Below are positions 1 through 64,000 of a stretch of 64,000 nt of DNA, in pieces; within the stretch, counting starts at the first letter, position 1, and each line of letters begins with the position of its first letter. Made by a program: the position numbers and the translations under genes. The notes below the pieces were generated by a model. That model was not told where the DNA came from. It saw only the letters and a program-made list of their open reading frames with translations, and ran no database searches. Location: positions 62,001-126,000 of the forward strand of contig JAKSUQ010000001.1 of NCBI GenBank assembly GCA_024408855.1, in the 5' to 3' direction. This stretch comes from a bacterium (GTDB taxonomy: Bacteria > Cyanobacteriota > Vampirovibrionia > Gastranaerophilales > Gastranaerophilaceae).

Positions 1-468
1 GTTGCAATCAGAGTCCCCTCAGGAGATATAAAGGTAACAGATATTGAAGACAAAACAAATTACGCAATGCTTAACAAGTATTCTTTAGAAAACAAAGGAG
101 AGAAAGTTGCTATAATAGGTTTAGGTAATTTCTTAGAACTTGCACAAAAAACGGCTGAGCTCATAAATAAAAACTTAGGTTTTATGCCGACTATAATTAA
201 TCCTAAATATATAACAGGAATTGATACAGTTATGCTTGAAAAATTAAAAGAAAATCATAAAATTGTAATTACACTTGAAGACGGAGTTTTAAACGGTGGT
301 TTTGGTGAAAAAATTTCAAGATATTTAGGAAACTCAGATATCAAAGTTTTAAATTACGGGGCTGAAAAAGAATTCACAGACAGAGTTCCGATAGAAGATC
401 TATACAAAAGGTACAGATTGACACCTGAACAAATTTGTGAAGATATAACAAAACTGATTAACGATTAA
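1..468 (+). CDS. dxs: 1-deoxy-D-xylulose-5-phosphate synthase, C-terminal part
   Basis: The frame is open from the first base of the window, so the gene is cut at its 5' end; about 155 codons are visible. The visible part is the transketolase C-terminal domain of DXS, the thiamine-diphosphate enzyme that joins pyruvate and glyceraldehyde-3-phosphate in the first step of the MEP isoprenoid pathway. It begins with the AIRVPSGD segment (family AIRYPRG) and contains EDGVLNGGFGEK, matching the family's TVEENVLAGGFG. The ThDP-binding and catalytic domains lie outside the window. The arginine of the usual YPRG is absent here (VPSG). A transketolase C-terminal half is the only real alternative. Confidence 0.8.
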   Translation, partial: VAIRVPSGDIKVTDIEDKTNYAMLNKYSLENKGEKVAIIGLGNFLELAQKTAELINKNLGFMPTIINPKYITGIDTVMLEKLKENHKIVITLEDGVLNGGFGEKISRYLGNSDIKVLNYGAEKEFTDRVPIEDLYKRYRLTPEQICEDITKLIND

Positions 469-535
469 TATTTTTATCATAAACTTGCAAACAAAACTTT
501 GTTTAATTACAATACTTGTAGGGTAATGGGATTTT

Positions 536-1243
536 ATGATTGAGAAAAAAAGAATACTTATTGTTGATGACGATCCGGAAGTGCGTGAACTTCTTGAATT
601 TGATATTGCTTCAAGCGGATATTTTGTTGATACAGCTGTTGATGGAATGGACGGATTAAATAAAGCATTAAATAACAAGTATGATTTGATATTGTTAGAT
701 GTTATGATGCCCAAAATGAACGGATTTGATGTTTGCAAAAATATACGACAGGCAAAAATCAATGTGCCGATTCTTATGTTGACTGCAAAAGGTACGATAG
801 GAGATAAAACTAACGGTTTTGAAAGCGGTGCGGATGATTATCTTGTAAAGCCGTTTGATGTTCAGGAAGTGCTTTTGAGAATAAGAGTCCTATTAAGGAG
901 ATTTCAACCTCAGGTCGAAACTGTTAATTCTGATGAGATACTTGAAGTCGGAGAAATTGAAATACAACCTGATACTTTAGAATGTATTATTTTAAATAAA
1001 AAAGTTAAACTTACACCGACAGAATTTGAAATTTTATATTGTTTGATGCAACACTTTAATAAACCGGTAACGCTTGCCACATTATTGGACGAAGTTTGGG
1101 GGTATGGAAGTGATGAAGATGTAAGAATGGTTAGGGTTCATGTAGGCGGTTTAAGAAATAAGATTGAATTTGATACAAAATCACCAAAATATTTGCATAC
1201 AGTTACAAATGTCGGTTATAAACTGACACCTTTCGGAGAGTAA
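536..1243 (+). CDS. OmpR/PhoB-family response regulator
   Basis: A 235-residue two-component response regulator. The receiver domain (about 1-120) has the acidic pocket D11-D13, the phospho-acceptor D55 in LILLDVMMPKMNG, T83 and K105 in YLVKPFD. A linker leads to a C-terminal winged helix (about 140-233) with the DEVWGYG and VRVHVGGLRNKI signatures of the OmpR/PhoB class. It sits one base before the sensor kinase, so the two should be co-transcribed and form a pair. Receptors of this class bind direct repeats with a 10-11 bp period, which matters for the repeats found upstream of several orphan genes in this window. The target genes cannot be told from the protein. Confidence 0.92.
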   Translation: MIEKKRILIVDDDPEVRELLEFDIASSGYFVDTAVDGMDGLNKALNNKYDLILLDVMMPKMNGFDVCKNIRQAKINVPILMLTAKGTIGDKTNGFESGADDYLVKPFDVQEVLLRIRVLLRRFQPQVETVNSDEILEVGEIEIQPDTLECIILNKKVKLTPTEFEILYCLMQHFNKPVTLATLLDEVWGYGSDEDVRMVRVHVGGLRNKIEFDTKSPKYLHTVTNVGYKLTPFGE

Positions 1244-1244
1244 A

Positions 1245-2936
1245 ATGTCAAGATTTTTCAGCAAAAGACGCCTTAAAATAGCCGAACAAATTATTATTGT
1301 AATGTTTTTTGCTGTAATAATACCTATGACAATAAGCGGTCTATTCATTAACAATATAAACCAACACTCAAACAGAGCCCAATTAAGAGATGCAGCTATT
1401 GTCCTTGCAAATATTGTGGCAGAAGAAGTGGAGATTTTTAAAAATTCGATTGATAATGAACTCTCTCAGATTGGCACAACAGTCGAGTATTATAATTCAC
1501 CAGAATTAACTGATGAATATCTTAATACGATAAAAAAAGATATGCATTTTTATAAAGAATTGAGATTAATCAAACAGAAAGATTTGAAAAATTTTGAAAA
1601 TTACGAATTAAATAATGATTATTTGGTCTATAAAAAAGAACTTTCAAATGGTGATTTTTTAACAGCGGTTATTGATATAAAGATACTAAGAGATAATATC
1701 TATAAAACGGTAGATCAGGATAAGCGACAAATATATGTTTTGGCAGGAACGGATAATAAACTTCTCGCATCAGTCAATTATAAAGAGGATGTTTTTAAAA
1801 GTAGCTTGGAACAGTTACCGAAAAAACTTGTGGATAATAAATCTACAATATTCGGAAAAATAAAAAATCAACCGCTTGCTTATTATAAAAAAACAGATCC
1901 TGATATTACAATTATTGTAAATACGACGGAAGATGTTACAAGACACCTTATTGATAACAACAGAGATAGAATTATTCTTGCGGTATTGCTTACCATGCTC
2001 GCTGTATTCTTTGTGGTTGGACTGTATACATCCTACCTTTATACAAATATACGTCAGTTATTTAAAGCAATAATTGCAATTTCAAAAGGTAATTACGCAA
2101 GAAGGATAAGGCTTTTAACAAATATCTTTACTCCGTTTGAGATTGTTTTTTTAGGAAATGAATTTAACAGAATGGTTTCTCAAATTCATAAGTCATATAT
2201 TCAATTAAATAAGAAGAATAAAGAACTAAAACAGCTAAATGAATTTCGTTCCAATATGATAGATACCGTAAGCCACGAATTTCGTACACCGCTAACTTGT
2301 ATTCAAGGTTATACTTCAAGGCTCATGCGTCGTGATATCGAGATTGATGAAGAAACGAAACAAAAATCTTTAAAAATTATCAAAAAACAAACTGAACGAC
2401 TAAAACGAATGATTGAAGATATTTTGGTAATTCCGGAGATAGACGGTTCGGGTTTAAACTTTGAAATTCAACCCATTAATATCGCTACAATTGTTGAAAA
2501 TGTTATAACTCTTGTTAATAATGACAAGGGAAAAGTAATTATCAATAATCTTTCAAATTGTAATATAGATGTATTGGCTGATGCTGACAGATTAGAGCAA
2601 GTTTTTGTAAATTTAACAGAAAATGCAATTAAGTATTCTAAAGATGAAACTCCTGTTGTTTTGGATTATGAAATGAGAGAAAACCGGATTGTAATAAGTG
2701 TAAAAAATGACTATGATATAATCCCAAGGGAAAAATTAAAAACTCTGTTTGATAAATTCACAAGAATTGATGATTCCACAACAAGAACTACCCGTGGTAC
2801 AGGATTAGGGCTATATATAGTTAAAGGTTTGGTCGAAGCGATGGGAGGAGAAATTAGAATTTATTCAAACGAAGAGTGTGGCTTTTGTGTAAAGGTATAT
2901 CTGCCGTTAGCAATCAAAGAAGAAATATACGAATAA
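1245..2936 (+). CDS. Membrane sensor histidine kinase
   Basis: A 563-residue sensor kinase, partner of the response regulator just upstream. Membrane segment 1 is at about 16-35; an extracytoplasmic sensor region of about 200 residues follows, then membrane segment 2 at about 242-264 and a HAMP-like linker. The dimerisation/phosphoacceptor box has H344 in VSHEFRTPLT. The GHKL ATPase domain follows with an N box (NLTENAIKYS) and a G box (GTGLGLYIVKGLVEAMGG). The arrangement is that of PhoR/WalK-like kinases. The sensor region resembles a double-Cache-like fold in size only, so no ligand can be named. Confidence 0.9.
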   Translation: MSRFFSKRRLKIAEQIIIVMFFAVIIPMTISGLFINNINQHSNRAQLRDAAIVLANIVAEEVEIFKNSIDNELSQIGTTVEYYNSPELTDEYLNTIKKDMHFYKELRLIKQKDLKNFENYELNNDYLVYKKELSNGDFLTAVIDIKILRDNIYKTVDQDKRQIYVLAGTDNKLLASVNYKEDVFKSSLEQLPKKLVDNKSTIFGKIKNQPLAYYKKTDPDITIIVNTTEDVTRHLIDNNRDRIILAVLLTMLAVFFVVGLYTSYLYTNIRQLFKAIIAISKGNYARRIRLLTNIFTPFEIVFLGNEFNRMVSQIHKSYIQLNKKNKELKQLNEFRSNMIDTVSHEFRTPLTCIQGYTSRLMRRDIEIDEETKQKSLKIIKKQTERLKRMIEDILVIPEIDGSGLNFEIQPINIATIVENVITLVNNDKGKVIINNLSNCNIDVLADADRLEQVFVNLTENAIKYSKDETPVVLDYEMRENRIVISVKNDYDIIPREKLKTLFDKFTRIDDSTTRTTRGTGLGLYIVKGLVEAMGGEIRIYSNEECGFCVKVYLPLAIKEEIYE

Positions 2937-2945
2937 GGAATTTTT

Positions 2946-3803
2946 ATGATACAGCGACTGCCTGAATATTTAAAAAGACCGATAATAGATACAGAAAAGA
3001 CAAAAACAGTAAGACATATACTTAAGGATAAATGTCTTAATACTGTATGCGACGGTGCGAGATGTCCTAATAAAAATGAATGTTATACAAACAATACCGC
3101 AACTTTTCTTATTATGGGAAATGTTTGTACAAGAAATTGCAGGTATTGTAATATTCCGACTGCTCAACCAATAGCTTTAGACAAAAATGAACCAAAACAT
3201 ATTGCAGAAGCTGTTGCGGAACTTGGACTAAAATATGTTGTAATAACTTCTGTTACAAGAGATGATTTACCTGATGGCGGAGCAAAGCATTTCCAAAATT
3301 GTATTAATGAAATCAAAAAACTTTCAACAGAAATAAAAATTGAAATACTAACTCCTGATTTTAAAGGTGAATATTCAAGTATGGATACTATTATTCAAGC
3401 AAAGCCTGATGTATTTAACCACAATATTGAAACTGTAAAATCAGTTTTTCCGATAGCACGACCCAAAGGCGATTATAATCGTTCAATCAATGTTTTGAAA
3501 TATATTAAAGATAATTCTGATATAATAACAAAATCCGGTTTTATGGTCGGTCTGGGTGAAACAAATGATGAAATTGCCGAAACTTTGTCTGATTTAAGAA
3601 ATGTAAAAACTGATATTATAACTATCGGACAATACATTCAACCATCGAAGGCACACCTTGAAGTAAAAAAATACTACACACCTGATGAGTTTGAAAATTT
3701 GAAAAAAATTGCAGAGAAAATAGGTATAAAAATTTATCAAATAGGACCGTTGGTAAGAAGTTCATATAAGGCATTTTTAAGTTATAAAATGTGTAATAAA
3801 TAA
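2946..3803 (+). CDS. lipA: Lipoyl synthase
   Basis: A 285-residue radical-SAM enzyme that inserts two sulfurs into protein-bound octanoyl groups to make lipoate. It has the two LipA iron-sulfur sets: the auxiliary cluster C35, C40, C46 (C-x4-C-x5-C) and the radical-SAM cluster C61, C65, C68 (C-x3-C-x2-C). The RSSY motif (about 271-274), whose serine ligates the auxiliary cluster, is present near the C terminus. It follows the sensor kinase by 9 bases with a Shine-Dalgarno AAGGAA, so it is the third gene of that operon, an unusual partnership. No lipB or lipoate-bearing enzyme is visible in the window. Confidence 0.93.
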   Translation: MIQRLPEYLKRPIIDTEKTKTVRHILKDKCLNTVCDGARCPNKNECYTNNTATFLIMGNVCTRNCRYCNIPTAQPIALDKNEPKHIAEAVAELGLKYVVITSVTRDDLPDGGAKHFQNCINEIKKLSTEIKIEILTPDFKGEYSSMDTIIQAKPDVFNHNIETVKSVFPIARPKGDYNRSINVLKYIKDNSDIITKSGFMVGLGETNDEIAETLSDLRNVKTDIITIGQYIQPSKAHLEVKKYYTPDEFENLKKIAEKIGIKIYQIGPLVRSSYKAFLSYKMCNK

Positions 3804-3892
3804 TAACTGCAAGTAATTTAGAGATAAAATTCGTATAAATAAACTATTAATAAATTATAAAAAAACATTATAATTTAGAATGGAGGAATATT

Positions 3893-5416
3893 ATGCCTAC
3901 ATTAAATGATATAATAAATGAAGGATTTGGTTATCATCAGAGCGGTCGACTTGAAGAAGCAGAGAACCTATATCAGGAAGCTCTTAAAGAGAACCCTGAT
4001 AATGCTGAATTATGCAACTTGATGGGAGTTCTAAAACTTCAACAAAACAAGACCTTTGAAGCTGTTGAATGGGCAGAAAAAGCTGTTTTGTTAGCTCCTT
4101 GTGAATATTACTATGAAACACTATTCCAAGTATACATTCGAAATTGTATGTATTCAAGAATAATAGCCTGTGAAAAACAAATTTTAAAAAAATATCCAAA
4201 GAGTTTTTCATTGATGTTTAATATGGCATTAGCCTGCAAAAATATGAATGATTTTAAAAATGCAATCAGATTTTACGAAAAAGCATTAAAAATAAATCCT
4301 GCTTCAGATAAATGTTGGTTTAATTTGGCACATGTATATGAAATAGAAGGTCAAGCAGGTAATGCTGTTTCAGCATTAAAAGCCTGTCTTGATTTGAAAC
4401 CTGATGATGAAGATATAAAATATTTCTACTCAATAGCCTTAATGCGGGCAAAAAATTATGCAAAAGGTTTGAAATATTTTGAAAACAGGCTTTGTAAAAA
4501 AACTGCAACGGCCCTTATGGATAAAACTTATCCAAATCTTGCAAACGAAAGCACTTTATGGAAAGGTGAAAACATCAAAGACAAAACTATTTTTGTATAT
4601 TATGAAGCGGGTTTTGGTGATGTGATTATGTTCGCAAGATATTTACCACTCTTAAAATCAAAATGTAAAAAACTCGTATTTTATCCGCAGAGAGCGCTGG
4701 TTCCTTTATTTGAAAAGTGTTCTTTAGGAATAGACGAATTGATTGACGGCTATATTCCCGAAAAATTAATGAATTTTGATGTTCATACTCCTCTGCTAAG
4801 TCTGCCTTATTTATTGGGATTGAAAGGTGATAAGGTTTTTAAATCAAGTGATGGATATTTAAGTGCAGATGCTGATTTAACAAATTCTTACAAAGAAAAA
4901 TATTTTGATACTGATAAATTAAAAATTGGTATCAAATGGCAAGGAAATACATATTATGATAAAGACAGAGTAATTCCGGCTGAAGCATTTTCTCCGTTAA
5001 TTGAAACGGAAGGAACAAGATTTTATTCATTCCAAACATTTGAGGGTTCAGAAGATATAAAAAAATTGAATTGTAAATATAATATTACAGATATAGGAAG
5101 TGAACTTGTCGATTTTGGGCAGACAGCGGCTGCACTTGTAAATCTCGACTTAGTTATATGTAATGATACCTCTTTGGCACATCTTGCCGGAGCATTGGGT
5201 GTTCCTTGTTTTGTTCTTTTGCCGTATGAAACAAATTGGAGATGGCACGATAATACCGAACATTGCGATTGGTATGACAGTATGAAATTATATAGACAAA
5301 CTTCTCCCGGAAATTGGAAAGACATTTTTGAAGAAATTTCAAAAATATTGCAAGTTGGGGTCGAAAAAAAACAAGAAATTATTTCATACAAGCGTCAGGT
5401 GAAAGTTCAAGCATAA
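3893..5416 (+). CDS. TPR protein with glycosyltransferase-9-like C-terminal domain
   Basis: A 507-residue protein. Residues about 5-200 are tetratricopeptide repeats (GRLEEAENLYQEALKENPDNAEL and similar units). Residues about 225-490 look like the GT-B fold of heptosyltransferase/GT9-related proteins, with VYYEAGFGDVIMFARYLPLL near its start and NDTSLAHLAGALGVPCFVLLP as the nucleotide-sugar-side signature. Fusions of this kind are usually annotated as TPR glycosyltransferases acting on proteins or surface glycans. A perfect TATAAT lies at 3869-3874 and GGAGG before the ATG. The last 38 bases overlap the convergent dtd gene. The DUF115 protein encoded nearby would fit a protein-glycosylation role, which is inference. 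Confidence 0.75.
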   Translation: MPTLNDIINEGFGYHQSGRLEEAENLYQEALKENPDNAELCNLMGVLKLQQNKTFEAVEWAEKAVLLAPCEYYYETLFQVYIRNCMYSRIIACEKQILKKYPKSFSLMFNMALACKNMNDFKNAIRFYEKALKINPASDKCWFNLAHVYEIEGQAGNAVSALKACLDLKPDDEDIKYFYSIALMRAKNYAKGLKYFENRLCKKTATALMDKTYPNLANESTLWKGENIKDKTIFVYYEAGFGDVIMFARYLPLLKSKCKKLVFYPQRALVPLFEKCSLGIDELIDGYIPEKLMNFDVHTPLLSLPYLLGLKGDKVFKSSDGYLSADADLTNSYKEKYFDTDKLKIGIKWQGNTYYDKDRVIPAEAFSPLIETEGTRFYSFQTFEGSEDIKKLNCKYNITDIGSELVDFGQTAAALVNLDLVICNDTSLAHLAGALGVPCFVLLPYETNWRWHDNTEHCDWYDSMKLYRQTSPGNWKDIFEEISKILQVGVEKKQEIISYKRQVKVQA

Positions 5417-5837
5417 ATGTTACCGGTCCGTCATTTGTGAGTTGTACGTCCATCATAGCACCAAATTTACCTGTTTGAACCGGAACTTCATTTAACCGTA
5501 TGCAATTTATAAATTCTTCATACAAAGAATTTGCAATATCAGGAGGGGCTGATTTATCAAAACTTGGTCTTGTACCTTTTTTGCAATCACCGCATAATGT
5601 AAATTGAGATACAATAAGCATTTCACCTTTTGTATCAATAATTGATAAATTCATTTTATTATTATCAGCAGCAAATATTCGTAGGTTCACAATTTTCTTT
5701 GCCATTTTATCAACGATTTCTTTATTATCCCCTTTTTCTATCCCGACCAAAGCCAAGATACCGTTTTGTATTTCGGAAAAGAGTCTGTTTTCTATTGTAA
5801 CAGATGCGCATTTAACTCTCTGAATTAAAACTTTCAT
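5379..5837 (-). CDS. dtd: D-aminoacyl-tRNA deacylase
   Basis: A 152-residue DTD enzyme that hydrolyses D-amino acids (and glycine mischarged on tRNA-Ala) from tRNA. It carries the two active-site signatures: SQFTL(C) about residue 78 and NDGPVTF near the C terminus (family NxGPVT), including the cross-subunit Gly-cisPro. Length is normal for the family. Shine-Dalgarno AGGAG lies 9 bases before the ATG. The start overlaps the end of the DUF115 gene by 26 bases, which suggests translational coupling, and the end overlaps the convergent TPR gene by 38 bases. Confidence 0.93.
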   Translation of the reverse strand: MKVLIQRVKCASVTIENRLFSEIQNGILALVGIEKGDNKEIVDKMAKKIVNLRIFAADNNKMNLSIIDTKGEMLIVSQFTLCGDCKKGTRPSFDKSAPPDIANSLYEEFINCIRLNEVPVQTGKFGAMMDVQLTNDGPVTFMLELSPDACMK

Positions 5838-7722
5838 TCAAGACATCTCCTAATAGATTGCTAATATTTGCTAATTTAATTTTCGCATTATTGTAATAAT
5901 CAAAAGAGGAATTACAAATTCTTTGAACATTATTATAGTTAAATTCTGTTACCATTTTCATTTCATAATCGAGATTAATTTTATCTTCTGCCATCATAAA
6001 ATCAAACAGTTTTGATTTTGTCGAAAATTCTCCTGATAAATAAAGATAATTCTGCGAAATCTTTTTCAAACATTTCAATGCATCAGCATTGATTTCTGAA
6101 GAATGTCTCAGAATATTTCGTAAATTTTTTATATATCCCAATGCCGTATCAATGTATTCCGCAGATTTATTAAGCTCCGTTAGATTTAATTTTAATTCCT
6201 TTTTGATATTTTCTTTATCATATTTAAAATCCGTATTCAAAGAAATATTTCCAACTTCTTCGGAATCTTTCAGAGCATCTTCTAACGGCATATTTTTAAA
6301 TCCGTCAATTTGAGCTCCCACTAAGGAAGTATTAATGTAAATTCTGTCATTAAAGTGCTTTGCATACTCGGAGAGCGGTTTTACAAAAGAAGCATAAACA
6401 ACTTCTGTCGGAATCATATCCCCATTTATACCTTTTACATAATACAAAGACTTATTTAATCTGTCTAATCTGAACTTTGCATCTGCTAACCTTGTATTAT
6501 AATCGGATGAAGGAGAAATAGCATTAGCAAAACTATCCATATCTTTTGCGGTAATTTCCCATTTTTCGCTTTCTTTGTTATAATTGCAAATTAAATCCTT
6601 ATATGCGGAATCCTTACTGTAACACTGTCCTTCTACATAAGATAGATCTTGTCCTACCAAAACAATTTTTGAAAATCCCAAAAGTCTTGCGCTGTTTAGT
6701 GCTGTATGTGATACAGTTCCTTTTGACCAATATTCGCTGATATCAAAACCGAAAACATCTGCAAGAAAATGATTAATCGGCATATTAGCAGATATATGAG
6801 AATATGTGTTTTTATATTTAAATCTCCTTATTGCAGGATTTGAATACGGTTCCGTTATAAAATTCACACAGCTCAAATCTAATTCTTCAACTTGTCTTGA
6901 AGAATCAAAAGTTTCTATAATACATAGAAAATCCGGTGTGAGATTATTTGCATACAAAGTTTTTAAAGCAGTACCTACCGTAAATAAAACATATTTATCT
7001 CTGTGTTTTTTTAAAGTTTCAATGTTTCGGTCTAAAGTCGGTCCGGCGGATACAACAACAGCCGTTTTACTCTTGTATAAATCTTTAAACAACGCCAATG
7101 GTAATTCTTTTAAAAGATTTGGTATATTCTGTATCATCATTTGTAAAGCAGGATAAAATTTTTCTTTGGTAAATTGCAAATCCATAGCAAATTCACCGAC
7201 AGTTTTTTGCAAATTTTGTACCAACGCCGAAAAGTCCTGTTGATTTAATTCCCTATAAGCAGGTAAGACCAATAATTGGGGTGTGTTTTTAACTCCTGAT
7301 TTTTGGTAAATCGCATCTGCCATATCATCATAGCTATCAGTCAGATAAATATTTTTTTTCAAGATTTCATTCGAAAAATCTACCAACGTAAATGCTAACC
7401 ACATAAGGTTTAAGTCCGTTTCATACAAAATTACCACGCCCTTGGAATTTTGAGAAGAGAATTGAAACAAATAGCCTAACCCAATTCCGTATATTACATG
7501 AATGGAATTAGGTTCATTAACCGCCATTGAAAAAATTTCACGAGCTTCTCCCAGCGGGTTTATTTTATTATGTATGTACAATCTTTTATAAAGTATATTG
7601 TAAGAACCGTTTTCTTGCACAATTTGTGGTACTTCATTCGGAAGATAATTTTTAAGCCGTTCGGCTAATTTTTTATTTTTTTGTTCTAATGCAATCAGAT
7701 TTTTTTCAAAAACATTATTCAT
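5812..7722 (-). CDS. DUF115/MptE-like protein (motility-accessory-factor type)
   Basis: A 636-residue protein with the Pfam DUF115 (MptE-like) Rossmann core at about 210-400, recognised by VVVSAGPTLDRNIETLKK and the following VGTALKTLYANNLTPDF. Relatives include the Maf flagellin-glycosylation factors, which transfer nonulosonic acids to flagellin, and archaeal 6-hydroxymethylpterin pyrophosphokinase. In this long form with N- and C-terminal extensions the Maf-like role is the better guess. No flagellin or nonulosonic-acid gene is present in the window. It lies 5 bases downstream of rlmN and overlaps dtd. No strong Shine-Dalgarno is seen before the ATG, so coupling to rlmN translation is likely. 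Confidence 0.72.
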   Translation of the reverse strand: MNNVFEKNLIALEQKNKKLAERLKNYLPNEVPQIVQENGSYNILYKRLYIHNKINPLGEAREIFSMAVNEPNSIHVIYGIGLGYLFQFSSQNSKGVVILYETDLNLMWLAFTLVDFSNEILKKNIYLTDSYDDMADAIYQKSGVKNTPQLLVLPAYRELNQQDFSALVQNLQKTVGEFAMDLQFTKEKFYPALQMMIQNIPNLLKELPLALFKDLYKSKTAVVVSAGPTLDRNIETLKKHRDKYVLFTVGTALKTLYANNLTPDFLCIIETFDSSRQVEELDLSCVNFITEPYSNPAIRRFKYKNTYSHISANMPINHFLADVFGFDISEYWSKGTVSHTALNSARLLGFSKIVLVGQDLSYVEGQCYSKDSAYKDLICNYNKESEKWEITAKDMDSFANAISPSSDYNTRLADAKFRLDRLNKSLYYVKGINGDMIPTEVVYASFVKPLSEYAKHFNDRIYINTSLVGAQIDGFKNMPLEDALKDSEEVGNISLNTDFKYDKENIKKELKLNLTELNKSAEYIDTALGYIKNLRNILRHSSEINADALKCLKKISQNYLYLSGEFSTKSKLFDFMMAEDKINLDYEMKMVTEFNYNNVQRICNSSFDYYNNAKIKLANISNLLGDVLNESFNSES

Positions 7723-7727
7723 AATTT

Positions 7728-8750
7728 TTAATCACAAATTTTCCCTTTTAATTGACCGCAGGCAGCATCAATATCAGCCCCTCTCTCCAAACGTACCGTT
7801 ACTTTTTTCCCGGAATGTTCAAGTATGCATTTGAATTTCATTATATCGTCATTTGACGGTTTTTTATATGCCATATTTGCAACAGGATTGTACGGAATTA
7901 AATTGACATTACACTTTAAATCTTTTATAAAACACGCTAATTCCTTTGCATCTTCTATTTTATCATTAAATTTATGTATCAAAATATATTCAACTGTTAT
8001 TCTTTTTCCTGATTTTTCAACATAATTTAGGAGTGCAGATTTTAACTCATCCAAAGGATACTTATTTTCAATAGGCATCAATTCTGCTCTGTTTTTGTGA
8101 TTTGAAGAATGAAGTGATATTGCCAATGTTGATTGTAGTCCCATATCAGCAAGTTCATTAATTTTAGGAACAATTCCGCTTGTAGAGATCGTAATTCGTC
8201 TTGCGCCGATTTGAAAATCAGTATTAAAAATATTTAATGCTCTTAAAACATTATCTAAATTCAAAAGAGGTTCTCCTTGACCCATAAATACAATATTTGT
8301 AACTTTAAGTCCTGTATCTCTCTGAATTGTAAGAACCTGCTCTATAATTTCTCTATATGTCAGATTTCTTATAAAACCTCGTTTGCCTGTTGCGCAAAAA
8401 GAACAATTAACTGCACAGCCGACTTGAGAACTTACACAAGCTGTGAGATTGGCTCTGTTATCAAATCTCATTAGTACTGTTTCTACACACTCACCGTCAG
8501 CATATTCAATAAGATATTTTATTGTTCCGTCAGAGCTAACTTGTTTTGTTTTAATTTTTACATCAGTAACGAGCAGTGATTTTTTCATTTCTTCTCTGAA
8601 ATCTTTGGATAAATTCGTCATTTCATCAATCTCTGATACGGAATTTGTGTAAATCCAATTATGAATTTGTTTTGCACGAAATTTTGAAGCTCCGTATTTG
8701 AGCATTAAATTTTCTAATTCATTCAGTCCTAATCCAGCTAAGATTTCCAA
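7728..8750 (-). CDS. rlmN: Dual-specificity rRNA/tRNA adenine C2-methyltransferase
   Basis: A 340-residue radical-SAM enzyme that methylates C2 of A2503 in 23S rRNA and A37 in some tRNAs. The cluster cysteines are C112, C116 and C119; the two catalytic cysteines of the ping-pong mechanism correspond to C105 and C331 (AACGQL). The family's GMGEP is GQGEPLLN here. The only start that fits both the protein and its neighbour is TTG at 8750, preceded by AGG at a good distance. The gene lies 9 bases after the YkgJ-like gene. Confidence 0.92.
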   Translation of the reverse strand: MEILAGLGLNELENLMLKYGASKFRAKQIHNWIYTNSVSEIDEMTNLSKDFREEMKKSLLVTDVKIKTKQVSSDGTIKYLIEYADGECVETVLMRFDNRANLTACVSSQVGCAVNCSFCATGKRGFIRNLTYREIIEQVLTIQRDTGLKVTNIVFMGQGEPLLNLDNVLRALNIFNTDFQIGARRITISTSGIVPKINELADMGLQSTLAISLHSSNHKNRAELMPIENKYPLDELKSALLNYVEKSGKRITVEYILIHKFNDKIEDAKELACFIKDLKCNVNLIPYNPVANMAYKKPSNDDIMKFKCILEHSGKKVTVRLERGADIDAACGQLKGKICD

Positions 8751-8759
8751 AATTTATAC

Positions 8760-9518
8760 CTATCCCAACTCTTTTTTATAATAATTTATAATATCTATTT
8801 TTGCATGTAACATCATTGAAGTTTTAGCAACAGACTTCTTCCAGACATTAAAACTGCATTTTGCCGGTAACAGTTTTAACGGATTATGCGGAAATTCTTT
8901 GCATACATCCGGTCTGTTCTCATAATCAGAACATTTATTTTCGCTTACTTTCGGGCAATAATAGTAATAAACTTTTACGTCTTCAGTAACATTATTTAGC
9001 AAATCAAAATATTCAGGATTTACTTTTCTTGCATCTTCTTCGCTTTCATATGGTACAAATACCGAAACAAAATCTGCAGCACCTTTATCACCTCTCATTG
9101 CTTTTTGTTTCAGCTGGCTATATGAAAATTCGCTTACCGCAAGTCGGCAGCACTCCCCACACATACCGCATGAATATTCCTTTTGCTTATCCATAATTGC
9201 AGTCAGGGTATTTTTAAGTTTTTGCTGATAATCACCGTTGAGAAATGTTATAATTTTAGATTGCCAATCTTTATAAGCACAACCGCTTGGATATTTTGCA
9301 AACATATCTTTTGTTTCTATTTTGCAGTCTTTAATATGACAATTTGTACAAGGATTTTCGGGCTTAAATTCATTAACTGCATTTCTTATACTTTCGGCAG
9401 CCTCTATAAAAATTTGCTTGTAATTGTCCCGCATATTGTCATATTGCTCAATTAACGGTTCTGAATTATCCTGTTTTGGTGTTTGAAAAAAATTTTCCAT
9501 AATACATAATGATACCAT
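8760..9518 (-). CDS. YkgJ-family cysteine-cluster protein
   Basis: A 252-residue protein of the UPF0153/YkgJ family (putative zinc or Fe-S binding). The signature CGMCGECC lies at about 147-154 with a downstream CPKVSENKCSDYENRPDVC segment that supplies further ligands. A separate pair of cysteine motifs (CTNCHIKDC) lies at about 57-65 in an extension. The start at 9518 has GGAATGGG 6-11 bases upstream; an in-frame ATG at 9500 is an alternative. Probably first gene of the run YkgJ-rlmN-DUF115-dtd. The family's biochemical role is not established. Confidence 0.78.
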   Translation of the reverse strand: MVSLCIMENFFQTPKQDNSEPLIEQYDNMRDNYKQIFIEAAESIRNAVNEFKPENPCTNCHIKDCKIETKDMFAKYPSGCAYKDWQSKIITFLNGDYQQKLKNTLTAIMDKQKEYSCGMCGECCRLAVSEFSYSQLKQKAMRGDKGAADFVSVFVPYESEEDARKVNPEYFDLLNNVTEDVKVYYYYCPKVSENKCSDYENRPDVCKEFPHNPLKLLPAKCSFNVWKKSVAKTSMMLHAKIDIINYYKKELG

Positions 9519-9610
9519 AAATTACCCATTCCTACAATGAAATTTTCTGATTTGTATTTAGAATGTTTATTAATAAATAAAACAGCCTTTAGTGTATAGG
9601 GAGAGTTTTT

Positions 9611-10102
9611 ATGATAAGCACAACAATAAATAACGCACTCAATGAACAAATTAACAAGGAATTTTATTCAGGGTATCTCTACCTTTCAATTTCCGCATAT
9701 CTAAAACAGTTAGGGTATGAGGGGATTGCATCATGGTTAAGGCAGCAGGCAAAGGAAGAGGTTGAACATGGGTTAAAAATTTTTGACTATCTTATTGAAT
9801 GTAACAGTTTTGTTACATTAAAACAAATTCGCACTCCGGATTTTGTATATAACGGATTACTTTCGGTTTTTAGCCTGATTTACGAACACGAAAAAGAAAT
9901 TACTAATGCTGTTATGAGTGTTGCAAAACAAGCTGAAGATGAATGCGACAGAACAACACTTAATTTTATAGATTGGTTTATAGAAGAACAGGTTCAAGAA
10001 GAAGAAAATGTTAAAAATATTGTCAAAAAAATTGAACTTTTCGGAGAAAACAATGCTGTCATGTTTCTTATAGATAAAGAATTAGGAGAAAGAACAGAAT
10101 AA
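9611..10102 (+). CDS. ftn: Non-haem ferritin
   Basis: A 163-residue iron-storage ferritin that oxidises Fe(II) and stores ferric mineral in a 24-subunit shell. All ferroxidase residues are at the positions known from bacterial FtnA: E17, E50, H53, E94, Q127 and E130. There are no transmembrane or extra domains. The ATG is preceded by AGGGAG. It is divergent from the YkgJ-like gene and stands alone. No Fur box could be identified by eye. Confidence 0.93.
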   Translation: MISTTINNALNEQINKEFYSGYLYLSISAYLKQLGYEGIASWLRQQAKEEVEHGLKIFDYLIECNSFVTLKQIRTPDFVYNGLLSVFSLIYEHEKEITNAVMSVAKQAEDECDRTTLNFIDWFIEEQVQEEENVKNIVKKIELFGENNAVMFLIDKELGERTE

Positions 10103-10287
10103 ACATTTACATAAATATCTTTTGGTAATGCACATTCAAATTGCATAAAATGTCCCCGGATTACTGACTCATAAATTTAATTATGTACAAATATAATAAT
10201 GTATGTTATTATTTTATGTATAGTAGTAGATAAAATTTTTTGAGGATATATGCGATAAAAGACAAATTATTTTAACAATAATGGTTG

Positions 10288-10310
10288 CTTGGTAGGTTAT
10301 ATGTACCAAG
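10288..10310 (+). promoter_or_regulatory. Hairpin in the leader of rny
   Basis: A perfect 7-bp inverted repeat, CTTGGTA (10288-10294) and TACCAAG (10304-10310), separated by 9 bases and 43 bases before the rny start. There is no T-run after it, so it is not a terminator. It could affect stability or translation of the rny message; the role is inference. The rest of the 251-base gap 10103-10353 is AT-rich and holds no gene I can support. Confidence 0.4.
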
Positions 10311-10353
10311 ATGTCGTATATATATAAAAAAATAGAAAAGGATAAGGTGCTAT

Positions 10354-11874
10354 ATGAATAGTGCATTACTTGTTGTTGCGATAGTAGCTGTTGCCTTGGC
10401 AGCCGTTGTAGTTGTACAAAGAATTAAGTATGTTGGACTTGAACAACAATCAAAAAAGGATTTGCAAAATTTTAAAGAAAAGGAAACAATTTTGCAAAAA
10501 GAGGCTATGATAAAAGCTAAAGAAGCCTTGCATAATGAAAGAGAACAACTTAACGAAGATGAAAGAGAACGCAGAAGAGAATTTGCTCAAATTGAAAATA
10601 AACTCAATAAGCGTGAAGATTTAATAGAAACAAAAATTCAGGAATTAACAGATAAAGAGGTTGATTTAGATAAGCGAAAAGACCAATTAATTGAACGTGA
10701 AGATTTGCTTGATGAATTAATTCAAAAGCACACAACCGAATTGGAAAGAATTGCAGGTCTTACGACTGATGAAGCAAAGAAAATTTTAATGGAACAGATC
10801 AAAAACGATTTGGCTCAGGAACAACTTCAATTAATAAGGGAAAATGAAGCTAAAATCAGAGAAGACGCTTTAGAAAAGTCGAAAGAAATTCTTACAACAA
10901 CAATGCAAAGATGTATGATGGAACAAGTCGTAGAATCAACTGTTTCCGTTGTTTCACTGCCGAATGATGAAATGAAAGGTCGTATTATCGGACGAGAAGG
11001 ACGTAATATAAGAACATTAGAAACGCTAACGGGTGTCGATTTAATTATTGATGATACACCGGAAGCCGTTGTACTTTCGTCCTTTGATCCCGTAAGACGA
11101 GAAATTGCAAAAATCGCATTAGAGAAACTAATTCAAGACGGTAGAATTCATCCGGTTAGAATTGAAGAAACCGTTGAGAAATCAACTGAAGAAGTTGAAA
11201 GAAAGATTTTCAAAGAAGGTGAAAATGCGACCGTAGATATGGGAATTATGGGACTTAACAAAGAACTTATTAAAACCCTTGGTAGATTATATTACAGAAC
11301 AAGTTACGGACAGAATGTTCTTAAACATTCACTTGAGGTAGGTCATATTGCCGGAATGCTGGCTGCGGAAATTGGTGCAAATGTAGCAGTGGCAAAGAGA
11401 GCAGGTTTGTTGCACGATATTGGTAAGGCTGTTGATCAAACTCAAGAAGGGACTCATATCCAGTTAGGTGTTGAACTTGCTGCAAGATATGGTGAAAAAC
11501 AAGAAATTTTACACGCAATAGAAGCTCACCATGGGGATGTTACAGCTAATACAATCGAAGCTGTATTGGTAAAACTTGCAGATGCAATATCAGCAGGCAG
11601 ACCTGGTGCAAGACGTGATACTCTTGAAATTTATATAAAAAGATTGCAAAAAATTGAAGAAATTGTAAACGGATATGAGGGCATAAAACAATCATTTGCA
11701 GTTCAAGCAGGTAGAGAAGTTCGAGTTATTGTTCAATCTGAAATTTTTGATGATTTGGCATCTCAAAAATTGGCAAGAGATATTGCAAAGAAGATAGAAG
11801 ACGAGTTGGATTATCCGGGACAAATAAAAGTTACGGTTGTTCGTGAATTCAGAACTACTGAAATTGCAAAATAG
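10354..11874 (+). CDS. rny: Ribonuclease Y
   Basis: A 506-residue endoribonuclease that starts decay of many mRNAs at the inner face of the membrane. Domain order is classic: one N-terminal membrane helix (about 2-20), a long charged coiled coil (about 25-190), a KH RNA-binding domain with [15 protein letters not shown] (about 209-270), and an HD domain with the [10 protein letters not shown] motif (about 350-360) and further H/D ligands (AIEAHHGD). Length is normal. It heads a five-gene run with ymdB as second gene, as in Bacillus. Confidence 0.96.
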
Positions 11875-11905
11875 TAAAAAAAATAAGCCCGAGAGGCTAA
11901 AAAGT

Positions 11906-12760
11906 ATGGTTGATAAAAAAGAAAAAAAAATATTGTTTTTTGGCGATATTGTGGGTAAAAGCGGACGAAATTCCGTAAAAGAATATCTAATATCGCAAAA
12001 AGATAATGCGGATTTTATTATAGCCAATGTTGAAAATGCTTCTCATGGTTTTGGTTTAACAAAAAAGAATTATGATGAATTATCAGAAGTCGGAATTAAT
12101 TGCATGACATCCGGTAACCATATATGGGATAAAAAAGACATTTATGATTATATTAAAGAGTCTGAAAAAATTCTGCGTCCGATTAATTATCCTGACAAAA
12201 CAGCCGGAAAAGGAGTTGGTATTTTTGAACTCGATGGCGAAAAGGTGGCCGTTATAAATGCTTTGGGTAGAGTATTTATGCCTTTAATCGATTCTCCTTG
12301 GGAAAAAGTTACGGAAGAAATAAATTTATTAAAAAATATTGGTATCACGAGTGTTTTTATAGATTTTCACGCTGAAGCTACTGCCGAAAAAATTTGTTTT
12401 GCAAAATATTTGGCAAATGAATTTAATAATGAAAAGCATTCCATAATAAAGGGCTTTTTTGGCACACATACTCATGTGCAGACTGCAGATGAAACGATTA
12501 TTAATGGTATGGCATATATTACAGATGCCGGTTTCTGCGGTAATTCTTCGGGCGTAATTGGGATGGAGTATACAACTTCATTAAAAAGACTCTCGACCGG
12601 TCTTCCTGAACGCTTTGAAATAGCACAAGGCGAAACATCACAAGTCAATGGTGTTGCGGTTTCTATTAATGAACATCATGCAATACATATAGAAAGAATT
12701 AATTTTACAGTTAATAATAATGAAATTGAAAAGGAGGTCAACCTTGAAACCGGCGGTTGA
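11906..12760 (+). CDS. ymdB: YmdB-family metallophosphoesterase
   Basis: A 284-residue member of the TIGR00282 family, a di-metal phosphodiesterase reported to hydrolyse 2',3'- and 3',5'-cyclic nucleotides. Metal-site motifs are FGDIVGKSGR, NVENASHG, SGNHIWDKKD and GTHTHVQTAD. I chose ATG 11906, 9 bases after GAGAGG and past the rny stop, over an upstream in-frame ATG inside rny that has no ribosome site and would add unrelated residues. Linkage to rny is conserved in Firmicutes, which supports both calls. Confidence 0.9.
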   Translation: MVDKKEKKILFFGDIVGKSGRNSVKEYLISQKDNADFIIANVENASHGFGLTKKNYDELSEVGINCMTSGNHIWDKKDIYDYIKESEKILRPINYPDKTAGKGVGIFELDGEKVAVINALGRVFMPLIDSPWEKVTEEINLLKNIGITSVFIDFHAEATAEKICFAKYLANEFNNEKHSIIKGFFGTHTHVQTADETIINGMAYITDAGFCGNSSGVIGMEYTTSLKRLSTGLPERFEIAQGETSQVNGVAVSINEHHAIHIERINFTVNNNEIEKEVNLETGG

Positions 12761-12775
12761 TAAAGGAGGTGTGAG

Positions 12776-13627
12776 TTGAAAGGAGATTTTCATATTCACA
12801 CATATTACTCTGACGGAGTCTTTGCTCCGGAAAAAATTGTCGATTTAGTCTTGGAAGCAGGATTGCAGGCAATTTCTCTTACTGATCACGACAATGTTTT
12901 GTCGCACAAAGTGGCTCAAAAGTACATTCAGGAAAACAGTATAGATTTAAAACTCATACAAGGTATTGAAGTGAATACTTTGTATAAAGAATATGAAGTT
13001 CATATTTTGGGTTATTTTCCTAATGTTGAGAAATCTGATTTTAAAAACCTTTTAAAAGTTCAGCAGCAAGCTCGTATTAAACAAACAAAAGAAATCCTCG
13101 GGCTTTTATCAAAAAAAGAAGGTATAAAAATCAAATTTGAAGATGTAAAAGGTATGGTTGCAGAAGGTGGTAGTATTGGTAGACCACATATTGCAAAAGC
13201 GATTACTAACGCAGGTGGTACAAGCAACATAATGGAAGCATACAAAAAATATATTCACAGAAATTCTCCGGTTTATGTTGAGAGAAAAACTGTTTCTCCG
13301 TTTGATGCAGTAGAAGTTATTTATGATTCCGGCGGAATTCCTGTAATTGCACATCCATACGACATTGATATAGCTGAAAGTTTAATAAAAGAACTTATGA
13401 CGTATGGTTTGTTAGGAATTGAAGCATATCATAGGAAACATTCGCCTGCTATTGTTGAATATTTTTCTTCAATGGCTGAAAATCTTGGTTTGATAGTAAC
13501 AGGTGGGTCTGATTTTCATGTTCCTAATATTATGAACGGTCAGATAATTTTGGGTAAAAACTTTATTCCTGAATGGATATATGATAAACTTATAAACGAA
13601 AAGAAAAGAATTGATATGGCTATATAA
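12776..13627 (+). CDS. PHP-domain phosphoesterase (RNase AM / nucleoside bisphosphatase type)
   Basis: A 283-residue PHP-domain hydrolase like YciV/RNase AM and 3',5'-nucleotide bisphosphate phosphatases. Metal-binding motifs run in order: DFHIHTYYSDG (H6, H8), LTDHDN, IEVNT, RPHIAKA, IAHPYD and GSDFHVP. The start is TTG at 12776, six bases after a full AAAGGAGGT ribosome site; a GTG five bases upstream is out of frame. Sitting between ymdB and a pseudopilin gene in the rny run, it plausibly finishes short RNA or pNp turnover products begun by RNase Y, which is inference. Confidence 0.85.
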   Translation: MKGDFHIHTYYSDGVFAPEKIVDLVLEAGLQAISLTDHDNVLSHKVAQKYIQENSIDLKLIQGIEVNTLYKEYEVHILGYFPNVEKSDFKNLLKVQQQARIKQTKEILGLLSKKEGIKIKFEDVKGMVAEGGSIGRPHIAKAITNAGGTSNIMEAYKKYIHRNSPVYVERKTVSPFDAVEVIYDSGGIPVIAHPYDIDIAESLIKELMTYGLLGIEAYHRKHSPAIVEYFSSMAENLGLIVTGGSDFHVPNIMNGQIILGKNFIPEWIYDKLINEKKRIDMAI

Positions 13628-13645
13628 GTAATGTGAGGAGAGTTT

Positions 13646-14239
13646 GTGTTTAAAAATAAAGGTTTTACAATTATAGAAGTTTCTATATTACTTGTAATAT
13701 TTTTGATAGTCGCTCTTTTGCTTATTCCGCTTTCGCTTGATGACACACGTCAAGCTCGAAATCTTTCAAAGTGGAAAAATATTCAACAAGAGTTTGATAA
13801 TATTTTGCAATCTGCAAAGGTTATTAAAGCGAATGAGAACCTTGACTTTAATACAGCTCTTGATAAAGTAATATCAAGCAATGTAAAATCTGACCTCAAG
13901 AAATACAATATTCACTTTTTAAATAAATCAGGAGAAAAGGATTTTCAATTTGATAATTATAAATTGACACATGCTAATGCAGTTGTTGCAATTAGATTTC
14001 ATGAACAACCGGATGAAAATGGTTCATTAGGTCAGATTATGTATGATTTAAACGGAAAATTAAGACCTAATACATGGGGAAAAGATGTTTTCGGGTTTAA
14101 TATATATGAACATAGGTTAGAGCCTTTCGGACTAAATAAAACTTTCAACGAGCAAAAAACAGATTGCTCAAAAAGAGGAACAGGATTATTTTGTTCAAGC
14201 TATTATTTGAACGGAGGAGATTTTGATTTACAACAATAA
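13646..14239 (+). CDS. Type IV pseudopilin / prepilin-like protein
   Basis: A 197-residue protein with a class III signal sequence: short basic leader, then the G-F cleavage site of prepilin peptidase, glutamate at mature position 5 and one hydrophobic helix (FTIIEVSILLVIFLIVALLL). The globular part after residue 35 is not recognised. Pseudopilins assemble in type IV pilus or type II secretion fibres, but no other pilus gene is in the window. GTG start with GAGGAG at good spacing. Last 17 bases overlap the next gene. Confidence 0.78.
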   Translation: MFKNKGFTIIEVSILLVIFLIVALLLIPLSLDDTRQARNLSKWKNIQQEFDNILQSAKVIKANENLDFNTALDKVISSNVKSDLKKYNIHFLNKSGEKDFQFDNYKLTHANAVVAIRFHEQPDENGSLGQIMYDLNGKLRPNTWGKDVFGFNIYEHRLEPFGLNKTFNEQKTDCSKRGTGLFCSSYYLNGGDFDLQQ

Positions 14240-14813
14240 AAATATATGTGTTTTTGCTTCGGCTTCGGCAGATTTAGATGAAATTTATTACCAACATGCA
14301 AGAGAACTTGGCTTGTTAATAGCAAAAGAAGGCTATGGAATTGTATATGGCGGCAGTCGCAGAGGGTTAATGTATGCTTGTGCCGGAGCTGTTAAAGAAT
14401 CCGGTGGTAAAGTTTACGGCGTACTCCCTCAAAAACTTGCAAATTACGGACTCGCAAATCCTGAGGATTGTGATGAATTGTTTATTGAATTTGGGATGAG
14501 AGAAAGAAAAGCTAAACTTGATGAAATCTCAGATGCGGTAATTGCTATTGCAGGCGGATTTGGTACATTGGAAGAAATATCAGAGATGATTTCACAAAAA
14601 CAGTTGGGATATAATGAAAAGCCGATTGTAATTCTTAACACTGCCGGTTTTTATGATGATTTAGTTAAGTTTTTTGATAATATAATCGCTAATCGCTTTG
14701 CAGGAGAAAACTCTGATAAAGCATATTATATTGCTACAACACCAAAAGAAGCAGTTGATTACATAAAAAATTATAAACCTGATTTTTCATTTGTAAAATA
14801 TAAAAATGCATAA
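14223..14813 (+). CDS. LOG-family protein (nucleoside 5'-monophosphate phosphoribohydrolase type)
   Basis: A 196-residue member of TIGR00730/LOG, which cleave the N-glycosidic bond of cytokinin or purine nucleoside monophosphates. Motifs are VYGGSRRGLMYACAGAVKESGG, MRERKAKLDE and AGGFGTLEEISE (family PGGxGTxxE; proline is alanine here). Start is TTG 14223, right after GGAGGAG and overlapping the preceding gene, so translation is probably coupled. It ends three bases before the convergent mnmG gene. Confidence 0.85.
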   Translation: MIYNNKNICVFASASADLDEIYYQHARELGLLIAKEGYGIVYGGSRRGLMYACAGAVKESGGKVYGVLPQKLANYGLANPEDCDELFIEFGMRERKAKLDEISDAVIAIAGGFGTLEEISEMISQKQLGYNEKPIVILNTAGFYDDLVKFFDNIIANRFAGENSDKAYYIATTPKEAVDYIKNYKPDFSFVKYKNA

Positions 14814-14816
14814 TTT

Positions 14817-16682
14817 TTATGATTTTAGCATCACCATTAGAACTGAGATGTCAGCAGGTTTAACTCCGCCAATTCTTGAGGCTTGAGCTAAATTTTGGGG
14901 TCTTACTTTTTGAAGGAGTTCTTTGGTTTCGGTAGATATGTGCTTTAATTCCGCATAGTTCATATTTTCAGGAATTTTGTATTTTTCGAGTTTTTCAGCT
15001 GTTTCTACTTGTTGTTGTTGCCTTTGCAAATATCCGTCATATTTAATAAGAATTTCAACTTCATCTGTAATATCTTTTGAAAAATTCAACTTAGCGGACA
15101 TTTCGTCAATTTCACGAAAAACATTATAATTTATATTAGGACGTTTAAGCAATTCGGAAAGCCTTATCCCCGTATCAATATGTTCGGAATATTTTTCTAA
15201 AACTTTGTTAACTTCTTCCGTTGCAGAAACTTTTGTTTGTTGTAACCTTTTAATTTCAGTCTGAATATTAGCTTGTTTCTCTTTAAACCTTGCATATTGT
15301 GTATCATCAATTAATCCGACAGCTCTGCCTATATCAGTAAGTCTTGAATCTGCATTATCCTGTCTTAAAAGCAATCGGTATTCAGAACGTGAAGTCAGCA
15401 TCCTATATGGTTCTTGAATATCTTTTGTAACCAAATCATCAATTAGAGTCCCGATATAAGATGAACTTCTGGATAATTCAAGGAATTCGGAATTATTCAA
15501 ATAATTTACCGAATTAATTCCTGCTATTAACCCTTGAGCAGCAGCCTCTTCGTAACCGCTTGTGCCATTAATTTGTCCTGCAAAAAATAACCCTTTTATG
15601 TCTTTTGACATCAAAGAATGTTGAGTTTGTAATGCAGGCACATAGTCATATTCAACGGCATAAGCAGGCTTAATTATATGTGCATTTTCTAACCCCGGAA
15701 GCGAGCGCAACATCTCAACTTGAACACATGCCGGTAAACTTGTTGAAAATCCCTGAATATAGACTTCATAAGTATTAAGTCCCTCCGGCTCTATAAAAAT
15801 ATGATGTGAAGGATTTGAAGCAAATCTTACTATTTTATCTTCTATTGACGGACAATATCTTGGTCCTACTCCCTGTATTAAACCCTGATACATTGGGGAT
15901 TTGTCTAAATTAGAACGGATTATTGCGTGAGTTTCTTCATTAGTTCTTGTTAAATAGCATGGATATTGAGGTCTTATCGGACGATTTGGTTTAAATGAAT
16001 AAAAGCTAAGCTCATCATCGCCGGGTTGAACTGTCATTTTTGAATAATCAATCGTACGCTTGTCAACCCTTGCAGGAGTACCTGTTTTTAATTTTTTTGT
16101 TTTAATTCCGTTATCTCTAAGCCATTGAGAAAGACCTATTGCGGCACGTTCTCCGAGTCGTCCGCCGGAATACGCTTGCAAACCTATAAACATTTTGCCT
16201 TCAAGAGATGTCCCTGTTGTTAGGATTATGGCATTACAGGAATATTCTATTCCGTATTCATCAATCGCTCCGACAATCCGTTTGTCTTTAGTTTTTAATT
16301 CCGTAATACAACACTGCTTCAACCAAATATTAGGAGTATTCTCTATTATATTTCGCATAAAACGTGAATATTCTTTTTTATCTGATTGAGCTCTCAAAGC
16401 TCTCACCGCAGGTCCTTTTGATGAATTAAGCGTTTTCATTTGTAAATATGTCGCATCTGCTACTTCACCCATAACTCCGCCTAAAGCATCAATTTCCCGC
16501 ACTAATGTTGATTTTGCAGGTCCGCCTATTGCAGGGTTACAAGGTTGTAAGGCAATATTATCTATATTTAAGGTGCATAAAAGAACATTGCAACCGAGTT
16601 TTGCTGCTGATAGTGCTGCTTCACATCCGGCATGCCCTGCCCCAACGACTATAATATCAAATTTGTTATTCAAATAATCCAT
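14817..16682 (-). CDS. mnmG: tRNA uridine-5-carboxymethylaminomethyl modification enzyme, FAD subunit
   Basis: A 621-residue FAD protein that, with MnmE, installs the cmnm5 group on U34 of tRNAs. The N-terminal Rossmann signature VVGAGHAGCEAALSAAKLG, the AIGGPAKSTLVREIDALGG segment and the C-terminal helical part (RLSELLKRPNI, RIGGVKPADIS) all match. Length is normal. The start at 16682 has no Shine-Dalgarno; TAAAAT lies exactly six bases before it, so the message may be leaderless. Divergent from the SpoIID-like gene across a 48-base gap with a palindrome. MnmE is not in the window. Confidence 0.95.
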   Translation of the reverse strand: MDYLNNKFDIIVVGAGHAGCEAALSAAKLGCNVLLCTLNIDNIALQPCNPAIGGPAKSTLVREIDALGGVMGEVADATYLQMKTLNSSKGPAVRALRAQSDKKEYSRFMRNIIENTPNIWLKQCCITELKTKDKRIVGAIDEYGIEYSCNAIILTTGTSLEGKMFIGLQAYSGGRLGERAAIGLSQWLRDNGIKTKKLKTGTPARVDKRTIDYSKMTVQPGDDELSFYSFKPNRPIRPQYPCYLTRTNEETHAIIRSNLDKSPMYQGLIQGVGPRYCPSIEDKIVRFASNPSHHIFIEPEGLNTYEVYIQGFSTSLPACVQVEMLRSLPGLENAHIIKPAYAVEYDYVPALQTQHSLMSKDIKGLFFAGQINGTSGYEEAAAQGLIAGINSVNYLNNSEFLELSRSSSYIGTLIDDLVTKDIQEPYRMLTSRSEYRLLLRQDNADSRLTDIGRAVGLIDDTQYARFKEKQANIQTEIKRLQQTKVSATEEVNKVLEKYSEHIDTGIRLSELLKRPNINYNVFREIDEMSAKLNFSKDITDEVEILIKYDGYLQRQQQQVETAEKLEKYKIPENMNYAELKHISTETKELLQKVRPQNLAQASRIGGVKPADISVLMVMLKS

Positions 16683-16698
16683 AAGAATATTTTACTAC

Positions 16699-16717
16699 AA
16701 CATAAAAAATTTATGTT
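16699..16717. promoter_or_regulatory. Palindrome in the mnmG / SpoIID-like divergent promoter
   Basis: Perfect 8-bp inverted repeat AACATAAA-AAA-TTTATGTT between two divergent genes. It directly abuts the TATAAT of the SpoIID-like gene at 16719-16724. The position would suit an operator that blocks polymerase. The AT-only content means chance is a real possibility. Confidence 0.35.
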
Positions 16718-16718
16718 A

Positions 16719-16731
16719 TATAATATTTTTA
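16719..16731 (+). promoter_or_regulatory. TATAAT box placed for a leaderless start
   Basis: A perfect TATAAT (16719-16724) ends six bases before the ATG at 16731. Transcription normally starts about seven bases after this box, so the message would begin at the start codon. There is no Shine-Dalgarno before the ATG, which agrees with leaderless translation. No clear -35 element is seen. Confidence 0.5.
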
Positions 16732-17606
16732 TGCGCTATTTGCAAAAAATATTTTTATTTTTATGCTTAATTATTTTTATTCAGCCCTGCTTTGCTATAA
16801 AGATAGGATTGGAAACTGAAGTTAATCATGCATACATTGGAGCTTCAACTCAAGCTGAAATAATTGATTGCAATACAAATAAATTAATTTATACCTTAGA
16901 AAAAATGAAAGGATATGAATTTAAGCCATATCGTAATATGATTGCAATAAAGGTTGACGGAAAATTTTGCAAAATTAAAAGTAATCGTGTTGTTATAAAA
17001 CCGCTTGATGACGGATTCGTTAGTGCAAAAAGAAAATGGTACAGAGGACATTTACAACTTTATAATGATGGAGTAGGGCTTACGGTAATTAATGATGTAC
17101 CGATTGAAGATTATCTGCAAGGAGTTGTTCCGTCAGAAATGCCGCCAAGTTGGAATCATGAAGCCCATAAAGCACAAGCAATAGCCGCTCGAAGTTATGC
17201 TCTCGCAAATTTGGGGAAACGGGCTAAGTATGGTTACGATTTGAAAGATACACCTGAAGATCAGGCTTATGGCGGGGCAAGTGCAGAAACTCCAAATACA
17301 AATGATGCCGTAGAAGAAACCAAAGGTGTTGTTCTTATTTATAACGGGAAAATTATCCCTGCATATTATTCGGCTTCTGCAGGCGGACAAACTCGTTCAT
17401 CAAGTCAGGTTTGGACAAAAGACTTAGCTTTCCTAAAGTCTGTTCCGTCATTTGATGATGGCATCAAAAAAAACGGACATGGAGTCGGAATGAGCCAATA
17501 TGGTGCAAATAATCTTGCTAAAAAAGGATATAATGCTTACCAAATATTAAAATATTTTTATGCAAATACAAAATGGGCAAAAATTAACCCGGAATATTAT
17601 AAGTAA
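16731..17606 (+). CDS. SpoIID/LytB-family protein, exported
   Basis: A 291-residue protein. Residues 1-23 form a signal peptide ending in PCFA. The SpoIID domain (about 110-285) has VPIEDYLQGVVPSEMP, AHKAQAIAARSYAL and GHGVGMSQYGAN. In spore formers SpoIID is a lytic transglycosylase acting on denuded glycan; homologues in non-sporulating Gram-negatives and Cyanobacteria probably also act on peptidoglycan. I chose the ATG at 16731 because it begins the signal peptide; the longer upstream frame runs into mnmG. The gene overlaps no other and is followed 14 bases later by the zinc dehydrogenase. Confidence 0.85.
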   Translation: MRYLQKIFLFLCLIIFIQPCFAIKIGLETEVNHAYIGASTQAEIIDCNTNKLIYTLEKMKGYEFKPYRNMIAIKVDGKFCKIKSNRVVIKPLDDGFVSAKRKWYRGHLQLYNDGVGLTVINDVPIEDYLQGVVPSEMPPSWNHEAHKAQAIAARSYALANLGKRAKYGYDLKDTPEDQAYGGASAETPNTNDAVEETKGVVLIYNGKIIPAYYSASAGGQTRSSSQVWTKDLAFLKSVPSFDDGIKKNGHGVGMSQYGANNLAKKGYNAYQILKYFYANTKWAKINPEYYK

Positions 17607-17620
17607 AAGGATTAACAATA

Positions 17621-18637
17621 ATGAAAACTGCACAAATATCGGATGATAAAATTATTTTAAAAGAAATAGAGGACATTACACTTTCAAACAGAAAAGGTGC
17701 AATCTTAAAAGTATTAGGTTGCGGACTTTGCGGTTCAGATATTGTTAAATTTCGACATAAAATATCCCCGAACGGAACTGTTTTAGGACACGAAATTGTT
17801 GCGGTAATTGAGGAAATTAATTCAAGTACAAATTTTAAAATCGGAGATCGTATTGTAACCTCTCATCACATACCTTGTTTTGAATGTACATACTGCCGTC
17901 ATCAAAGTTATTCTATGTGCGAACATTTTAAATCAACAAATATTTTTCCCGGAGGATTTAGTGAAAAAGTTTTTATATCAGAGGAACATTTACAAAATGT
18001 TGCATATATTGTGCCTAACAATATTTCAGAAGAAGAGATATCATTTTATGAACCATTAGGATGTTGTATTAGGGCAATTAAACGTTGTAACTTGCAAGCA
18101 GGTGATACTATACTTACAATCGGTTTAGGCTCAATTGGATTATTAATGAGTGAAGGCTTAAAGGCATTAGGTTATAAAGTTTACGGATGTGATTTGATTG
18201 ATGACAGAATAGAGCTTGCCAGCAAACATGGTATTGAGTCCTTTAATTCCCGTAATTTTGAAGAATTTGATAAAATGATTAAAAATAAAACGCAAAATTA
18301 CGGTGTAGATGCTGTATTTATGACATCAGGAGCGGATAAAGCTATTGATGTTGCACTAAAAACTGTAAGAAAAGGTGGTAAAATACTCGTTTTTTCAAGC
18401 ACTCCACAAAATTACGGATATCCGAATAATGAGATTTATTATAAAGAATTGACCGTATTAGGAAGCTATTCCCCCTCTCCGGCAGATTTGAAACAAGCGT
18501 TTGAATTTATTACCTTAGGGAAAGTTAATGTAAAAAATTTAACAACAACTTATTGCATTGATGATATCCAAAAGGCATTTGACGATACCATTTCAAACAA
18601 AACATATAAAGCCTATATAAAAATATGCAACAAATAA
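17621..18637 (+). CDS. Zinc-dependent medium-chain dehydrogenase
   Basis: A 338-residue MDR-superfamily oxidoreductase. Catalytic-zinc residues are in GCGLCGSD and GHE; the structural-zinc lobe has cysteines in CFECTYCRHQSYSMC. A Rossmann motif for NAD(P) is at GLGSIGLLMSEG. It resembles sorbitol/threonine/galactitol dehydrogenases, but the substrate cannot be named. Downstream it faces the convergent kdsD gene with two bases between stops. Confidence 0.85.
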   Translation: MKTAQISDDKIILKEIEDITLSNRKGAILKVLGCGLCGSDIVKFRHKISPNGTVLGHEIVAVIEEINSSTNFKIGDRIVTSHHIPCFECTYCRHQSYSMCEHFKSTNIFPGGFSEKVFISEEHLQNVAYIVPNNISEEEISFYEPLGCCIRAIKRCNLQAGDTILTIGLGSIGLLMSEGLKALGYKVYGCDLIDDRIELASKHGIESFNSRNFEEFDKMIKNKTQNYGVDAVFMTSGADKAIDVALKTVRKGGKILVFSSTPQNYGYPNNEIYYKELTVLGSYSPSPADLKQAFEFITLGKVNVKNLTTTYCIDDIQKAFDDTISNKTYKAYIKICNK

Positions 18638-18639
18638 AT

Positions 18640-19632
18640 TTATGCTACACCACTATTTAATAAATCGTGAATATGGACAACTCCTACCGGCTTAGAATTT
18701 TCCAAAACAAATATATTTGTGATTTTCTTTTCGTGTAATATTTTCAAGACTTCTGCAATCATCATATCTTTTGTTACTGTTTTAGGATTTTTTGTCATTA
18801 AATCAATAGCTTTTTGTTCAAGAATTTTAGGGGAAATACATCTTCTTAAATCGCCATCTGTCAACATGCCTGTCAGTTCACCGTTATTATTAATAAAACC
18901 TACGCATCCTAATCTTTTAGATGTCATTTCAAGTAAAACGGTTTGCATATCCGTAACTTCGTTTAATATCGGCATTTCAATTCCTGTATGCATCAAATCC
19001 GAAACTCTTTTGAGTACTGAACCTAACTTTCCTCCGGGATGACGTTCATTGAAATCGCTCTTTGTAAATCCTTTTCTTTCAATCAAACCTGTTGTTAAGA
19101 TATCGCCAAGAACAAGAGTTGCTGTGGTAGAGCTTGTTGGTGCCAATCCTAAAGGGCATGCCTCACCGTTATTCGGCAATGAAAGAACTATATCACCTGC
19201 TTTTCCCAAAGAGCTTTCCGGATTTTTTGTGATGGAAATTAATTTAATTCCAAAACGTTTGCAGTAATTTAAAATATCAATTAATTCTTTTGATTCTCCG
19301 CTGTTTGATATTGCCAATACTACGTCTTCCTCTGTAATCATACCCAAATCACCATGACTGGCTTCTGCCGGATGAACATAAAATGATGGAGTCCCTGTTG
19401 AAGCAAGTGAGGCAGAAATCTTTCTGGCAATAATTCCTGATTTACCCATACCTGTAAGAATTATTCTGCCTTTTGCCTTTTGCATTAAATTTAGAGCTTG
19501 CGTAAGAGAATTATCCAAACTATCCCTTAGTTTCATAATTGTTTCAATTTCCATATCAATGGTTTTTATTGCACACTTTTTATCTAAAACTTCTTGTTCA
19601 GCAGTTTGATTTTCTTCCAAAATATTTATCAT
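18640..19632 (-). CDS. kdsD: D-arabinose-5-phosphate isomerase (KpsF/GutQ family)
   Basis: A 330-residue enzyme that converts ribulose-5-phosphate to arabinose-5-phosphate, the first committed step to Kdo for LPS or capsule. An N-terminal SIS domain has GMGKSGIIARK, HPAEASHGDLG and AISNSGESKEL; two CBS domains fill the C terminus (about 210-330). Residue H of ASHGD is the usual catalytic position. GGAGG precedes the ATG, and a good promoter lies upstream. A Kdo gene points to an LPS-type outer membrane. Confidence 0.93.
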   Translation of the reverse strand: MINILEENQTAEQEVLDKKCAIKTIDMEIETIMKLRDSLDNSLTQALNLMQKAKGRIILTGMGKSGIIARKISASLASTGTPSFYVHPAEASHGDLGMITEEDVVLAISNSGESKELIDILNYCKRFGIKLISITKNPESSLGKAGDIVLSLPNNGEACPLGLAPTSSTTATLVLGDILTTGLIERKGFTKSDFNERHPGGKLGSVLKRVSDLMHTGIEMPILNEVTDMQTVLLEMTSKRLGCVGFINNNGELTGMLTDGDLRRCISPKILEQKAIDLMTKNPKTVTKDMMIAEVLKILHEKKITNIFVLENSKPVGVVHIHDLLNSGVA

Positions 19633-19662
19633 TCAATCCTCCCAAAACGACTTTATGCATTC

Positions 19663-19691
19663 ATAATATAACACACTTTGATTACGGTCAA
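19663..19691 (-). promoter_or_regulatory. Sigma-70-type promoter of kdsD
   Basis: On the minus strand TTGACC (19691-19686) and TATTAT (19668-19663) are separated by exactly 17 bases, 31 bases before the kdsD ATG. Five of six bases match consensus in each box. Confidence 0.65.
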
Positions 19692-19714
19692 GATGGATGA
19701 TTTTATACTCAATA

Positions 19715-20236
19715 CTATTCAAAATAGTATCTTCTGATATTAATAATAGAATTGTCTTTTAAAATCTTATCTTTTTCTGTTCTTGACGGTTTAAAAAAAT
19801 GTTCAATGCATTTGATAACAGTTTCGTTAGTTTCTTGTGTTGTGATTAAAATAGGACAAATTCTCTTTATCTTTAATTCTTCCATCGCAAACTTTAATGC
19901 CCTTGATGCATACAATCCGCCACGATATTTAGGTCTGACAACAATTCCAATATGCCCGCCATACCTTGAAAGAACGTCATTCAATTCAAACCGGATATTA
20001 ATCGTTCCAATATATTCATCATTGTCGATTATCCAATAAGTTACGCTTGGTACAAATCCATTGGGCAGATTTATACCGTTCTTTGAATTTTCGTAATCTT
20101 TGAAAATATGTTTTTCCCAATCATTAAAATTATCTGGATTATGAATAATGTATCTGTCGTGAACATTATTCCATAATTCTTTACATCCGATTAAATATGA
20201 TGATAAAAATTCTTTATTAGGATAAATAAATTCCAT
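19715..20236 (-). CDS. GNAT-family N-acetyltransferase
   Basis: A 173-residue acetyltransferase. The acetyl-CoA motif A is GHIGIVVRPKYRGGLYASRALKFAM at about 94-118, followed by a motif-B-like helix. Small-molecule substrate is unknown; close annotated types are RimJ/RimL-like or aminoglycoside-type GNATs. It follows the ABC transporter ATPase gene by 21 bases on the same strand and may be co-transcribed. Its ribosome site is weak. Confidence 0.8.
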   Translation of the reverse strand: MEFIYPNKEFLSSYLIGCKELWNNVHDRYIIHNPDNFNDWEKHIFKDYENSKNGINLPNGFVPSVTYWIIDNDEYIGTINIRFELNDVLSRYGGHIGIVVRPKYRGGLYASRALKFAMEELKIKRICPILITTQETNETVIKCIEHFFKPSRTEKDKILKDNSIINIRRYYFE

Positions 20237-20257
20237 AACTCTTATATTCCCACCATA

Positions 20258-21358
20258 TTACAATGTAAACGTAATTGTTGATTTATTTTCTCCAAAAATA
20301 AAATCAATATTTTTTGTTTTTTGTTCAATTATTTTAGCAGATATTTCATTTTCAGGATCAATATTATTCATATAATTCTCACCTTTGTAGGAAAATTCAA
20401 GTTTCAAAATGTCATTATCACTATAATAATTTATTGTCGCTTCTATCGGTTCTTTACTTCCAATTTTTGAAAACAAAATATTTTGCAAATATTCTTCTGT
20501 AATAAGTTGAATATCATAGGCTTTTTTAATTGAAAGAAGATTTTTTATGCAAAATCCTTCAATTTCAGAATTAATACCAAAAATATCAATATCATTTTTT
20601 GTAAATTTAAAATTCGCTTGCCTGATTTTATAAATAAATGCTTTTGTTTTTTCTTTTTGAGGATTTTCAAATATATCTGTTGGCGAACCTTCCTCGTACA
20701 ATATTCCTTCATTCATAAAGAATACTCTTGTTGAAACATCTTTTGCAAATTTCATTTCATGGGTTACAACCAACATTGTCATACCCTGTCCTGCAAGTTG
20801 TTTCATTACTGCAAGAACTTCACCAACCATTGTTGGGTCAAGTGCTGAAGTAGGTTCGTCAAAAAGTATAATCTCAGGTTTCATTGCCAAAGTTCTTGCA
20901 ATAGCAACTCTTTGCTTTTGCCCTCCGGACAATTCATCGGGAAAAGAGGTCGCTTTTGATGTCAAACCTACCATTTTAAGCAATTCCATCCCTGTATCGT
21001 ATGCTTCCTGTTTGGAAATTTTTAACAAATACATAGGGGCAAGCATCAGATTTTCAATAACCATTAAATGTGAAAATAAATTGAAAGACTGAAAAACCAT
21101 TCCCATTTTTTGTCTTACTTTAAGAATATTGCAGGAGTCAGAATTAATATCTTCGCCATGAACATATATTTTGCCTCCGGTTGGCTTCTCCAGTCGATTT
21201 AAACACCTCAGAAACGTGCTTTTTCCTGTTCCTGATGGTCCAATTACCGAAATAACGTCTCCTTTTTTTATTTCGGCATTCACATCTTTCAATACAGAAA
21301 CTCCGTCAAATATTTTTGACAAATGCTCTACTTTTATAATTGTTTCGTTATTATTCAT
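20258..21358 (-). CDS. Amino-acid ABC transporter ATPase with extra C-terminal domain
   Basis: A 366-residue ATPase of the polar-amino-acid (GlnQ/HisP) class. Walker [10 protein letters not shown], signature [16 protein letters not shown], Walker [12 protein letters not shown] and the switch histidine in VTHEM are intact. GlnQ proteins end near residue 245; this one continues for about 115 residues. The extension (about 252-366) contains [13 protein letters not shown], a beta-hairpin and GENKSTITF at the end, a layout that reminds me of small GHKL/RsbW-type ATPase domains. That comparison is by eye and uncertain. The start overlaps the permease gene by 8 bases. Confidence 0.88.
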
Positions 21359-23609
21359 GTTCCGTTACACCTTTTATTACCCTTTTCCTATGCATAGGAT
21401 TAACTTTGTATTCAAAAATTTTAAGTAAATTTGCCATTACATATGCCAACGCAAAATAAATTATAGCAGTTGATATAAGAGGGAAAAATGCTTCATAAGT
21501 ACGGCTTCTTATTATATCACTCATCTTTGTTAAATCTTGTATTGCAATATATCCAACGATAGAAGTAATTTTAATCGTTGCAATAACTTCTCCTCTATAA
21601 ACCGGTAAGATGTGTTTTAACGCTTGCGGTAGTGTTATTTTTATAAAAGTTTGAATTTTGCTAAATCCCATAGCGCCGGCCGCTTCAATCTGTCCTTTAT
21701 CAACGGCATCTATGCCGGATCTGAACATTTCAGACGCATATGCCGCAAAATCAATCGCAAATGCGACTATTGCTACAAAAATTGCATTTACTTCAACTTT
21801 TGCAAAAATTACATAGAATAATATCATCAATAAAACTAAAATGGGAGTTCCCTGAATAAGTGTAATATACATTTTTGCAGGAACGGAAATCCATTGATTT
21901 CGGGATCTTCTGCACATGCAAACAATAAACGCCAATATTGTACCGATTAATATAGAGAAAAACGATATGATAATTGTAATACCCAATCCGTCCAATATCA
22001 ACTTATATCTATTTTCTTCACAAAATGTCCTTTTAGCACTTTTGATGGTTGTTGATATAAAAGAATTCCCGTTTTCATTAATCGATTGTGTGTTTATTGC
22101 GGCAACAACTCCGCCATGATATATCGGTTCGCTAAATAATACAGATTTTTTTCTTTCTTCCGTAATTGTTATGCAAGAACAAGCAATATCAGTCTTGGCT
22201 GATACAACTGACGGAATAATGGTTGCAAAAGCTCCGTTTTGAAATTCGACCCCATAACCTAATTTTTTGCAAATTCTGTCGATTAAATCAATTTCGTATC
22301 CGACAAACTTGCCGTTTTTCATATAAACAAAAGGCGGAGCTGTTGCATCAATACTTATTTTTAAGACCCCTCGTCTGTTATCTCCCAATTCTTCTGGTAA
22401 AATTTTCTTTGATTCATCTTTCCCGAACCACTTGTCATCAACTTCTTTTATAGTTCCGTCATTATATAGTTCTTTTATCACACCATCAAATTCATTTTTT
22501 AATTTTTGATTATTTTTGGCAAAAACCATTGCATAATTTGATTTTTCCAAATAAGGCATAATTTTACCGATTGGTTGCCCTTGAGCCTGAGCATCTCTTA
22601 CCAATGGTTCATCAAACAATGCTGCTGCAATTTTGTTCTGATTTAATGCGATAAATATGTCCGGTATTGTATTGTAATAAATTAATTCAGGATTTTTTAT
22701 ATACTTTTTAGCTATTTCATCATAAACTGAACCGACCAAAATTCCGATTTTTGCATTTTCCAACTGCTCGATTGAATTTATGTTTCGCAAACTTTCCGGC
22801 AAACTTGTTTTTCGTACGATAGGAACTATTGTTGATTTTATATACGGATCAGAATACAAAACAATCTCTGCTCTCTCTTTCGTAATATTAAGATTAGCTA
22901 TAACCAAATCCAATTTTCCGGCTTCCAAACCGGTTATCAATTCACTAAAATTCAATATAGAAAATTCAGGTTCTCTGTTCAAATATATACTAAGCCTATG
23001 TGCAAATTCGATTTCCGTTCCCATCAGAGTTTTGTTTGCTCCTATGTACGAATATGGTTCAATCGTTGCATTGGTGCCAATTCTCAATTTAGGTTTATCA
23101 GATTTGACCTCCGGTAGTTCCGGCAGTTGTTTATTCTTCTCTGAACTTAACCAATATGAAAATCTTTCTTCTAATTCTCCGCTTTTTTGAAAATCGTTTA
23201 TGAAAGAATTAACTTGCTCAATAAGCCGATTATTGCTTTTTTTTGTTGCAACGGCAATATTTATTGAATCATAATCTTTCGGAAAAATTGCCAAATTTTG
23301 ATTATTGTTAGTTGCAAAAATTGAGGTCATTTTATCCTGAAGCACCATATCAACCTTACCGTTTTCCAAAGCTAAGTAAGCATCTGTTGCTTCATTAAAA
23401 TATTGTAAATTGCTGTTCGGGAAATGTTTTTCCCCGACATACATTGAAAAAGCACCTTGTATGACACCAACTTTATATCTCGGGTTGTTTAACTCTTGAA
23501 TATCAGTTATCTCAAGACTTTTATTTGTACCTGTAAACATTCTTATGCAACAGAATATTATGGCTAATACTATCGCAATAATTGCAATAAACTTAAAAAA
23601 TTTCTTCAT
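21351..23609 (-). CDS. Fused amino-acid ABC transporter: tandem binding domains plus permease
   Basis: About 752 residues. A membrane anchor or signal at about 5-25 is followed by three bacterial extracellular solute-binding family 3 segments: a first at about 45-165, a complete one at about 175-395 ([31 protein letters not shown]), and a shorter third at about 410-510 ([16 protein letters not shown]). The permease domain (about 530-745) has the His/Glu/Gln/Arg permease signature with [14 protein letters not shown] (EAA loop). It needs only the ATPase encoded next to it. Start chosen at the second of two adjacent ATGs, with GGGA seven bases upstream and MKKFF following; a longer frame upstream has no ribosome site. 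Confidence 0.87.
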
Positions 23610-23871
23610 CATTAAATCCCGTATAAATTTGTCCCTAATTTTAATCTCTCGTCGTATAACACGAACTAATATTAATTCTACCATAAGAACAAATAAAGAC
23701 AAATTATATTGCTGAAAGAAGCAATCTTTCAATAATAAAAATGTTGTTACATTTCTTAACAAAAAAAGTCAGTTAGTTTGTAAAAAATATATATCTATGA
23801 TATTGTTTACATATACAATTATCACATTCAACAGTTGGCAGGATTATTATGCCTTTAAAAGGAGAGATATA

Positions 23872-26145
23872 ATGCTCGATTTTTTGTTTAAAAAAGAAGA
23901 CTTAATCAGCAATACACTAAATGATTTTTATTCGAAGCTAAAAGAAATGCATCCGTTTGAAACGATTTCCCAAGACAGAAAAGAGTATTTGAAATCGACA
24001 ATGGAGAAATATGGTTATTTACCATATCCGCATATCAGAGCCTTGGAAGAATTATCAGATGCGGAAGTTCTATTTGCACTTGAATATAAGTGGGCAAGAG
24101 AGGGTGTTTTTGCAGATAATAAGTTCAATTATACAAAATCAAGCGTTTTGGCACGAAATGATGTTAAAGAATCTTCTTGGTTGCAAAAAGAAGGGCATAA
24201 TATAAAATTGATAAACCTTGCAGGATTAGGAAACGGTAATGAAAGTCAAGAAAACGGAAAATTTATGGATTGGCTGAGACAATTATTAATATTACCGGTT
24301 GGAAATCTTGAAAACAAAATATTTTCTACAACAATGTATTTAATTCCTTTTCATCCAAGGGAATTCGGATGTGCTTATCTTCCGACGGCAAGTTGTGTAA
24401 GCTCAAATTTAGAGGATAAGGCTATTTTAGAAAAAACAGGATTAAATGCAGACGGCCAAGTTAAAATGTTTATCCAAATGACTCAACTTGCAGGACATCC
24501 GGTTATTTATGATATCCTTCCGCAAACAGGACGTTTCTCAAAAGTTGTTTTAATTAATCCGGAATGTGCAAGATGGTATGATATTAATGCATTGATTTCT
24601 GAACTTTCTAAAAGTACAGATGAAATAATGACAAAATTAAGTGACAGATATTCAAAAGAAGACTTGGAGATAGTCAACGGAATTTATAAGAAAGTTATAA
24701 AAGGTGAAACTGTCGGAGATTTAACCGAACATTATCAGGGTATATACAACGAATTTGATGCTCAATTAAAAGATACAAAGGTTTTCTTATCCAATTCAAT
24801 GTTGGAAAAGAGTATTCAGGATAAATTGCATAAGAAAGCAAAGAATATTATTAATTTTGTATCCGGGCTTTCAAAAAGCAAGAAAAATACAGAAAATGAT
24901 ATCAAAAATCAAGGTGAAATTATTAATGCACTTATTTCTGAAGGGATGTGGCCTGCTCCCGGCGGAGCTTGGTGTTCAGCCGGAGTACCTGTTTTTGACA
25001 AAATGAGTGAGGGTGCCTCTTATCCGATATTCAAGCATTATAATTTTAAGGGTGATGATGTAACACATTTTGCTAATTTGGATTGCCAAACTCCTTATTA
25101 TTTTGTTTCCCTTGAAAACGGTAAGTATAACAATGATGTGGTAAAATTCTTCATCGATTATATGAAAAATCTGCAAAAGGAGTTCAATTTTGACGGATTT
25201 AGAGTTGACCATATCGACCATATTGTAGATGAGGTTTCAGAGAAAGACGGTATTCCGATAAGTTACAGAGCTCCTAAAAAGGTTTTGGGGATGTTAAATT
25301 CTGCAATGAAAGAAACGATACCGTATTTTGCAACACTTGCAGAATACATGCTTTGGGATAATTATTATAAAGAATACCATCAGGATATGAATTTTGACTT
25401 ACTTTGGGGTAATGATATAGTTTCACAAAGTTATAAAACTCCGGAAGAAATTTCAAATGATAATTTATACTTATCAAATTACAATTCATCATTAAAACAA
25501 TCTTCATTATTGTCTGTAATGAAAACGTACAATAATCAAGACGGTGAATTTGAGGCTATTGACAGATATCCTGCACAATTAGGTAAAGAGGGTGCATTAT
25601 TCAAATGGTTTAAATATAAATTTATGCCCGGTGGAAAATTTGCACAAAGACCCGTTATGTACGTAGACGGAGATGAGTCTTTTACAAATGGCGGAATAGA
25701 AGAAGTTATCGGATCTGAAATCTCTATGAAGAGGGAAAAGAATTATGATTTTTACTCTAAGTTTGATGCAATAGATCGTTTTGTAAAAAACAATCCTGTT
25801 ATAACGGAGGGTGAAGCAAATATTTTACACCAAGATGACGATGGATTTGTCGTATGGCAAATCCAAAAAGAGGGAATGAAAAATTCAATCTTGGTTGTTG
25901 CAAATTATAACAGCCCGACGGAAAAATTCTGTACGGAAAAGGACGGACATTCAGTAACCGAAATAAGAGAGGGTTGCGAAATATTTGATAAAACAATCGA
26001 ATTATCTTGTGATTATTCAATTGTATCGGAATACAGATTTGACGGAAAGGATTACATTGAAGAAAAATTCGTAACAGCAACAAATCAACTGTCATTTGGT
26101 AAACTTATGCCTGGAGAATTCAAATTCTATACAGTTTTAAAATAA
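23872..26145 (+). CDS. Alpha-amylase-family (GH13-like) glycosidase
   Basis: A 757-residue protein. The region FDGFRVDHIDHIVDEV carries a GH13 conserved-region-II-like nucleophile at D446, and TLAEYM puts a possible acid/base at E491. No signal peptide is seen, so it is probably cytosolic and acts on storage alpha-glucan or maltodextrin. I could not find a convincing region IV (HD), and the N-terminal 350 residues are not a recognised carbohydrate module. I picked ATG 23872, five bases after GGAGAG, over an upstream ATG. A clear terminator follows. An amylomaltase or glucosidase activity is possible. Confidence 0.6.
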   Translation: MLDFLFKKEDLISNTLNDFYSKLKEMHPFETISQDRKEYLKSTMEKYGYLPYPHIRALEELSDAEVLFALEYKWAREGVFADNKFNYTKSSVLARNDVKESSWLQKEGHNIKLINLAGLGNGNESQENGKFMDWLRQLLILPVGNLENKIFSTTMYLIPFHPREFGCAYLPTASCVSSNLEDKAILEKTGLNADGQVKMFIQMTQLAGHPVIYDILPQTGRFSKVVLINPECARWYDINALISELSKSTDEIMTKLSDRYSKEDLEIVNGIYKKVIKGETVGDLTEHYQGIYNEFDAQLKDTKVFLSNSMLEKSIQDKLHKKAKNIINFVSGLSKSKKNTENDIKNQGEIINALISEGMWPAPGGAWCSAGVPVFDKMSEGASYPIFKHYNFKGDDVTHFANLDCQTPYYFVSLENGKYNNDVVKFFIDYMKNLQKEFNFDGFRVDHIDHIVDEVSEKDGIPISYRAPKKVLGMLNSAMKETIPYFATLAEYMLWDNYYKEYHQDMNFDLLWGNDIVSQSYKTPEEISNDNLYLSNYNSSLKQSSLLSVMKTYNNQDGEFEAIDRYPAQLGKEGALFKWFKYKFMPGGKFAQRPVMYVDGDESFTNGGIEEVIGSEISMKREKNYDFYSKFDAIDRFVKNNPVITEGEANILHQDDDGFVVWQIQKEGMKNSILVVANYNSPTEKFCTEKDGHSVTEIREGCEIFDKTIELSCDYSIVSEYRFDGKDYIEEKFVTATNQLSFGKLMPGEFKFYTVLK

Positions 26146-26163
26146 ATTTTTATGTGGGAGTAT

Positions 26164-26193
26164 AAACTACGATTAAGTAAACTACGATTAAGT
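26164..26193 (+). repeat. Tandem 15-bp repeat, two copies
   Basis: AAACTACGATTAAGT occurs twice without spacer (26164-26178, 26179-26193) between the glycosidase stop and its terminator. It looks like a slippage duplication. Confidence 0.8.
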
Positions 26194-26205
26194 AATAATG
26201 GGATT

Positions 26206-26236
26206 GCCGGAATTATAATTCCGGCTTTATTTTTTT
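26206..26236 (+). terminator. Rho-independent terminator after the glycosidase gene
   Basis: A perfect 20-base palindrome, GCCGGAATTATAATTCCGGC (26206-26225), is followed by TTTATTTTTTT. The T-run is on the plus strand only. Confidence 0.85.
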
Positions 26237-26415
26237 ATAATATTGTTGTCCCAGATATAAATATTAACCGTATTTGGAGCAAGATGGGTGTTTTTAAATA
26301 TTTTTAGCTTAATTTCATAATCTTTGGAAATTTTTTCATGTACGTAATGTGTGTCCAAGCTGTAATTTTTGTAATTCGTATAATGATGAATTTTTAAATA
26401 AAATACAAATTCTAT
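26227..26415 (-). pseudogene. Possible 3' remnant of a decayed gene
   Basis: A 62-codon frame without ATG or GTG, closed by TAA at 26227. Its translation ends in HLAPNTVNIYIWDNNIIKK, which looks like a real protein C terminus of the kind seen in membrane glycosyltransferase-like proteins. Going upstream in the same frame, after one stop, another 22 sense codons follow, and then another stop. A gene decayed by point mutations would look like this. A TTG inside could start a 43-residue protein. This is the only coding-like content I see in the 362-base gap 26146-26507. Confidence 0.25.
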
Positions 26416-26507
26416 TTATTCATTGTTACAATAACTATACACTTTATTGAATTGAAAAAATATTTGGTCTATTCTTTTGTTTGTAATAGTTTATATCAGG
26501 TGGCTAA

Positions 26508-27560
26508 ATGGAAAAAGGGTTTATTGAAAACGGATTTATTATCAACTTGAGTACATCAAGAAACACAAATCAGCTTATTTATGAATTGAGTAACATACTC
26601 GAACATCCGGACGTAAAAGGGAAACGAGTTTGTTTAAAATTAGGTAGTATTGATTTAAAGCAGTCTCAATTATTGAGCATTAAAGCTCTTATAGAAGCAA
26701 CTGATGCGGAAATTGCTTTTATTGAAACGACTTCCGAACAGACAGAAGTTTCTGCAACAAGTCTGGGAATTAGTATTTCACAAGTCGATAACGGTATAGA
26801 TGTACCTGTTCAAGATGAAAAAGAAGAACTTGAAACGGATATAATCCCTGCCACTGACCATATAGGGGATGAGGAAGAAGATGATGATAACCTTGAATCT
26901 CAAAGGACTAAAGAAGATGTTGCAGATATAAATTCTGAAGAAACTGAATATAAAATAATTTTCGCGGAAGAAATAAAAGAAATTAATCCTATTAATACGT
27001 TGGATGGAATTGAAGATACATATACCGAGTCTTCTCAAGAGGAAATTTCTCAAATAATTCCAGCAGAGAATGCGGATGCGGACTTTGAAACATTTGCAAT
27101 TAATGAGGGGTTAATAAAAAAAGAAGAGGCCGGAAAATATATTTTGCTTGATACCGGTGATGTTTTACCGACAGATATTGCAGAAAACACCAAAGATACA
27201 AAAGATTTACCGACTTTGTATTTGAATCAAACCTTAAGATCAGGACAGACCGTAACATATGAGGGTAACATTTTGATCATAGGAGATGCACATCCGGGCA
27301 GCGAAATAATTGCAGAGGGAGATATTACGGTATGGGGAATTCTCGGTGGTATAGCTCATTCCGGTTGCAAAGGTAATTCTTCTGCGAAAGTAAGAGCATT
27401 GAAACTAAATGCAATTCAGCTGAGAATTGCAGGGCTGTACGCTCGTCGTAATGACACCCTAAACGTACCATATGTACAAAAATCAAATAATTTTACACCT
27501 GAGGAAGCTCAGATTGAAAACGGAAAAATAGTAATTTATAAAAAGTTAAGGAGAGATTAA
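26508..27560 (+). CDS. minC: Septum site-determining protein MinC, with acidic linker
   Basis: A 350-residue MinC, the FtsZ-polymer antagonist. An N-terminal domain (about 1-92) and the C-terminal beta-helix domain (about 238-335; LRSGQTVTYEGNILIIGD, WGILGGIAHSGCKGN, ALKLNAIQLRIAGLYARR) are both recognisable. Usual MinC is about 230 residues; the extra length is an acidic linker rich in Glu, Asp and Thr between about 95 and 235. Shine-Dalgarno AGGTGG precedes the ATG. It overlaps minD by one base (TAATG). Confidence 0.9.
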   Translation: MEKGFIENGFIINLSTSRNTNQLIYELSNILEHPDVKGKRVCLKLGSIDLKQSQLLSIKALIEATDAEIAFIETTSEQTEVSATSLGISISQVDNGIDVPVQDEKEELETDIIPATDHIGDEEEDDDNLESQRTKEDVADINSEETEYKIIFAEEIKEINPINTLDGIEDTYTESSQEEISQIIPAENADADFETFAINEGLIKKEEAGKYILLDTGDVLPTDIAENTKDTKDLPTLYLNQTLRSGQTVTYEGNILIIGDAHPGSEIIAEGDITVWGILGGIAHSGCKGNSSAKVRALKLNAIQLRIAGLYARRNDTLNVPYVQKSNNFTPEEAQIENGKIVIYKKLRRD

Positions 27561-28372
27561 TGACCGGTCGAGTTATAGTAATTACATCAGGAAAAGGCGG
27601 AGTAGGAAAAACTACAACCAGTGCTAATATTGGTACCGCATTGGCAAAAGAAGGCTACAAAGTTGTCCTTATTGATACAGATTTAGGACTCAGAAACTTG
27701 GATTTGCTTCTTGGACTTGAAAACAGGATAGTTTATACCATTGTTGATGTTATAGAAGATCGTTGTAAACTCAAACAAGCATTGGTTAAAGACAAGAAAA
27801 ATCCGAATTTATCTTTGTTGGCTGCTGCTCAAACGAGAGACAAAACTGCTGTTAATGCAGATCAATTAAAAGACATTTGTGAAGAATTAAAAAAGAAAAA
27901 CGATTTTGTTCTTATAGATTGTCCTGCCGGTATAGAACAAGGTTTTCAGAATGCAGTATCCGGAGCCAGCGAAGCTATCGTTGTTACGACTCCTGAAATG
28001 TCTGCGATTCGTGATGCTGACAGAATTATCGGGCTATTAGAAGCAAAGGAAGAAATCGAAAATTATAGATTACTTCTAAACAGAGTTCGTCCAAATTTAA
28101 TAAAATCAAATGAAATGATGAGTGTAGATGATGTCGTTGAAATACTCTCATGTCCTTTGATTGGTATTATTCCTGAAGATACTGGTATAATCACTTCTAC
28201 AAACAAAGGAGAACCGATTGTTAATGATGAAACAGCTCTTGCAGGTCAAGCGTACAGAAATGTTGCAAAGAGAGTATTAGGGGAAGAAGTTCCGTTCCTT
28301 GATTTGGACGAACCGAAAGGTTTTGTCGCAAAAATAAAAGATATTTTTGCAAAACTGAAAGTGAAGGTGTAA
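27560..28372 (+). CDS. minD: Septum site-determining ATPase MinD
   Basis: A 270-residue ParA/MinD ATPase that carries MinC to the membrane and oscillates under MinE. Deviant Walker A is GKGGVGKTT at about 10-18; switch II is FVLIDCPAGIEQGF. The C terminus, KGFVAKIKDIFAKLKVKV, is the amphipathic membrane-targeting helix. Length is normal. It lies between minC and minE with one-base overlap and one-base gap. Confidence 0.97.
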   Translation: MTGRVIVITSGKGGVGKTTTSANIGTALAKEGYKVVLIDTDLGLRNLDLLLGLENRIVYTIVDVIEDRCKLKQALVKDKKNPNLSLLAAAQTRDKTAVNADQLKDICEELKKKNDFVLIDCPAGIEQGFQNAVSGASEAIVVTTPEMSAIRDADRIIGLLEAKEEIENYRLLLNRVRPNLIKSNEMMSVDDVVEILSCPLIGIIPEDTGIITSTNKGEPIVNDETALAGQAYRNVAKRVLGEEVPFLDLDEPKGFVAKIKDIFAKLKVKV

Positions 28373-28373
28373 A

Positions 28374-28946
28374 ATGGGACTCTTTACTGATTTTTACAAT
28401 ACAGTCGCAAAATTCTTTCGTCCACAAGATGATGAAAATGGCGGTGATAGTTCAAAATCGGTGGCAACTAACAGGCTAAAGCTCGTCTTAATGCAAGACA
28501 GAACCAATTTAACTCCGAAAATTTTGGAACAAATGCGAGGCGAACTTATTGATTTGTTGTCAAAATATGTTGAACTTGATAAAGAATTGTTGGAACTTAA
28601 TTTCGAACATGAGGGTGATCAAGTTGCGTTGATGCTTTCAATTCCGGTAATTCGAGCTAAAGATGAAGAAGAAATAGAAGCTGCTATTAACAATTCCAAA
28701 CAGCAAGAAGACTCTTCTGATGATGCTGATGAAAATTCAGATGAAGAATTTGTGGATGTAACGGATGAAAGCTCTGAACAAATTGAAAAAAATTCTGATG
28801 AGAATGATAGTGAACAAGATTCAGTTGATGAGGAATTTTCTGAAAATACGGAAAATGCAACTCAACCAATAAAGAAAAAATCTAAGAAAACTTCTGAAAA
28901 TATTGAAGAAAGCGAAGAAAATTTACAGGAAGAAGTTTTTGAATAA
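28374..28946 (+). CDS. minE: Cell-division topological factor MinE, with long acidic tail
   Basis: A 190-residue MinE. Residues 1-105 are the family: an N-terminal membrane-targeting helix (MGLFTDFYNTVAKFF), the anti-MinCD segment with RLKLVLMQDR, and the topological-specificity domain (LLSKYVELDKELLELNFEHEGDQVALMLSIPV). MinE normally stops near residue 90. The last 85 residues are a low-complexity acidic tail (Glu, Asp, Ser) with a KKKSKK island. Both MinC and MinE of this operon have gained acidic disordered stretches. A terminator follows. Confidence 0.9.
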   Translation: MGLFTDFYNTVAKFFRPQDDENGGDSSKSVATNRLKLVLMQDRTNLTPKILEQMRGELIDLLSKYVELDKELLELNFEHEGDQVALMLSIPVIRAKDEEEIEAAINNSKQQEDSSDDADENSDEEFVDVTDESSEQIEKNSDENDSEQDSVDEEFSENTENATQPIKKKSKKTSENIEESEENLQEEVFE

Positions 28947-28967
28947 ATAATTACGATTAATTTAGAT

Positions 28968-28996
28968 GCCCGAGTAAAAAACACTCGGGCGTTTTG
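28968..28996 (+). terminator. Terminator of the minCDE operon
   Basis: Stem GCCCGAGT / ACTCGGGC (28968-28975, 28983-28990) with a 7-base loop, followed by GTTTTGG. Strong stem, modest T-run. Confidence 0.75.
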
Positions 28997-29073
28997 GTAT
29001 GTTGATAAATTTATACTTTGCATTGCTTATGTTTTTTTAAGGAGCATAGTTTCTTTTATTTATTTTTCTAAAA

Positions 29074-29152
29074 TTGTAAATATTTGTTACAAATATTTTT
29101 CTTATTGAAATTAAATTAATTATAAATACTTTTTATATATGTAAGATATAAG
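29074..29152 (+). promoter_or_regulatory. Shared orphan-gene promoter element, copy 1
   Basis: AAATACTTTTTATATATG with trailing TAAGATATAAG lies at 29124-29152, ending 14 bases before the ATG at 29167. About 38 bases upstream, TTGTAA and TTGTTA (29074, 29084) form a 10-bp-period direct repeat. This is the weakest match at the -35 side (TTGAAATT instead of GCAATTT). Confidence 0.5.
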
Positions 29153-29166
29153 ATTATTGGTGTAAG

Positions 29167-30363
29167 ATGAATATCGAAAATAGCTATAATTTATTTTCCA
29201 AAAATTTTGATATAATAGACTTGAGCGAAGCCGATACTACGAAATTAGTTAATGGGGCAATGAATCTCGCATCATCTTTGCTAAATTCTATATTTACTTC
29301 CATTGCTGCATCTGCTGATAATGAAGTTAAAAATGAAGAAAAAGAAGTTAAACTTACTCAAAAGGAAATTAAAGAATTAGAAGCTGATTCTCAAAAATTT
29401 ATAAATGAAAAGTTAAAAGAAGTTCAAGAAAAAGTAAATAAAATTAAAGGAAAACAAGCTGAAATACAACCGAAAGCCGAAACTCTTCAAAGTAATGAAA
29501 GTAATATAGATAAAGAACAAGAAAAAGTAGCGAATGCAATTGATACTTTTAATACAAGCGAAAACCAGGACGAAAGAGCGGAAGCATTAACAACAATATC
29601 TTCCTCTAATGACGCTATATATAATTTGGTTGGCAGTACTCTCGATTTAGAAACGAGTGTTAATGAAGCAAATAGCGAATTAATTAATTTAACTGCTGAA
29701 ATTGGAGCTTTAGAAACAGAGGCTTCTGCAAAAATGGCAGATACAACCGTTAAGATAGGCAAATATGAAGCTGATTTAGGTAAACAAACAACCAAAGCAA
29801 CTAAAACCGTTGCAGAAGGCGATGTAAACATTGCCGAAAGCGCTGTGGTGGAAACAGAGGCTGAGGCTTTGAGTTCAAATGTTTATACAGCTGCAGCAGG
29901 TCTTAAATTGCAACAAAAAGCAAACGATTTACAACAAGCCGGCAATAAGCGTATTGATGGTGGCGGAAAGGTTCTTAGTGAAATAGGTTCAACATTACCT
30001 TCTCTTGGGGAAATGTATGAAACATTAGGACAAAGTGTAACTGAGCTCGGTACTAATATAGCAGATGCGGCAGACACTTCAACAAAAGCAATTGGCTACA
30101 CAAATGGTTTGTTGGACTCTATCGGCAGTTGGGAAAGTGTTAAAGCCGCAAATGATGACTTGAAACAAGAAGTAGATTCTGTTGACATTGAAACTTTAGC
30201 TTCAGGCAATGCTAATAATCCCGAAGAAGAAGAGCATTCTTCTAAATATTCAAAAATGAATGGTATAGCACCTTGGTTACGGGATGAAAATACCAATTAT
30301 AATGAGAGTATTGAATTTAATGCTGATGAGTTAACTAAAAATTTAATAAGATTTGGTGTGTAA
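29167..30363 (+). CDS. Coiled-coil protein of unknown function
   Basis: A 398-residue protein I do not recognise. After an N-terminal region with a hydrophobic stretch (about 28-48), residues about 52-110 are a strongly charged coiled coil (KNEEKEVKLTQKEIKELEAD). The middle is rich in Ala, Thr, Glu and Ser, and a later segment (about 255-320) has a Gly/Thr/Leu pattern. It has no signal peptide or enzyme motif. The overall look is that of secreted pore-former helpers or tail-fibre-like helical proteins, but this is only an impression. It has a shared promoter element upstream and stands alone between minE and adhE. Confidence 0.6.
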   Translation: MNIENSYNLFSKNFDIIDLSEADTTKLVNGAMNLASSLLNSIFTSIAASADNEVKNEEKEVKLTQKEIKELEADSQKFINEKLKEVQEKVNKIKGKQAEIQPKAETLQSNESNIDKEQEKVANAIDTFNTSENQDERAEALTTISSSNDAIYNLVGSTLDLETSVNEANSELINLTAEIGALETEASAKMADTTVKIGKYEADLGKQTTKATKTVAEGDVNIAESAVVETEAEALSSNVYTAAAGLKLQQKANDLQQAGNKRIDGGGKVLSEIGSTLPSLGEMYETLGQSVTELGTNIADAADTSTKAIGYTNGLLDSIGSWESVKAANDDLKQEVDSVDIETLASGNANNPEEEEHSSKYSKMNGIAPWLRDENTNYNESIEFNADELTKNLIRFGV

Positions 30364-30447
30364 TTTAACATGTTTTATTGACTATGACTTGTTGTTGTGG
30401 TCTAATGTTGAAAAGGGTTATGAATAATAAGTAAGGGGGTATGAGGT

Positions 30448-33108
30448 ATGCCAATGACTGATGACTTACAATCAGGCAATAACGTTATTGAGTCTGAGTC
30501 GCTTTCAGTTTCTGATAAAGTAGAAACTGTTGAACAGCTTGAAGTCTTGGTTTCTAATGTTAAAGAGGCTCAAAGAATTTTTGAAACATATACACAGGAA
30601 CAAGTCGATAAAATATTTAAAGCAGTTGCTTCTGCAGCTGATAAAGCAAGAATACCGCTTGCTAAAATGGCTGTTGAAGAAACCGGCATGGGTGTTTTAG
30701 AGGATAAAATTATCAAAAATCATTTTGCCTCAGAATATATCTATAACAAACATAAAAATGCAAAAACTTGTGGTATTATAAAGGAAGATAAAGAAAACGG
30801 AACCAAGGTTGTAGCTGAGCCTCTTGGGGTATTGGCGGGAATTATTCCTACAACAAATCCGACTTCGACTGTTATTTTTAAATCTTTAATTGCCCTTAAA
30901 ACTCGTAATGCTATTATATTTTCACCTCACCCGAGGGCAAAAAAATCAACTATTTCTGCTGCAAAATTAGTTCTTGATGCCGCAGTTAAGGCAGGTGCTC
31001 CGAAAAATATTATCGGTTGGATTGATACTCCGTCTATTGAACTTTCAAAAATACTTATGGAGCATGAACATATTGATTGTATTATTGCAACAGGTGGTCC
31101 AGGAATGGTAAAAGCAGCATATTCTTCCGGAAATCCGGCACTCGGGGTTGGGCCCGGAAATACTCCGGCGGTAATTGATGAAACGGCAGATATTAAAATG
31201 GCAGTTTCTTCCATATTGATGTCAAAAACTTTTGATAATGGCATGATTTGCGCTTCAGAGCAGTCAGTAATTGTCGTGGATAGTGTATACGAAGAAGTAA
31301 AAAAAGAATTTATTTATAGAGGAGCCTATTTGGTAAATAAAGATGATGAAAAGAAAATGATTGATTTTCCTTTTATCGATCCACAAAGAAAATCAGCAAA
31401 TCCGGTAATAGTTGGTCAGCCTGCTTGCAAAATAGCAAAAATGTTCGGTTTTGATGTGCCTGATAATACAAAAATATTGCTTTGTGAAAGACCTGTTGTA
31501 GATTGGGAAGATCCGTTCTCGAGAGAAAAGTTATCCCCGATTTTGACAATGTATAGGGCTAAAAATTTTGATGAAGCGGTAGAATTTGCTTATGAACTCA
31601 TCTCAAAAGGCGGAGCCGGTCATACAAGCGTACTTCATACTGATGATCGTTTTAAAGAAAGGATTAATGCTTATGCCGAAAAAATGCCGACCGGCAGGGT
31701 GTTGATTAATCAGCCTGCATCACAAGGCGGTATTGGTGATTTATATAATTTTAAACTTGAACCGTCATTATCATTGGGTTGTGGTTCTTGGGGCGGTAAT
31801 TCCGTTTCCTCAAATATTGGTGTTGAGCACTTGCTCAATTATAAAACTGTTACTGAAAGGAGAGAAAATATGTTATGGTTTAGAGTTCCGCCAAAAGTGT
31901 ACTTTAAGAGAGGAGCTTTGGATATTGCTCTAAAAGAGCTTCAAGGGAAAAAACGTGCTTTTATCGTAACAGACAGTTTCTTGTTTAATTCAGGTGCGGT
32001 TGATAAAATTACAAAAATCTTAAATGAAATTAATATTGAATATCAAATATTTTTTGATGTTAAACCGGATCCGACATTATCTACGATTAATCAAGCAATG
32101 TCCGTATTAAGACCGTTTAAGCCTGATGTAATTATTGCATTGGGCGGAGGCTCGCCTATGGATGCCGCTAAAATTATGTGGTTGATGTATGAACAACCGA
32201 ATACTAATTTTGAAGATATTTCAATGAGATTTATGGATATAAGGAAGAGAATTTGTAACATTCCTGAACTCGGAGAAAAAGCTATGATGGTTGCAATACC
32301 GACAACCTCAGGCACAGGTTCGGAAGTTACACCTTTTGCGATTATAACTGATGATGAAACTCACGTTAAATACGCAATAGCGGATTACGCTTTAACTCCG
32401 AATATGGCAATTATTGATCCTAACTTTGTAGACGGAATGCCAAAGGGCTTAACGTCAGCATCAGGTATAGATACTTTGGTTCATGCCGTGGAAGCCTATG
32501 TTTCTTGCATGGCAACTAATTTTACAAATTCAAATGCTTTAGAAGCTACAAAATTAGTATTTAAGTATTTGGAACGTTCTTATAAAGAGGGTGCAAATGA
32601 TCCTTTAGCAAGAGAAAAGATGCACTATGCCGCAACCATCGCCGGTATGGCTTTTTCAAATTCTTTCTTGGGATTATGCCATTCTATGGCTCATAAACTT
32701 GGTGCAATGTATAATGTTCCGCACGGAGTTGCAAACGCACTTTTGTTAAGACAGATAATCAAATATAATTCTTCTGATGCTCCGAAAAAACAAGCGATAT
32801 TCCCTCAATACAAATATCCTTGTGCAAAAACAAAATATGGGCAAATCGCGGATGAACTTAACTTGGGTGGCAGTAATGATGATGAGAAAGTTGAACTGCT
32901 CATTAAGGCTATTGATAAACTAATGTGTGCAATCGATTTGCCAAGATCTATTAAGGATTTTGGTGTTGATGAAATAACATTTATGGATAACTTGGATAAA
33001 CTTACTGAATTAGCATTTGATGATCAATGTACCGGTGCAAATCCTGTATATCCGTTAATGGAAGATATTAAAAAAATCTATATAGATGCTTATAATGGGG
33101 TTTACTAA
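30448..33108 (+). CDS. adhE: Bifunctional aldehyde/alcohol dehydrogenase
   Basis: An 886-residue AdhE that reduces acetyl-CoA to acetaldehyde and then ethanol, recycling NADH in fermentation; it forms spirosomes. The N-terminal CoA-acylating aldehyde dehydrogenase (about 20-450) has catalytic C268 in GMICASEQ. The C-terminal iron-dependent alcohol dehydrogenase (about 465-886) has ALGGGSPMDAAK, IPTTSGTGSEVTPF, and iron-binding histidines in HAVEAYVS, GLCHSMAHKLGAMYNVPHG. It has a strong ribosome site. It marks a fermentative lifestyle and begins a plus-strand run through yjbQ. Confidence 0.97.
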   Translation: MPMTDDLQSGNNVIESESLSVSDKVETVEQLEVLVSNVKEAQRIFETYTQEQVDKIFKAVASAADKARIPLAKMAVEETGMGVLEDKIIKNHFASEYIYNKHKNAKTCGIIKEDKENGTKVVAEPLGVLAGIIPTTNPTSTVIFKSLIALKTRNAIIFSPHPRAKKSTISAAKLVLDAAVKAGAPKNIIGWIDTPSIELSKILMEHEHIDCIIATGGPGMVKAAYSSGNPALGVGPGNTPAVIDETADIKMAVSSILMSKTFDNGMICASEQSVIVVDSVYEEVKKEFIYRGAYLVNKDDEKKMIDFPFIDPQRKSANPVIVGQPACKIAKMFGFDVPDNTKILLCERPVVDWEDPFSREKLSPILTMYRAKNFDEAVEFAYELISKGGAGHTSVLHTDDRFKERINAYAEKMPTGRVLINQPASQGGIGDLYNFKLEPSLSLGCGSWGGNSVSSNIGVEHLLNYKTVTERRENMLWFRVPPKVYFKRGALDIALKELQGKKRAFIVTDSFLFNSGAVDKITKILNEINIEYQIFFDVKPDPTLSTINQAMSVLRPFKPDVIIALGGGSPMDAAKIMWLMYEQPNTNFEDISMRFMDIRKRICNIPELGEKAMMVAIPTTSGTGSEVTPFAIITDDETHVKYAIADYALTPNMAIIDPNFVDGMPKGLTSASGIDTLVHAVEAYVSCMATNFTNSNALEATKLVFKYLERSYKEGANDPLAREKMHYAATIAGMAFSNSFLGLCHSMAHKLGAMYNVPHGVANALLLRQIIKYNSSDAPKKQAIFPQYKYPCAKTKYGQIADELNLGGSNDDEKVELLIKAIDKLMCAIDLPRSIKDFGVDEITFMDNLDKLTELAFDDQCTGANPVYPLMEDIKKIYIDAYNGVY

Positions 33109-33131
33109 ATTTTTAAACAGGAGTGTAAAAT

Positions 33132-33947
33132 ATGTTATCTGAAACTGTAAATTTTATACAAAATAAAATTAAGGAAAATCTTGGCAATTTTGTGCCTGAA
33201 GTTGGAATTGTCTTGGGTTCCGGCTTGGGAGAATTAGCGGATGAATATTGCGAATATGCTTTGCCATACTCTGAAATACCTGGGTTTGAAGCATCAACAG
33301 TTGCCGGACATAAGGGACAACTCGTTTTTGCAAAATTGAACGGTAAAAATACAGTGATGATGCAAGGAAGATTTCATTATTATGAGGGGCATTCTATTCA
33401 AAAAGTTGTTTATCCTATTAAAATTATGAAAAAATTGGGTGTAAAAACTCTTATTCTTACGAATGCTGCAGGAGGCGTTAATCCTACGTTTCAGGCTTCT
33501 GATTTAATGTTAATAACAGATCATATAAATTTCATGGGGATAAATCCGCTTATTGGCGAAAATGATGATACTCTTGGACAAAGATTTCCTGATATGAGTG
33601 AGGTTTATACTTCTGAACTTTTAGAATTAGCCAGAAAAACAGCTCATAAGTTAAAAATAGATTTAGAAGAGGGCGTTTATATGGCACTAACAGGTCCTTC
33701 TTATGAAACACCTGCGGAAGTAAAAATGGCAAGAACTTTAGGGGCTGATGCAGTTGGAATGTCGACTGTACCTGAGGCAATAACAGCAGCTTGGATGGGA
33801 ATGAAAGTTATGGGAATTAGCTGTATTTGTAATTCTGCAGCTGGTATCAGCAATATTTCGCTTTCTCATGAAGATGTAATAAATGCTGCAAATGTGGCTA
33901 AAAATAAATTTAAAACTTTGGTAAAAGAAGTTTTACTAAATTTGTAA
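33132..33947 (+). CDS. punA: Purine nucleoside phosphorylase (trimeric type)
   Basis: A 271-residue class-II-type PNP (human/Bacillus PunA type) that splits inosine and guanosine with phosphate. Motifs are VLGSGLGELAD, STVAGHKGQL, MQGRFHYYEGHS, LTNAAGGVNP and ALTGPSYETPAEVKMAR. Length is normal. It lies 23 bases after adhE with CAGGAG before the start. Confidence 0.94.
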   Translation: MLSETVNFIQNKIKENLGNFVPEVGIVLGSGLGELADEYCEYALPYSEIPGFEASTVAGHKGQLVFAKLNGKNTVMMQGRFHYYEGHSIQKVVYPIKIMKKLGVKTLILTNAAGGVNPTFQASDLMLITDHINFMGINPLIGENDDTLGQRFPDMSEVYTSELLELARKTAHKLKIDLEEGVYMALTGPSYETPAEVKMARTLGADAVGMSTVPEAITAAWMGMKVMGISCICNSAAGISNISLSHEDVINAANVAKNKFKTLVKEVLLNL

Positions 33948-33962
33948 AATTTTGGTGTTTTT

Positions 33963-34208
33963 ATGAGATTGGATAAATTTTTAAAAGTTTCAAGATTAAT
34001 AAAAAGGCGTACTGTTGCTAATTCTGTCTCGGAAATGGGAAAAATAATTGTTAACGGAAATCCGGCAAAACCTGCAAAACAGATTAAAATCGGAGATATT
34101 ATAGAAATAGAATATTCTAATAGAGTTGAAATTGTTAAGGTTTTAAGTGTGCCAACCGGAAATGTCAGTATTCAAGAAGCTGAAAATCTTTATCAAATAA
34201 TAAGTTAG
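33963..34208 (+). CDS. rqcP: RqcP-like S4-domain RNA-binding protein
   Basis: An 81-residue single S4 domain. The N terminus MRLDKFLKVSRLIKRRT and the VNGNPAKPAKQIKIGD segment match Bacillus YabO/RqcP closely. RqcP helps RqcH drive alanine tailing of nascent chains on stalled 50S subunits. Fifteen bases after punA and eight before the next gene. An Hsp15-like (hslR) role is the alternative, but the length and sequence favour RqcP. RqcH is not in the window. Confidence 0.75.
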   Translation: MRLDKFLKVSRLIKRRTVANSVSEMGKIIVNGNPAKPAKQIKIGDIIEIEYSNRVEIVKVLSVPTGNVSIQEAENLYQIIS

Positions 34209-34216
34209 AGGGAAAT

Positions 34217-34819
34217 ATGCACGAAATTATTTTACATATAAATCAAATTTTTCAATCCTTAGGAATACAAGGTTTAGCAATAAACGCAGGTATAGAAAGT
34301 TGTCTGCCGGGTTTCCCGCTGCCACCTGATATATTATTGAGTGCAATGGATTTGGCTAATCCCAAAATGGCACTTGTGTACGCTTTAATATGCACAGTCG
34401 GTTCGGTTGCTGGCGGTTCTTTCGGGTACTTAATCGGGCTTTTTGGCGGTAGACCGATTTTTAGTACAATTTTCAAAAAAAATCACGAAAAATTTGAGGC
34501 AGTAGAAAAAATGTATGAAGAATACGGTTCATTTGCAGTATTCTTTTCTGCATTTACTCCTATTCCTTATAATATATTCACAATCGCAAGTGGTGTTTTA
34601 AAAATGAATTTCTTAAAATTTTTGCTTGCAAGTTTGTGTGGTCGGGGTGGAAGATTTTTTCTTGTAAGTCTTTTTTTAATGTTTTTTGGAGAAACTTTTA
34701 AAAAATATATAAATTTCTTTATTATCGCACTTTCTATATTGTTGGTTGTGTTTTTTGTAATTGTTTACAAAAAACGCCACGCATTAACTAATGGTACAAA
34801 TAAAAACAAAGAGGAGTAA
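34217..34819 (+). CDS. VTT/DedA-family membrane protein
   Basis: A 200-residue membrane protein of the SNARE-associated/VTT (YqaA/DedA) family, related to lipid scramblases. It has about five hydrophobic segments; the motif GSVAGGSFGYLIGLFGG and the re-entrant FTPIPYNIFTIASGVLKMNF are typical. It is within the adhE run, eight bases after rqcP. AGAGGG precedes the start. Confidence 0.82.
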   Translation: MHEIILHINQIFQSLGIQGLAINAGIESCLPGFPLPPDILLSAMDLANPKMALVYALICTVGSVAGGSFGYLIGLFGGRPIFSTIFKKNHEKFEAVEKMYEEYGSFAVFFSAFTPIPYNIFTIASGVLKMNFLKFLLASLCGRGGRFFLVSLFLMFFGETFKKYINFFIIALSILLVVFFVIVYKKRHALTNGTNKNKEE

Positions 34820-34820
34820 T

Positions 34821-35237
34821 ATGACAATCATTAATGAAAAATTTACAATCCATACTGAGGGTAATACTGATATAATTGATATTACAAAACACGTACAAAA
34901 TTGTGTTTATCAACACGAATTAAAAGACGGTTTGGTATGCGTATCTATACAGGGAAGTACTTCTGCTGTTACTACGATTGAATATGAAAACGGACTTATA
35001 CAAGATTTGCAAGAAGCTCTTGAAAGAGTAGCTCCGTCAGGTCAGGAATATCATCATGACGAAATCTGGCATGATGGAAACGGTTACGCCCATATTCGTT
35101 CAGCATTGTTAGGAAATTCAGTATGTATTGCATTGATTGATGGTTTATTAAATTTAGGAACATGGCAGCAGATTGTTTTCTTGGATTTTGATAACAAACC
35201 TCGTTCAAGATCTATTACTGTCCAAATAATTAATTAA
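34821..35237 (+). CDS. yjbQ: YjbQ-family protein (UPF0047)
   Basis: A 138-residue member of the secondary thiamine-phosphate synthase family (TIGR00149/UPF0047). Key segments are GLVCVSIQGSTSAVTTIEYE, HDEIWHDGNGYAHIRSALLG and the C-terminal GTWQQIVFLDFDN. The histidines of the metal-like site are kept. I chose ATG 34821, directly after GAGGAG, over a longer frame that overlaps the VTT gene. Last gene of the adhE run. Confidence 0.88.
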   Translation: MTIINEKFTIHTEGNTDIIDITKHVQNCVYQHELKDGLVCVSIQGSTSAVTTIEYENGLIQDLQEALERVAPSGQEYHHDEIWHDGNGYAHIRSALLGNSVCIALIDGLLNLGTWQQIVFLDFDNKPRSRSITVQIIN

Positions 35238-35338
35238 CAAAAATTTACAAATTTAATTTCCTGCGTTCAGAATATAACGCAAAAAATTTTATTTTCCGTT
35301 TTTACTTAAAATATATAAGTTAATGCGGGAATTTGATT

Positions 35339-35782
35339 ATGCAAGTACAAAAAATTGATTTATCGGGCAGAAACAATGTTACTTTCGGAGTTGCAATAAC
35401 AGTCGGAACTAAAAAAAGAATATTGCATGATGCTCATAAAAAAGGCATAGGTGAAGACAAAGTTCAGGAAGTTTTGAATGCTCTTGCTAAAATAGGAAGT
35501 GAGCATACAATTATAAGTTCAGGTAAAGTTAAGCATGAAGATGTTATGTATATGGTACATGGTAAATTGGAAACAAAATATGCCATAAACCAAACAAGAA
35601 TGGTTATAAAAAACAATGAAGCTCAAACTCGAATATCAAAGAACTTGTCAACAGGCACCGCAACGGATTTGTTTTCTTATTTTTACGACATGTTTGTAAA
35701 GTATCCGAAATGCGGTGCGACTCTTATTAATGAAACAGAAGCAGAATTATATAGCAGAAGTAAAGCAATAAATCAAAATTAG
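35339..35782 (+). CDS. Hypothetical protein with a weak FxG-type N terminus
   Basis: A 147-residue protein I do not recognise. The start ATG at 35339 is eight bases after GCGGGA; a TTG at 35333 is less well placed. The N terminus (MQVQKIDLSGRNNVTFGVAITVG) resembles the short N-terminal motif of other orphan proteins in this window, though less well than the others. The rest is a mixed alpha/beta pattern with many Lys and Thr. Upstream, TTTACTTAAAATATATAAGTTAATG (25 bases, 35301-35325) resembles the shared promoter element. Function unknown. Confidence 0.55.
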   Translation: MQVQKIDLSGRNNVTFGVAITVGTKKRILHDAHKKGIGEDKVQEVLNALAKIGSEHTIISSGKVKHEDVMYMVHGKLETKYAINQTRMVIKNNEAQTRISKNLSTGTATDLFSYFYDMFVKYPKCGATLINETEAELYSRSKAINQN

Positions 35783-35790
35783 ACAGATAC

Positions 35791-36096
35791 TTATATTTTA
35801 ATTAAGAAAAACGTACTGTCTTTTAGTGCCAGAACTTTGTGTTCTTTTTCTTTTTTGAACATAATTATTTCGCCTTTTTCAAGCTCAAATTTTTCTGCTT
35901 CAAAATGAATTTCAATTTTACCATCTAAGACGTAAACTGCTACATCAGCAGGCGAAGTATGAGTATCAATGATTTCATCCTTTTTAATTGATATTATACT
36001 GAAAGAACTGTTATTATTTTCTAAAAGAATTTTTCGTTCAAATTTTTGTTCTTTATTATCTGTAAAATCTTTAGCTTTTATTACGTTATAAAACAT
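35791..36096 (-). CDS. Small cupin-domain protein
   Basis: A 101-residue single cupin barrel. Motif 1-like region is DTHTSPADVAVYVLDGKIEIH and motif 2-like region is LEKGEIIMFKKEKEHKVLA. Metal ligands are incomplete compared with dioxygenase cupins (H in the first motif, H in the second), so binding is uncertain. AAGGAG lies seven bases before the ATG. Convergent with the preceding hypothetical gene. Confidence 0.78.
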   Translation of the reverse strand: MFYNVIKAKDFTDNKEQKFERKILLENNNSSFSIISIKKDEIIDTHTSPADVAVYVLDGKIEIHFEAEKFELEKGEIIMFKKEKEHKVLALKDSTFFLIKI

Positions 36097-36236
36097 TTTA
36101 ATTCTCCTTTTTTATTATTATTTATATTTTTTTATGAAAATTACATTATGCAAATGGCTTAGTATAAAATAATAAAACAGATATAATTATATGTTATAAT
36201 TACCTTATTATTAAATTAGGACGGAAAGGTTTATGA

Positions 36237-36983
36237 ATGCAAAGATTAAATAAATATATAGCTTCTTCAGGAATTTGTTCCAGAAGAAAAGCGGATGAGT
36301 ATATAGAAAACGGTATAGTAGCTGTTAATGGGAAAGTGATTTCGGAATTAGGTTACAAGGTTGCTGTCAAAGATGTCGTAACGGTCAATGGCAAAATAAT
36401 AAAACCACTAAAATATTCATATTACAGATTTTATAAGCCGGCAGGTTATATAACTACGTCAGATGATGAAAAAGGAAGAAGAACCATATACGATATTATC
36501 CCAAAAGAACTTCATCAATTAAAACCAATAGGACGTCTGGATAAAGACTCGTCAGGGTTAATTATTATGACTAATGACGGAGATTTAATAAATGAAATGG
36601 CACATCCGTCTATAAAAATTCCAAAGATTTATCTTGTAACAGTGAATGGCAAAGTAACACCGGAAGATGGTGAAAAAATGTATAACGGTTTTGAAATTGA
36701 AACTGATACGGGAGAATTAAAATTTGCACAAGCAGAAGTTTTCCCGATTGACATAACAGGAAAGTCATCAACTATACAAGTTACACTTTATCAGGGACTT
36801 AACAGACAAATCCGTAAAATGTTTGCAAAGTTGGGGTTTGAAGTTGTTACTTTAAAGAGAATTCAACATGCAACAATCACTCTTGAGGGGTTAAAAAAAG
36901 GTGAAATTAAGTTGATGAAACCAAAGCAAGTAAGTGAATTGAAATCATTTATAATTAAAGCAAAAAGGAAAGCTGATGATTAA
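36237..36983 (+). CDS. rluB: Pseudouridine synthase, RsuA/RluB family
   Basis: A 248-residue rRNA pseudouridine synthase. An N-terminal S4 domain (MQRLNKYIASSGICSRRKADEYI) is followed by the catalytic domain with PIGRLDKDSSGLIIMTNDG, where the aspartate of GRLD is the nucleophile. RluB (23S U2605) is the likeliest member; RsuA or RluF cannot be excluded. The ATG at 36237 follows GGAAAGG; a nearby ATG at 36233 is out of frame. It overlaps coaE by eight bases. Confidence 0.88.
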   Translation: MQRLNKYIASSGICSRRKADEYIENGIVAVNGKVISELGYKVAVKDVVTVNGKIIKPLKYSYYRFYKPAGYITTSDDEKGRRTIYDIIPKELHQLKPIGRLDKDSSGLIIMTNDGDLINEMAHPSIKIPKIYLVTVNGKVTPEDGEKMYNGFEIETDTGELKFAQAEVFPIDITGKSSTIQVTLYQGLNRQIRKMFAKLGFEVVTLKRIQHATITLEGLKKGEIKLMKPKQVSELKSFIIKAKRKADD

Positions 36984-37548
36984 GATTGCTATTACCGGAA
37001 ACATAGCATCGGGGAAAAGTGTTGCGGAAAATGTTATAGAAACGCAAGGCTACAAAGTCATTGATGCGGATGTTATAGCTCACAAAATTATGGATAATTC
37101 AGAAGCTGAATTAAAAATAATATTTAAAGATTGTGATATTTGGACAAACGGAAAAGCGGACAGAAGAAAAATTGCCGGTATAGTATTTAGCGATAAAAAC
37201 AAGCTACTGCAACTGGAAGCACTTATACATCCGAAAGTAAAAACTGAACTTCTTGCAATTTTTGAAATGTCAACTCAATCAAAAATATTTGTATCTGTTC
37301 CACAACTTTTTGAAGCAGGTTTTGAAAATATGTTTGATAAAATTATTTGCATAACTGCACCGCAAAATATTAGACTTGAGCGATTGATGAGAAGAAATGG
37401 TGTATCTGAGCAAGATGCCAAAATAAGAATTGCTTCACAGCTTCCCGACAAAGTCAAAGCCTCAAGGTCGAATTATGTGATTTGTAATGACCGTTCAAAG
37501 GAAGATTTTGAGAAAGATATATTGAAAGTTTTAGCTAATATTTGTTAG
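36976..37548 (+). CDS. coaE: Dephospho-CoA kinase
   Basis: A 190-residue P-loop kinase for the last step of CoA synthesis. Walker A is GNIASGKS (8-15) instead of GGIGSGKS; DADVIAHKIM and LIHPKVK are typical. The lid arginines are in RLERLMRRNG. It overlaps rluB at the start (8 bases) and the convergent MFS gene at the end (14 bases). Confidence 0.93.
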   Translation: MIKIAITGNIASGKSVAENVIETQGYKVIDADVIAHKIMDNSEAELKIIFKDCDIWTNGKADRRKIAGIVFSDKNKLLQLEALIHPKVKTELLAIFEMSTQSKIFVSVPQLFEAGFENMFDKIICITAPQNIRLERLMRRNGVSEQDAKIRIASQLPDKVKASRSNYVICNDRSKEDFEKDILKVLANIC

Positions 37549-38773
37549 ACAGCCTACGAGCTTTATACATTTCAAACAACGATATGGCAAAAAAGATTCC
37601 GAATAACAATAAGTAGGAATTATTGCTGTAAATAAGTGTTCCGTTAATATTTGTCGGTTCAAATATATTCAAAATAAACCCTGTCAACGTTCCTAAAATC
37701 CCAACCATCATAAAAAAACAAAAATTCATTATACTTACAGCTGTGGTGGATACCATTTTTTTATTTGTTAAGTACAATACCGGTACCAATAATGATGTTA
37801 AACTTGCATTGCCGGCGAGAATACAAAATAGTATTCCGATAAGAGAGCTCTTTATATCAAAGAAAATTAGTATACAAACTGTTAACATTATTGATGCTGT
37901 AATTACAGATGCAATTTTTAGGAAGCGGACTCTTTTATTGTGGCAGATTTTGCACAGGGATGCATTAATAATGTTAAATGAAGCTGCAACTATTGCCATC
38001 ATTGAAAGTATAAACGCAGCCCTTGTAGCTGTGATATTACAAAAATCTTCCAAAAATTTTTTGCCTATAATGGTTTGTATCACATAAGAAAGTCCAAAGT
38101 TGCAACATGCGAAACTAAACAAATTTCTGTTATGTCTTTTGTGCAAAACTAATCTAAAAGGTAATGTCCTTAGTTTGACGGATTTATTGATAGGCGGAAG
38201 TTTGTATTTAGCGGTAAATATAACAAATATAAATAACAAAATTGCAAGAATAATACCTATTCCCAATAAAATTTCTTTCCAAGTCATTGTTTTCATCAAT
38301 AAAACAAAAGGCATTCCTGCAAAAATGCCGCCGGCATAACCAATAAAAAGCATTATTGAAATTGCTATGCCATAGTTTTTGTCTGAAAATAAATTTTTTA
38401 ATTCTTTTATAATACTAAGATAAAAAGTTCCGGCACCGACTCCGATAAGTCCTCTTGCAACGTACATAATAACAAGATTTGTTGCAATTGGGAAAAGAAT
38501 GCAGCCTGATACCAACAGAATGGATCCGACTGACATAACCCTTATTCCTCCGTAACGGTCTACCAAAACACCGACAATTAATTGGCTAAAGGCATATATA
38601 TACATAAAAACTGAACCGAGAGCAGTAATATATGGTGCATTTACATTAAGTTCCCGAACTAATATATCGAAAATTGTTCCCGGGACTGCTATTCGTTGGA
38701 AATTTGCAACAAAATACATAATAAGTGCGATTAAAATTAAAATCCAAAGTATAATATTTTTTTTATTATACAT
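37535..38773 (-). CDS. Major facilitator superfamily transporter
   Basis: A 412-residue protein with about twelve hydrophobic segments. The A-motif-like loop VGVLVDRYGGIRVMSVG lies between segments 2 and 3, as in MFS antiporters. The ATG at 38773 follows GAGAGG at six bases; a longer frame starts at 38824 without a ribosome site. Substrate unknown. Nitrate/oxalate-type carriers are a distant similarity. Confidence 0.85.
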   Translation of the reverse strand: MYNKKNIILWILILIALIMYFVANFQRIAVPGTIFDILVRELNVNAPYITALGSVFMYIYAFSQLIVGVLVDRYGGIRVMSVGSILLVSGCILFPIATNLVIMYVARGLIGVGAGTFYLSIIKELKNLFSDKNYGIAISIMLFIGYAGGIFAGMPFVLLMKTMTWKEILLGIGIILAILLFIFVIFTAKYKLPPINKSVKLRTLPFRLVLHKRHNRNLFSFACCNFGLSYVIQTIIGKKFLEDFCNITATRAAFILSMMAIVAASFNIINASLCKICHNKRVRFLKIASVITASIMLTVCILIFFDIKSSLIGILFCILAGNASLTSLLVPVLYLTNKKMVSTTAVSIMNFCFFMMVGILGTLTGFILNIFEPTNINGTLIYSNNSYLLLFGIFFAISLFEMYKARRLSNKY

Positions 38774-38832
38774 TTCTAACCTCTCAACAATTAGTAAATT
38801 ACTCTCAAAATAGCTTAGTGTCAAATTTAAAG

Positions 38833-38860
38833 CAAAAAAAAGAGATTCTGGCGAATCTCT
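38833..38860 (-). terminator. Terminator of the RHH gene
   Basis: On the minus strand the stem AGAGATTC / GAATCTCT (38860-38841) has a 4-base loop and is followed by TTTTTTT (38840-38834). It lies about 120 bases downstream of the RHH gene's stop. Confidence 0.8.
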
Positions 38861-38979
38861 TAATGTAATCCGTTAACATCACTGCTAACAGATTCCTCGT
38901 GTTTTCAGAGAGAGAGAGTATATTATCCTCGTGTTTTAAACTTTTTCCTATCCTTATGTATCCCTAATCCCCAGCTCGC

Positions 38980-39168
38980 TTAACTTAGCAGTGCCTCTAA
39001 GAGCTTTGCATTTTTGTCAGCTAAACCGTTTCTTCTTCTTTGATTCTTTGTAATATAAGCTCGAAGAGCTTCTCTAATCAATTCTGAGCGTGATCTGCTT
39101 TCTTCGTCAGCGACTTCATCAATTTTGCCAAGAAAACTTTCCGGCATTGAAATAAGAACTCTTGCCAT
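38980..39168 (-). CDS. Ribbon-helix-helix (CopG/Arc-type) transcriptional regulator
   Basis: A 62-residue protein with an RHH fold: strand ARVLISMPES, then helix SRSELIREALRAYITKNQRRR. The C-terminal 15 residues are extra. Such proteins dimerise and bind DNA through the strand. AAGGAG lies six bases before the ATG. It stands alone, without an antitoxin-like or toxin partner, and has a shared promoter element 33 bases upstream. It could be a regulator within or over that set. Confidence 0.82.
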   Translation of the reverse strand: MARVLISMPESFLGKIDEVADEESRSRSELIREALRAYITKNQRRRNGLADKNAKLLEALLS

Positions 39169-39200
39169 AATTTGCTCCTTTATATTAATTTGTATCCCTT

Positions 39201-39277
39201 TTGTTATCCTGTATATATATAAAGTATTTTTTCTGTAATAAATTGCTTATAGTTTTATAAATATTAAGAAATATTAA
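39201..39277 (-). promoter_or_regulatory. Shared orphan-gene promoter element, copy 2
   Basis: Read on the minus strand: TTAATA twice with 10-bp period (39277-39262), then GCAATTTATTA (39246-39236), then AAATACTTTATATATATAC (39230-39212) with AGGATAACA. The ATG is at 39168. The distance between repeat and TACTTT is about 35 bases, as in copies 4 and 5. Confidence 0.6.
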
Positions 39278-39342
39278 GAAAGACGATATCCGAGGATTTC
39301 TTAATATGTCCATATTTATTGGTTTACAAACACTTTTGTATT

Positions 39343-40584
39343 TTACAGGTTTATTGGCTTACAGATATCTTTTCGATAACGCTTTCCGTTGAAGTCGATT
39401 TTCTCAACGGCTTGATATGCGTATTTTGTAGCGGTAGCTACTGTTGAAGCAACTGAGCTTAATGCAATAACCGGACCGTTATTTGCTTCAAATTCTAAAT
39501 ATTTATTTTTTATGGCGTTATTATAATATGTTGGAATAATATTGTCATCAATGTTATCAATGCCGGTAATAATATTTTCGGCATTATCAGAGTTTCTGCA
39601 ATTCAGAACTATTGTTGTAGAATAAAGATTTTTTTGAGGAATGTAGTCATAGTCATCACTAAAAGAACCTATAATACAAGAATTAAATAATCCATATAAA
39701 TCCAAATCCAAATTAGCAAGGAGACCGGCGCAATCATAATCTTGCATAAAATGGGTATATCCCAATATTTTGATATGTTCGTCTGAAGTAAGAACTCCGT
39801 CTATGCCAATAATTCCGGTATAAGGATTGTTTTCGCTTTCTAAATATTGCAATGTAGGATAAATAACTTTATTCATTATGTATTTTTCATTTTGAAAAGA
39901 TAATTTATAATTAGGCGAGCAGGCTCCCATTCCGCTTGTTAATTGTCCACCGTTACCTTCTAATGAATGTTTATAATTTATAGTTGAACCTAACGGCAAA
40001 GCCTTATAACCGTCTGTTATAGCATAAAATGTAAAATACGAACCATCAATATAATCTTCTATAATAATTTTTGAGTTTTTATCTGTATAAATTGCTTCTA
40101 AAGTGTTCTTTGCATTATGAAATGATGTAAAGATTAATGCAGGAGTTGTATTTGTTGTTTTAATAACAAATGGGTCAGACAAATTCTTTATGTAATCATT
40201 AATCATTGATTGTTTTTCAAAAATGCCGAATCTTGGTGTCGGAATTTTTAATTTGTATAACAGTTTTTTTGCGTAGGCTTTATCAAAAATTAGTTTTGAA
40301 CCGTTGTTAATTGGTGCAAAAACCGAAAAGCCGTTGTCCATAAGCGTTTTAGGAATATTCGTATTGTACGACATATTTGAAACCGGTATTGTCATATCAA
40401 TATTATTTTCCATTACATAGTCAATAATTTCGGCACAATTAGTATCTCTGATATCTAAACAGGTCGCAAACTCTCTAATACCGTCATTACCCGGGGCAAC
40501 AAAAACTTCATTTTTTTCGGAAAGTTTTTTAGCTAAAGCATACTCTTTTGCGGAATTTCCAAGTATAAGTATTTTTTTCTTCAT
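39343..40584 (-). CDS. PurD-like ATP-grasp protein, probably without GAR synthetase activity
   Basis: A 413-residue protein clearly related to phosphoribosylamine-glycine ligase: ILILGNSAKEYALAKKL with VFVAPGNDGI at the N terminus, a TPRFGIF segment, GGQLTSGMGACSPN (family GPNTGGMGAYSP), and a C-terminal beta-barrel-like domain. However, the ATP-grasp lysine/glycine loop (usually VKADGLAAGKGV) reads VIKTTNTTPALIF, and the Mg-binding EFN.RFGDPE reads GYTHFMQDYDC. Two key acidic or amide ligands are thus missing. Either a paralogue with a new substrate or a non-catalytic protein. No pur gene is beside it. Confidence 0.75.
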   Translation of the reverse strand: MKKKILILGNSAKEYALAKKLSEKNEVFVAPGNDGIREFATCLDIRDTNCAEIIDYVMENNIDMTIPVSNMSYNTNIPKTLMDNGFSVFAPINNGSKLIFDKAYAKKLLYKLKIPTPRFGIFEKQSMINDYIKNLSDPFVIKTTNTTPALIFTSFHNAKNTLEAIYTDKNSKIIIEDYIDGSYFTFYAITDGYKALPLGSTINYKHSLEGNGGQLTSGMGACSPNYKLSFQNEKYIMNKVIYPTLQYLESENNPYTGIIGIDGVLTSDEHIKILGYTHFMQDYDCAGLLANLDLDLYGLFNSCIIGSFSDDYDYIPQKNLYSTTIVLNCRNSDNAENIITGIDNIDDNIIPTYYNNAIKNKYLEFEANNGPVIALSSVASTVATATKYAYQAVEKIDFNGKRYRKDICKPINL

Positions 40585-40655
40585 TTTTAGAGTATATCAT
40601 AAAATCTGAATGAAGTGTTAATTGAAAAATGGTTTTTTGTAGTTTTATTAGCAAA

Positions 40656-40669
40656 TTTTTTTTTTTTTT
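40656..40669 (+). repeat. Poly-T tract, 14 bases
   Basis: Fourteen T in a row between the divergent PurD-like gene and the gene at 40713. It may act as an A-tract/UP element for the minus-strand gene or be a phase-variable length site; neither is shown. Confidence 0.5.
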
Positions 40670-40712
40670 ATTGTTTTTGTAATAATTGACTGACTGAAAA
40701 AGGAGAAATTTA

Positions 40713-41306
40713 ATGAATGTAAATGGTGCTGATAATACGAGCTTTAAAGCGTATTTAAAGATCGATCAAAATTTGGTTAATCCAAAAAATTTGCAACGAT
40801 TAGAACATGTGCAAGAACTATTTAAAAAACAAACGAAACGTTACCCCAATGATGCATTTGTATTTGATAAGCATATCCCATGGTGGACTGTAAGGGATAA
40901 ATCTGTGGATCGTTTAATGGATGTTTTTAAGATAATCCCTTGTATAACAGATACATTTGACAATCTTTGTGAAAATTTTAATGACAAAGATATTGCAACG
41001 TACATGAGTGATGTTTTTAAATGGCATATTTTCGGATATGATAAAATAAAAGAATCCGGTGGTGTCATAAATCGGTTGAATGACAATTTGTTATACGAAG
41101 AGGGGATGATTAATGAATTATATGCACCTGCCCCTGAACTTTTGAAAGATTACAAAGCTGATAAGAAAGCCTATAATATTGAGCTACATAAGTTGCGTGA
41201 TAAACAGGAAGCTGGAGCTCAGGCTTTGTTGGATAAATATTCATCTGATAAGGGTTACTCACTGCTTGATTTTGAGCATGAGCCTATCTTTGATTACAGA
41301 GCATAA
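40713..41306 (+). CDS. Hypothetical protein with FKAYLK N-terminal motif
   Basis: A 197-residue soluble protein I do not recognise. Near its start is the short motif SFKAYLK, similar to AFRGIYK in the protein at 59145-59507 and YTGIYK in the mini-ORF at 62931. The remainder is hydrophilic and mostly helical, with a C-terminal basic/acidic helix (DYKADKKAYNIELHKLRDKQE). AAGGAG is before the ATG. A terminator follows. Confidence 0.65.
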   Translation: MNVNGADNTSFKAYLKIDQNLVNPKNLQRLEHVQELFKKQTKRYPNDAFVFDKHIPWWTVRDKSVDRLMDVFKIIPCITDTFDNLCENFNDKDIATYMSDVFKWHIFGYDKIKESGGVINRLNDNLLYEEGMINELYAPAPELLKDYKADKKAYNIELHKLRDKQEAGAQALLDKYSSDKGYSLLDFEHEPIFDYRA

Positions 41307-41331
41307 TTATTGAATAATAAATACTAATAAA

Positions 41332-41366
41332 AACTAACTCAACCTAATTAATGGGTTAGTTTTTTA
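41332..41366 (+). terminator. Terminator after the gene at 40713
   Basis: Stem AACTAAC (41332-41338) and GTTAGTT (41355-41361) with a 16-base loop, running into TTTTTTATTT. Confidence 0.65.
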
Positions 41367-41471
41367 TTTAATTAGTTTATCTTGTTAATTTTTGTTAAAT
41401 ATTTTTTGTTTTTAGGCAAAAACTTGTGCGAATCCGTTTTATAATAAATACAATTAGTGTGGAGGTAATAT

Positions 41472-42104
41472 ATGGGTTTAGAAATTAACGGTCAGACCGG
41501 AATATATGACGGAGTAATCGCTGACGAGTCAGTCAGATATGGCAGAAATTCAGTTGAAAATCATATAGATTATTTGGAAAAGCCTTTAAAGAAAAGTGCT
41601 TATGCTCCTGCTCCGATATTAGATTTTTCCGGCACCGCTAATGCAACTGAGAACAATATTAAAAAGTTAGGTTTGTATATAAAAGATAATGCTAAGTATT
41701 TAGATACAATTCCTGAAGAACATTATAAGTACAGGTATATGCCAAAACAAGAAAGCCAAGGAATTATAAATAAAAAAGCTCTTATCGGGGCAGCGTATGA
41801 AGAAATGCTTGCAAAAGAAATGAGTGTAAAAGATTTTGAACAAAGATTTCTCATTTCAGATGATATGACTGCAAAACCTATTGATATAAATAATGATGGC
41901 AAAATTACAAATAACGAGTATGCTGCAACAATTCTCGCTGCCGATATATATAGTAAAGAAACTCCTGATATAAATGGTGCAGATGGGGTTATAAATTCAA
42001 AAGGTTTAAATACCGTTTTGGAATATTCCAGAAAAAGCAGGGCGGAAGCAGCTACCAAGCTGTATTCAGAAATTTTTTCAAGATATAAATTAGATGAAGA
42101 ATAA
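41472..42104 (+). CDS. Hypothetical protein with EF-hand loop
   Basis: A 210-residue protein of no recognised family. Residues 138-149 form a canonical EF-hand loop, DINNDGKITNNE, with Asp, Asn, Asp at 1, 3, 5, Gly at 6, Ile at 8 and Glu at 12. A second loop-like DINGADGVINSKG is found about 30 residues later. No signal peptide or membrane helix is seen. GGAGG lies before the ATG and TATAAT at 41440-41445. Confidence 0.68.
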   Translation: MGLEINGQTGIYDGVIADESVRYGRNSVENHIDYLEKPLKKSAYAPAPILDFSGTANATENNIKKLGLYIKDNAKYLDTIPEEHYKYRYMPKQESQGIINKKALIGAAYEEMLAKEMSVKDFEQRFLISDDMTAKPIDINNDGKITNNEYAATILAADIYSKETPDINGADGVINSKGLNTVLEYSRKSRAEAATKLYSEIFSRYKLDEE

Positions 42105-42132
42105 GATATTTTTGTAAAAGTTATCAGTTAAT

Positions 42133-42161
42133 TTGAAATGGTATGAAAGACGTGCTATAAT
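42133..42161 (+). promoter_or_regulatory. Strong sigma-70-type promoter before the TSCPD gene
   Basis: TTGAAA (42133-42138), 17 bases, then TATAAT (42156-42161), with TG one base before the latter (extended -10). It lies 27 bases before the ATG. Confidence 0.8.
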
Positions 42162-42188
42162 GTTTTAGCAGACAGTGAGGTGAGTATT

Positions 42189-42491
42189 ATGGCTAATATT
42201 GAACTTAAAACGGAAAGCGGAATTGATTTTTTGCAAATTATGCCTGAGGGTGTTTGCAGTAAATTAATGCAGTTAAAAATAAAGAACGATATAATTATTG
42301 ATGTTGAATTTATTGGAGGCTGTTCCGGAAATTTAGGCGGAATAAAGTCTTTAATATTGGGACTTAATGTAAATGAGGTTGCTCAAAAACTTATGAATAT
42401 TCTATGTGGAAGTAAGGGCACCAGTTGTCCTGACCAATTAGCAAAAGGATTGTATTCCTATATAACATCAAAACAGGCAGTGCACAGTTAA
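42189..42491 (+). CDS. TSCPD-domain protein
   Basis: A 100-residue protein with the TSCPD motif (GTSCPDQLAKGL) and the EFIGGCSGNLGGIKSLILGL segment of TIGR03905. The family is unknown in function; the domain also occurs at the end of some ribonucleotide reductases. Start ATG 42189 is eight bases after GTGAGG; an in-frame GTG at 42180 lacks a ribosome site. Eleven bases later begins the isocitrate dehydrogenase gene. Confidence 0.82.
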   Translation: MANIELKTESGIDFLQIMPEGVCSKLMQLKIKNDIIIDVEFIGGCSGNLGGIKSLILGLNVNEVAQKLMNILCGSKGTSCPDQLAKGLYSYITSKQAVHS

Positions 42492-42501
42492 AAGGATAAT
42501 T

Positions 42502-43494
42502 ATGAGATCAATAACCTTGATAATGGGTGATGGTATAGCTCCGGAAATTTCTGAAGCAGTTATGAAAATTGTTGACAATTCCGGATTAAAAATAAACTGG
42601 GATATTCAAACTGCAGGTGCAGATTTGATTGAAACAGAAGGCACTCCGCTTCCGAAAAGGGTATTAGAGTCGGTAATAAAAAATAAAATTGCTTTGAAAT
42701 CTCCGGTTACAACACCAATTGGCAAAGGTTTTCGTTCTGTAAATGTTCAATTAAGAAAAGAGCTTGATTTGTATGCGAATTCACGTCCGTGTTGTAGTTT
42801 TCCGAGTATAAAAACCCCATACGATAAGGTTGATATAGTTGTAGTAAGGGAAAATACAGAGGACTTATATGCCGGTATAGAAAGACAAGTGGATGAAAAT
42901 ACGGCTGAAAGTATTAAAATTATTACAAGAGATGCTTCAATAAGGATTGCTGAATTTGCTTTTGATTATGCTGTAAGAAATAATAGAAAAGAAGTTTGTG
43001 CTGTAACAAAAGCTAATATTTGTAAGCTCTCTGACGGTTTGTTTTTGAATTGTGCAAGAGAGGTCGCAGATAAGTATTCTGATATCCAATTTAGAGAAAT
43101 ACTTGTGGATAATTGTTGTATGCAGCTTGTGCAAAATCCGAATCAATTTGATGTTCTTTTGTTACCGAATTTGTATGGTGATATAGTTTCTGATTTATGT
43201 GCTGGGCTTGTCGGTGGGCTTGGTATCGCTCAGGGAGCTAATATAGGCAAAGATTATGCTGTTTTTGAGCCTGTTCACGGCTCGGCACCGGATATTGCTG
43301 GAAAAAATCTTGCTAATCCTACTGCAATGCTCCTTTCGGCAACAGAAATGTTGAATTATATTGGTGAAAAAGAACATGCAATTAGAATTAAAAATGCGAT
43401 ATTAAAGACTTTTGCAGATAATATAAAAACAAAAGATTTGGGCGGACAAAGCTCTTGTTCAGAATTTACTGATGCAATAATAGAAAGATTGTAA
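42502..43494 (+). CDS. NAD-type isocitrate dehydrogenase (or isopropylmalate-family dehydrogenase)
   Basis: A 330-residue beta-decarboxylating dehydrogenase. Substrate loop GKGFRSVNVQLRKELDLYANSRP with RENTEDLYAGIE is typical of NAD-dependent isocitrate dehydrogenases of the IDH3 type, rather than LeuB. Metal ligands are in LYGDIVSDLCAG, and the cofactor loop is EPVHGSAPDIAGKNLANP. It is short compared with NADP-IDH (about 415). Homoisocitrate dehydrogenase is an alternative. It is in an operon with the TSCPD gene and suggests a partial oxidative TCA branch for 2-oxoglutarate. Confidence 0.85.
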   Translation: MRSITLIMGDGIAPEISEAVMKIVDNSGLKINWDIQTAGADLIETEGTPLPKRVLESVIKNKIALKSPVTTPIGKGFRSVNVQLRKELDLYANSRPCCSFPSIKTPYDKVDIVVVRENTEDLYAGIERQVDENTAESIKIITRDASIRIAEFAFDYAVRNNRKEVCAVTKANICKLSDGLFLNCAREVADKYSDIQFREILVDNCCMQLVQNPNQFDVLLLPNLYGDIVSDLCAGLVGGLGIAQGANIGKDYAVFEPVHGSAPDIAGKNLANPTAMLLSATEMLNYIGEKEHAIRIKNAILKTFADNIKTKDLGGQSSCSEFTDAIIERL

Positions 43495-43525
43495 GAAATA
43501 ATTTTTGTTGTATACTGAAATTGTT

Positions 43526-43598
43526 GCCGATATAGCTCAGTTGGTAGAGCAACTCATTCGTAATGAGTAGGTCGTCGGTTCAAGTCCGACTATCGGCT
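43526..43598 (+). tRNA. tRNA-Thr (anticodon CGT)
   Basis: A complete 73-base cloverleaf without encoded CCA: acceptor GCCGATA pairs with TATCGGC (43591-43597), discriminator T at 43598; D-arm with AGCTCAGTTGGTAGAGC; anticodon stem CTCA/TGAG with loop TTCGTAA, anticodon CGT at 43559-43561; T-arm GTCGG-TTCAAGT-CCGAC. It reads ACG codons. Confidence 0.96.
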
Positions 43599-43681
43599 TT
43601 TGTTAAAAAGTTTTTTGCTATTATATAAAGTTTTTAAATTATTATTGAAACGAGTTTGAATATAGATTGAAGTAGTTCTGC

Positions 43682-43751
43682 TAAGTTGGTATATGTGTAG
43701 AGTTTTGTCGTCTCTCTTTTATCTTATCCAACTTAAAAGTGTGAGAGCGAC
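43682..43751 (+). ncRNA. Possible H-type pseudoknot RNA
   Basis: Two interleaved inverted repeats: TAAGTTGG (43682-43689) with CCAACTTA (43728-43735), and GTCG-T-CTCTC (43707-43716) with GAGAGCGAC (43743-43751), where one T is bulged. The order A-B-A'-B' would make a pseudoknot with two stems of 8 and 9 bp. It lies in the 253-base gap after the tRNA and about 100 bases before the 40-codon gene; it may be a leader or an independent RNA. There is no further supporting evidence. Confidence 0.35.
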
Positions 43752-43851
43752 GGAAGATGATTGAATTGAATTAGCGAGATTAATTTTTATTGTTACAAAA
43801 CTTGAAAAGTTATTGTTGTTCATGTTAAACTATGTATGCACAGGAGGATTT

Positions 43852-43974
43852 ATGCACGAGTATGTTTTTAAAATGAAAAAGGGTGAGATTGAAATTGAGC
43901 TTAAATCTGATGATTTGGAGTTTGTAGAAGAACAACTTAACAAATGGAGAGAGGAACTTCTTCAACAAGATTAA
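43852..43974 (+). CDS. 40-residue protein, paralogue of the next gene's N-terminal domain
   Basis: A 40-codon gene too short for standard calling. It has a very good ribosome site (CAGGAGG) and ATG. Its product (start MHEYVFKMKKGEIEIELK) aligns without gaps of note to the first 40 residues of the protein at 43989: shared Y.F..KKG, EL, a D-D/E patch, Q, W and RE. So it seems to be a stand-alone copy of that domain. Function unknown. It is 14 bases before the longer gene. Confidence 0.7.
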   Translation: MHEYVFKMKKGEIEIELKSDDLEFVEEQLNKWREELLQQD

Positions 43975-43988
43975 CGGGTTTTTAAGGG

Positions 43989-44771
43989 ATGTCGATTTAT
44001 TCATTTATTATAAAAAAGGGGCAATATAGATTAGAACTTAATACGACAGACAAAGAGCTTTTGTCTGCTCAGTTTGAAATGTGGGTAAGAGAAGCAGGTG
44101 AGTACAGCAGACAAAAGAAAATAAGAGATTGTAAAAATGTTGTAAATGCTCAAATAAATGCTGAAGAAAAAATTACACAAAAAAATATTGATAAGCATAT
44201 TAGTGAATTTGAGAAAAACAATATTTCAAGCCAATCTCAATCTCAACATGAAACCAAGCCGGAAAAGAAAATTCCGGAATCGAAGAAAAATTCTGAGGTT
44301 GTAGATAAAAGTTTGGACATATTCTATGCTCCGCCTCAAGAAGCGCAAGAGCAAGAATTTGATTCTCAATCTGAAACGGTTTCAGAACATACAAGCACTG
44401 GAGTCTTTGATAATATTTTAGAGAAATCCATGTCAAATCCGCAAATGGAATTGTCATTTAAACCGAGTCCGTCTATAAAAAAAGACAACTCTTTCTTGAA
44501 TTATATAAATAGTCGAAAAATCGAGAAGAAAATAGACTATCTTTTGCTTACTGCATACTATTTCTCTCAATTTGAACAAAAACCACGATTTACACTTAAA
44601 CAGCTAAATTCAAAATTAATGCAAAATATTGCTGTAATAGTTGATCATAGTGTTTTACAAGAAGCTATTAACAGAGATTATATAGAATGTTTACCTGATT
44701 TGACAGGATTAGTCGGTGCAAGTGAATACAGATTGACTGCTTATGGCGAAAAAACTTTACTTGATGCCTAA
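43989..44771 (+). CDS. Hypothetical protein with wHTH-like C-terminal domain
   Basis: A 260-residue protein. Residues 1-40 (IYSFIIKKGQYRLELN and following) are homologous to the preceding 40-residue protein. Residues about 60-150 are charged low-complexity, rich in Gln, Glu, Ser and Lys. Residues about 165-260 (KIEKKIDYLLLTAYYFSQFEQKPRFTLKQLNSKLMQN) fit a winged-helix-like segment with a final hairpin (SEYRLTAYGEKTL). The start has TAAGGG immediately before ATG, closer than ideal. The end overlaps the convergent pncC by 15 bases. Confidence 0.6.
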   Translation: MSIYSFIIKKGQYRLELNTTDKELLSAQFEMWVREAGEYSRQKKIRDCKNVVNAQINAEEKITQKNIDKHISEFEKNNISSQSQSQHETKPEKKIPESKKNSEVVDKSLDIFYAPPQEAQEQEFDSQSETVSEHTSTGVFDNILEKSMSNPQMELSFKPSPSIKKDNSFLNYINSRKIEKKIDYLLLTAYYFSQFEQKPRFTLKQLNSKLMQNIAVIVDHSVLQEAINRDYIECLPDLTGLVGASEYRLTAYGEKTLLDA

Positions 44772-45236
44772 AAATTCAACTAAGTTTTTTAAAACCTCTT
44801 TTGTAAATTCTTCTTTCATTTGAATCCGTTCAATGTTAGGATTTTTAATTACTTTATAAATTTGGAATTTATTTTTGGTATAAATTGCTGAATACATCAA
44901 TCCTACCGGTTTATCTATGCTTCCTCCTGTCGGCCCAGCTATTCCTGTTGTGGATATGCATATATCTGAGTCAGTTAATTCATGCAAACCTTTTGCCATC
45001 TGAAAAGCACATTCTTCACTAACAGCACCGACTGTATCTAAAACTTTTTTATCAACATTTAATAATTTCATTTTTGCATAATTTGAATATGTAACTAAAT
45101 TAAGTCCTATATAAGCTGAACTTCCGGAAATGTCCGTGAATTTTGAACTTAATAACCCACCTGTGCAGGACTCGGTTGTTGATAGTTTTAATTTGTTATC
45201 GATAAGATATTTACTAATTTTATTAAGATTATCCAT
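44757..45236 (-). CDS. pncC: Nicotinamide-nucleotide amidase (CinA C-terminal domain)
   Basis: A 159-residue stand-alone CinA C-terminal domain, which deamidates nicotinamide mononucleotide to nicotinate mononucleotide. Signatures are STTESCTGGLLSSKFTDI, GAVSEECAFQMAKGL and STTGIAGPTGGS. The N-terminal CinA domain is absent. The ATG overlaps by one base the stop of the upstream gene, so translation is likely coupled. Confidence 0.9.
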   Translation of the reverse strand: MDNLNKISKYLIDNKLKLSTTESCTGGLLSSKFTDISGSSAYIGLNLVTYSNYAKMKLLNVDKKVLDTVGAVSEECAFQMAKGLHELTDSDICISTTGIAGPTGGSIDKPVGLMYSAIYTKNKFQIYKVIKNPNIERIQMKEEFTKEVLKNLVEFLGIK

Positions 45237-45841
45237 TAATAAGTAGTCCTCTTCAAAATTATTTTTGAAAGGCCGTCATATAGATTGTGCTTGTACCACA
45301 CACCTTTGAATGTGCCGTTCGGATTAAAAAGATATTGCGTATCTTTTGATACATAATAAATTGCACTTACCGGCTCTCCATTTGTTCTGTATTGATAAGC
45401 ATAATAAGGATACTCCGGATATTCTCCTATAATGAAATCAACATATCTGAGTTTACCTAATGCATCATAATAAAATAATTTTTTTGTATCCTTTTTGTCC
45501 TGTAAACCGTACATATAAAGATAGGTTTTATTTTTGTAATAAAAGGCAGAAATGTTATAGCCTTTATATTCCTTGTGTCCGGCGGATGCTGCCATATAGT
45601 GTTCCTTGTGAAGTTTATCTTTTAGTTTGTCTTTTAAAACTGATTTTAAGTCTTGTTCTTTTGTCATATCTTTAGAAAACATGATGTCATGAATTTCGCT
45701 TATAATAGCTTCTTTTTCAACTTGAGTTTTATTAATCCAATCATATTGTATGTCCGCTATATAAATGTCGTTGTAATTCGCATTAGCTGTAAGCTGGGTT
45801 AATAAAAAAAACAAACATAAAATTTTTATAAATTTAATCAT
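45236..45841 (-). CDS. Exported hypothetical protein
   Basis: A 201-residue protein with a signal peptide (MIKFIKILCLFFLLTQLTANA). The rest is rich in Tyr (for example ISAFYYKNKTYLYMYGLQDK and YPEYPYYAYQYRTNGEPV) with repeated beta strands, resembling MORN-like or lipid-transfer-like beta proteins without a clear match. I chose ATG 45841, five bases after GTGAGG, instead of a longer frame. First gene of a pair with pncC. Confidence 0.7.
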   Translation of the reverse strand: MIKFIKILCLFFLLTQLTANANYNDIYIADIQYDWINKTQVEKEAIISEIHDIMFSKDMTKEQDLKSVLKDKLKDKLHKEHYMAASAGHKEYKGYNISAFYYKNKTYLYMYGLQDKKDTKKLFYYDALGKLRYVDFIIGEYPEYPYYAYQYRTNGEPVSAIYYVSKDTQYLFNPNGTFKGVWYKHNLYDGLSKIILKRTTY

Positions 45842-45886
45842 ACATACCTCACAAATGTAGTATACCACATTTTGATAAATTTATTG

Positions 45887-45899
45887 TATAATTGTTTTA
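45887..45899 (+). promoter_or_regulatory. TATAAT box placed for a leaderless start
   Basis: A perfect TATAAT (45887-45892) ends six bases before the ATG at 45899, the same geometry as at 16719-16731, and again there is no Shine-Dalgarno. The message of the DUF374 operon may start at its AUG. Confidence 0.5.
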
Positions 45900-46582
45900 T
45901 GGTAAGATTGATTAATCATAATAATATAGATAAGGTTACAGATTTAATATGCTCTATGTTTAGAATACAACAGTATTTTACACATATAACAAATGTAGAT
46001 TATCCTGAGAGTGAGCCTTGTATATATGCCATGTGGCATGCTCATCAATGTTGCATATATGGATTGCCTAACAGAGAAAGAACTAATGTTATGATAAGCA
46101 ATTCTCTGGATGGACGTTTGATTGCAGATGTCATTCATAAACTTTTTCATATTAAAACTGTAAGAGGGTCAATCGGACATAAAGGAGCTATTCAAGCAAC
46201 AAAAAAGATGATTGATGCCTTAAAGGATGGGGAATGTGGAGCAATTATGGTAGACGGACCGAGAGGTCCCGTAAAGAAAGTTAAAAAAGGAATAATTAAG
46301 ATAGCAAAACTTTCAGGTGTACCTATTGTTCCGGTAACTTGGTATTCTAACAATTTTAATTTCGTAAAATTCCCGACTTGGGATAAATTTGAATTTCCGA
46401 TTTTGGATGTCAGATTAATAAATCTTTACGGAAAACCTATTTATGTAGCACCGGACGGTGATGAAAAAGCTGATGAAAAAGCTCGTATAGAGTTAGAAGC
46501 AAGTTTAAATAATTTGGATGGAATAGTTGAACGTAAGTATAATGAAACTTACAGGTTTGGATTATGGAAAGTAAAAAAATAA
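45899..46582 (+). CDS. DUF374 lysophospholipid-acyltransferase-family protein
   Basis: A 227-residue protein of the DUF374 LPLAT superfamily. The HX4D-like part is in AMWHAHQCCIYGLP..NVMISNSLDGRLI, and the substrate motif is MVDGPRGPVKKVKKGIIKIAKLSGVPIVPVTW. In Gram-negatives such proteins sit in lipid A/LPS loci and probably transfer acyl groups. The start ATG 45899 lacks a ribosome site. It overlaps the nitrilase gene by 19 bases and heads a run of four genes. Confidence 0.82.
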   Translation: MVRLINHNNIDKVTDLICSMFRIQQYFTHITNVDYPESEPCIYAMWHAHQCCIYGLPNRERTNVMISNSLDGRLIADVIHKLFHIKTVRGSIGHKGAIQATKKMIDALKDGECGAIMVDGPRGPVKKVKKGIIKIAKLSGVPIVPVTWYSNNFNFVKFPTWDKFEFPILDVRLINLYGKPIYVAPDGDEKADEKARIELEASLNNLDGIVERKYNETYRFGLWKVKK

Positions 46583-47385
46583 AACTCCTTGCAATTCAGT
46601 TAGGGTCAATTATCGGGAATAAAGAAGAAAATATCGTAAGAGCTGAAAAATTACTTAGGGATAATTTGGAAAAATATGATGCTGATTTTGTATTTTTGCC
46701 TGAAGTTTGGACTTGCGGTTGGGATTGCGAGTCATTTATTGATTGCTCTGAAGAAATCCGGTCGGCAAGTTCCGTTTGTATGCTTAAATCTGTTGCAAAA
46801 GAATTTTGTACAAACATTATTGGCGGGAGCTTTATTCAAAAAAAATCAGAGGATACTTATGCAAATACTTCTCCGATTATTGACAAAAACGGTAATCTTG
46901 TTGGAACTTATGAAAAAAATCATTTGTTCTCATACTATGGATGTAATGAGGGGACTTATATAAAGAGGGGGTTAAATCCTGTAATGGTAAATCTTGATGG
47001 AGTAAAATTAGGATTAACAATATGCTATGATATAAGATTTCCTGAAATATACAGGGCTTATCGAAAGTCAGGAGCAGATATACTTGTAAATATGGCTGCT
47101 TGGGGTGCTAATAAAAAAATTCCTTGGGATAGTATGACAACTTCAAGAGCTGTTGAAAATCAGACTTATTTTGTAGCACTTACCCAAACAGGAACGCTTA
47201 AAGACGGAACTGAAAATCTTGGACATTCAATGATATTGGATTACAACGGAAATATTTTATCGGAAATAAATCAAAGCGAGGGTGGAATTTATGCGGAAAT
47301 TGATTTGAATGAAATGTATGAATTTCGAGATAAATGCAGGATTTTAGATGATATTAAAGATATATATAAGGTAAAGAAATTATGA
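46564..47385 (+). CDS. Carbon-nitrogen hydrolase (omega-amidase-like)
   Basis: A 273-residue nitrilase-superfamily enzyme with the catalytic triad E47 (FLPEVW), K118 (TYEKNHLF) and C154 (LTICYDIRFPE). The sequence around RFPEIYRAYRKSGADILVNMAAWG and the length agree with omega-amidase/YafV-type enzymes, which remove 2-oxoglutaramate. Substrate is inferred. It overlaps its upstream gene by 19 and dacB by 4 bases. Confidence 0.87.
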   Translation: MESKKIKLLAIQLGSIIGNKEENIVRAEKLLRDNLEKYDADFVFLPEVWTCGWDCESFIDCSEEIRSASSVCMLKSVAKEFCTNIIGGSFIQKKSEDTYANTSPIIDKNGNLVGTYEKNHLFSYYGCNEGTYIKRGLNPVMVNLDGVKLGLTICYDIRFPEIYRAYRKSGADILVNMAAWGANKKIPWDSMTTSRAVENQTYFVALTQTGTLKDGTENLGHSMILDYNGNILSEINQSEGGIYAEIDLNEMYEFRDKCRILDDIKDIYKVKKL

Positions 47386-48710
47386 AAAAATTAATTATTT
47401 TGTTTTTGTTGCTGGTAATCTCTGTAATAAATGTACAGGCTAAAGGTGCTGATAAAGATTTTTCTAAAATTATAAATGATTTTGGAATAAATGCTGATTC
47501 AATTACTATATCATTAAGAAATGCACAAAATGGCAGAGAAATATATTCGCTAAACAGTAAAATTCTTATGCCGCCTGCTTCTGTACAGAAAATACTAACT
47601 GCACCTGCAATTTATGAAACATTGGGAAGCGATTATAAATTTACAACAAAATTATATACGGATGGTGAAAATTCTTATTTAATAGAGTTGGGAGCTGATC
47701 CATATTTGAAAACGTCTGATTTAAAAGCTCTTGTAGAAAAGATGGATGCAAAGACAAAAAAAGTAAGTATTGATGACTCCATTCTTGATTCTATAACCTG
47801 GGGTGAGGGTTGGCAGTGGGATGATAATTTGAATACTTTAATGCCAAAATTCGGTTCTTATAACCTTAATAGAAATACTGTAAAATTGACGGTAATTCCG
47901 CAAACAAACGGTAAATCTCCTCTAATAATTAATAACAGCAAATATCCTTTGGTTGTTTTTAATAATTTGCAACCTGATAATAAAAATATGATAATAGTTC
48001 AAAATGGAGATTTCTCAAACGATAACGTAATAAAATTAACAGGAAATCTCGCAAGACAAGCAACCGTACAAATTCCGGTATTGAATATCAAAACTCTTTT
48101 TGAACGAGAATTAAGCGGTGTTTTAGAAGATAATAAACTTTATTTAACAACCGGATTTGAAAATAAAAAAACAGGCAAATCAAATACTTTAATAACAGCC
48201 ATTGAACACGATATGAGCAATGTTTTAAATGATATTCTTAAAAATAGTGATAATTTTGTAACTGAAACTACATTTAAGTTGGCAGGTAAAAAATATAATG
48301 GTGCCGGTTCTGCAAAATCCGGGGTTGAGATGTTCAACAATTATTGCAAAAAACATAAAATCGATTCTTCTGAAATCAATTTAACTGATGGAAGCGGAGT
48401 TTCAAAAAATAATTTGGTAAGTTCTGAATTTGTAACAGAATTTTTGTATAAGATTAAAAAAGAAAAAATTGTTGATTATATGGCAAAACCGGGAGAAGGT
48501 ACTCTTGCACAAAGATTGTTGCCTTTGAACAGTGATTTGAAAGCAAAAACCGGAACTCTCGCGGGTATAAGTTCTATTGCAGGTTATATAACAACTAAGA
48601 ATGGTAATGAATATACTTTCTGTATAATACAAAATGATGTAAAATTCTTGCCGTCGGATAAAAAAGCGTTGGAAGATTATATTTTACGTGAAGTTTATTT
48701 GAATTTTTAA
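47382..48710 (+). CDS. dacB: D-alanyl-D-alanine carboxypeptidase/endopeptidase (PBP4 family)
   Basis: A 442-residue peptidase S13 (PBP4). Signal peptide 1-20; catalytic S67-x-x-K70 (SVQK); SxN motif in DGSGVSKNN; KTG box K389-T390-G391. It cleaves peptide cross-bridges or terminal D-Ala of peptidoglycan in the periplasm. Start ATGA overlaps the nitrilase stop by four bases. Confidence 0.92.
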   Translation: MKKLIILFLLLVISVINVQAKGADKDFSKIINDFGINADSITISLRNAQNGREIYSLNSKILMPPASVQKILTAPAIYETLGSDYKFTTKLYTDGENSYLIELGADPYLKTSDLKALVEKMDAKTKKVSIDDSILDSITWGEGWQWDDNLNTLMPKFGSYNLNRNTVKLTVIPQTNGKSPLIINNSKYPLVVFNNLQPDNKNMIIVQNGDFSNDNVIKLTGNLARQATVQIPVLNIKTLFERELSGVLEDNKLYLTTGFENKKTGKSNTLITAIEHDMSNVLNDILKNSDNFVTETTFKLAGKKYNGAGSAKSGVEMFNNYCKKHKIDSSEINLTDGSGVSKNNLVSSEFVTEFLYKIKKEKIVDYMAKPGEGTLAQRLLPLNSDLKAKTGTLAGISSIAGYITTKNGNEYTFCIIQNDVKFLPSDKKALEDYILREVYLNF

Positions 48711-48718
48711 ATTAAAAT

Positions 48719-49573
48719 ATGTATGACATAATTTCTCAATATACAGAATATTTGGAGTTGGAAAAAGGTCTGTCGATTAATACCATAGATGCATATCGGC
48801 GAGATTTGGAAGATTTTGCCGATAAGTTTGATGATATAAAAAATATAGACAGAGTATCTGTGAATCGTTATATAAGAACTTTAAGAGAACGAAATTATGC
48901 CGTAACAAGTATAATTAGAAAAATAGCTTCGCTAAGAGGATTTTTTAAATGGACGGTTTCATCAGGAATCCTAAGCACAAATCCAGCATCTACTCTTGAA
49001 CATCCCAAAGTTCCGATAAGGCTACCAAAAGTAGTTTCTGTCAAAGAAATTGAAGAAATGCTGCACAGTGAGCTTACTTTTTTTGAGAGTTTGATAATAG
49101 AACTGTTGTATAGTTGCGGACTCCGTGTCTCTGAGCTTGTTAATTTAAAAAATTCTGATATTGATATTAGTTCAAAATATCTGAGATGTTTCGGAAAAGG
49201 CTCAAAAGAAAGAATTGTGCCGATTGGAATTCAAGCAATAGAAAAGATAACGAGTTATTTACCGGAACGTGAGTTTATTTTGAAAAAATTTGACAAAAAT
49301 ACAAAAAGGCTCTTGATAACAGAAAATGGTAGAGAAGTAACAAGACAGGATGTATATAAAATCATACACAGAGTCGGAAAAACTATTCACAAAAATATTT
49401 CACCGCATACCCTAAGGCATAGCTTTGCAACTCATCTTTTGGAAAATGGAGCAGACTTGAGGGTTGTGCAAGAACTTTTAGGGCATAGTGATGTTTCAAC
49501 GACCCAACTATATACCCATGTAAGTAAAAAACGATTAAAAGATGTTTATTTTAAAATTAATGCCGATAAATAA
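48719..49573 (+). CDS. XerC/XerD-type tyrosine recombinase
   Basis: A 284-residue recombinase for chromosome-dimer resolution. The SAM-like core-binding domain (about 1-85) is followed by the catalytic domain with arginine I in CGLRVSEL, HTLRHSFATHLLENG (H, R), LGHSDVSTTQLY (H) and the nucleophile Y265. Size and single-copy housekeeping context favour Xer over an integrase. Whether XerC or XerD cannot be decided. No clear ribosome site; eight bases after dacB, probably coupled. Confidence 0.88.
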   Translation: MYDIISQYTEYLELEKGLSINTIDAYRRDLEDFADKFDDIKNIDRVSVNRYIRTLRERNYAVTSIIRKIASLRGFFKWTVSSGILSTNPASTLEHPKVPIRLPKVVSVKEIEEMLHSELTFFESLIIELLYSCGLRVSELVNLKNSDIDISSKYLRCFGKGSKERIVPIGIQAIEKITSYLPEREFILKKFDKNTKRLLITENGREVTRQDVYKIIHRVGKTIHKNISPHTLRHSFATHLLENGADLRVVQELLGHSDVSTTQLYTHVSKKRLKDVYFKINADK

Positions 49574-49625
49574 GATAAAATTTTGCAAAACTTACTTAAT
49601 ATTTTGTAAAAATAAGTGTAAATTT

Positions 49626-49657
49626 TTGTGATTTAGTGTAAAATATAACTATCACAA
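49626..49657 (+). promoter_or_regulatory. Inverted repeat across the prs promoter
   Basis: TTGTGAT (49626-49632) and ATCACAA (49651-49657) form a perfect 7-bp inverted repeat around TAAAATATAAC, the likely -10 area of prs. It could be an operator or a leader stem. Confidence 0.4.
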
Positions 49658-49685
49658 ATTACGTAATTTAAGAAAGGATTTTTCA

Positions 49686-50696
49686 ATGGTGCTGGAAATG
49701 CCTTATCCACAGCTTGAAAGAGCTGTAAACCCGACTCATGACATTAAGTTGTTTGCAGGTCGTTCTAACCCTGCTCTTGCTCAAGAGATAGCAGATTATT
49801 TGGGAACTACTGTCGGTCCTATGGTTATCAAAAATTTTGCTGATGGCGAAATTTATGTTCAGGTTAAGGAAAGTATTCGCGGAGATGATGTATTTATAGT
49901 TCAACCTCTTTGCAATCCTGTAAATGAAAACCTTATGGAATTGCTGATTATGATAGATGCATTCAAACGTGCGAGTGCAAAAACTATTACGGCTGTTATT
50001 CCATATTACGGTTATGCAAGACAAGATCGTAAAACATCAGGCAGAGAAGCAATTACTGCAAAATTGGTTGCGGATTTGTTAACAACTGCCGGTGCAACAA
50101 GGGTTCTCGCAATGGATTTGCATACAGGTCAAATTCAAGGATTTTTCAATATATTGGTGGATCATATATTTGCAACACCAATTTTGGTAGATTATGTAAA
50201 AAGTTTGAACTTAAATTCCGGAGAAATGGTTGCGGTATCACCGGATATGGGAGGCGCAAATAGAACAAGACACTTTGCTAAAAAATTGGATTGCCCGATG
50301 GCAATAATTGATAAAAGACGTGATAAACATAATGAAGCTATTGCTGCTCATATTATCGGTGATGTAGAAGGCAAAGTATGTCTTATGTTTGACGATATTA
50401 TTGATACTGCCGGAACTATTTGTGAGGCAGCTAAACTTTTGAAAAGTAAAGGTGCAAAAGCTGTTTATGTGGGAGCTACGCATCCGGTGTTCTCGGGGCC
50501 GGCACGGGAAAGATTACAAGAAGCGCCAATAGAACAGTGCTTTGTAACAAATACTATTCCATGGGAAGACAAAGACTTGCCGTCAAATGTAGTACAATTA
50601 TCGATAGCACCTCTCTTAGGTCAAGCTATTTCAAGAATACATGATGACGAATCTGTAAGTTCTCTTTTTGGTTTTGAAAAGGAAATGAAAGTATAA
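49686..50696 (+). CDS. prs: Ribose-phosphate pyrophosphokinase
   Basis: A 336-residue class I PRPP synthetase: makes PRPP from ribose-5-phosphate and ATP. Motifs are KLFAGRSNPALAQEIADYLG, FADGEIYVQVKESIRGDDVFIVQ, MDLHTGQIQGFF, SPDMGGANRTRHFAKKL and the PRPP loop DDIIDTAGTICEAAKLL. Length is slightly above the usual 315 through a short N-terminal extension. AAAGGA precedes the start. Confidence 0.96.
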   Translation: MVLEMPYPQLERAVNPTHDIKLFAGRSNPALAQEIADYLGTTVGPMVIKNFADGEIYVQVKESIRGDDVFIVQPLCNPVNENLMELLIMIDAFKRASAKTITAVIPYYGYARQDRKTSGREAITAKLVADLLTTAGATRVLAMDLHTGQIQGFFNILVDHIFATPILVDYVKSLNLNSGEMVAVSPDMGGANRTRHFAKKLDCPMAIIDKRRDKHNEAIAAHIIGDVEGKVCLMFDDIIDTAGTICEAAKLLKSKGAKAVYVGATHPVFSGPARERLQEAPIEQCFVTNTIPWEDKDLPSNVVQLSIAPLLGQAISRIHDDESVSSLFGFEKEMKV

Positions 50697-50716
50697 GATT
50701 ATTCAATAAAAGAAAC

Positions 50717-50747
50717 AGCGGCAACGATTTTGTTTGCCGCTATTTTT
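50717..50747. terminator. Shared terminator of prs and polA
   Basis: Stem AGCGGCAA (50717-50724) and TTGCCGCT (50734-50741), followed on the plus strand by ATTTTTT. On the minus strand it lies nine bases after the polA stop, with the weaker tract GTTTCTTTT. Strong for prs, plausible for polA. Confidence 0.8.
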
Positions 50748-50749
50748 TG

Positions 50750-53440
50750 TTAGTTCTCTTGCCAAGAATCCCCGCAATTAATATCCAATTCTAAAGGAAC
50801 ATTTAACGGTTGATTTAATTCCATAGATTTTTTGACCAATTCTTTGATTTTATCTAATTCAGAATTTGGTACTTCAAAAACCAGTTCGTCATGAACTTGC
50901 ATAATCATTTTTGTTTTCAGACCTTGTTCTTCGATTTTATTTTGAATATCAATCATAGCCATTTTTATTAAATCTGCGGCAGTTCCTTGCAAAGGTTGGT
51001 TAATTGCGGCTCTTTGAGCAAATTCTCGTATCTGATAATTTCCGCTTGCAAGTTCTGATGCTAAATATCTCTTTCGTCCGAATATCGTTTCAACATAACC
51101 GTATTGATTTACAAAATCTATTTTATTTTTCATATATTCTTTAACTTTTGGATAATGTTCAAAATATTTATCAATAAATTCTTGGGCTTCCTCGTTGGAA
51201 ATCCCTAAATTTTTAGCCAAACCGTAACGTGATTGCCCGTATACAATTCCGAAATTAACCGCCTTGGCTTTTCTTCTCATATCTTTTGTAACATCTTCGA
51301 GTTTTACACCAAAGACTTTTGATGCTGTGATTGTATGTACATCTTCTCCTGAAACAAAGGCTTCTGTAAGATTTTTATCCCCGGAAACATGAGCTAATAA
51401 TCTTAGTTCAATTTGAGAGTAATCAGCTGAAAGTATTTGGTAATTATCTTTGTCATCAGCACAAAAAGCAGCTCTAATTTTGTTTCCTTCTTCTGTTCTA
51501 ATCGGAATATTTTGTAAATTCGGATTTGAGGATGACAGTCTTCCTGTTACTGTTAAAGCCTGATTGTAGGTTGTGTGTATTCTTCTGTCCGCCTTGCTTA
51601 TCAATGTTGGCAAGGAGTCTGTATAAGTGGATTTTAGTTTTGAAAACTTTCTGTGTTGAAGAATGTAATCGCAAATTTCGTATTCTTCTGCGAGTTCTTC
51701 CAAAACTTCTGCACTCGTAGAACGGGCTTTTTTCTTCTTTTTAGTTTTTAATTCAAGTTTATCAAACAACACTTCTGCAACTTGTTTGGGTGAGTTGATA
51801 TTAAAAGACCCGCCGGCAAGTTGAAAAATTAAATCTTCAAGTTCTGCCAATTTTTCTGTCATATAATCGGATAATTCTTTCAAATATTCGGTATTAATCG
51901 CGACTCCGTTTTCTTCCATTTTCGCGAGAACCGTTGTTAGCGGGAGTTCTATATCTTGTACAATTTTTGTTTCTTTTTCGTCAAGATTTTTTATCCAAAA
52001 ATCGTGTAGTTTTAAAATTGTTGCACTCTTGTCGCACAAGTATAATTCAGTATTAACCATATCAGCAGAAATATGGTTAAGGCAGTCTAAGGATTGAGCT
52101 TCTATCGTGTTTTTTCTTGCAGGATCTTTAACGTAACTTGCAAGTAATACGTCATAAGCAAGTCCTTTAAGCGTGATACCAAATTTTTTTAGAATATGAT
52201 AATCTGTTTTTGTATCATATCCGACTTTTTTAATTCTTTCAGAAGAAAAAACTTGTTCTAAATTTTTTAGGTATTCTGCTGAAAAACAGTAATTATTTGA
52301 TGACGTTGAAATTGCTGTTGTAATCTGATTATCATCCTTTTGTAATAAGCTGAATGCAATGATATCAGAATTTTTAATATCATCCAATGCATTGTTGAGA
52401 GAATTTTTATCAACGACAATATATTCTGTTTCTGAGTCTTCAACAGATTCTTTTATTGCTTGAGTAAATAAATTTTGTTGTATATTTTCTTCTTGTTTAG
52501 TATTTTGTGCAAATAAGCTCAAATTTTCGATCTGCGGGGTTTTGTCAGCATTAAAAGATGCCAAAATTTTATCTATATTTTTTATAAATGTATAAAATTG
52601 CATTCTTCTTAAAAATTCTGATACTTTATCTATTTGAGGCAGAGTAACAGATGCTTTTTTTATATCAAAATTTACATCCACATTCCTTATAATTGTGGCA
52701 AGTTCTTTTGATAAAATTGCAATATCTTTTTGAGTACATATTTTTTCCTTTATTGCTTTTTCAGGAATGTTTTCACAATCTTCAAGTAAATCTTCCAAGT
52801 GCGGGTACCGCCCTAAAAGTTTTTGAGCGGTCTTTTCTCCGATACCTCTTATTCCAGGAATGTTGTCGGATGTATCTCCTCTCAAACCTTTGTAATCAAT
52901 GACTTGATTAGGATAAACTCCCAATTTTTCATATACTTTATCCCAATCGTACTCTATAAGTTCTCCTTTTGACGGTATTAGGACTTTTACACTTCCCTCT
53001 TTATCGATAAGTTGGAAACTGTCTTGATCTCCTGTCAAAATAAGAGTGTTGTTGCCACTTTCTGAAGCGATTCTTGAAATTGTGCCGATAACATCATCCG
53101 CTTCAAATCCTTCTTTTGTGTAGATAGGAATATCAAATGCCTGCAGCCCCTCGACAATAGTTCCTATTTGACATCTCAAGGCGTCTGGCATTGTCTCTCT
53201 GTTAGCTTTGTATTCTTCATATCTTTCAACTCTGAAAGTTTGTCTGCCGACATCAAACGCTACGGCAATAAAATCCGGTTTAATTTTTGTAAGTAAGTCG
53301 AAAATCGCTTTGAAAAATCCGTAAACTGCCCAAGTAGGTTCATTGTTTCCGTTCTTCATTCCGGTTCGTTCCAGTGCAAAATATTGACGAAAAGCCAATG
53401 CGTGTCCGTCTATTAATATCAAAGTTTTTTTATTTCCCAT
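50750..53440 (-). CDS. polA: DNA polymerase I
   Basis: An 896-residue family A polymerase. N-terminal 5'-3' exonuclease/FEN domain (about 1-290; TGDQDSFQL, YKGLRGDTSDNIPGI, HhH GIGEKTAQKLL); middle domain (about 330-500); polymerase domain with motif A DYSQIELRLLAH, motif B RRKAKAVNFGIVYGQS and motif C QVHDELVFE. The middle domain has lost the proofreading DxE (DIIAFSLLQKD in its place), so 3'-5' exonuclease activity is probably absent, as in Bacillus and Thermus enzymes. Confidence 0.96.
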   Translation of the reverse strand: MGNKKTLILIDGHALAFRQYFALERTGMKNGNNEPTWAVYGFFKAIFDLLTKIKPDFIAVAFDVGRQTFRVERYEEYKANRETMPDALRCQIGTIVEGLQAFDIPIYTKEGFEADDVIGTISRIASESGNNTLILTGDQDSFQLIDKEGSVKVLIPSKGELIEYDWDKVYEKLGVYPNQVIDYKGLRGDTSDNIPGIRGIGEKTAQKLLGRYPHLEDLLEDCENIPEKAIKEKICTQKDIAILSKELATIIRNVDVNFDIKKASVTLPQIDKVSEFLRRMQFYTFIKNIDKILASFNADKTPQIENLSLFAQNTKQEENIQQNLFTQAIKESVEDSETEYIVVDKNSLNNALDDIKNSDIIAFSLLQKDDNQITTAISTSSNNYCFSAEYLKNLEQVFSSERIKKVGYDTKTDYHILKKFGITLKGLAYDVLLASYVKDPARKNTIEAQSLDCLNHISADMVNTELYLCDKSATILKLHDFWIKNLDEKETKIVQDIELPLTTVLAKMEENGVAINTEYLKELSDYMTEKLAELEDLIFQLAGGSFNINSPKQVAEVLFDKLELKTKKKKKARSTSAEVLEELAEEYEICDYILQHRKFSKLKSTYTDSLPTLISKADRRIHTTYNQALTVTGRLSSSNPNLQNIPIRTEEGNKIRAAFCADDKDNYQILSADYSQIELRLLAHVSGDKNLTEAFVSGEDVHTITASKVFGVKLEDVTKDMRRKAKAVNFGIVYGQSRYGLAKNLGISNEEAQEFIDKYFEHYPKVKEYMKNKIDFVNQYGYVETIFGRKRYLASELASGNYQIREFAQRAAINQPLQGTAADLIKMAMIDIQNKIEEQGLKTKMIMQVHDELVFEVPNSELDKIKELVKKSMELNQPLNVPLELDINCGDSWQEN

Positions 53441-53614
53441 ACATAACTCCCTAATAAGTATATATCATATCATAAAATTACCATGAATTCACTATTTATG
53501 TGATAGTTTACGAAGTGTTTCTAATTGTAAAATTTGCTTAATAACAACGCAAAAAATATTTTTTTTTGTTTTGATTTGTGTATAATGGAACAAGGAAGAA
53601 ATAGATAGGCTTTT

Positions 53615-54478
53615 ATGTTAACAAATATCACAACCAAAAATTTTAAAAATCATACAAATGCTGACAGCCAAGCTGTTCAAAAAAATATTAGATTTGAATT
53701 AGAAAATTATTTGCATTATATTTTTGAAAAAGAACTGAACTCTCCGAATTCAGTTCTTTTGTCATATAATCCGTTTGTAATTAAAAAAATAGCGGGTTAT
53801 CTTTCCGGTAAAATAAACTTGCCTGCTTCAATAGGTATAACAGGAGAAACTGCAAGCGGAAAATCTACTATAACAATGGATTTGATTGAAACTATTGAAT
53901 CATTCGGGATTGAGTTCGGTATCCCTGATATAATAACAAGAATTAATACAGATGATTATTATTATGATCGTTCCGAAATGGTAAAAAAAGCCGGCAGTTT
54001 TTCGGAATTTGCGAAAAATTATGACTTAGATAGTCCAGAAGCTCTGGAACTTGAATTGATGAAAACTCACATTGAAGAATTGCTTGCCGGCAAGATCACA
54101 TATTTACCCAAATATGATATGAGCGGAACGGCTATCAGGCATGATAATTACACACTTGCGAAACCTTCAAAAGTGATAATTTCTGAAGGATTATTTGCTT
54201 TAACCGAAAAAGTAAAAGATGCTTTTAGTTTTAAAATTTATGTTGATATTCCGGAAAATATCAAGCGTGAAAGATTTTTTGTCAGAGCTAAGGAGCGTGG
54301 CTTAGGTGAATCTGCTAACTTGATTTATGAAAACGCTAATAAGAAAGCGGAAGTTTATGTAAGACCTTGTAAAGAGTATGCTGATATTGTTCTTTCTGGT
54401 TATGCGGAAAGAATTAAATACAAAAACTTTATCAATAAAATTATAGCTTTAGTTCAGGAACTTTATTTTTCGGAATAG
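53615..54478 (+). CDS. Uridine kinase-like P-loop kinase
   Basis: A 287-residue kinase of the uridine kinase/phosphoribulokinase family. After 60 extra N-terminal residues, Walker A is GITGETASGKST; then TRINTDDYYYDR, DLDSPEALELE, LPKYDMSGTAIRHDN and ISEGLFAL follow, all like Udk. Arginines of the lid are in RERFFVRAKERG. Substrate is inferred. TATAAT is at 53580-53585. The stop is three bases before the EamA gene. Confidence 0.85.
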   Translation: MLTNITTKNFKNHTNADSQAVQKNIRFELENYLHYIFEKELNSPNSVLLSYNPFVIKKIAGYLSGKINLPASIGITGETASGKSTITMDLIETIESFGIEFGIPDIITRINTDDYYYDRSEMVKKAGSFSEFAKNYDLDSPEALELELMKTHIEELLAGKITYLPKYDMSGTAIRHDNYTLAKPSKVIISEGLFALTEKVKDAFSFKIYVDIPENIKRERFFVRAKERGLGESANLIYENANKKAEVYVRPCKEYADIVLSGYAERIKYKNFINKIIALVQELYFSE

Positions 54479-54481
54479 CGT

Positions 54482-55300
54482 ATGTTAGCTGTTTTATTGG
54501 CTCTTGGTGCAAGAATTTTATCAAATTCTTTTTTGAATGTTTTTCAAAAAAAATTGACAATTTTAGGTGAAGCACCGCCTGTAATAAATTTATATACATA
54601 TTTTGGTTTGATATTGATTTCTTTGATGTCTTGTTCTAACCCTCTTTGTCCTGTGGAGGTTATTCCAAATGCCATTATAATGGGATGTCTGGGTGCGTTG
54701 GGAAATTATTACATAATAAAGGCGTTGTCTTGTGGGGAATTATCTTTACTTGCACCGATAAATTCTTATAAACCAGTTGTTGCATTGATTTTTGGCTACT
54801 TTATATTAAAAGAAATTCCTTCTGTTATAGAGTTAATTGGGATATTTCTTATTATTGCGGGTACGGTTGTTCTTGTAAACAAAAGACTCGTTTTCAATAA
54901 AGCATACTTATATCGATTTTTGGCTTTAATTTTTTCCGGAACTGAAGCAATTTTTATAAAAAAGGTAATTCTCCTGACAGACATTAAATCGGCATTTTTT
55001 TATTGGTCATTGGCAGGTTTGATTTTTGCTATGATTATTGCTTTTAAACATAAACGAATAAAAATTTCAAAATCTAATATTCCGTTTCAGATATTTCTGG
55101 TCTTATTTGTAGCTTGTATGCAATATTCAACAAATTATGTCTTTTCAAAAATCAATGTAGCGTATGCTCTATCGTTGTTTCAGTTATCCGTAATTCTAAG
55201 TGTTTTTTTAGGTGTTAATATTTTTAATGAAAAAGACCTAATTAGGAAAATATTGGCTTCATTGATAATGATTTTAGGCGCTACGATTTTAATTTTTTAA
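54482..55300 (+). CDS. EamA/DMT-family transporter
   Basis: A 272-residue membrane protein with about ten hydrophobic segments in two EamA repeats. Typical parts are LGALGNYYIIKALSCGELSLLAPINSYKPVVALIFGYFILKE and the related second half. Substrate unknown. It follows the kinase by three bases, so the pair is probably co-expressed. Confidence 0.85.
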   Translation: MLAVLLALGARILSNSFLNVFQKKLTILGEAPPVINLYTYFGLILISLMSCSNPLCPVEVIPNAIIMGCLGALGNYYIIKALSCGELSLLAPINSYKPVVALIFGYFILKEIPSVIELIGIFLIIAGTVVLVNKRLVFNKAYLYRFLALIFSGTEAIFIKKVILLTDIKSAFFYWSLAGLIFAMIIAFKHKRIKISKSNIPFQIFLVLFVACMQYSTNYVFSKINVAYALSLFQLSVILSVFLGVNIFNEKDLIRKILASLIMILGATILIF

Positions 55301-55345
55301 TTAATGTTAAGCTTTTTTTTTGAATTTTGTCAATTATTTATTAAG

Positions 55346-55375
55346 AAATGACTTTATATATATACGGGGAAAAGT
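55346..55375 (+). promoter_or_regulatory. Shared orphan-gene promoter element, copy 3
   Basis: AAATGACTTTATATATATAC followed by GGGGAAAAGT. It matches copy 2 almost base for base over ACTTTATATATATAC-(A/G)GG; CAATTATTTATTA precedes it at 55331-55343. It lies 20 bases before the ATG at 55395. Confidence 0.55.
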
Positions 55376-55394
55376 TATTTTAAGGATGTTTTTT

Positions 55395-55865
55395 ATGACA
55401 ATTAATACTGATAATCCAATACGTGAGATTAGGACAACAAGTAAAAGCTGGGGTTGCTATGTCGATATGAAACGTGATGAAGCAAAAGAATATGGTATCT
55501 TTACTTTTTTAAATTTTAAAAAAACTGATGAAGATAAAGATGGAGTTCTTTCATATGAAGAAGTGATGAAAAAACGTGAAAAGGGTATTAAGTTTAATCA
55601 AAGACTAAGTGCAATTCTTTCCGGTATAGGTTGTGCTAAGTGTTTTTCAGGTATAAAATTAAATTCTCTCAGTACGGAAGCGGTTAAAAAGATATATGGT
55701 ACAACCCCAAGAATAGCACATTTTAGTAAAATAGTTACGATTATAGTGTATCTTCTATGTGCGATGTCTCTTAAATCAAGTGCATCAGCGATGAAATATG
55801 AAAATAATAGATACAAATCAATATATAACGAATATCAACAACTGCAACTTGAAAAAACGGTGTAA
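55395..55865 (+). CDS. Hypothetical protein with EF-hand loop
   Basis: A 156-residue protein not in a family I know. Residues 45-56 are a complete EF-hand loop, DEDKDGVLSYEE, with acidic residues at 1, 3, 5 and 12, Gly at 6 and Leu at 8. A hydrophobic stretch at about 112-126 (VTIIVYLLCAMSL) might be a membrane helix. ATG 55395 is eight bases after AAGGA; an ATG at 55386 overlaps that site. A terminator is downstream. Confidence 0.65.
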   Translation: MTINTDNPIREIRTTSKSWGCYVDMKRDEAKEYGIFTFLNFKKTDEDKDGVLSYEEVMKKREKGIKFNQRLSAILSGIGCAKCFSGIKLNSLSTEAVKKIYGTTPRIAHFSKIVTIIVYLLCAMSLKSSASAMKYENNRYKSIYNEYQQLQLEKTV

Positions 55866-55929
55866 TGTTACCATTATAAAGCAATAAATCTAATAAATAG
55901 TATTAAATTATACTTATAATTAATAAACA

Positions 55930-55967
55930 AGCAGTTTTGTTATAAACTAAGCTGCTCGTTTTTGTTT
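55930..55967 (+). terminator. Terminator after the EF-hand gene
   Basis: Stem AGCAG (55930-55934) with CTGCT (55952-55956), extended by TTT/AAA inside, followed by CGTTTTTGTTTT. Confidence 0.6.
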
Positions 55968-56060
55968 TATAAAATTTTTGAAATATAAAGTTAATCACTT
56001 TTTTATTTGTGTTTGTTTTGTAGTTTTAGTCTTGAAATATTAACATAACAAAAAGTCATC

Positions 56061-56139
56061 TTTACAAAACTTAACAAATCGGAACAAAAAAGGCAATTTT
56101 TTAAAACTTATATACTTTATATATATGTAAGAGTTATAA
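56061..56139 (+). promoter_or_regulatory. Shared orphan-gene promoter element, copy 4 (most complete)
   Basis: Order: TTTACAAAACTTAACAAA (56061-56078), a 10-bp-period direct repeat; GGCAATTTTTTA (56092-56103); TATACTTTATATATATG (56111-56127) with TAAGAGTTATAA. The ATG is at 56162. Copy 5 on the minus strand shares all three parts at nearly the same spacing, over about 70 bases. Confidence 0.65.
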
Positions 56140-56161
56140 AAGTTATAAAGAGAGAAAAATT

Positions 56162-56407
56162 ATGTCAGAAACTTATTCAGCAATCGAAAGAAACAAAAAA
56201 CCGGCAGGAAGTATTGAAATCCCTGAAGATTATAAATTATTTTATTTAACTAAGAAAGATCGCCAAATGAGATTTAACAATGCAAGTGATCCAATTTACG
56301 CTATATTTGAAAAAATGGAAGATCGTCCTCTTTCAAAGATAGCTGTTGATTTCGTAAAAGAATTAAGAGATGATTCAATCAAGTTCATTTCAAAAGTTAT
56401 AAAATAA
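56162..56407 (+). CDS. Hypothetical 81-residue protein
   Basis: A small basic/acidic soluble protein of unknown family, MSETYSAIERNKKPAG at the start, ending in a helix FVKELRDDSIKFISKVIK. AGAGAG before the ATG is a weak ribosome site. It has the most complete shared promoter element upstream, which argues it is a real gene. It ends three bases before the convergent yraN gene. Confidence 0.6.
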   Translation: MSETYSAIERNKKPAGSIEIPEDYKLFYLTKKDRQMRFNNASDPIYAIFEKMEDRPLSKIAVDFVKELRDDSIKFISKVIK

Positions 56408-56410
56408 TTA

Positions 56411-56755
56411 TCAAATGTTTTTTAAGTGTTCAATTTTTAGCTCAGGTTTAAGAGTAATTGAGATTGCATCAATTCTAAATTTTTTATATTGCGAGTGTTC
56501 ATTAAGATAAAAGAACACTCCTTTTTTAATATTTTGGTATTTTGATTTGGTAATAGCTTCTTGCGGAAGTCCGCAAATCAATGACGAGCGAGTTTTGACT
56601 TCGCAAAAGACAAGAGTATTTTTGTCAAAAGCAAGAATATCTATTTCGCAAAATCTTGAGAAGCGAAGATTTCGTTCAATAATTTTGTAACCGTTATCGG
56701 ATAAGTATTTGCAAGCTAAATCTTCTCCATATTTTCCTATGCTGACATTGTTCAT
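56411..56755 (-). CDS. yraN: YraN-family (UPF0102) protein
   Basis: A 114-residue protein with the restriction-endonuclease-like YraN core: GKYGEDLACKYLSDNGYKIIERNLR, CEIDILAFDKNTLVFCEVKTRSS. The E, D and EVK residues form the nuclease-like metal site. Its role is not settled in the family. Slightly short at the C terminus. No Shine-Dalgarno is visible; TAGAAT lies eight bases before the ATG. Confidence 0.88.
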   Translation of the reverse strand: MNNVSIGKYGEDLACKYLSDNGYKIIERNLRFSRFCEIDILAFDKNTLVFCEVKTRSSLICGLPQEAITKSKYQNIKKGVFFYLNEHSQYKKFRIDAISITLKPELKIEHLKNI

Positions 56756-56928
56756 AGAAGTTATTCTAACATAATTTTGGAATTTTTTCTCAAATAAACA
56801 AGTGTAAATTGCAGATTTATGAGTTTAAAAATAGCCGATTAGCTTGTCAACAAATATTGTTATTTCATTTTTGTCAATTTTGTATTATAATTTACGTCAA
56901 GATATTATTACTAAATTTAATGGAAGCA

Positions 56929-56949
56929 TTCGGCTTTCGAGTAGCCGAA
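56929..56949 (+). promoter_or_regulatory. Hairpin in the pnp leader
   Basis: Perfect 7-bp stem TTCGGCT (56929-56935) and AGCCGAA (56943-56949) with a 7-base loop, just before the ribosome site AAGGA of pnp. TATAAT of the likely promoter is at 56886-56891. A leader stem suits the known self-control of pnp in other bacteria, where a double-stranded leader is cut and then degraded. Confidence 0.55.
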
Positions 56950-56962
56950 GAAAGAAGGAAAA

Positions 56963-59104
56963 ATGGTACCGGAAACAAAAAGTTTTCAGTTGGAAATCGG
57001 TGGAAAAACAGTAACTGTTGAAACAGGAAAGTATGCTAAATCCACCAACGGCAGTGTAACTGTCAGATGCGGTGATACAATGCTTTTTGTGCATTGTTGC
57101 GTAAGTAAAGAACCAAGAGTCGGAATAGACTTCTTCCCTTTACTAATTGATTATGAAGAAAGAATGTCCTCTATCGGACGTATTCCTGGTGGATACAATC
57201 GCTCAGAAGGTAAAGCAAGTGATAAGGCTATCCTTATTTCACGTTTAATTGACAGACCTATCAGACCGTTGTTCCCTAAAGGATACAGAAATGATATCCA
57301 AATTGTAGCTCAATTGTTCAGTTATGATCAAGAAAATCAACCTGATACATTGGCTATGTTAGGTGCTTCTTGTGCATTAATGCTATCAGGCGCACCTTTT
57401 GAAGGTCCTATTGGTGCAGTAAGAGTGTCAAAAGATGAAAACGGAAATATGATTGCTAACCCAACACATGCACAAGCAGATAAGTCTGATTTGGATATTG
57501 TCGTTGCAGGTACACATGATTCAGTAATTATGGTTGAAGCAGGTTGTAAATTTGTTACAGAAGACGACATTATGAATGCTGTAGAATTCGCACAAGTTGA
57601 AATCAGAAAACAATGTGAAGCACAACTTAAGTTTGCTCAAGATTGTGGTGTTGTTAAAGAAGAATTTGTTAACCCTTATGACACAACTGAGTTGAAAAAT
57701 ATCATTAATGAAGTTGCTCACGATATGATTTTTGATGCATACCATAACTTTGACAGAGAATATAGACAAAACAAATTAGAAGAAGCTAAAAAGCTCGTAA
57801 AAGAAAGAGTTGAAGCACTTCCTGAAGATTATTATATAAGACAAATTATTGAAGAAACGGGCATTGACTTTGTTGCAGAAGAATTTAAAAATGCAGAAAA
57901 GAAAATTATGCGTGCAATGATTTTAGATGAAGGTGTAAGAGCTGATGGCAGAAAACCAACCGAAGTAAGACCTATTTGGTGTGAGGTTGGCGTTATTCCA
58001 AGGGCTCATGGTTCAGCTGTATTTACAAGAGGTCAAACGCAAATTCTTTCTGTTGCAACTCTTGCCGGACCGGCAATGAAACAAGAACTCGACGGTGTTG
58101 ATCCGGAAACTGAAAAAACATACATGCACAAGTATATCTTCCCTGGATTTTCAGTAGGTGAAGTCAAAGCATTAAGAGGTCCGGGCAGACGTGAAGTTGG
58201 TCATGGTAATTTGGCAGAAAGAGCAAACGTTCCTGCTTTGCCAAGCCAAGAAGAGTTTGGTTATACAATTCGTGTAACATCAGATGTTTTAGAATCAAAC
58301 GGTTCTACATCAATGGGTTCAACTTGCGGATCTTCAATGGCATTGATGAATGCAGGAGTTCCTGTTAAATGTATGATTGGTGGTGTTGCAATGGGTATGA
58401 TTACTGAAGAAGGCAAAGAACCTGTTGTATTAACCGATATTCAAGGTATTGAAGACTTCCTTGGTGATATGGACTTTAAGGTTACAGGTAATGATGACGG
58501 AATTACGGCACTTCAAATGGATATGAAAGCTAAAGGTATTGCTAATGATACATTAAGGCGTGCTTTAGCTCAAGCTAAAGAAGGAAGATTACATATTTTA
58601 GGTGAAATGCGAAAGGTTATAACAGAACCTGCGAAACAATTATCACCATTTGCACCAAGCATTTCAACGATGACAATTCCTGTTGAGGATATCGGGACTG
58701 TTATTGGACCGGGAGGAAAACAAATCAGGGCAATTATAGATGCATCAGGTGCCGAAATTGATATTCAGGATAACGGTATTGTTACAATTACATCTAACGA
58801 TCAAGAAGGTGCCGCAATTGCTAAAAAGATGATTAACGATTTAACATTTAAACCGGAAGTAGGCATGGTTATAAAAGGTAAAGTTGTAAGAATTATACCG
58901 ATTGGTGCTTTTGTTGAATTAGGTGGCGGTAAAGACGGAATGGTTCATATTTCTCAAATCTGCCAAGAAAGAATTGAAACAATAGAACCTCATGTTAATA
59001 TAGGCGACGAAGTTATTGTTAAAGTAATAAAGATCGATGACAAAGGCAGAATTAATTTAACGATAAAAGGTGTAACAGAGGAAGATAAAGCTAAGATTCA
59101 ATAA
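56963..59104 (+). CDS. pnp: Polyribonucleotide nucleotidyltransferase (PNPase)
   Basis: A 713-residue phosphorolytic 3'-5' exoribonuclease. Two RNase PH domains (SIGRIPGGYNRSEGKASDKAILISRLIDRPIRP in the first; FPGFSVGEVKALRGPGRREVGHGNLAERA with the catalytic GSTSMGSTCGSSMALMNAG in the second), a KH domain (VGTVIGPGGKQIRAI-like) and a final S1 domain (VVRIIPIGAFVELGGGKDGMVHISQI). All parts and length are normal. The usual upstream rpsO is absent here. Confidence 0.97.
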   Translation: MVPETKSFQLEIGGKTVTVETGKYAKSTNGSVTVRCGDTMLFVHCCVSKEPRVGIDFFPLLIDYEERMSSIGRIPGGYNRSEGKASDKAILISRLIDRPIRPLFPKGYRNDIQIVAQLFSYDQENQPDTLAMLGASCALMLSGAPFEGPIGAVRVSKDENGNMIANPTHAQADKSDLDIVVAGTHDSVIMVEAGCKFVTEDDIMNAVEFAQVEIRKQCEAQLKFAQDCGVVKEEFVNPYDTTELKNIINEVAHDMIFDAYHNFDREYRQNKLEEAKKLVKERVEALPEDYYIRQIIEETGIDFVAEEFKNAEKKIMRAMILDEGVRADGRKPTEVRPIWCEVGVIPRAHGSAVFTRGQTQILSVATLAGPAMKQELDGVDPETEKTYMHKYIFPGFSVGEVKALRGPGRREVGHGNLAERANVPALPSQEEFGYTIRVTSDVLESNGSTSMGSTCGSSMALMNAGVPVKCMIGGVAMGMITEEGKEPVVLTDIQGIEDFLGDMDFKVTGNDDGITALQMDMKAKGIANDTLRRALAQAKEGRLHILGEMRKVITEPAKQLSPFAPSISTMTIPVEDIGTVIGPGGKQIRAIIDASGAEIDIQDNGIVTITSNDQEGAAIAKKMINDLTFKPEVGMVIKGKVVRIIPIGAFVELGGGKDGMVHISQICQERIETIEPHVNIGDEVIVKVIKIDDKGRINLTIKGVTEEDKAKIQ

Positions 59105-59115
59105 AATCTTGAAAA

Positions 59116-59145
59116 AAAATCCCGCTTTTACAGCGGGATTTTTTT
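59116..59145. terminator. Bidirectional terminator between pnp and the minus-strand gene
   Basis: Stem AATCCCGCT (59118-59126) and AGCGGGATT (59132-59140), flanked by A8 on the left and T8 on the right, so both strands carry a T-run after the stem. It serves pnp and the gene ending at 59145. Confidence 0.9.
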
Positions 59146-59507
59146 TATTGTTTAATTTCTTTGGCTTGATTGAATTCGTTTTCACTTACCTTTTGGATGT
59201 ATGCTTTTTTTGCAATATCCAAGTTGTAAATCTTGTTACATTCAGCTACCGCATCTTTATAACTCTTTTCAAATTCGGCATTTTTATTGTCATCAATTTT
59301 AAAATATAAAGACCCTTCTTTTTCGTTCACTCTCGGAGTAGCAACACTCATTCCATATCCCATCATAACGGTATACATTAAAATATCCGTTAATGCATTT
59401 TTTTCTTTTTCGTCCTTTATTGTATCAACCTTAGGCGCAGTTAATTTGTAAATCCCCCTAAAAGCCATCGGTTGTGGGTTTGAACATGCTCCTACGTTAA
59501 AATTCAT
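59145..59507 (-). CDS. Hypothetical protein with FRGIYK N-terminal motif
   Basis: A 120-residue protein not in a known family. N terminus MNFNVGACSNPQPMAFRGIYKL carries the motif seen also in 40713 (FKAYLK) and the mini-ORF at 62931 (YTGIYK). A hydrophobic segment TDILMYTVMMGYGMSVAT is at about 39-56. The last part is helical and charged. A perfect AAGGAGG lies before the ATG. Shares the terminator with pnp. Confidence 0.65.
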   Translation of the reverse strand: MNFNVGACSNPQPMAFRGIYKLTAPKVDTIKDEKEKNALTDILMYTVMMGYGMSVATPRVNEKEGSLYFKIDDNKNAEFEKSYKDAVAECNKIYNLDIAKKAYIQKVSENEFNQAKEIKQ

Positions 59508-59585
59508 AAATCTACCTCCTTATATGTTATTACATTGTCATATAAGTTTGTTGAAGATAGAAAATTGACTATTTAGGTAAATTTA

Positions 59586-59603
59586 TTTACAAAAATTAAC
59601 AAA
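59586..59603 (+). promoter_or_regulatory. Third copy of the TTTACA/TTAACA direct repeat
   Basis: TTTACAAAAATTAACAAA, differing by one base from the sites at 56061-56078 and 63376-63359. It lies 93 bases before the ATG at 59697. No TACTTTATATA part follows here. Confidence 0.45.
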
Positions 59604-59696
59604 TATGTAAAATTTTGTAACAGTTATATGAATTTGATTAAAGTTTTTTGGGAATGTGTCGTTATAAAAATGCATGATAGGCCTAAGGGAAGTAAA

Positions 59697-61697
59697 ATGG
59701 ATATTAAACAATTTTTAAATAAACTTTCATCATGTACACAAATTGATTTTTCCGGCAGAGAGTTTGAAATGAAATTGCTTGCACAAAAATATGATAAGAA
59801 TCAAAATTCGGTATTTGAGAAAGATGAACTTCAGGATATCAGTAGTGATATTAGTGTTTTTATGAACGCAGAAGGTAATCCTGACGAAATGAACGACAAA
59901 GAGATGAGTTATTTTTATCAGTCATTATTAAATAAAAATGTAACACAAATTGCCGGTAATCTTGGAACTATGACAACTTCAGCAGAATCATTATTATATA
60001 AGTTGATTGGAATTGGGGTGCAAAATAAAAAAGATATTATTCAGAAATATTTGGATGAAATCGGTAATAAAAGGGAATTTAGTGAAAGTGAAATGGAACA
60101 ATTATTAACACTGGATAATGAAGCCTTGGAACGTGCAGGGAAATATTTATTTTATGTTGATGACAGGAAAGAACAGCTACCAACAGTTGGTATCTGCGAT
60201 TTGGCAAAGTTAAACGAAAAAGAACTGGAAAAAATTAAAAAATTTATGTATATAGAAGGCAGGGGTGATTTTCAGCTGGAAGCTTATGAGCTTCAAAAAA
60301 TTGTTAGCTTGAATGATGAGCAATATGAATGGCTGTGTAAGTATATTGATAAATTCAGTAATATTCCCGGTACTAATTTGACAAATATTGCAAAAATACA
60401 TTCAAAAGCATTAAGTAATTTTTTGGCTAAACATTCAAAATTTTACTTATCGTCATATCATCTTAGAGTTGTGAATAAAGATGGTGTCATTACATTCTGT
60501 GATAACGGTGTTTTTTATACCTTTGATAAAATGGGGCAGATAGAGGAGAAAAAAGTAGAGTCACTTGATAATAAAACGGAAACAAAATGGATAGGCAAAA
60601 TATCCGATCTTTCAGTTGTTACAGTTTATAATAAAAGACTTAATGTAAAACAGAAGATTTTCGAAGGAAAAGCGAAAGATTCCAATAGGACTGTAATATT
60701 AAAAGAGGAATTGTTCTATTATGATAACAATGGATCGGTTATCAAAACCGTTACCGCAGTACGAGATTTAGATACCGGAAATATGAACGTAACGGAAACC
60801 GATATGAATGGGGAACAAACCCTAATTCAATGGCAGAGTGTTGATCCGAATACGGGTGCAGAGATTACTGAACGGCATTTTACTTCTCCGGAAGGTGTAA
60901 AGACTGATTATTATGTGGAAGAAAGTGATAAGTTAAAGATTACGGATTACAAAATTACGGACAAAGACGGAAAAGAGCTTATTAATGTACACCAAACTTT
61001 TGAAAGAGTGTCTGATAATAAGTTTATATCTTCAATAAATACAACCGGAAATCCTAAAGATACGCAAATCTATGAAATTGAATATACAGAAGATAATAAA
61101 ATTAGAATACATGACAAAAAGAATAATAAAATGACAGTTATTAATTTAAGTGATCATTTTGATGATGAAGAAGTACTGCAAAAAATGCTCCCGACGATAA
61201 AGCAATTACCAGGACAAGTACTTTTAGAGTTTTTGGAGAAACCTATTAAATTTGTTTATAATAAAGATATATTGGAAAATGCAAATTGGAATTCAGCAGA
61301 TGCAATATTAACAGTAGGTAATTTTAGAAACACAGAAGAATTACTTGCTGCTATTACTCACGAATTAGGACATTGTTTGGACGGCATGCCTGAAAACGGG
61401 GAAAGAAAAATTTCTAACCATGATGAGATAGTTGATATTTACAGGAAAGAGTTAAAACAATTTTTAAAATCAACAACAACAGAACAACAAAATCATATTG
61501 ATTATTTTATAAATGAAAACGGAGGAATGAGGTTTTTTGATCCGAAGTTTGAAAGAGTTGCAGAAACACATTCTCTATTATATTCAACGGATATGGCGTT
61601 ACTTAATATACGCAGATTATACTTTGCCCAATACTTTCCACGTACTATAGCTGCAATTACGAAAGTTCTTCTTGAAGAAGAAGGTGTAAAATCATAG
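59697..61697 (+). CDS. Putative zincin metallopeptidase with N-terminal EF-hand
   Basis: A 666-residue protein unlike any family I know by name. Residues 33-44 are an EF-hand loop DKNQNSVFEKDE. A helical region runs to about 270, then beta-rich repeats (about 280-480). The C-terminal domain has THELGHCLDG with the zinc motif H555-E556-x-x-H559, and E623 in FERVAETHSLL as a possible third ligand about 64 residues on. That spacing is like gluzincin or anthrax-lethal-factor-like peptidases. No signal peptide is seen. I chose ATG 59697 after AAGGGA, not the longer frame. Substrate unknown. Confidence 0.65.
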   Translation: MDIKQFLNKLSSCTQIDFSGREFEMKLLAQKYDKNQNSVFEKDELQDISSDISVFMNAEGNPDEMNDKEMSYFYQSLLNKNVTQIAGNLGTMTTSAESLLYKLIGIGVQNKKDIIQKYLDEIGNKREFSESEMEQLLTLDNEALERAGKYLFYVDDRKEQLPTVGICDLAKLNEKELEKIKKFMYIEGRGDFQLEAYELQKIVSLNDEQYEWLCKYIDKFSNIPGTNLTNIAKIHSKALSNFLAKHSKFYLSSYHLRVVNKDGVITFCDNGVFYTFDKMGQIEEKKVESLDNKTETKWIGKISDLSVVTVYNKRLNVKQKIFEGKAKDSNRTVILKEELFYYDNNGSVIKTVTAVRDLDTGNMNVTETDMNGEQTLIQWQSVDPNTGAEITERHFTSPEGVKTDYYVEESDKLKITDYKITDKDGKELINVHQTFERVSDNKFISSINTTGNPKDTQIYEIEYTEDNKIRIHDKKNNKMTVINLSDHFDDEEVLQKMLPTIKQLPGQVLLEFLEKPIKFVYNKDILENANWNSADAILTVGNFRNTEELLAAITHELGHCLDGMPENGERKISNHDEIVDIYRKELKQFLKSTTTEQQNHIDYFINENGGMRFFDPKFERVAETHSLLYSTDMALLNIRRLYFAQYFPRTIAAITKVLLEEEGVKS

Positions 61698-61748
61698 GTT
61701 TATTTTAAAATTTACTTATAAACTTTTCAAGCAAGAATGTATGGAAAG

Positions 61749-61767
61749 AAGTATATTGAAAGATAAG
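61749..61767 (+). repeat. Direct repeat, left copy
   Basis: AAGTATATTGAAAGATAAG; the first 16 bases are identical to the copy at 62809-62827. The pair flanks the sigma-like gene about 1.06 kb apart. Confidence 0.6.
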
Positions 61768-61825
61768 ACGTAGTACTTGCAACCTAAGGACTTAAATTAA
61801 AAAACTAATAACGCTTGTCATTAAA

Positions 61826-62698
61826 TCAGTCAAATATTAAAAACTTTTTACCGTAATATTTAACTTCAAGTTCTTCTGCCATTTTTTTGAATTCCGGAGT
61901 ATTATATTCTTTCGGCAATTTAATGTGCATATTACCATTTTTAACCAGCTCCAAAAAACGTGTTGAGCTGGATGCTTTACCATTTATATTGAATGCTGTT
62001 ATACCCTTTTCATAGTTGTACCAATTCCGAATTCTCTCATTCAAAACATCTCTAACCATTGATTCATCCAATGAAATTTCGTTTAATGGTAAGTCATCAT
62101 AAAAAATTCGACTTGCTTTGATCTTGTTAGGAGGAGTGCTTAGACGTCGGATTGCATTTTCATAAATATTTTTGACTTCTTTATCCGTCATATTGTTTTC
62201 ACAACCTATTTCCTTAAAACTTTTTCCTTTAAAAAATTCCGATAAAACTTTAGATTCTTTATATGATAATAAATCCTTAGAAGAATAAACTATTTCTTTT
62301 GCTTTTTGAAAAAAAGTTTGTTCATCTATTCTGTATGAAGCTAATCGTAATTCTTCAAGAGGAGTCAATTCTCCAACAGTCTTACGTCCAAATGTAATAA
62401 GTGTGTCAGCCGTAGGTTTCGTTTCGTTCATTGTTTTGGATAATGCTTTTACCGGATATTCTCCTTCCGGTTTAATTGTTTCCAGTTTTTCCAAAAATTT
62501 GAGATACAAATCTTGTGCATAGTCAGTCGAACTGATTTTGCCTCCTGATTTAGCAGCAGCTGTGGCAGCTTGGCGTTCTATTTGCGAGGCAAAAAGACTT
62601 ATCATCTTCGCTTTTAGTTCTTGTGTCGGTGCCTTTGTATATTGCCTGAATAATTGTCCAAATCTTTCTACGGCTTTAGCTGAAAGTTTTACTACCAT
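61826..62698 (-). CDS. Divergent sigma-70-like protein
   Basis: A 290-residue protein that looks like a sigma factor. Residues 57-72 (STDYAQDLYLKFLEKL) resemble region 2.1/2.2 (DLVQEVFLKL). Residues 143-187 (LLSYKESKVLSEFFKGKSFKEIGCENNMTDKEVKNIYENAIRRL) match the region 4 helix-turn-helix. About 100 further residues at the C terminus are unknown. Region 2.3/2.4 is hard to see, so promoter melting is unsure. Its own upstream region has a variant of the shared element, suggesting self-control. A regulator that is not a true sigma factor is the alternative. Confidence 0.6.
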   Translation of the reverse strand: MVVKLSAKAVERFGQLFRQYTKAPTQELKAKMISLFASQIERQAATAAAKSGGKISSTDYAQDLYLKFLEKLETIKPEGEYPVKALSKTMNETKPTADTLITFGRKTVGELTPLEELRLASYRIDEQTFFQKAKEIVYSSKDLLSYKESKVLSEFFKGKSFKEIGCENNMTDKEVKNIYENAIRRLSTPPNKIKASRIFYDDLPLNEISLDESMVRDVLNERIRNWYNYEKGITAFNINGKASSSTRFLELVKNGNMHIKLPKEYNTPEFKKMAEELEVKYYGKKFLIFD

Positions 62699-62711
62699 TT
62701 AATATCCCCAT

Positions 62712-62743
62712 TTTCGATATCCACATATATTTATAAGAAGTAT
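62712..62743 (-). promoter_or_regulatory. Shared orphan-gene promoter element, variant before the sigma-like gene
   Basis: Read on the minus strand, AAATACTTCTTATAAATATA then TGTGGATATCGA, preceded by GCAATTTTTTATA. It has the same core as the others with four extra bases inside. It lies 14 bases before the ATG at 62698. Confidence 0.45.
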
Positions 62744-62808
62744 TTTTAGTATAAAAAATTGCTATATAAATATTTTTTTATTACAAAACGTAATAGTCAT
62801 GCGATTAT

Positions 62809-62827
62809 AAGTATATTGAAAGATTAG
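62809..62827 (+). repeat. Direct repeat, right copy
   Basis: AAGTATATTGAAAGATTAG; see the left copy at 61749-61767. Confidence 0.6.
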
Positions 62828-62930
62828 TAAGATAAATAAAATTAAATGATAAAATAACGCAAAATTAACAATGTCATCTATGACTCTATAAATAGCAGAT
62901 TTAAAAATAAATAGGGTTAGTAATCGAAGC

Positions 62931-62990
62931 ATGAAAATTCTAAATTGTAAATTTTCAAACAAAGTTTATACCGGAATTTATAAAATGTAG
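62931..62990 (+). pseudogene. 19-codon mini-ORF, maybe a decayed FxGIYK-type gene
   Basis: ATG at 62931 with AGGGTTAG upstream, then 19 codons (MKILNCKFSNKVYTGIYKM) and TAG. The end YTGIYK matches the N-terminal motif of two orphan proteins in this window. The rest of such a gene is missing, so this is either a 5' remnant or a micropeptide. Confidence 0.3.
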
Positions 62991-63027
62991 CTGTTTAAAT
63001 CAGAATTCACCAATGCTCTAACGGCTT

Positions 63028-63273
63028 TTATAGTAAGGCTTCTGTTTTTACATATTTTGCTGATTTCGCGACAACTCCGTAACAGACCATTGTAAGTCGT
63101 GTGTTCAATGCCAACATAGTTTTATATGAATCAGAATTCATATTCATTGCATCTAACATATCGTCTGCTTGAACTTTTGATACCAACGCCATCGAATCAT
63201 GGTTATCAACTTTTTCTTGTGCATATTTTTCAACTAATAATTTGTCGATAAAATCTCTTGCTCCAACTGCCAT
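63028..63273 (-). CDS. Hypothetical 81-residue protein
   Basis: A small protein of unknown family: a charged N-terminal helix (ARDFIDKLLVEKYAQEKV), then residues about 36-80 with helix-forming segments (QADDMLDAMNMNSDSY, VCYGVVAKSAKYV). No signal peptide. AAGGAGAG precedes the ATG. A full shared promoter element is upstream, as for the unrelated 81-residue protein at 56162. Confidence 0.62.
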   Translation of the reverse strand: MAVGARDFIDKLLVEKYAQEKVDNHDSMALVSKVQADDMLDAMNMNSDSYKTMLALNTRLTMVCYGVVAKSAKYVKTEALL

Positions 63274-63299
63274 AAAACTCTCCTTATAACTATTCTGTT

Positions 63300-63376
63300 G
63301 TATATCTTATGTATATATAAAGTATTTAAATTATAAAAAATTGCCTTTTTATTCACGTTTTGTTAAGTTTTGTAAA
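63300..63376 (-). promoter_or_regulatory. Shared orphan-gene promoter element, copy 5
   Basis: Read on the minus strand: TTTACAAAACTTAACAAA (63376-63359); GGCAATTTTTTA (63345-63334); AAATACTTTATATATAC (63329-63313) with ATAAGATATAC. The ATG is at 63273. It agrees with copy 4 over about 70 bases, though the genes are unrelated and on opposite strands. Confidence 0.65.
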
Positions 63377-63449
63377 TACAAATAATAAAAATGTAAGTTA
63401 TTGTTATATTTTTTAATAATTTTTTTTAATAAAAATTATCGAAACGCTA

Positions 63450-64000
63450 TTAATGCAAACCGTATAACGTTGCTTCGACTTTCTTATGCGGTGCCGTGAA
63501 TTTTTGCATTGAATCCAAAAGTTCCGCACTTGTATTAGCTTCTGATAAATTCCCGCCTGTTACATTTGCAGTACATTTTAGTTGTGCTAAATCGGCTTCA
63601 TCTCCTACATTAAAGGCGATTACGTCTATGCTTATGTCTTTTCGCTCTTTAATTAATGATATTGTATATTCACAAGGGCTTTCATCACAATTTTCACCAC
63701 CGTCTGTCAGTAATATAATATGTTTTTTTTCGTTGTTATTACGAAAATCTTTATTTACGGCTTGCTTTAGAGAATATGTTATTGGTGTCATTCCCCTCGG
63801 ATGAAGTTTTTCAATGGAATGTAAAATTTTTGAAGAATTGTCTTCTGCCAACGGAACAAGAAGTTCGGAACTTCTGCAAGCGTTGTATGCAAACATATTA
63901 CAGGTATGACCGTAAACTCTTATTCCGGTTTTTGTATCTTTAGAAATTTGAGGTAATATAACGGTTAAGGCTCGTTTAACCTGATCGACTTTTGTTTTGT
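63450..64000 (-). CDS. vWA-domain protein, C-terminal part
   Basis: The frame is open to the right edge, so the gene is cut at its 5' end; about 182 codons are visible. Part of a von Willebrand A domain: GMTPITYSLKQAV supplies the MIDAS threonine, and HIILLTDGGENCDESPCEY the MIDAS aspartate, with YTISLIKERKDISIDVIAFNVG behind. The DxSxS part is outside the window. The CDESPCEY cysteines may form a disulfide. Function, partner and location unknown. Confidence 0.75.
   Translation of the reverse strand, partial: KTKVDQVKRALTVILPQISKDTKTGIRVYGHTCNMFAYNACRSSELLVPLAEDNSSKILHSIEKLHPRGMTPITYSLKQAVNKDFRNNNEKKHIILLTDGGENCDESPCEYTISLIKERKDISIDVIAFNVGDEADLAQLKCTANVTGGNLSEANTSAELLDSMQKFTAPHKKVEATLYGLH

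What the first reader, a model, noticed from the sequence alone, without database searches (positions are those of the whole stretch)
56061..56139. Shared composite promoter element before at least five orphan genes
Upstream of genes starting at 29167(+), 39168(-), 55395(+), 56162(+) and 63273(-), and as a variant before 62698(-), lies ACTTTATATATATA-like DNA, usually as AAATACTTTATATATA followed by (C/T)A-(A/G)G. In four cases it is preceded about 15-20 bases earlier by (G)GCAATTT(T/A)TTA. The best pair (56162 and 63273) agrees over about 70 bases although the proteins are unrelated and the strands opposite. That is beyond AT-richness alone by eye. None of the recognised housekeeping genes in the window shows it. 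It does not match sigma-54, sigma-28 or sigma-B consensus that I know. I infer a lineage-specific regulon of short orphan genes.
Basis: partly seen in the sequence, partly recalled or inferred. Interest (0 to 1): 0.82.

Follow-up and report, generated by a model that had tools for sequence, protein, structure and literature searches.

The report
Dedicated promoter of an orphan-gene regulon
In an uncultured gut relative of cyanobacteria (Candidatus Gastranaerophilales), dozens of unrelated, mostly unnamed genes share one precisely spaced promoter not found in photosynthetic cyanobacteria; the genes look like cargo of a type III (flagellum-like) secretion machine plus small regulatory RNAs, which would make this their shared on-switch.

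Summary
Observation confirmed and understated. A matrix trained without the window finds exactly six sites in it, all before the named genes. The element is a fixed-spacing bipartite core promoter: G(C/A)AATT, 15 nt, ACTTTATATATAYR. It lies so close to some start codons, and before terminator-ended non-coding transcripts, that transcription must start at or near its 3' end. The genome has roughly 70-100 copies. Every sampled genome of its family has it, two sister families are enriched, other classes of the phylum lack it. Before orthologues of the 63273 gene it is kept in 73 of 75 loci although its distance to the ATG varies from 43 to 184 nt. The regulon is mostly orphan proteins without signal peptides, two ribbon-helix-helix regulators and three small RNAs; members lie beside a second, non-flagellar FlhA. 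Best reading: an alternative-sigma regulon of candidate type III substrates. The sigma is probably an order-specific RpoD paralogue whose residue at E. coli T440 roughly tracks motif presence. A palindrome, TTGTWACAA, at two positions one helical turn apart suggests an activator. Start site, sigma, activator and secretion are inferred.

The parts
56093..56098 (+). -35-like element GCAATT of the 56162 promoter
56114..56127 (+). ACTTTATATATATG element of the 56162 promoter; inferred transcription start at 56127
   Evidence: 46 bits; 45 with held-out matrix; start site inferred from minimal site-to-ATG distance and terminator-ended transcripts
56162..56407 (+). orphan 81-aa protein, no Pfam match
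55330..55364 (+). promoter TCAATT-N15-ACTTTATATATATA before 55395
   Evidence: 35 bits held-out
55395..55865 (+). 156-aa protein with weak EF-hand-like loop
29107..29141 (+). promoter GAAATT-N15-ACTTTTTATATATG before 29167
   Evidence: 30 bits held-out
29084..29092 (+). palindromic box TTGTTACAA at -44
29167..30363 (+). 398-aa protein, no Pfam match
39212..39246 (-). promoter GCAATT-N15-ACTTTATATATATA before 39168(-)
   Evidence: 39 bits held-out
38980..39168 (-). 62-aa ribbon-helix-helix (CopG-type) regulator; paralogue at L018:2577-2765 also has the promoter
   Evidence: PF01402, 1.8e-9
63310..63344 (-). promoter GCAATT-N15-ACTTTATATATACA before 63273(-)
   Evidence: 43 bits held-out
63028..63273 (-). 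81-aa lineage-specific protein; two predicted helices (3-21, 36-73)
62728..62762 (-). promoter GCAATT-N15-ACTTCTTATAAATA before 62698(-)
   Evidence: 30 bits held-out
61826..62698 (-). 290-aa protein with weak GerE / sigma-70 region 4-like HTH (below cut-offs)

Best explanation
It is the core promoter of a dedicated regulon of Candidatus Gastranaerophilales. RNA polymerase with an alternative sigma factor recognises G(C/A)AATT (about -34 to -29) and CTTTATATATAY (about -12 to -1) and starts at the following purine. In about half of the sites a dimeric activator is predicted to bind TTGTWACAA near -53 or -63, on the same face of the helix. The regulon makes mostly orphan proteins that lack Sec signals and look like substrates of a second, non-flagellar type III export apparatus, plus RHH regulators and C-rich small RNAs. 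Shown: the element, its spacing, conservation, lineage restriction, gene set and upstream box. Inferred: the start site, the sigma (best candidate the order-specific RpoD paralogue D on contig C45), the activator and the secretion of the products.
For: Fixed spacing and bimodal scores (72 sites of 18 bits or more, none from 14 to 18, reversed matrix none at 15 or above). Sites are intergenic, same strand, mostly 29-60 nt before ATG; the closest is 23 nt, leaving no room for another promoter downstream. The three own-genome sites without an ORF run into an intrinsic terminator 75-109 nt on, i.e. look like small RNAs; two tandem ones occur in another family. 73/75 orthologue loci keep the promoter at 43-184 nt. 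Every sampled genome of family f1 has it, controls 0-3. Palindrome in 39/82 sites against 5 expected. Regulon: 0/55 signal-peptide-like against 41/272, N-termini rich in T/P/A/Q/S and poor in L/I, HExxH 8/55 against 5/272. A second FlhA, FliP and a SctQ-like protein persist in genomes that lost the flagellar set. Regulon genes directly follow that FlhA in this genome, G020 and G228. Sigma D has F or L at E. coli T440 in families f1, f7 and f6 (motif enriched), N/S/Y in f2, f3 and f4, and is not found in f8; T440I in E. coli sigma-70 suppresses T-to-C at -12 (PMC2613000), and the motif has C there.
Against: No transcription start, binding or secretion data. Sigma D's region 4.2 is still RpoD-like although the -35 element is not TTGACA, and D also occurs where the motif is not enriched. 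The T440 correlation rests on few families; G033 (Y) lacks enrichment, G319 (Y) has sites. The apparatus genes themselves lack the promoter, and families without the motif still have the apparatus. Composition tests for type III signals are weak evidence.
Confidence: 0.6

Rival explanations
1. The element is read by the housekeeping sigma RpoD helped by an activator at TTGTWACAA; it is a regulated sigma-70 promoter, not an alternative-sigma promoter.
For: RpoD is present everywhere; an upstream palindrome at two helically phased positions fits an activator; TACTTT could serve as a poor -10.
Against: Only about half of the sites have the palindrome, yet all keep the core; -35 GCAATT and an almost invariant CTTTATATA do not match TTGACA/TATAAT, and TACTTT would leave a 14-nt spacer.
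Confidence: 0.2
2. It is read by another alternative sigma: paralogue B (I at T440), group-3 SigF-like E, an ECF sigma (one lies among regulon genes on C30), or FliA.
For: B also carries the T440I-type change and is order-specific in the sample; ECF G with its zinc-finger anti-sigma lies among five motif sites.
Against: E, G and FliA types also exist in class-mate G113, whose family lacks the motif, with similar recognition helices for E and G; FliA is missing from this assembly although it has the regulon.
Confidence: 0.3
3. The element is an operator for one DNA-binding protein (for example the RHH regulators), not a core promoter.
For: RHH genes themselves carry it; RHH proteins bind short operators (general knowledge).
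Against: It spans about -35 to -1 relative to any possible start; no other promoter fits between it and ATGs 23-29 nt away; it is non-palindromic, two unlike halves at fixed spacing.
Confidence: 0.07
4. The products are not type III cargo but cytoplasmic or otherwise localised proteins of a stress or developmental regulon.
For: Apparatus genes lack the promoter; no secretion evidence; some members (HEAT repeats, AAA, GNAT) could be cytoplasmic.
Against: No Sec signals in 55, effector-like composition, many peptidase-like motifs, adjacency to the second FlhA in three genomes.
Confidence: 0.35

Closest known systems
HrpL / hrp box regulon of type III effectors in Pseudomonas syringae (from general knowledge)
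   Same: One bipartite promoter motif placed before many unrelated effector-like genes, probably read by one alternative sigma
   Different: Motif sequence unrelated (hrp box is about GGAACC-N16-CCAC); HrpL is an ECF sigma, the best candidate here is a group-2 RpoD paralogue; apparatus genes are outside the regulon here
Sigma-70 (RpoD) promoters and the T440I/Q437H suppressor mutants
   Same: The candidate sigma is RpoD-like; C at -12 with a hydrophobic residue at 440 parallels T440I (PMC2613000)
   Different: -35 element and long TATATA-type -10 element do not match the consensus
FliA (sigma-28) class-3 flagellar genes (from general knowledge)
   Same: Late, exported products of a flagellum-type export machine under one sigma
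   Different: Consensus differs; flagellin of this genome lacks the motif; FliA also occurs where the motif is absent
Sigma-E-dependent small RNAs such as RybB and MicA (from general knowledge)
   Same: An alternative-sigma regulon with short terminator-ended regulatory RNAs
   Different: RNA sequences and promoter unrelated

Membership tests
Bipartite sigma-type core promoter | Two unlike elements at fixed spacing about 35 and 10 bases before the start | tested here: met
   G(C/A)AATT and ACTTTATATATAYR at constant register; minimal ATG distance 23 nt; actual start not mapped
Housekeeping sigma-70 promoter | TTGACA-N17-TATAAT | tested here: not met
   Position matrix of 72 sites
Sigma-54 promoter | GG at -24 and GC at -12 | tested here: not met
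   Matrix shows neither
Sigma-28/FliA regulon | TAAA-N15-GCCGATAA-type motif and control of flagellin | tested here: not met
   Motif differs; flagellin upstream region has no site
ECF/HrpL-type (hrp box) promoter | GGAAC-type -35 and CCAC/CGTC-type -10 | tested here: not met
   GCAATT and CTTTATATA; similarity in architecture only
Type III secretion regulon | Type III export apparatus distinct from the flagellum in the genome | tested here: met
   Second FlhA/FliP/SctQ-like set, retained in genomes without the flagellar FlhA/FliP
Type III secretion regulon | Products secreted by the apparatus | not testable with these tools
   Only indirect: no Sec signals, N-terminal composition, gene adjacency
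Type III secretion regulon | Apparatus genes under the same promoter | tested here: not met
   No site before the FliE-FlhA or SctQ-FliR clusters
Type III needle protein (considered for the 63273 family) | About 80-residue helical hairpin related to solved needles | tested here: inconclusive
   AF2: helices 3-21 and 36-73, pTM 0.38; no Foldseek PDB match

The most novel reading that the evidence does not exclude
A gut lineage of non-photosynthetic cyanobacteria evolved its own sigma factor by changing the -12-reading residue of a duplicated RpoD, and with it a new promoter class that coordinates the cargo and small RNAs of a non-flagellar type III secretion system.
Probability: 0.3. Interest if true: 0.88.

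Novelty: new variant of a known kind. Interest (0 to 1): 0.72.

Why it matters
Gastranaerophilales are animal-gut bacteria known mainly from metagenomes, with largely unknown function. One promoter motif hands over a list of some 70-100 co-regulated transcription units in this genome, almost all unannotated, and predicts that many products are exported towards other cells or the host. It also gives a possible natural case of sigma-factor duplication followed by a change in promoter recognition at a residue already known from E. coli genetics.

Tried and rejected
AT-richness or chance: rejected by reversed-pattern, Markov and held-out tests. Mobile repeat: rejected because only the promoter positions, not the flanks, are shared and distances to ATG vary among orthologues. 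Archaeal-type TATA box: the genome is bacterial and the element lies too near the start codon. Short 'FxG/FKA' motif as a regulon signature: not enriched. Needle-protein fold by Foldseek: no match. Literature on Gastranaerophilales with type III secretion or sigma factors: nothing relevant found in the held library.

Full report
What was claimed and what is there. In the 1.96-Mb genome (110 contigs, 97% complete; the window is C1:62001-126000) the exact string ACTTTATATATA occurs 33 times against 3 for the reversed string, and ATACTTTATATATA 18 times against 0. Aligning 31 of these sites without gaps shows a second element, G(C/A)AATT, at exactly -21 to -16 from the A of ACTTT. A matrix over -24 to +19, re-estimated on the DNA fetched, splits cleanly: 72 sites of 18 bits or more, none from 14 to 18, and none at 15 or above for the reversed matrix. 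This sample was chosen around pattern hits, so it is not a density estimate. The unbiased figure is the genome-wide pattern search with up to 3 mismatches: 125 against 40 reversed, i.e. about 85 in excess. A matrix that never saw the window finds in it exactly the six claimed sites at 30-45 bits; the next score is 14.4, inside a gene. Markov sequence of the window's intergenic composition (640 kb, both strands) gave no score of 18 or more.

Anatomy. Consensus: GCAATT(T) or GAAATT, 15 nt, ACTTTATATATA(T/C)(A/G). Sites lie between genes, on the strand of the next gene, mostly 29-60 nt before the ATG; one of the 72 falls in a called ORF. The closest is 23 nt (L026:5877), so the ribosome-binding site begins just after the element and no further promoter fits downstream. 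Three sites in this genome have no ORF after them. All three run into an intrinsic terminator 75-109 nt downstream; two are copies of one C-rich RNA and one is different. In G032, of another family, two tandem sites (L094) likewise lead into C-rich transcripts with terminator hairpins. These facts make the element a core promoter with its start at or near the conserved purine. That start is inferred, not measured. Upstream, the near-palindrome TTGTWACAA (at most 1 mismatch) occurs at 39 of 82 sites against 5 in shuffles (maximum 11), mainly at -44/-45 and -54 to -56, one helical turn apart; sites with GAAATT carry it almost always at -44. This looks like an activator site.

Spread. GMAATT-N15-ACTTTATA was counted in 292 genomes of the phylum. 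Every sampled genome of the window's family has it: one genome has a single hit, most have about 10 to 66, controls 0-3. Class-mates and the rest of the phylum have 0-2. Within the order, with one mismatch allowed, families f6 and f7 are enriched, f2 slightly, f3 and f5 not, f4 doubtful, and class-mate family f8 not. A public-genome search with the 63273 protein family returned 80 loci, most titled Candidatus Gastranaerophilales, Melainabacteria or Cyanobacteria bacterium, including Candidatus Gastranaerophilus phascolarctosicola. Of 75 with usable upstream DNA, 73 have the full promoter (54 within 140 nt, 19 more within 400 nt) at 43-184 nt from the ATG. Of the two exceptions one keeps ACTTTATATATA (13 bits) and one has only 91 nt upstream. 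Controls: 1 of 75 for the reversed matrix, 0 in DNA downstream.

What it drives. Of 35 regulon proteins tested, five pass a Pfam cut-off: an RHH regulator, a GNAT acetyltransferase, an AAA ATPase, an MgtE_N-like protein and a GH108 muramidase-type protein. Compared with 272 other proteins of the genome, 55 regulon proteins have no signal-peptide-like N-terminus (0 against 41), N-termini richer in T, P, A, Q and S and poorer in L and I, and more HExxH metallopeptidase motifs (8 of 55 against 5 of 272). In G032 the downstream genes are of the same character.

The secretion link. The genome has a flagellar set (fliPQR-flhB-flhA, flagellin) and a second set: FliE, FliF, a 360-aa protein, FliH and FlhA on C16, and SctQ-like (TIGR02551, 1.1e-18), FliO, FliP, FliQ and FliR on C22. 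The second FlhA is 71-100% conserved in 34 of the 36 order genomes tested; the two lacking it are incomplete assemblies (G025, G035). It persists in genomes that lost the flagellar FlhA, and in the five such genomes where FliP was checked one FliP remains. Earlier papers read partial sets as incomplete flagella (PMC5877343). Directly after the second FlhA come two regulon genes here (one HExxH and DUF6782-like), and a 63273-family gene with its promoter in G020 and G228. The apparatus genes themselves have no site. Cargo status is therefore an inference, about 60% likely.

The sigma factor. The genome has seven sigma-70 proteins. In a 10-genome comparison, three RpoD paralogues (B, C, D) occur in the order and not in class-mate G113 (B was not seen in G036), while SigF-like, one ECF and FliA types occur in both. 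D is the most changed in the -10-reading region. Its residue at E. coli T440 is F in f1 and f7 (Y in G319), L in f6, N in f2 and f4, and N, S or Y in f3, which follows motif enrichment with the exceptions G033 (Y, no enrichment) and G319. In E. coli T440I suppresses T-to-C at -12 (PMC2613000), and with the start at the conserved purine the motif's nearly invariant C (71 of 72) falls at -12. Paralogue B has I at this residue and remains a rival. D's region 4.2 remains RpoD-like, which does not by itself explain GCAATT.

Verdict. The promoter class is real (about 0.97), restricted to Gastranaerophilales within the phylum sample, and drives a mainly orphan regulon. An alternative sigma is the best mechanism (about 0.75; D about 0.45). 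Type III cargo is likely but unproven.

Noticed in passing
L019:2520-2650(+); L065:436-308(-); L005:2369-2273(-): Three terminator-ended small RNAs under the promoter; two share a 79-nt identical stretch with an unpaired C-rich segment (ACCUACACACUAACCUUC) that resembles the tandem RNAs of another family in L094 (2143-, 2591-).
   Followed up: partly
G000:C67:25763-26845(-) (L072): A FlhA cytoplasmic-domain-only protein (about 490 aa), present in nearly all order genomes tested.
   Followed up: no
L115:876-1694(+) and relatives: A FliA/WhiG-type sigma is kept in genomes that lost the flagellar FlhA, but is missing from this assembly and from G001.
   Followed up: partly
window 61826-62698(-): Regulon member with weak GerE and sigma-70 region 4-like matches; could be a divergent regulator.
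   Followed up: no
window 35339-35782, 40713-41306, 41472-42104, 59145-59507, 59697-61697: Proteins with a recurring short NxxFKA / FxG-like motif near the N-terminus but no site of this promoter class; possibly another exported class.
   Followed up: partly
L225, L228, L236, L238: Public records titled Acinetobacter sp. or Heliobacteriaceae carry this Gastranaerophilales-type gene (and L228, L236, L238 its promoter within 140 nt), so the titles look wrong.
   Followed up: no
L065:4583-5704(-): An ECF sigma and zinc-finger anti-sigma gene pair lies among five promoter sites on contig C30.
   Followed up: partly
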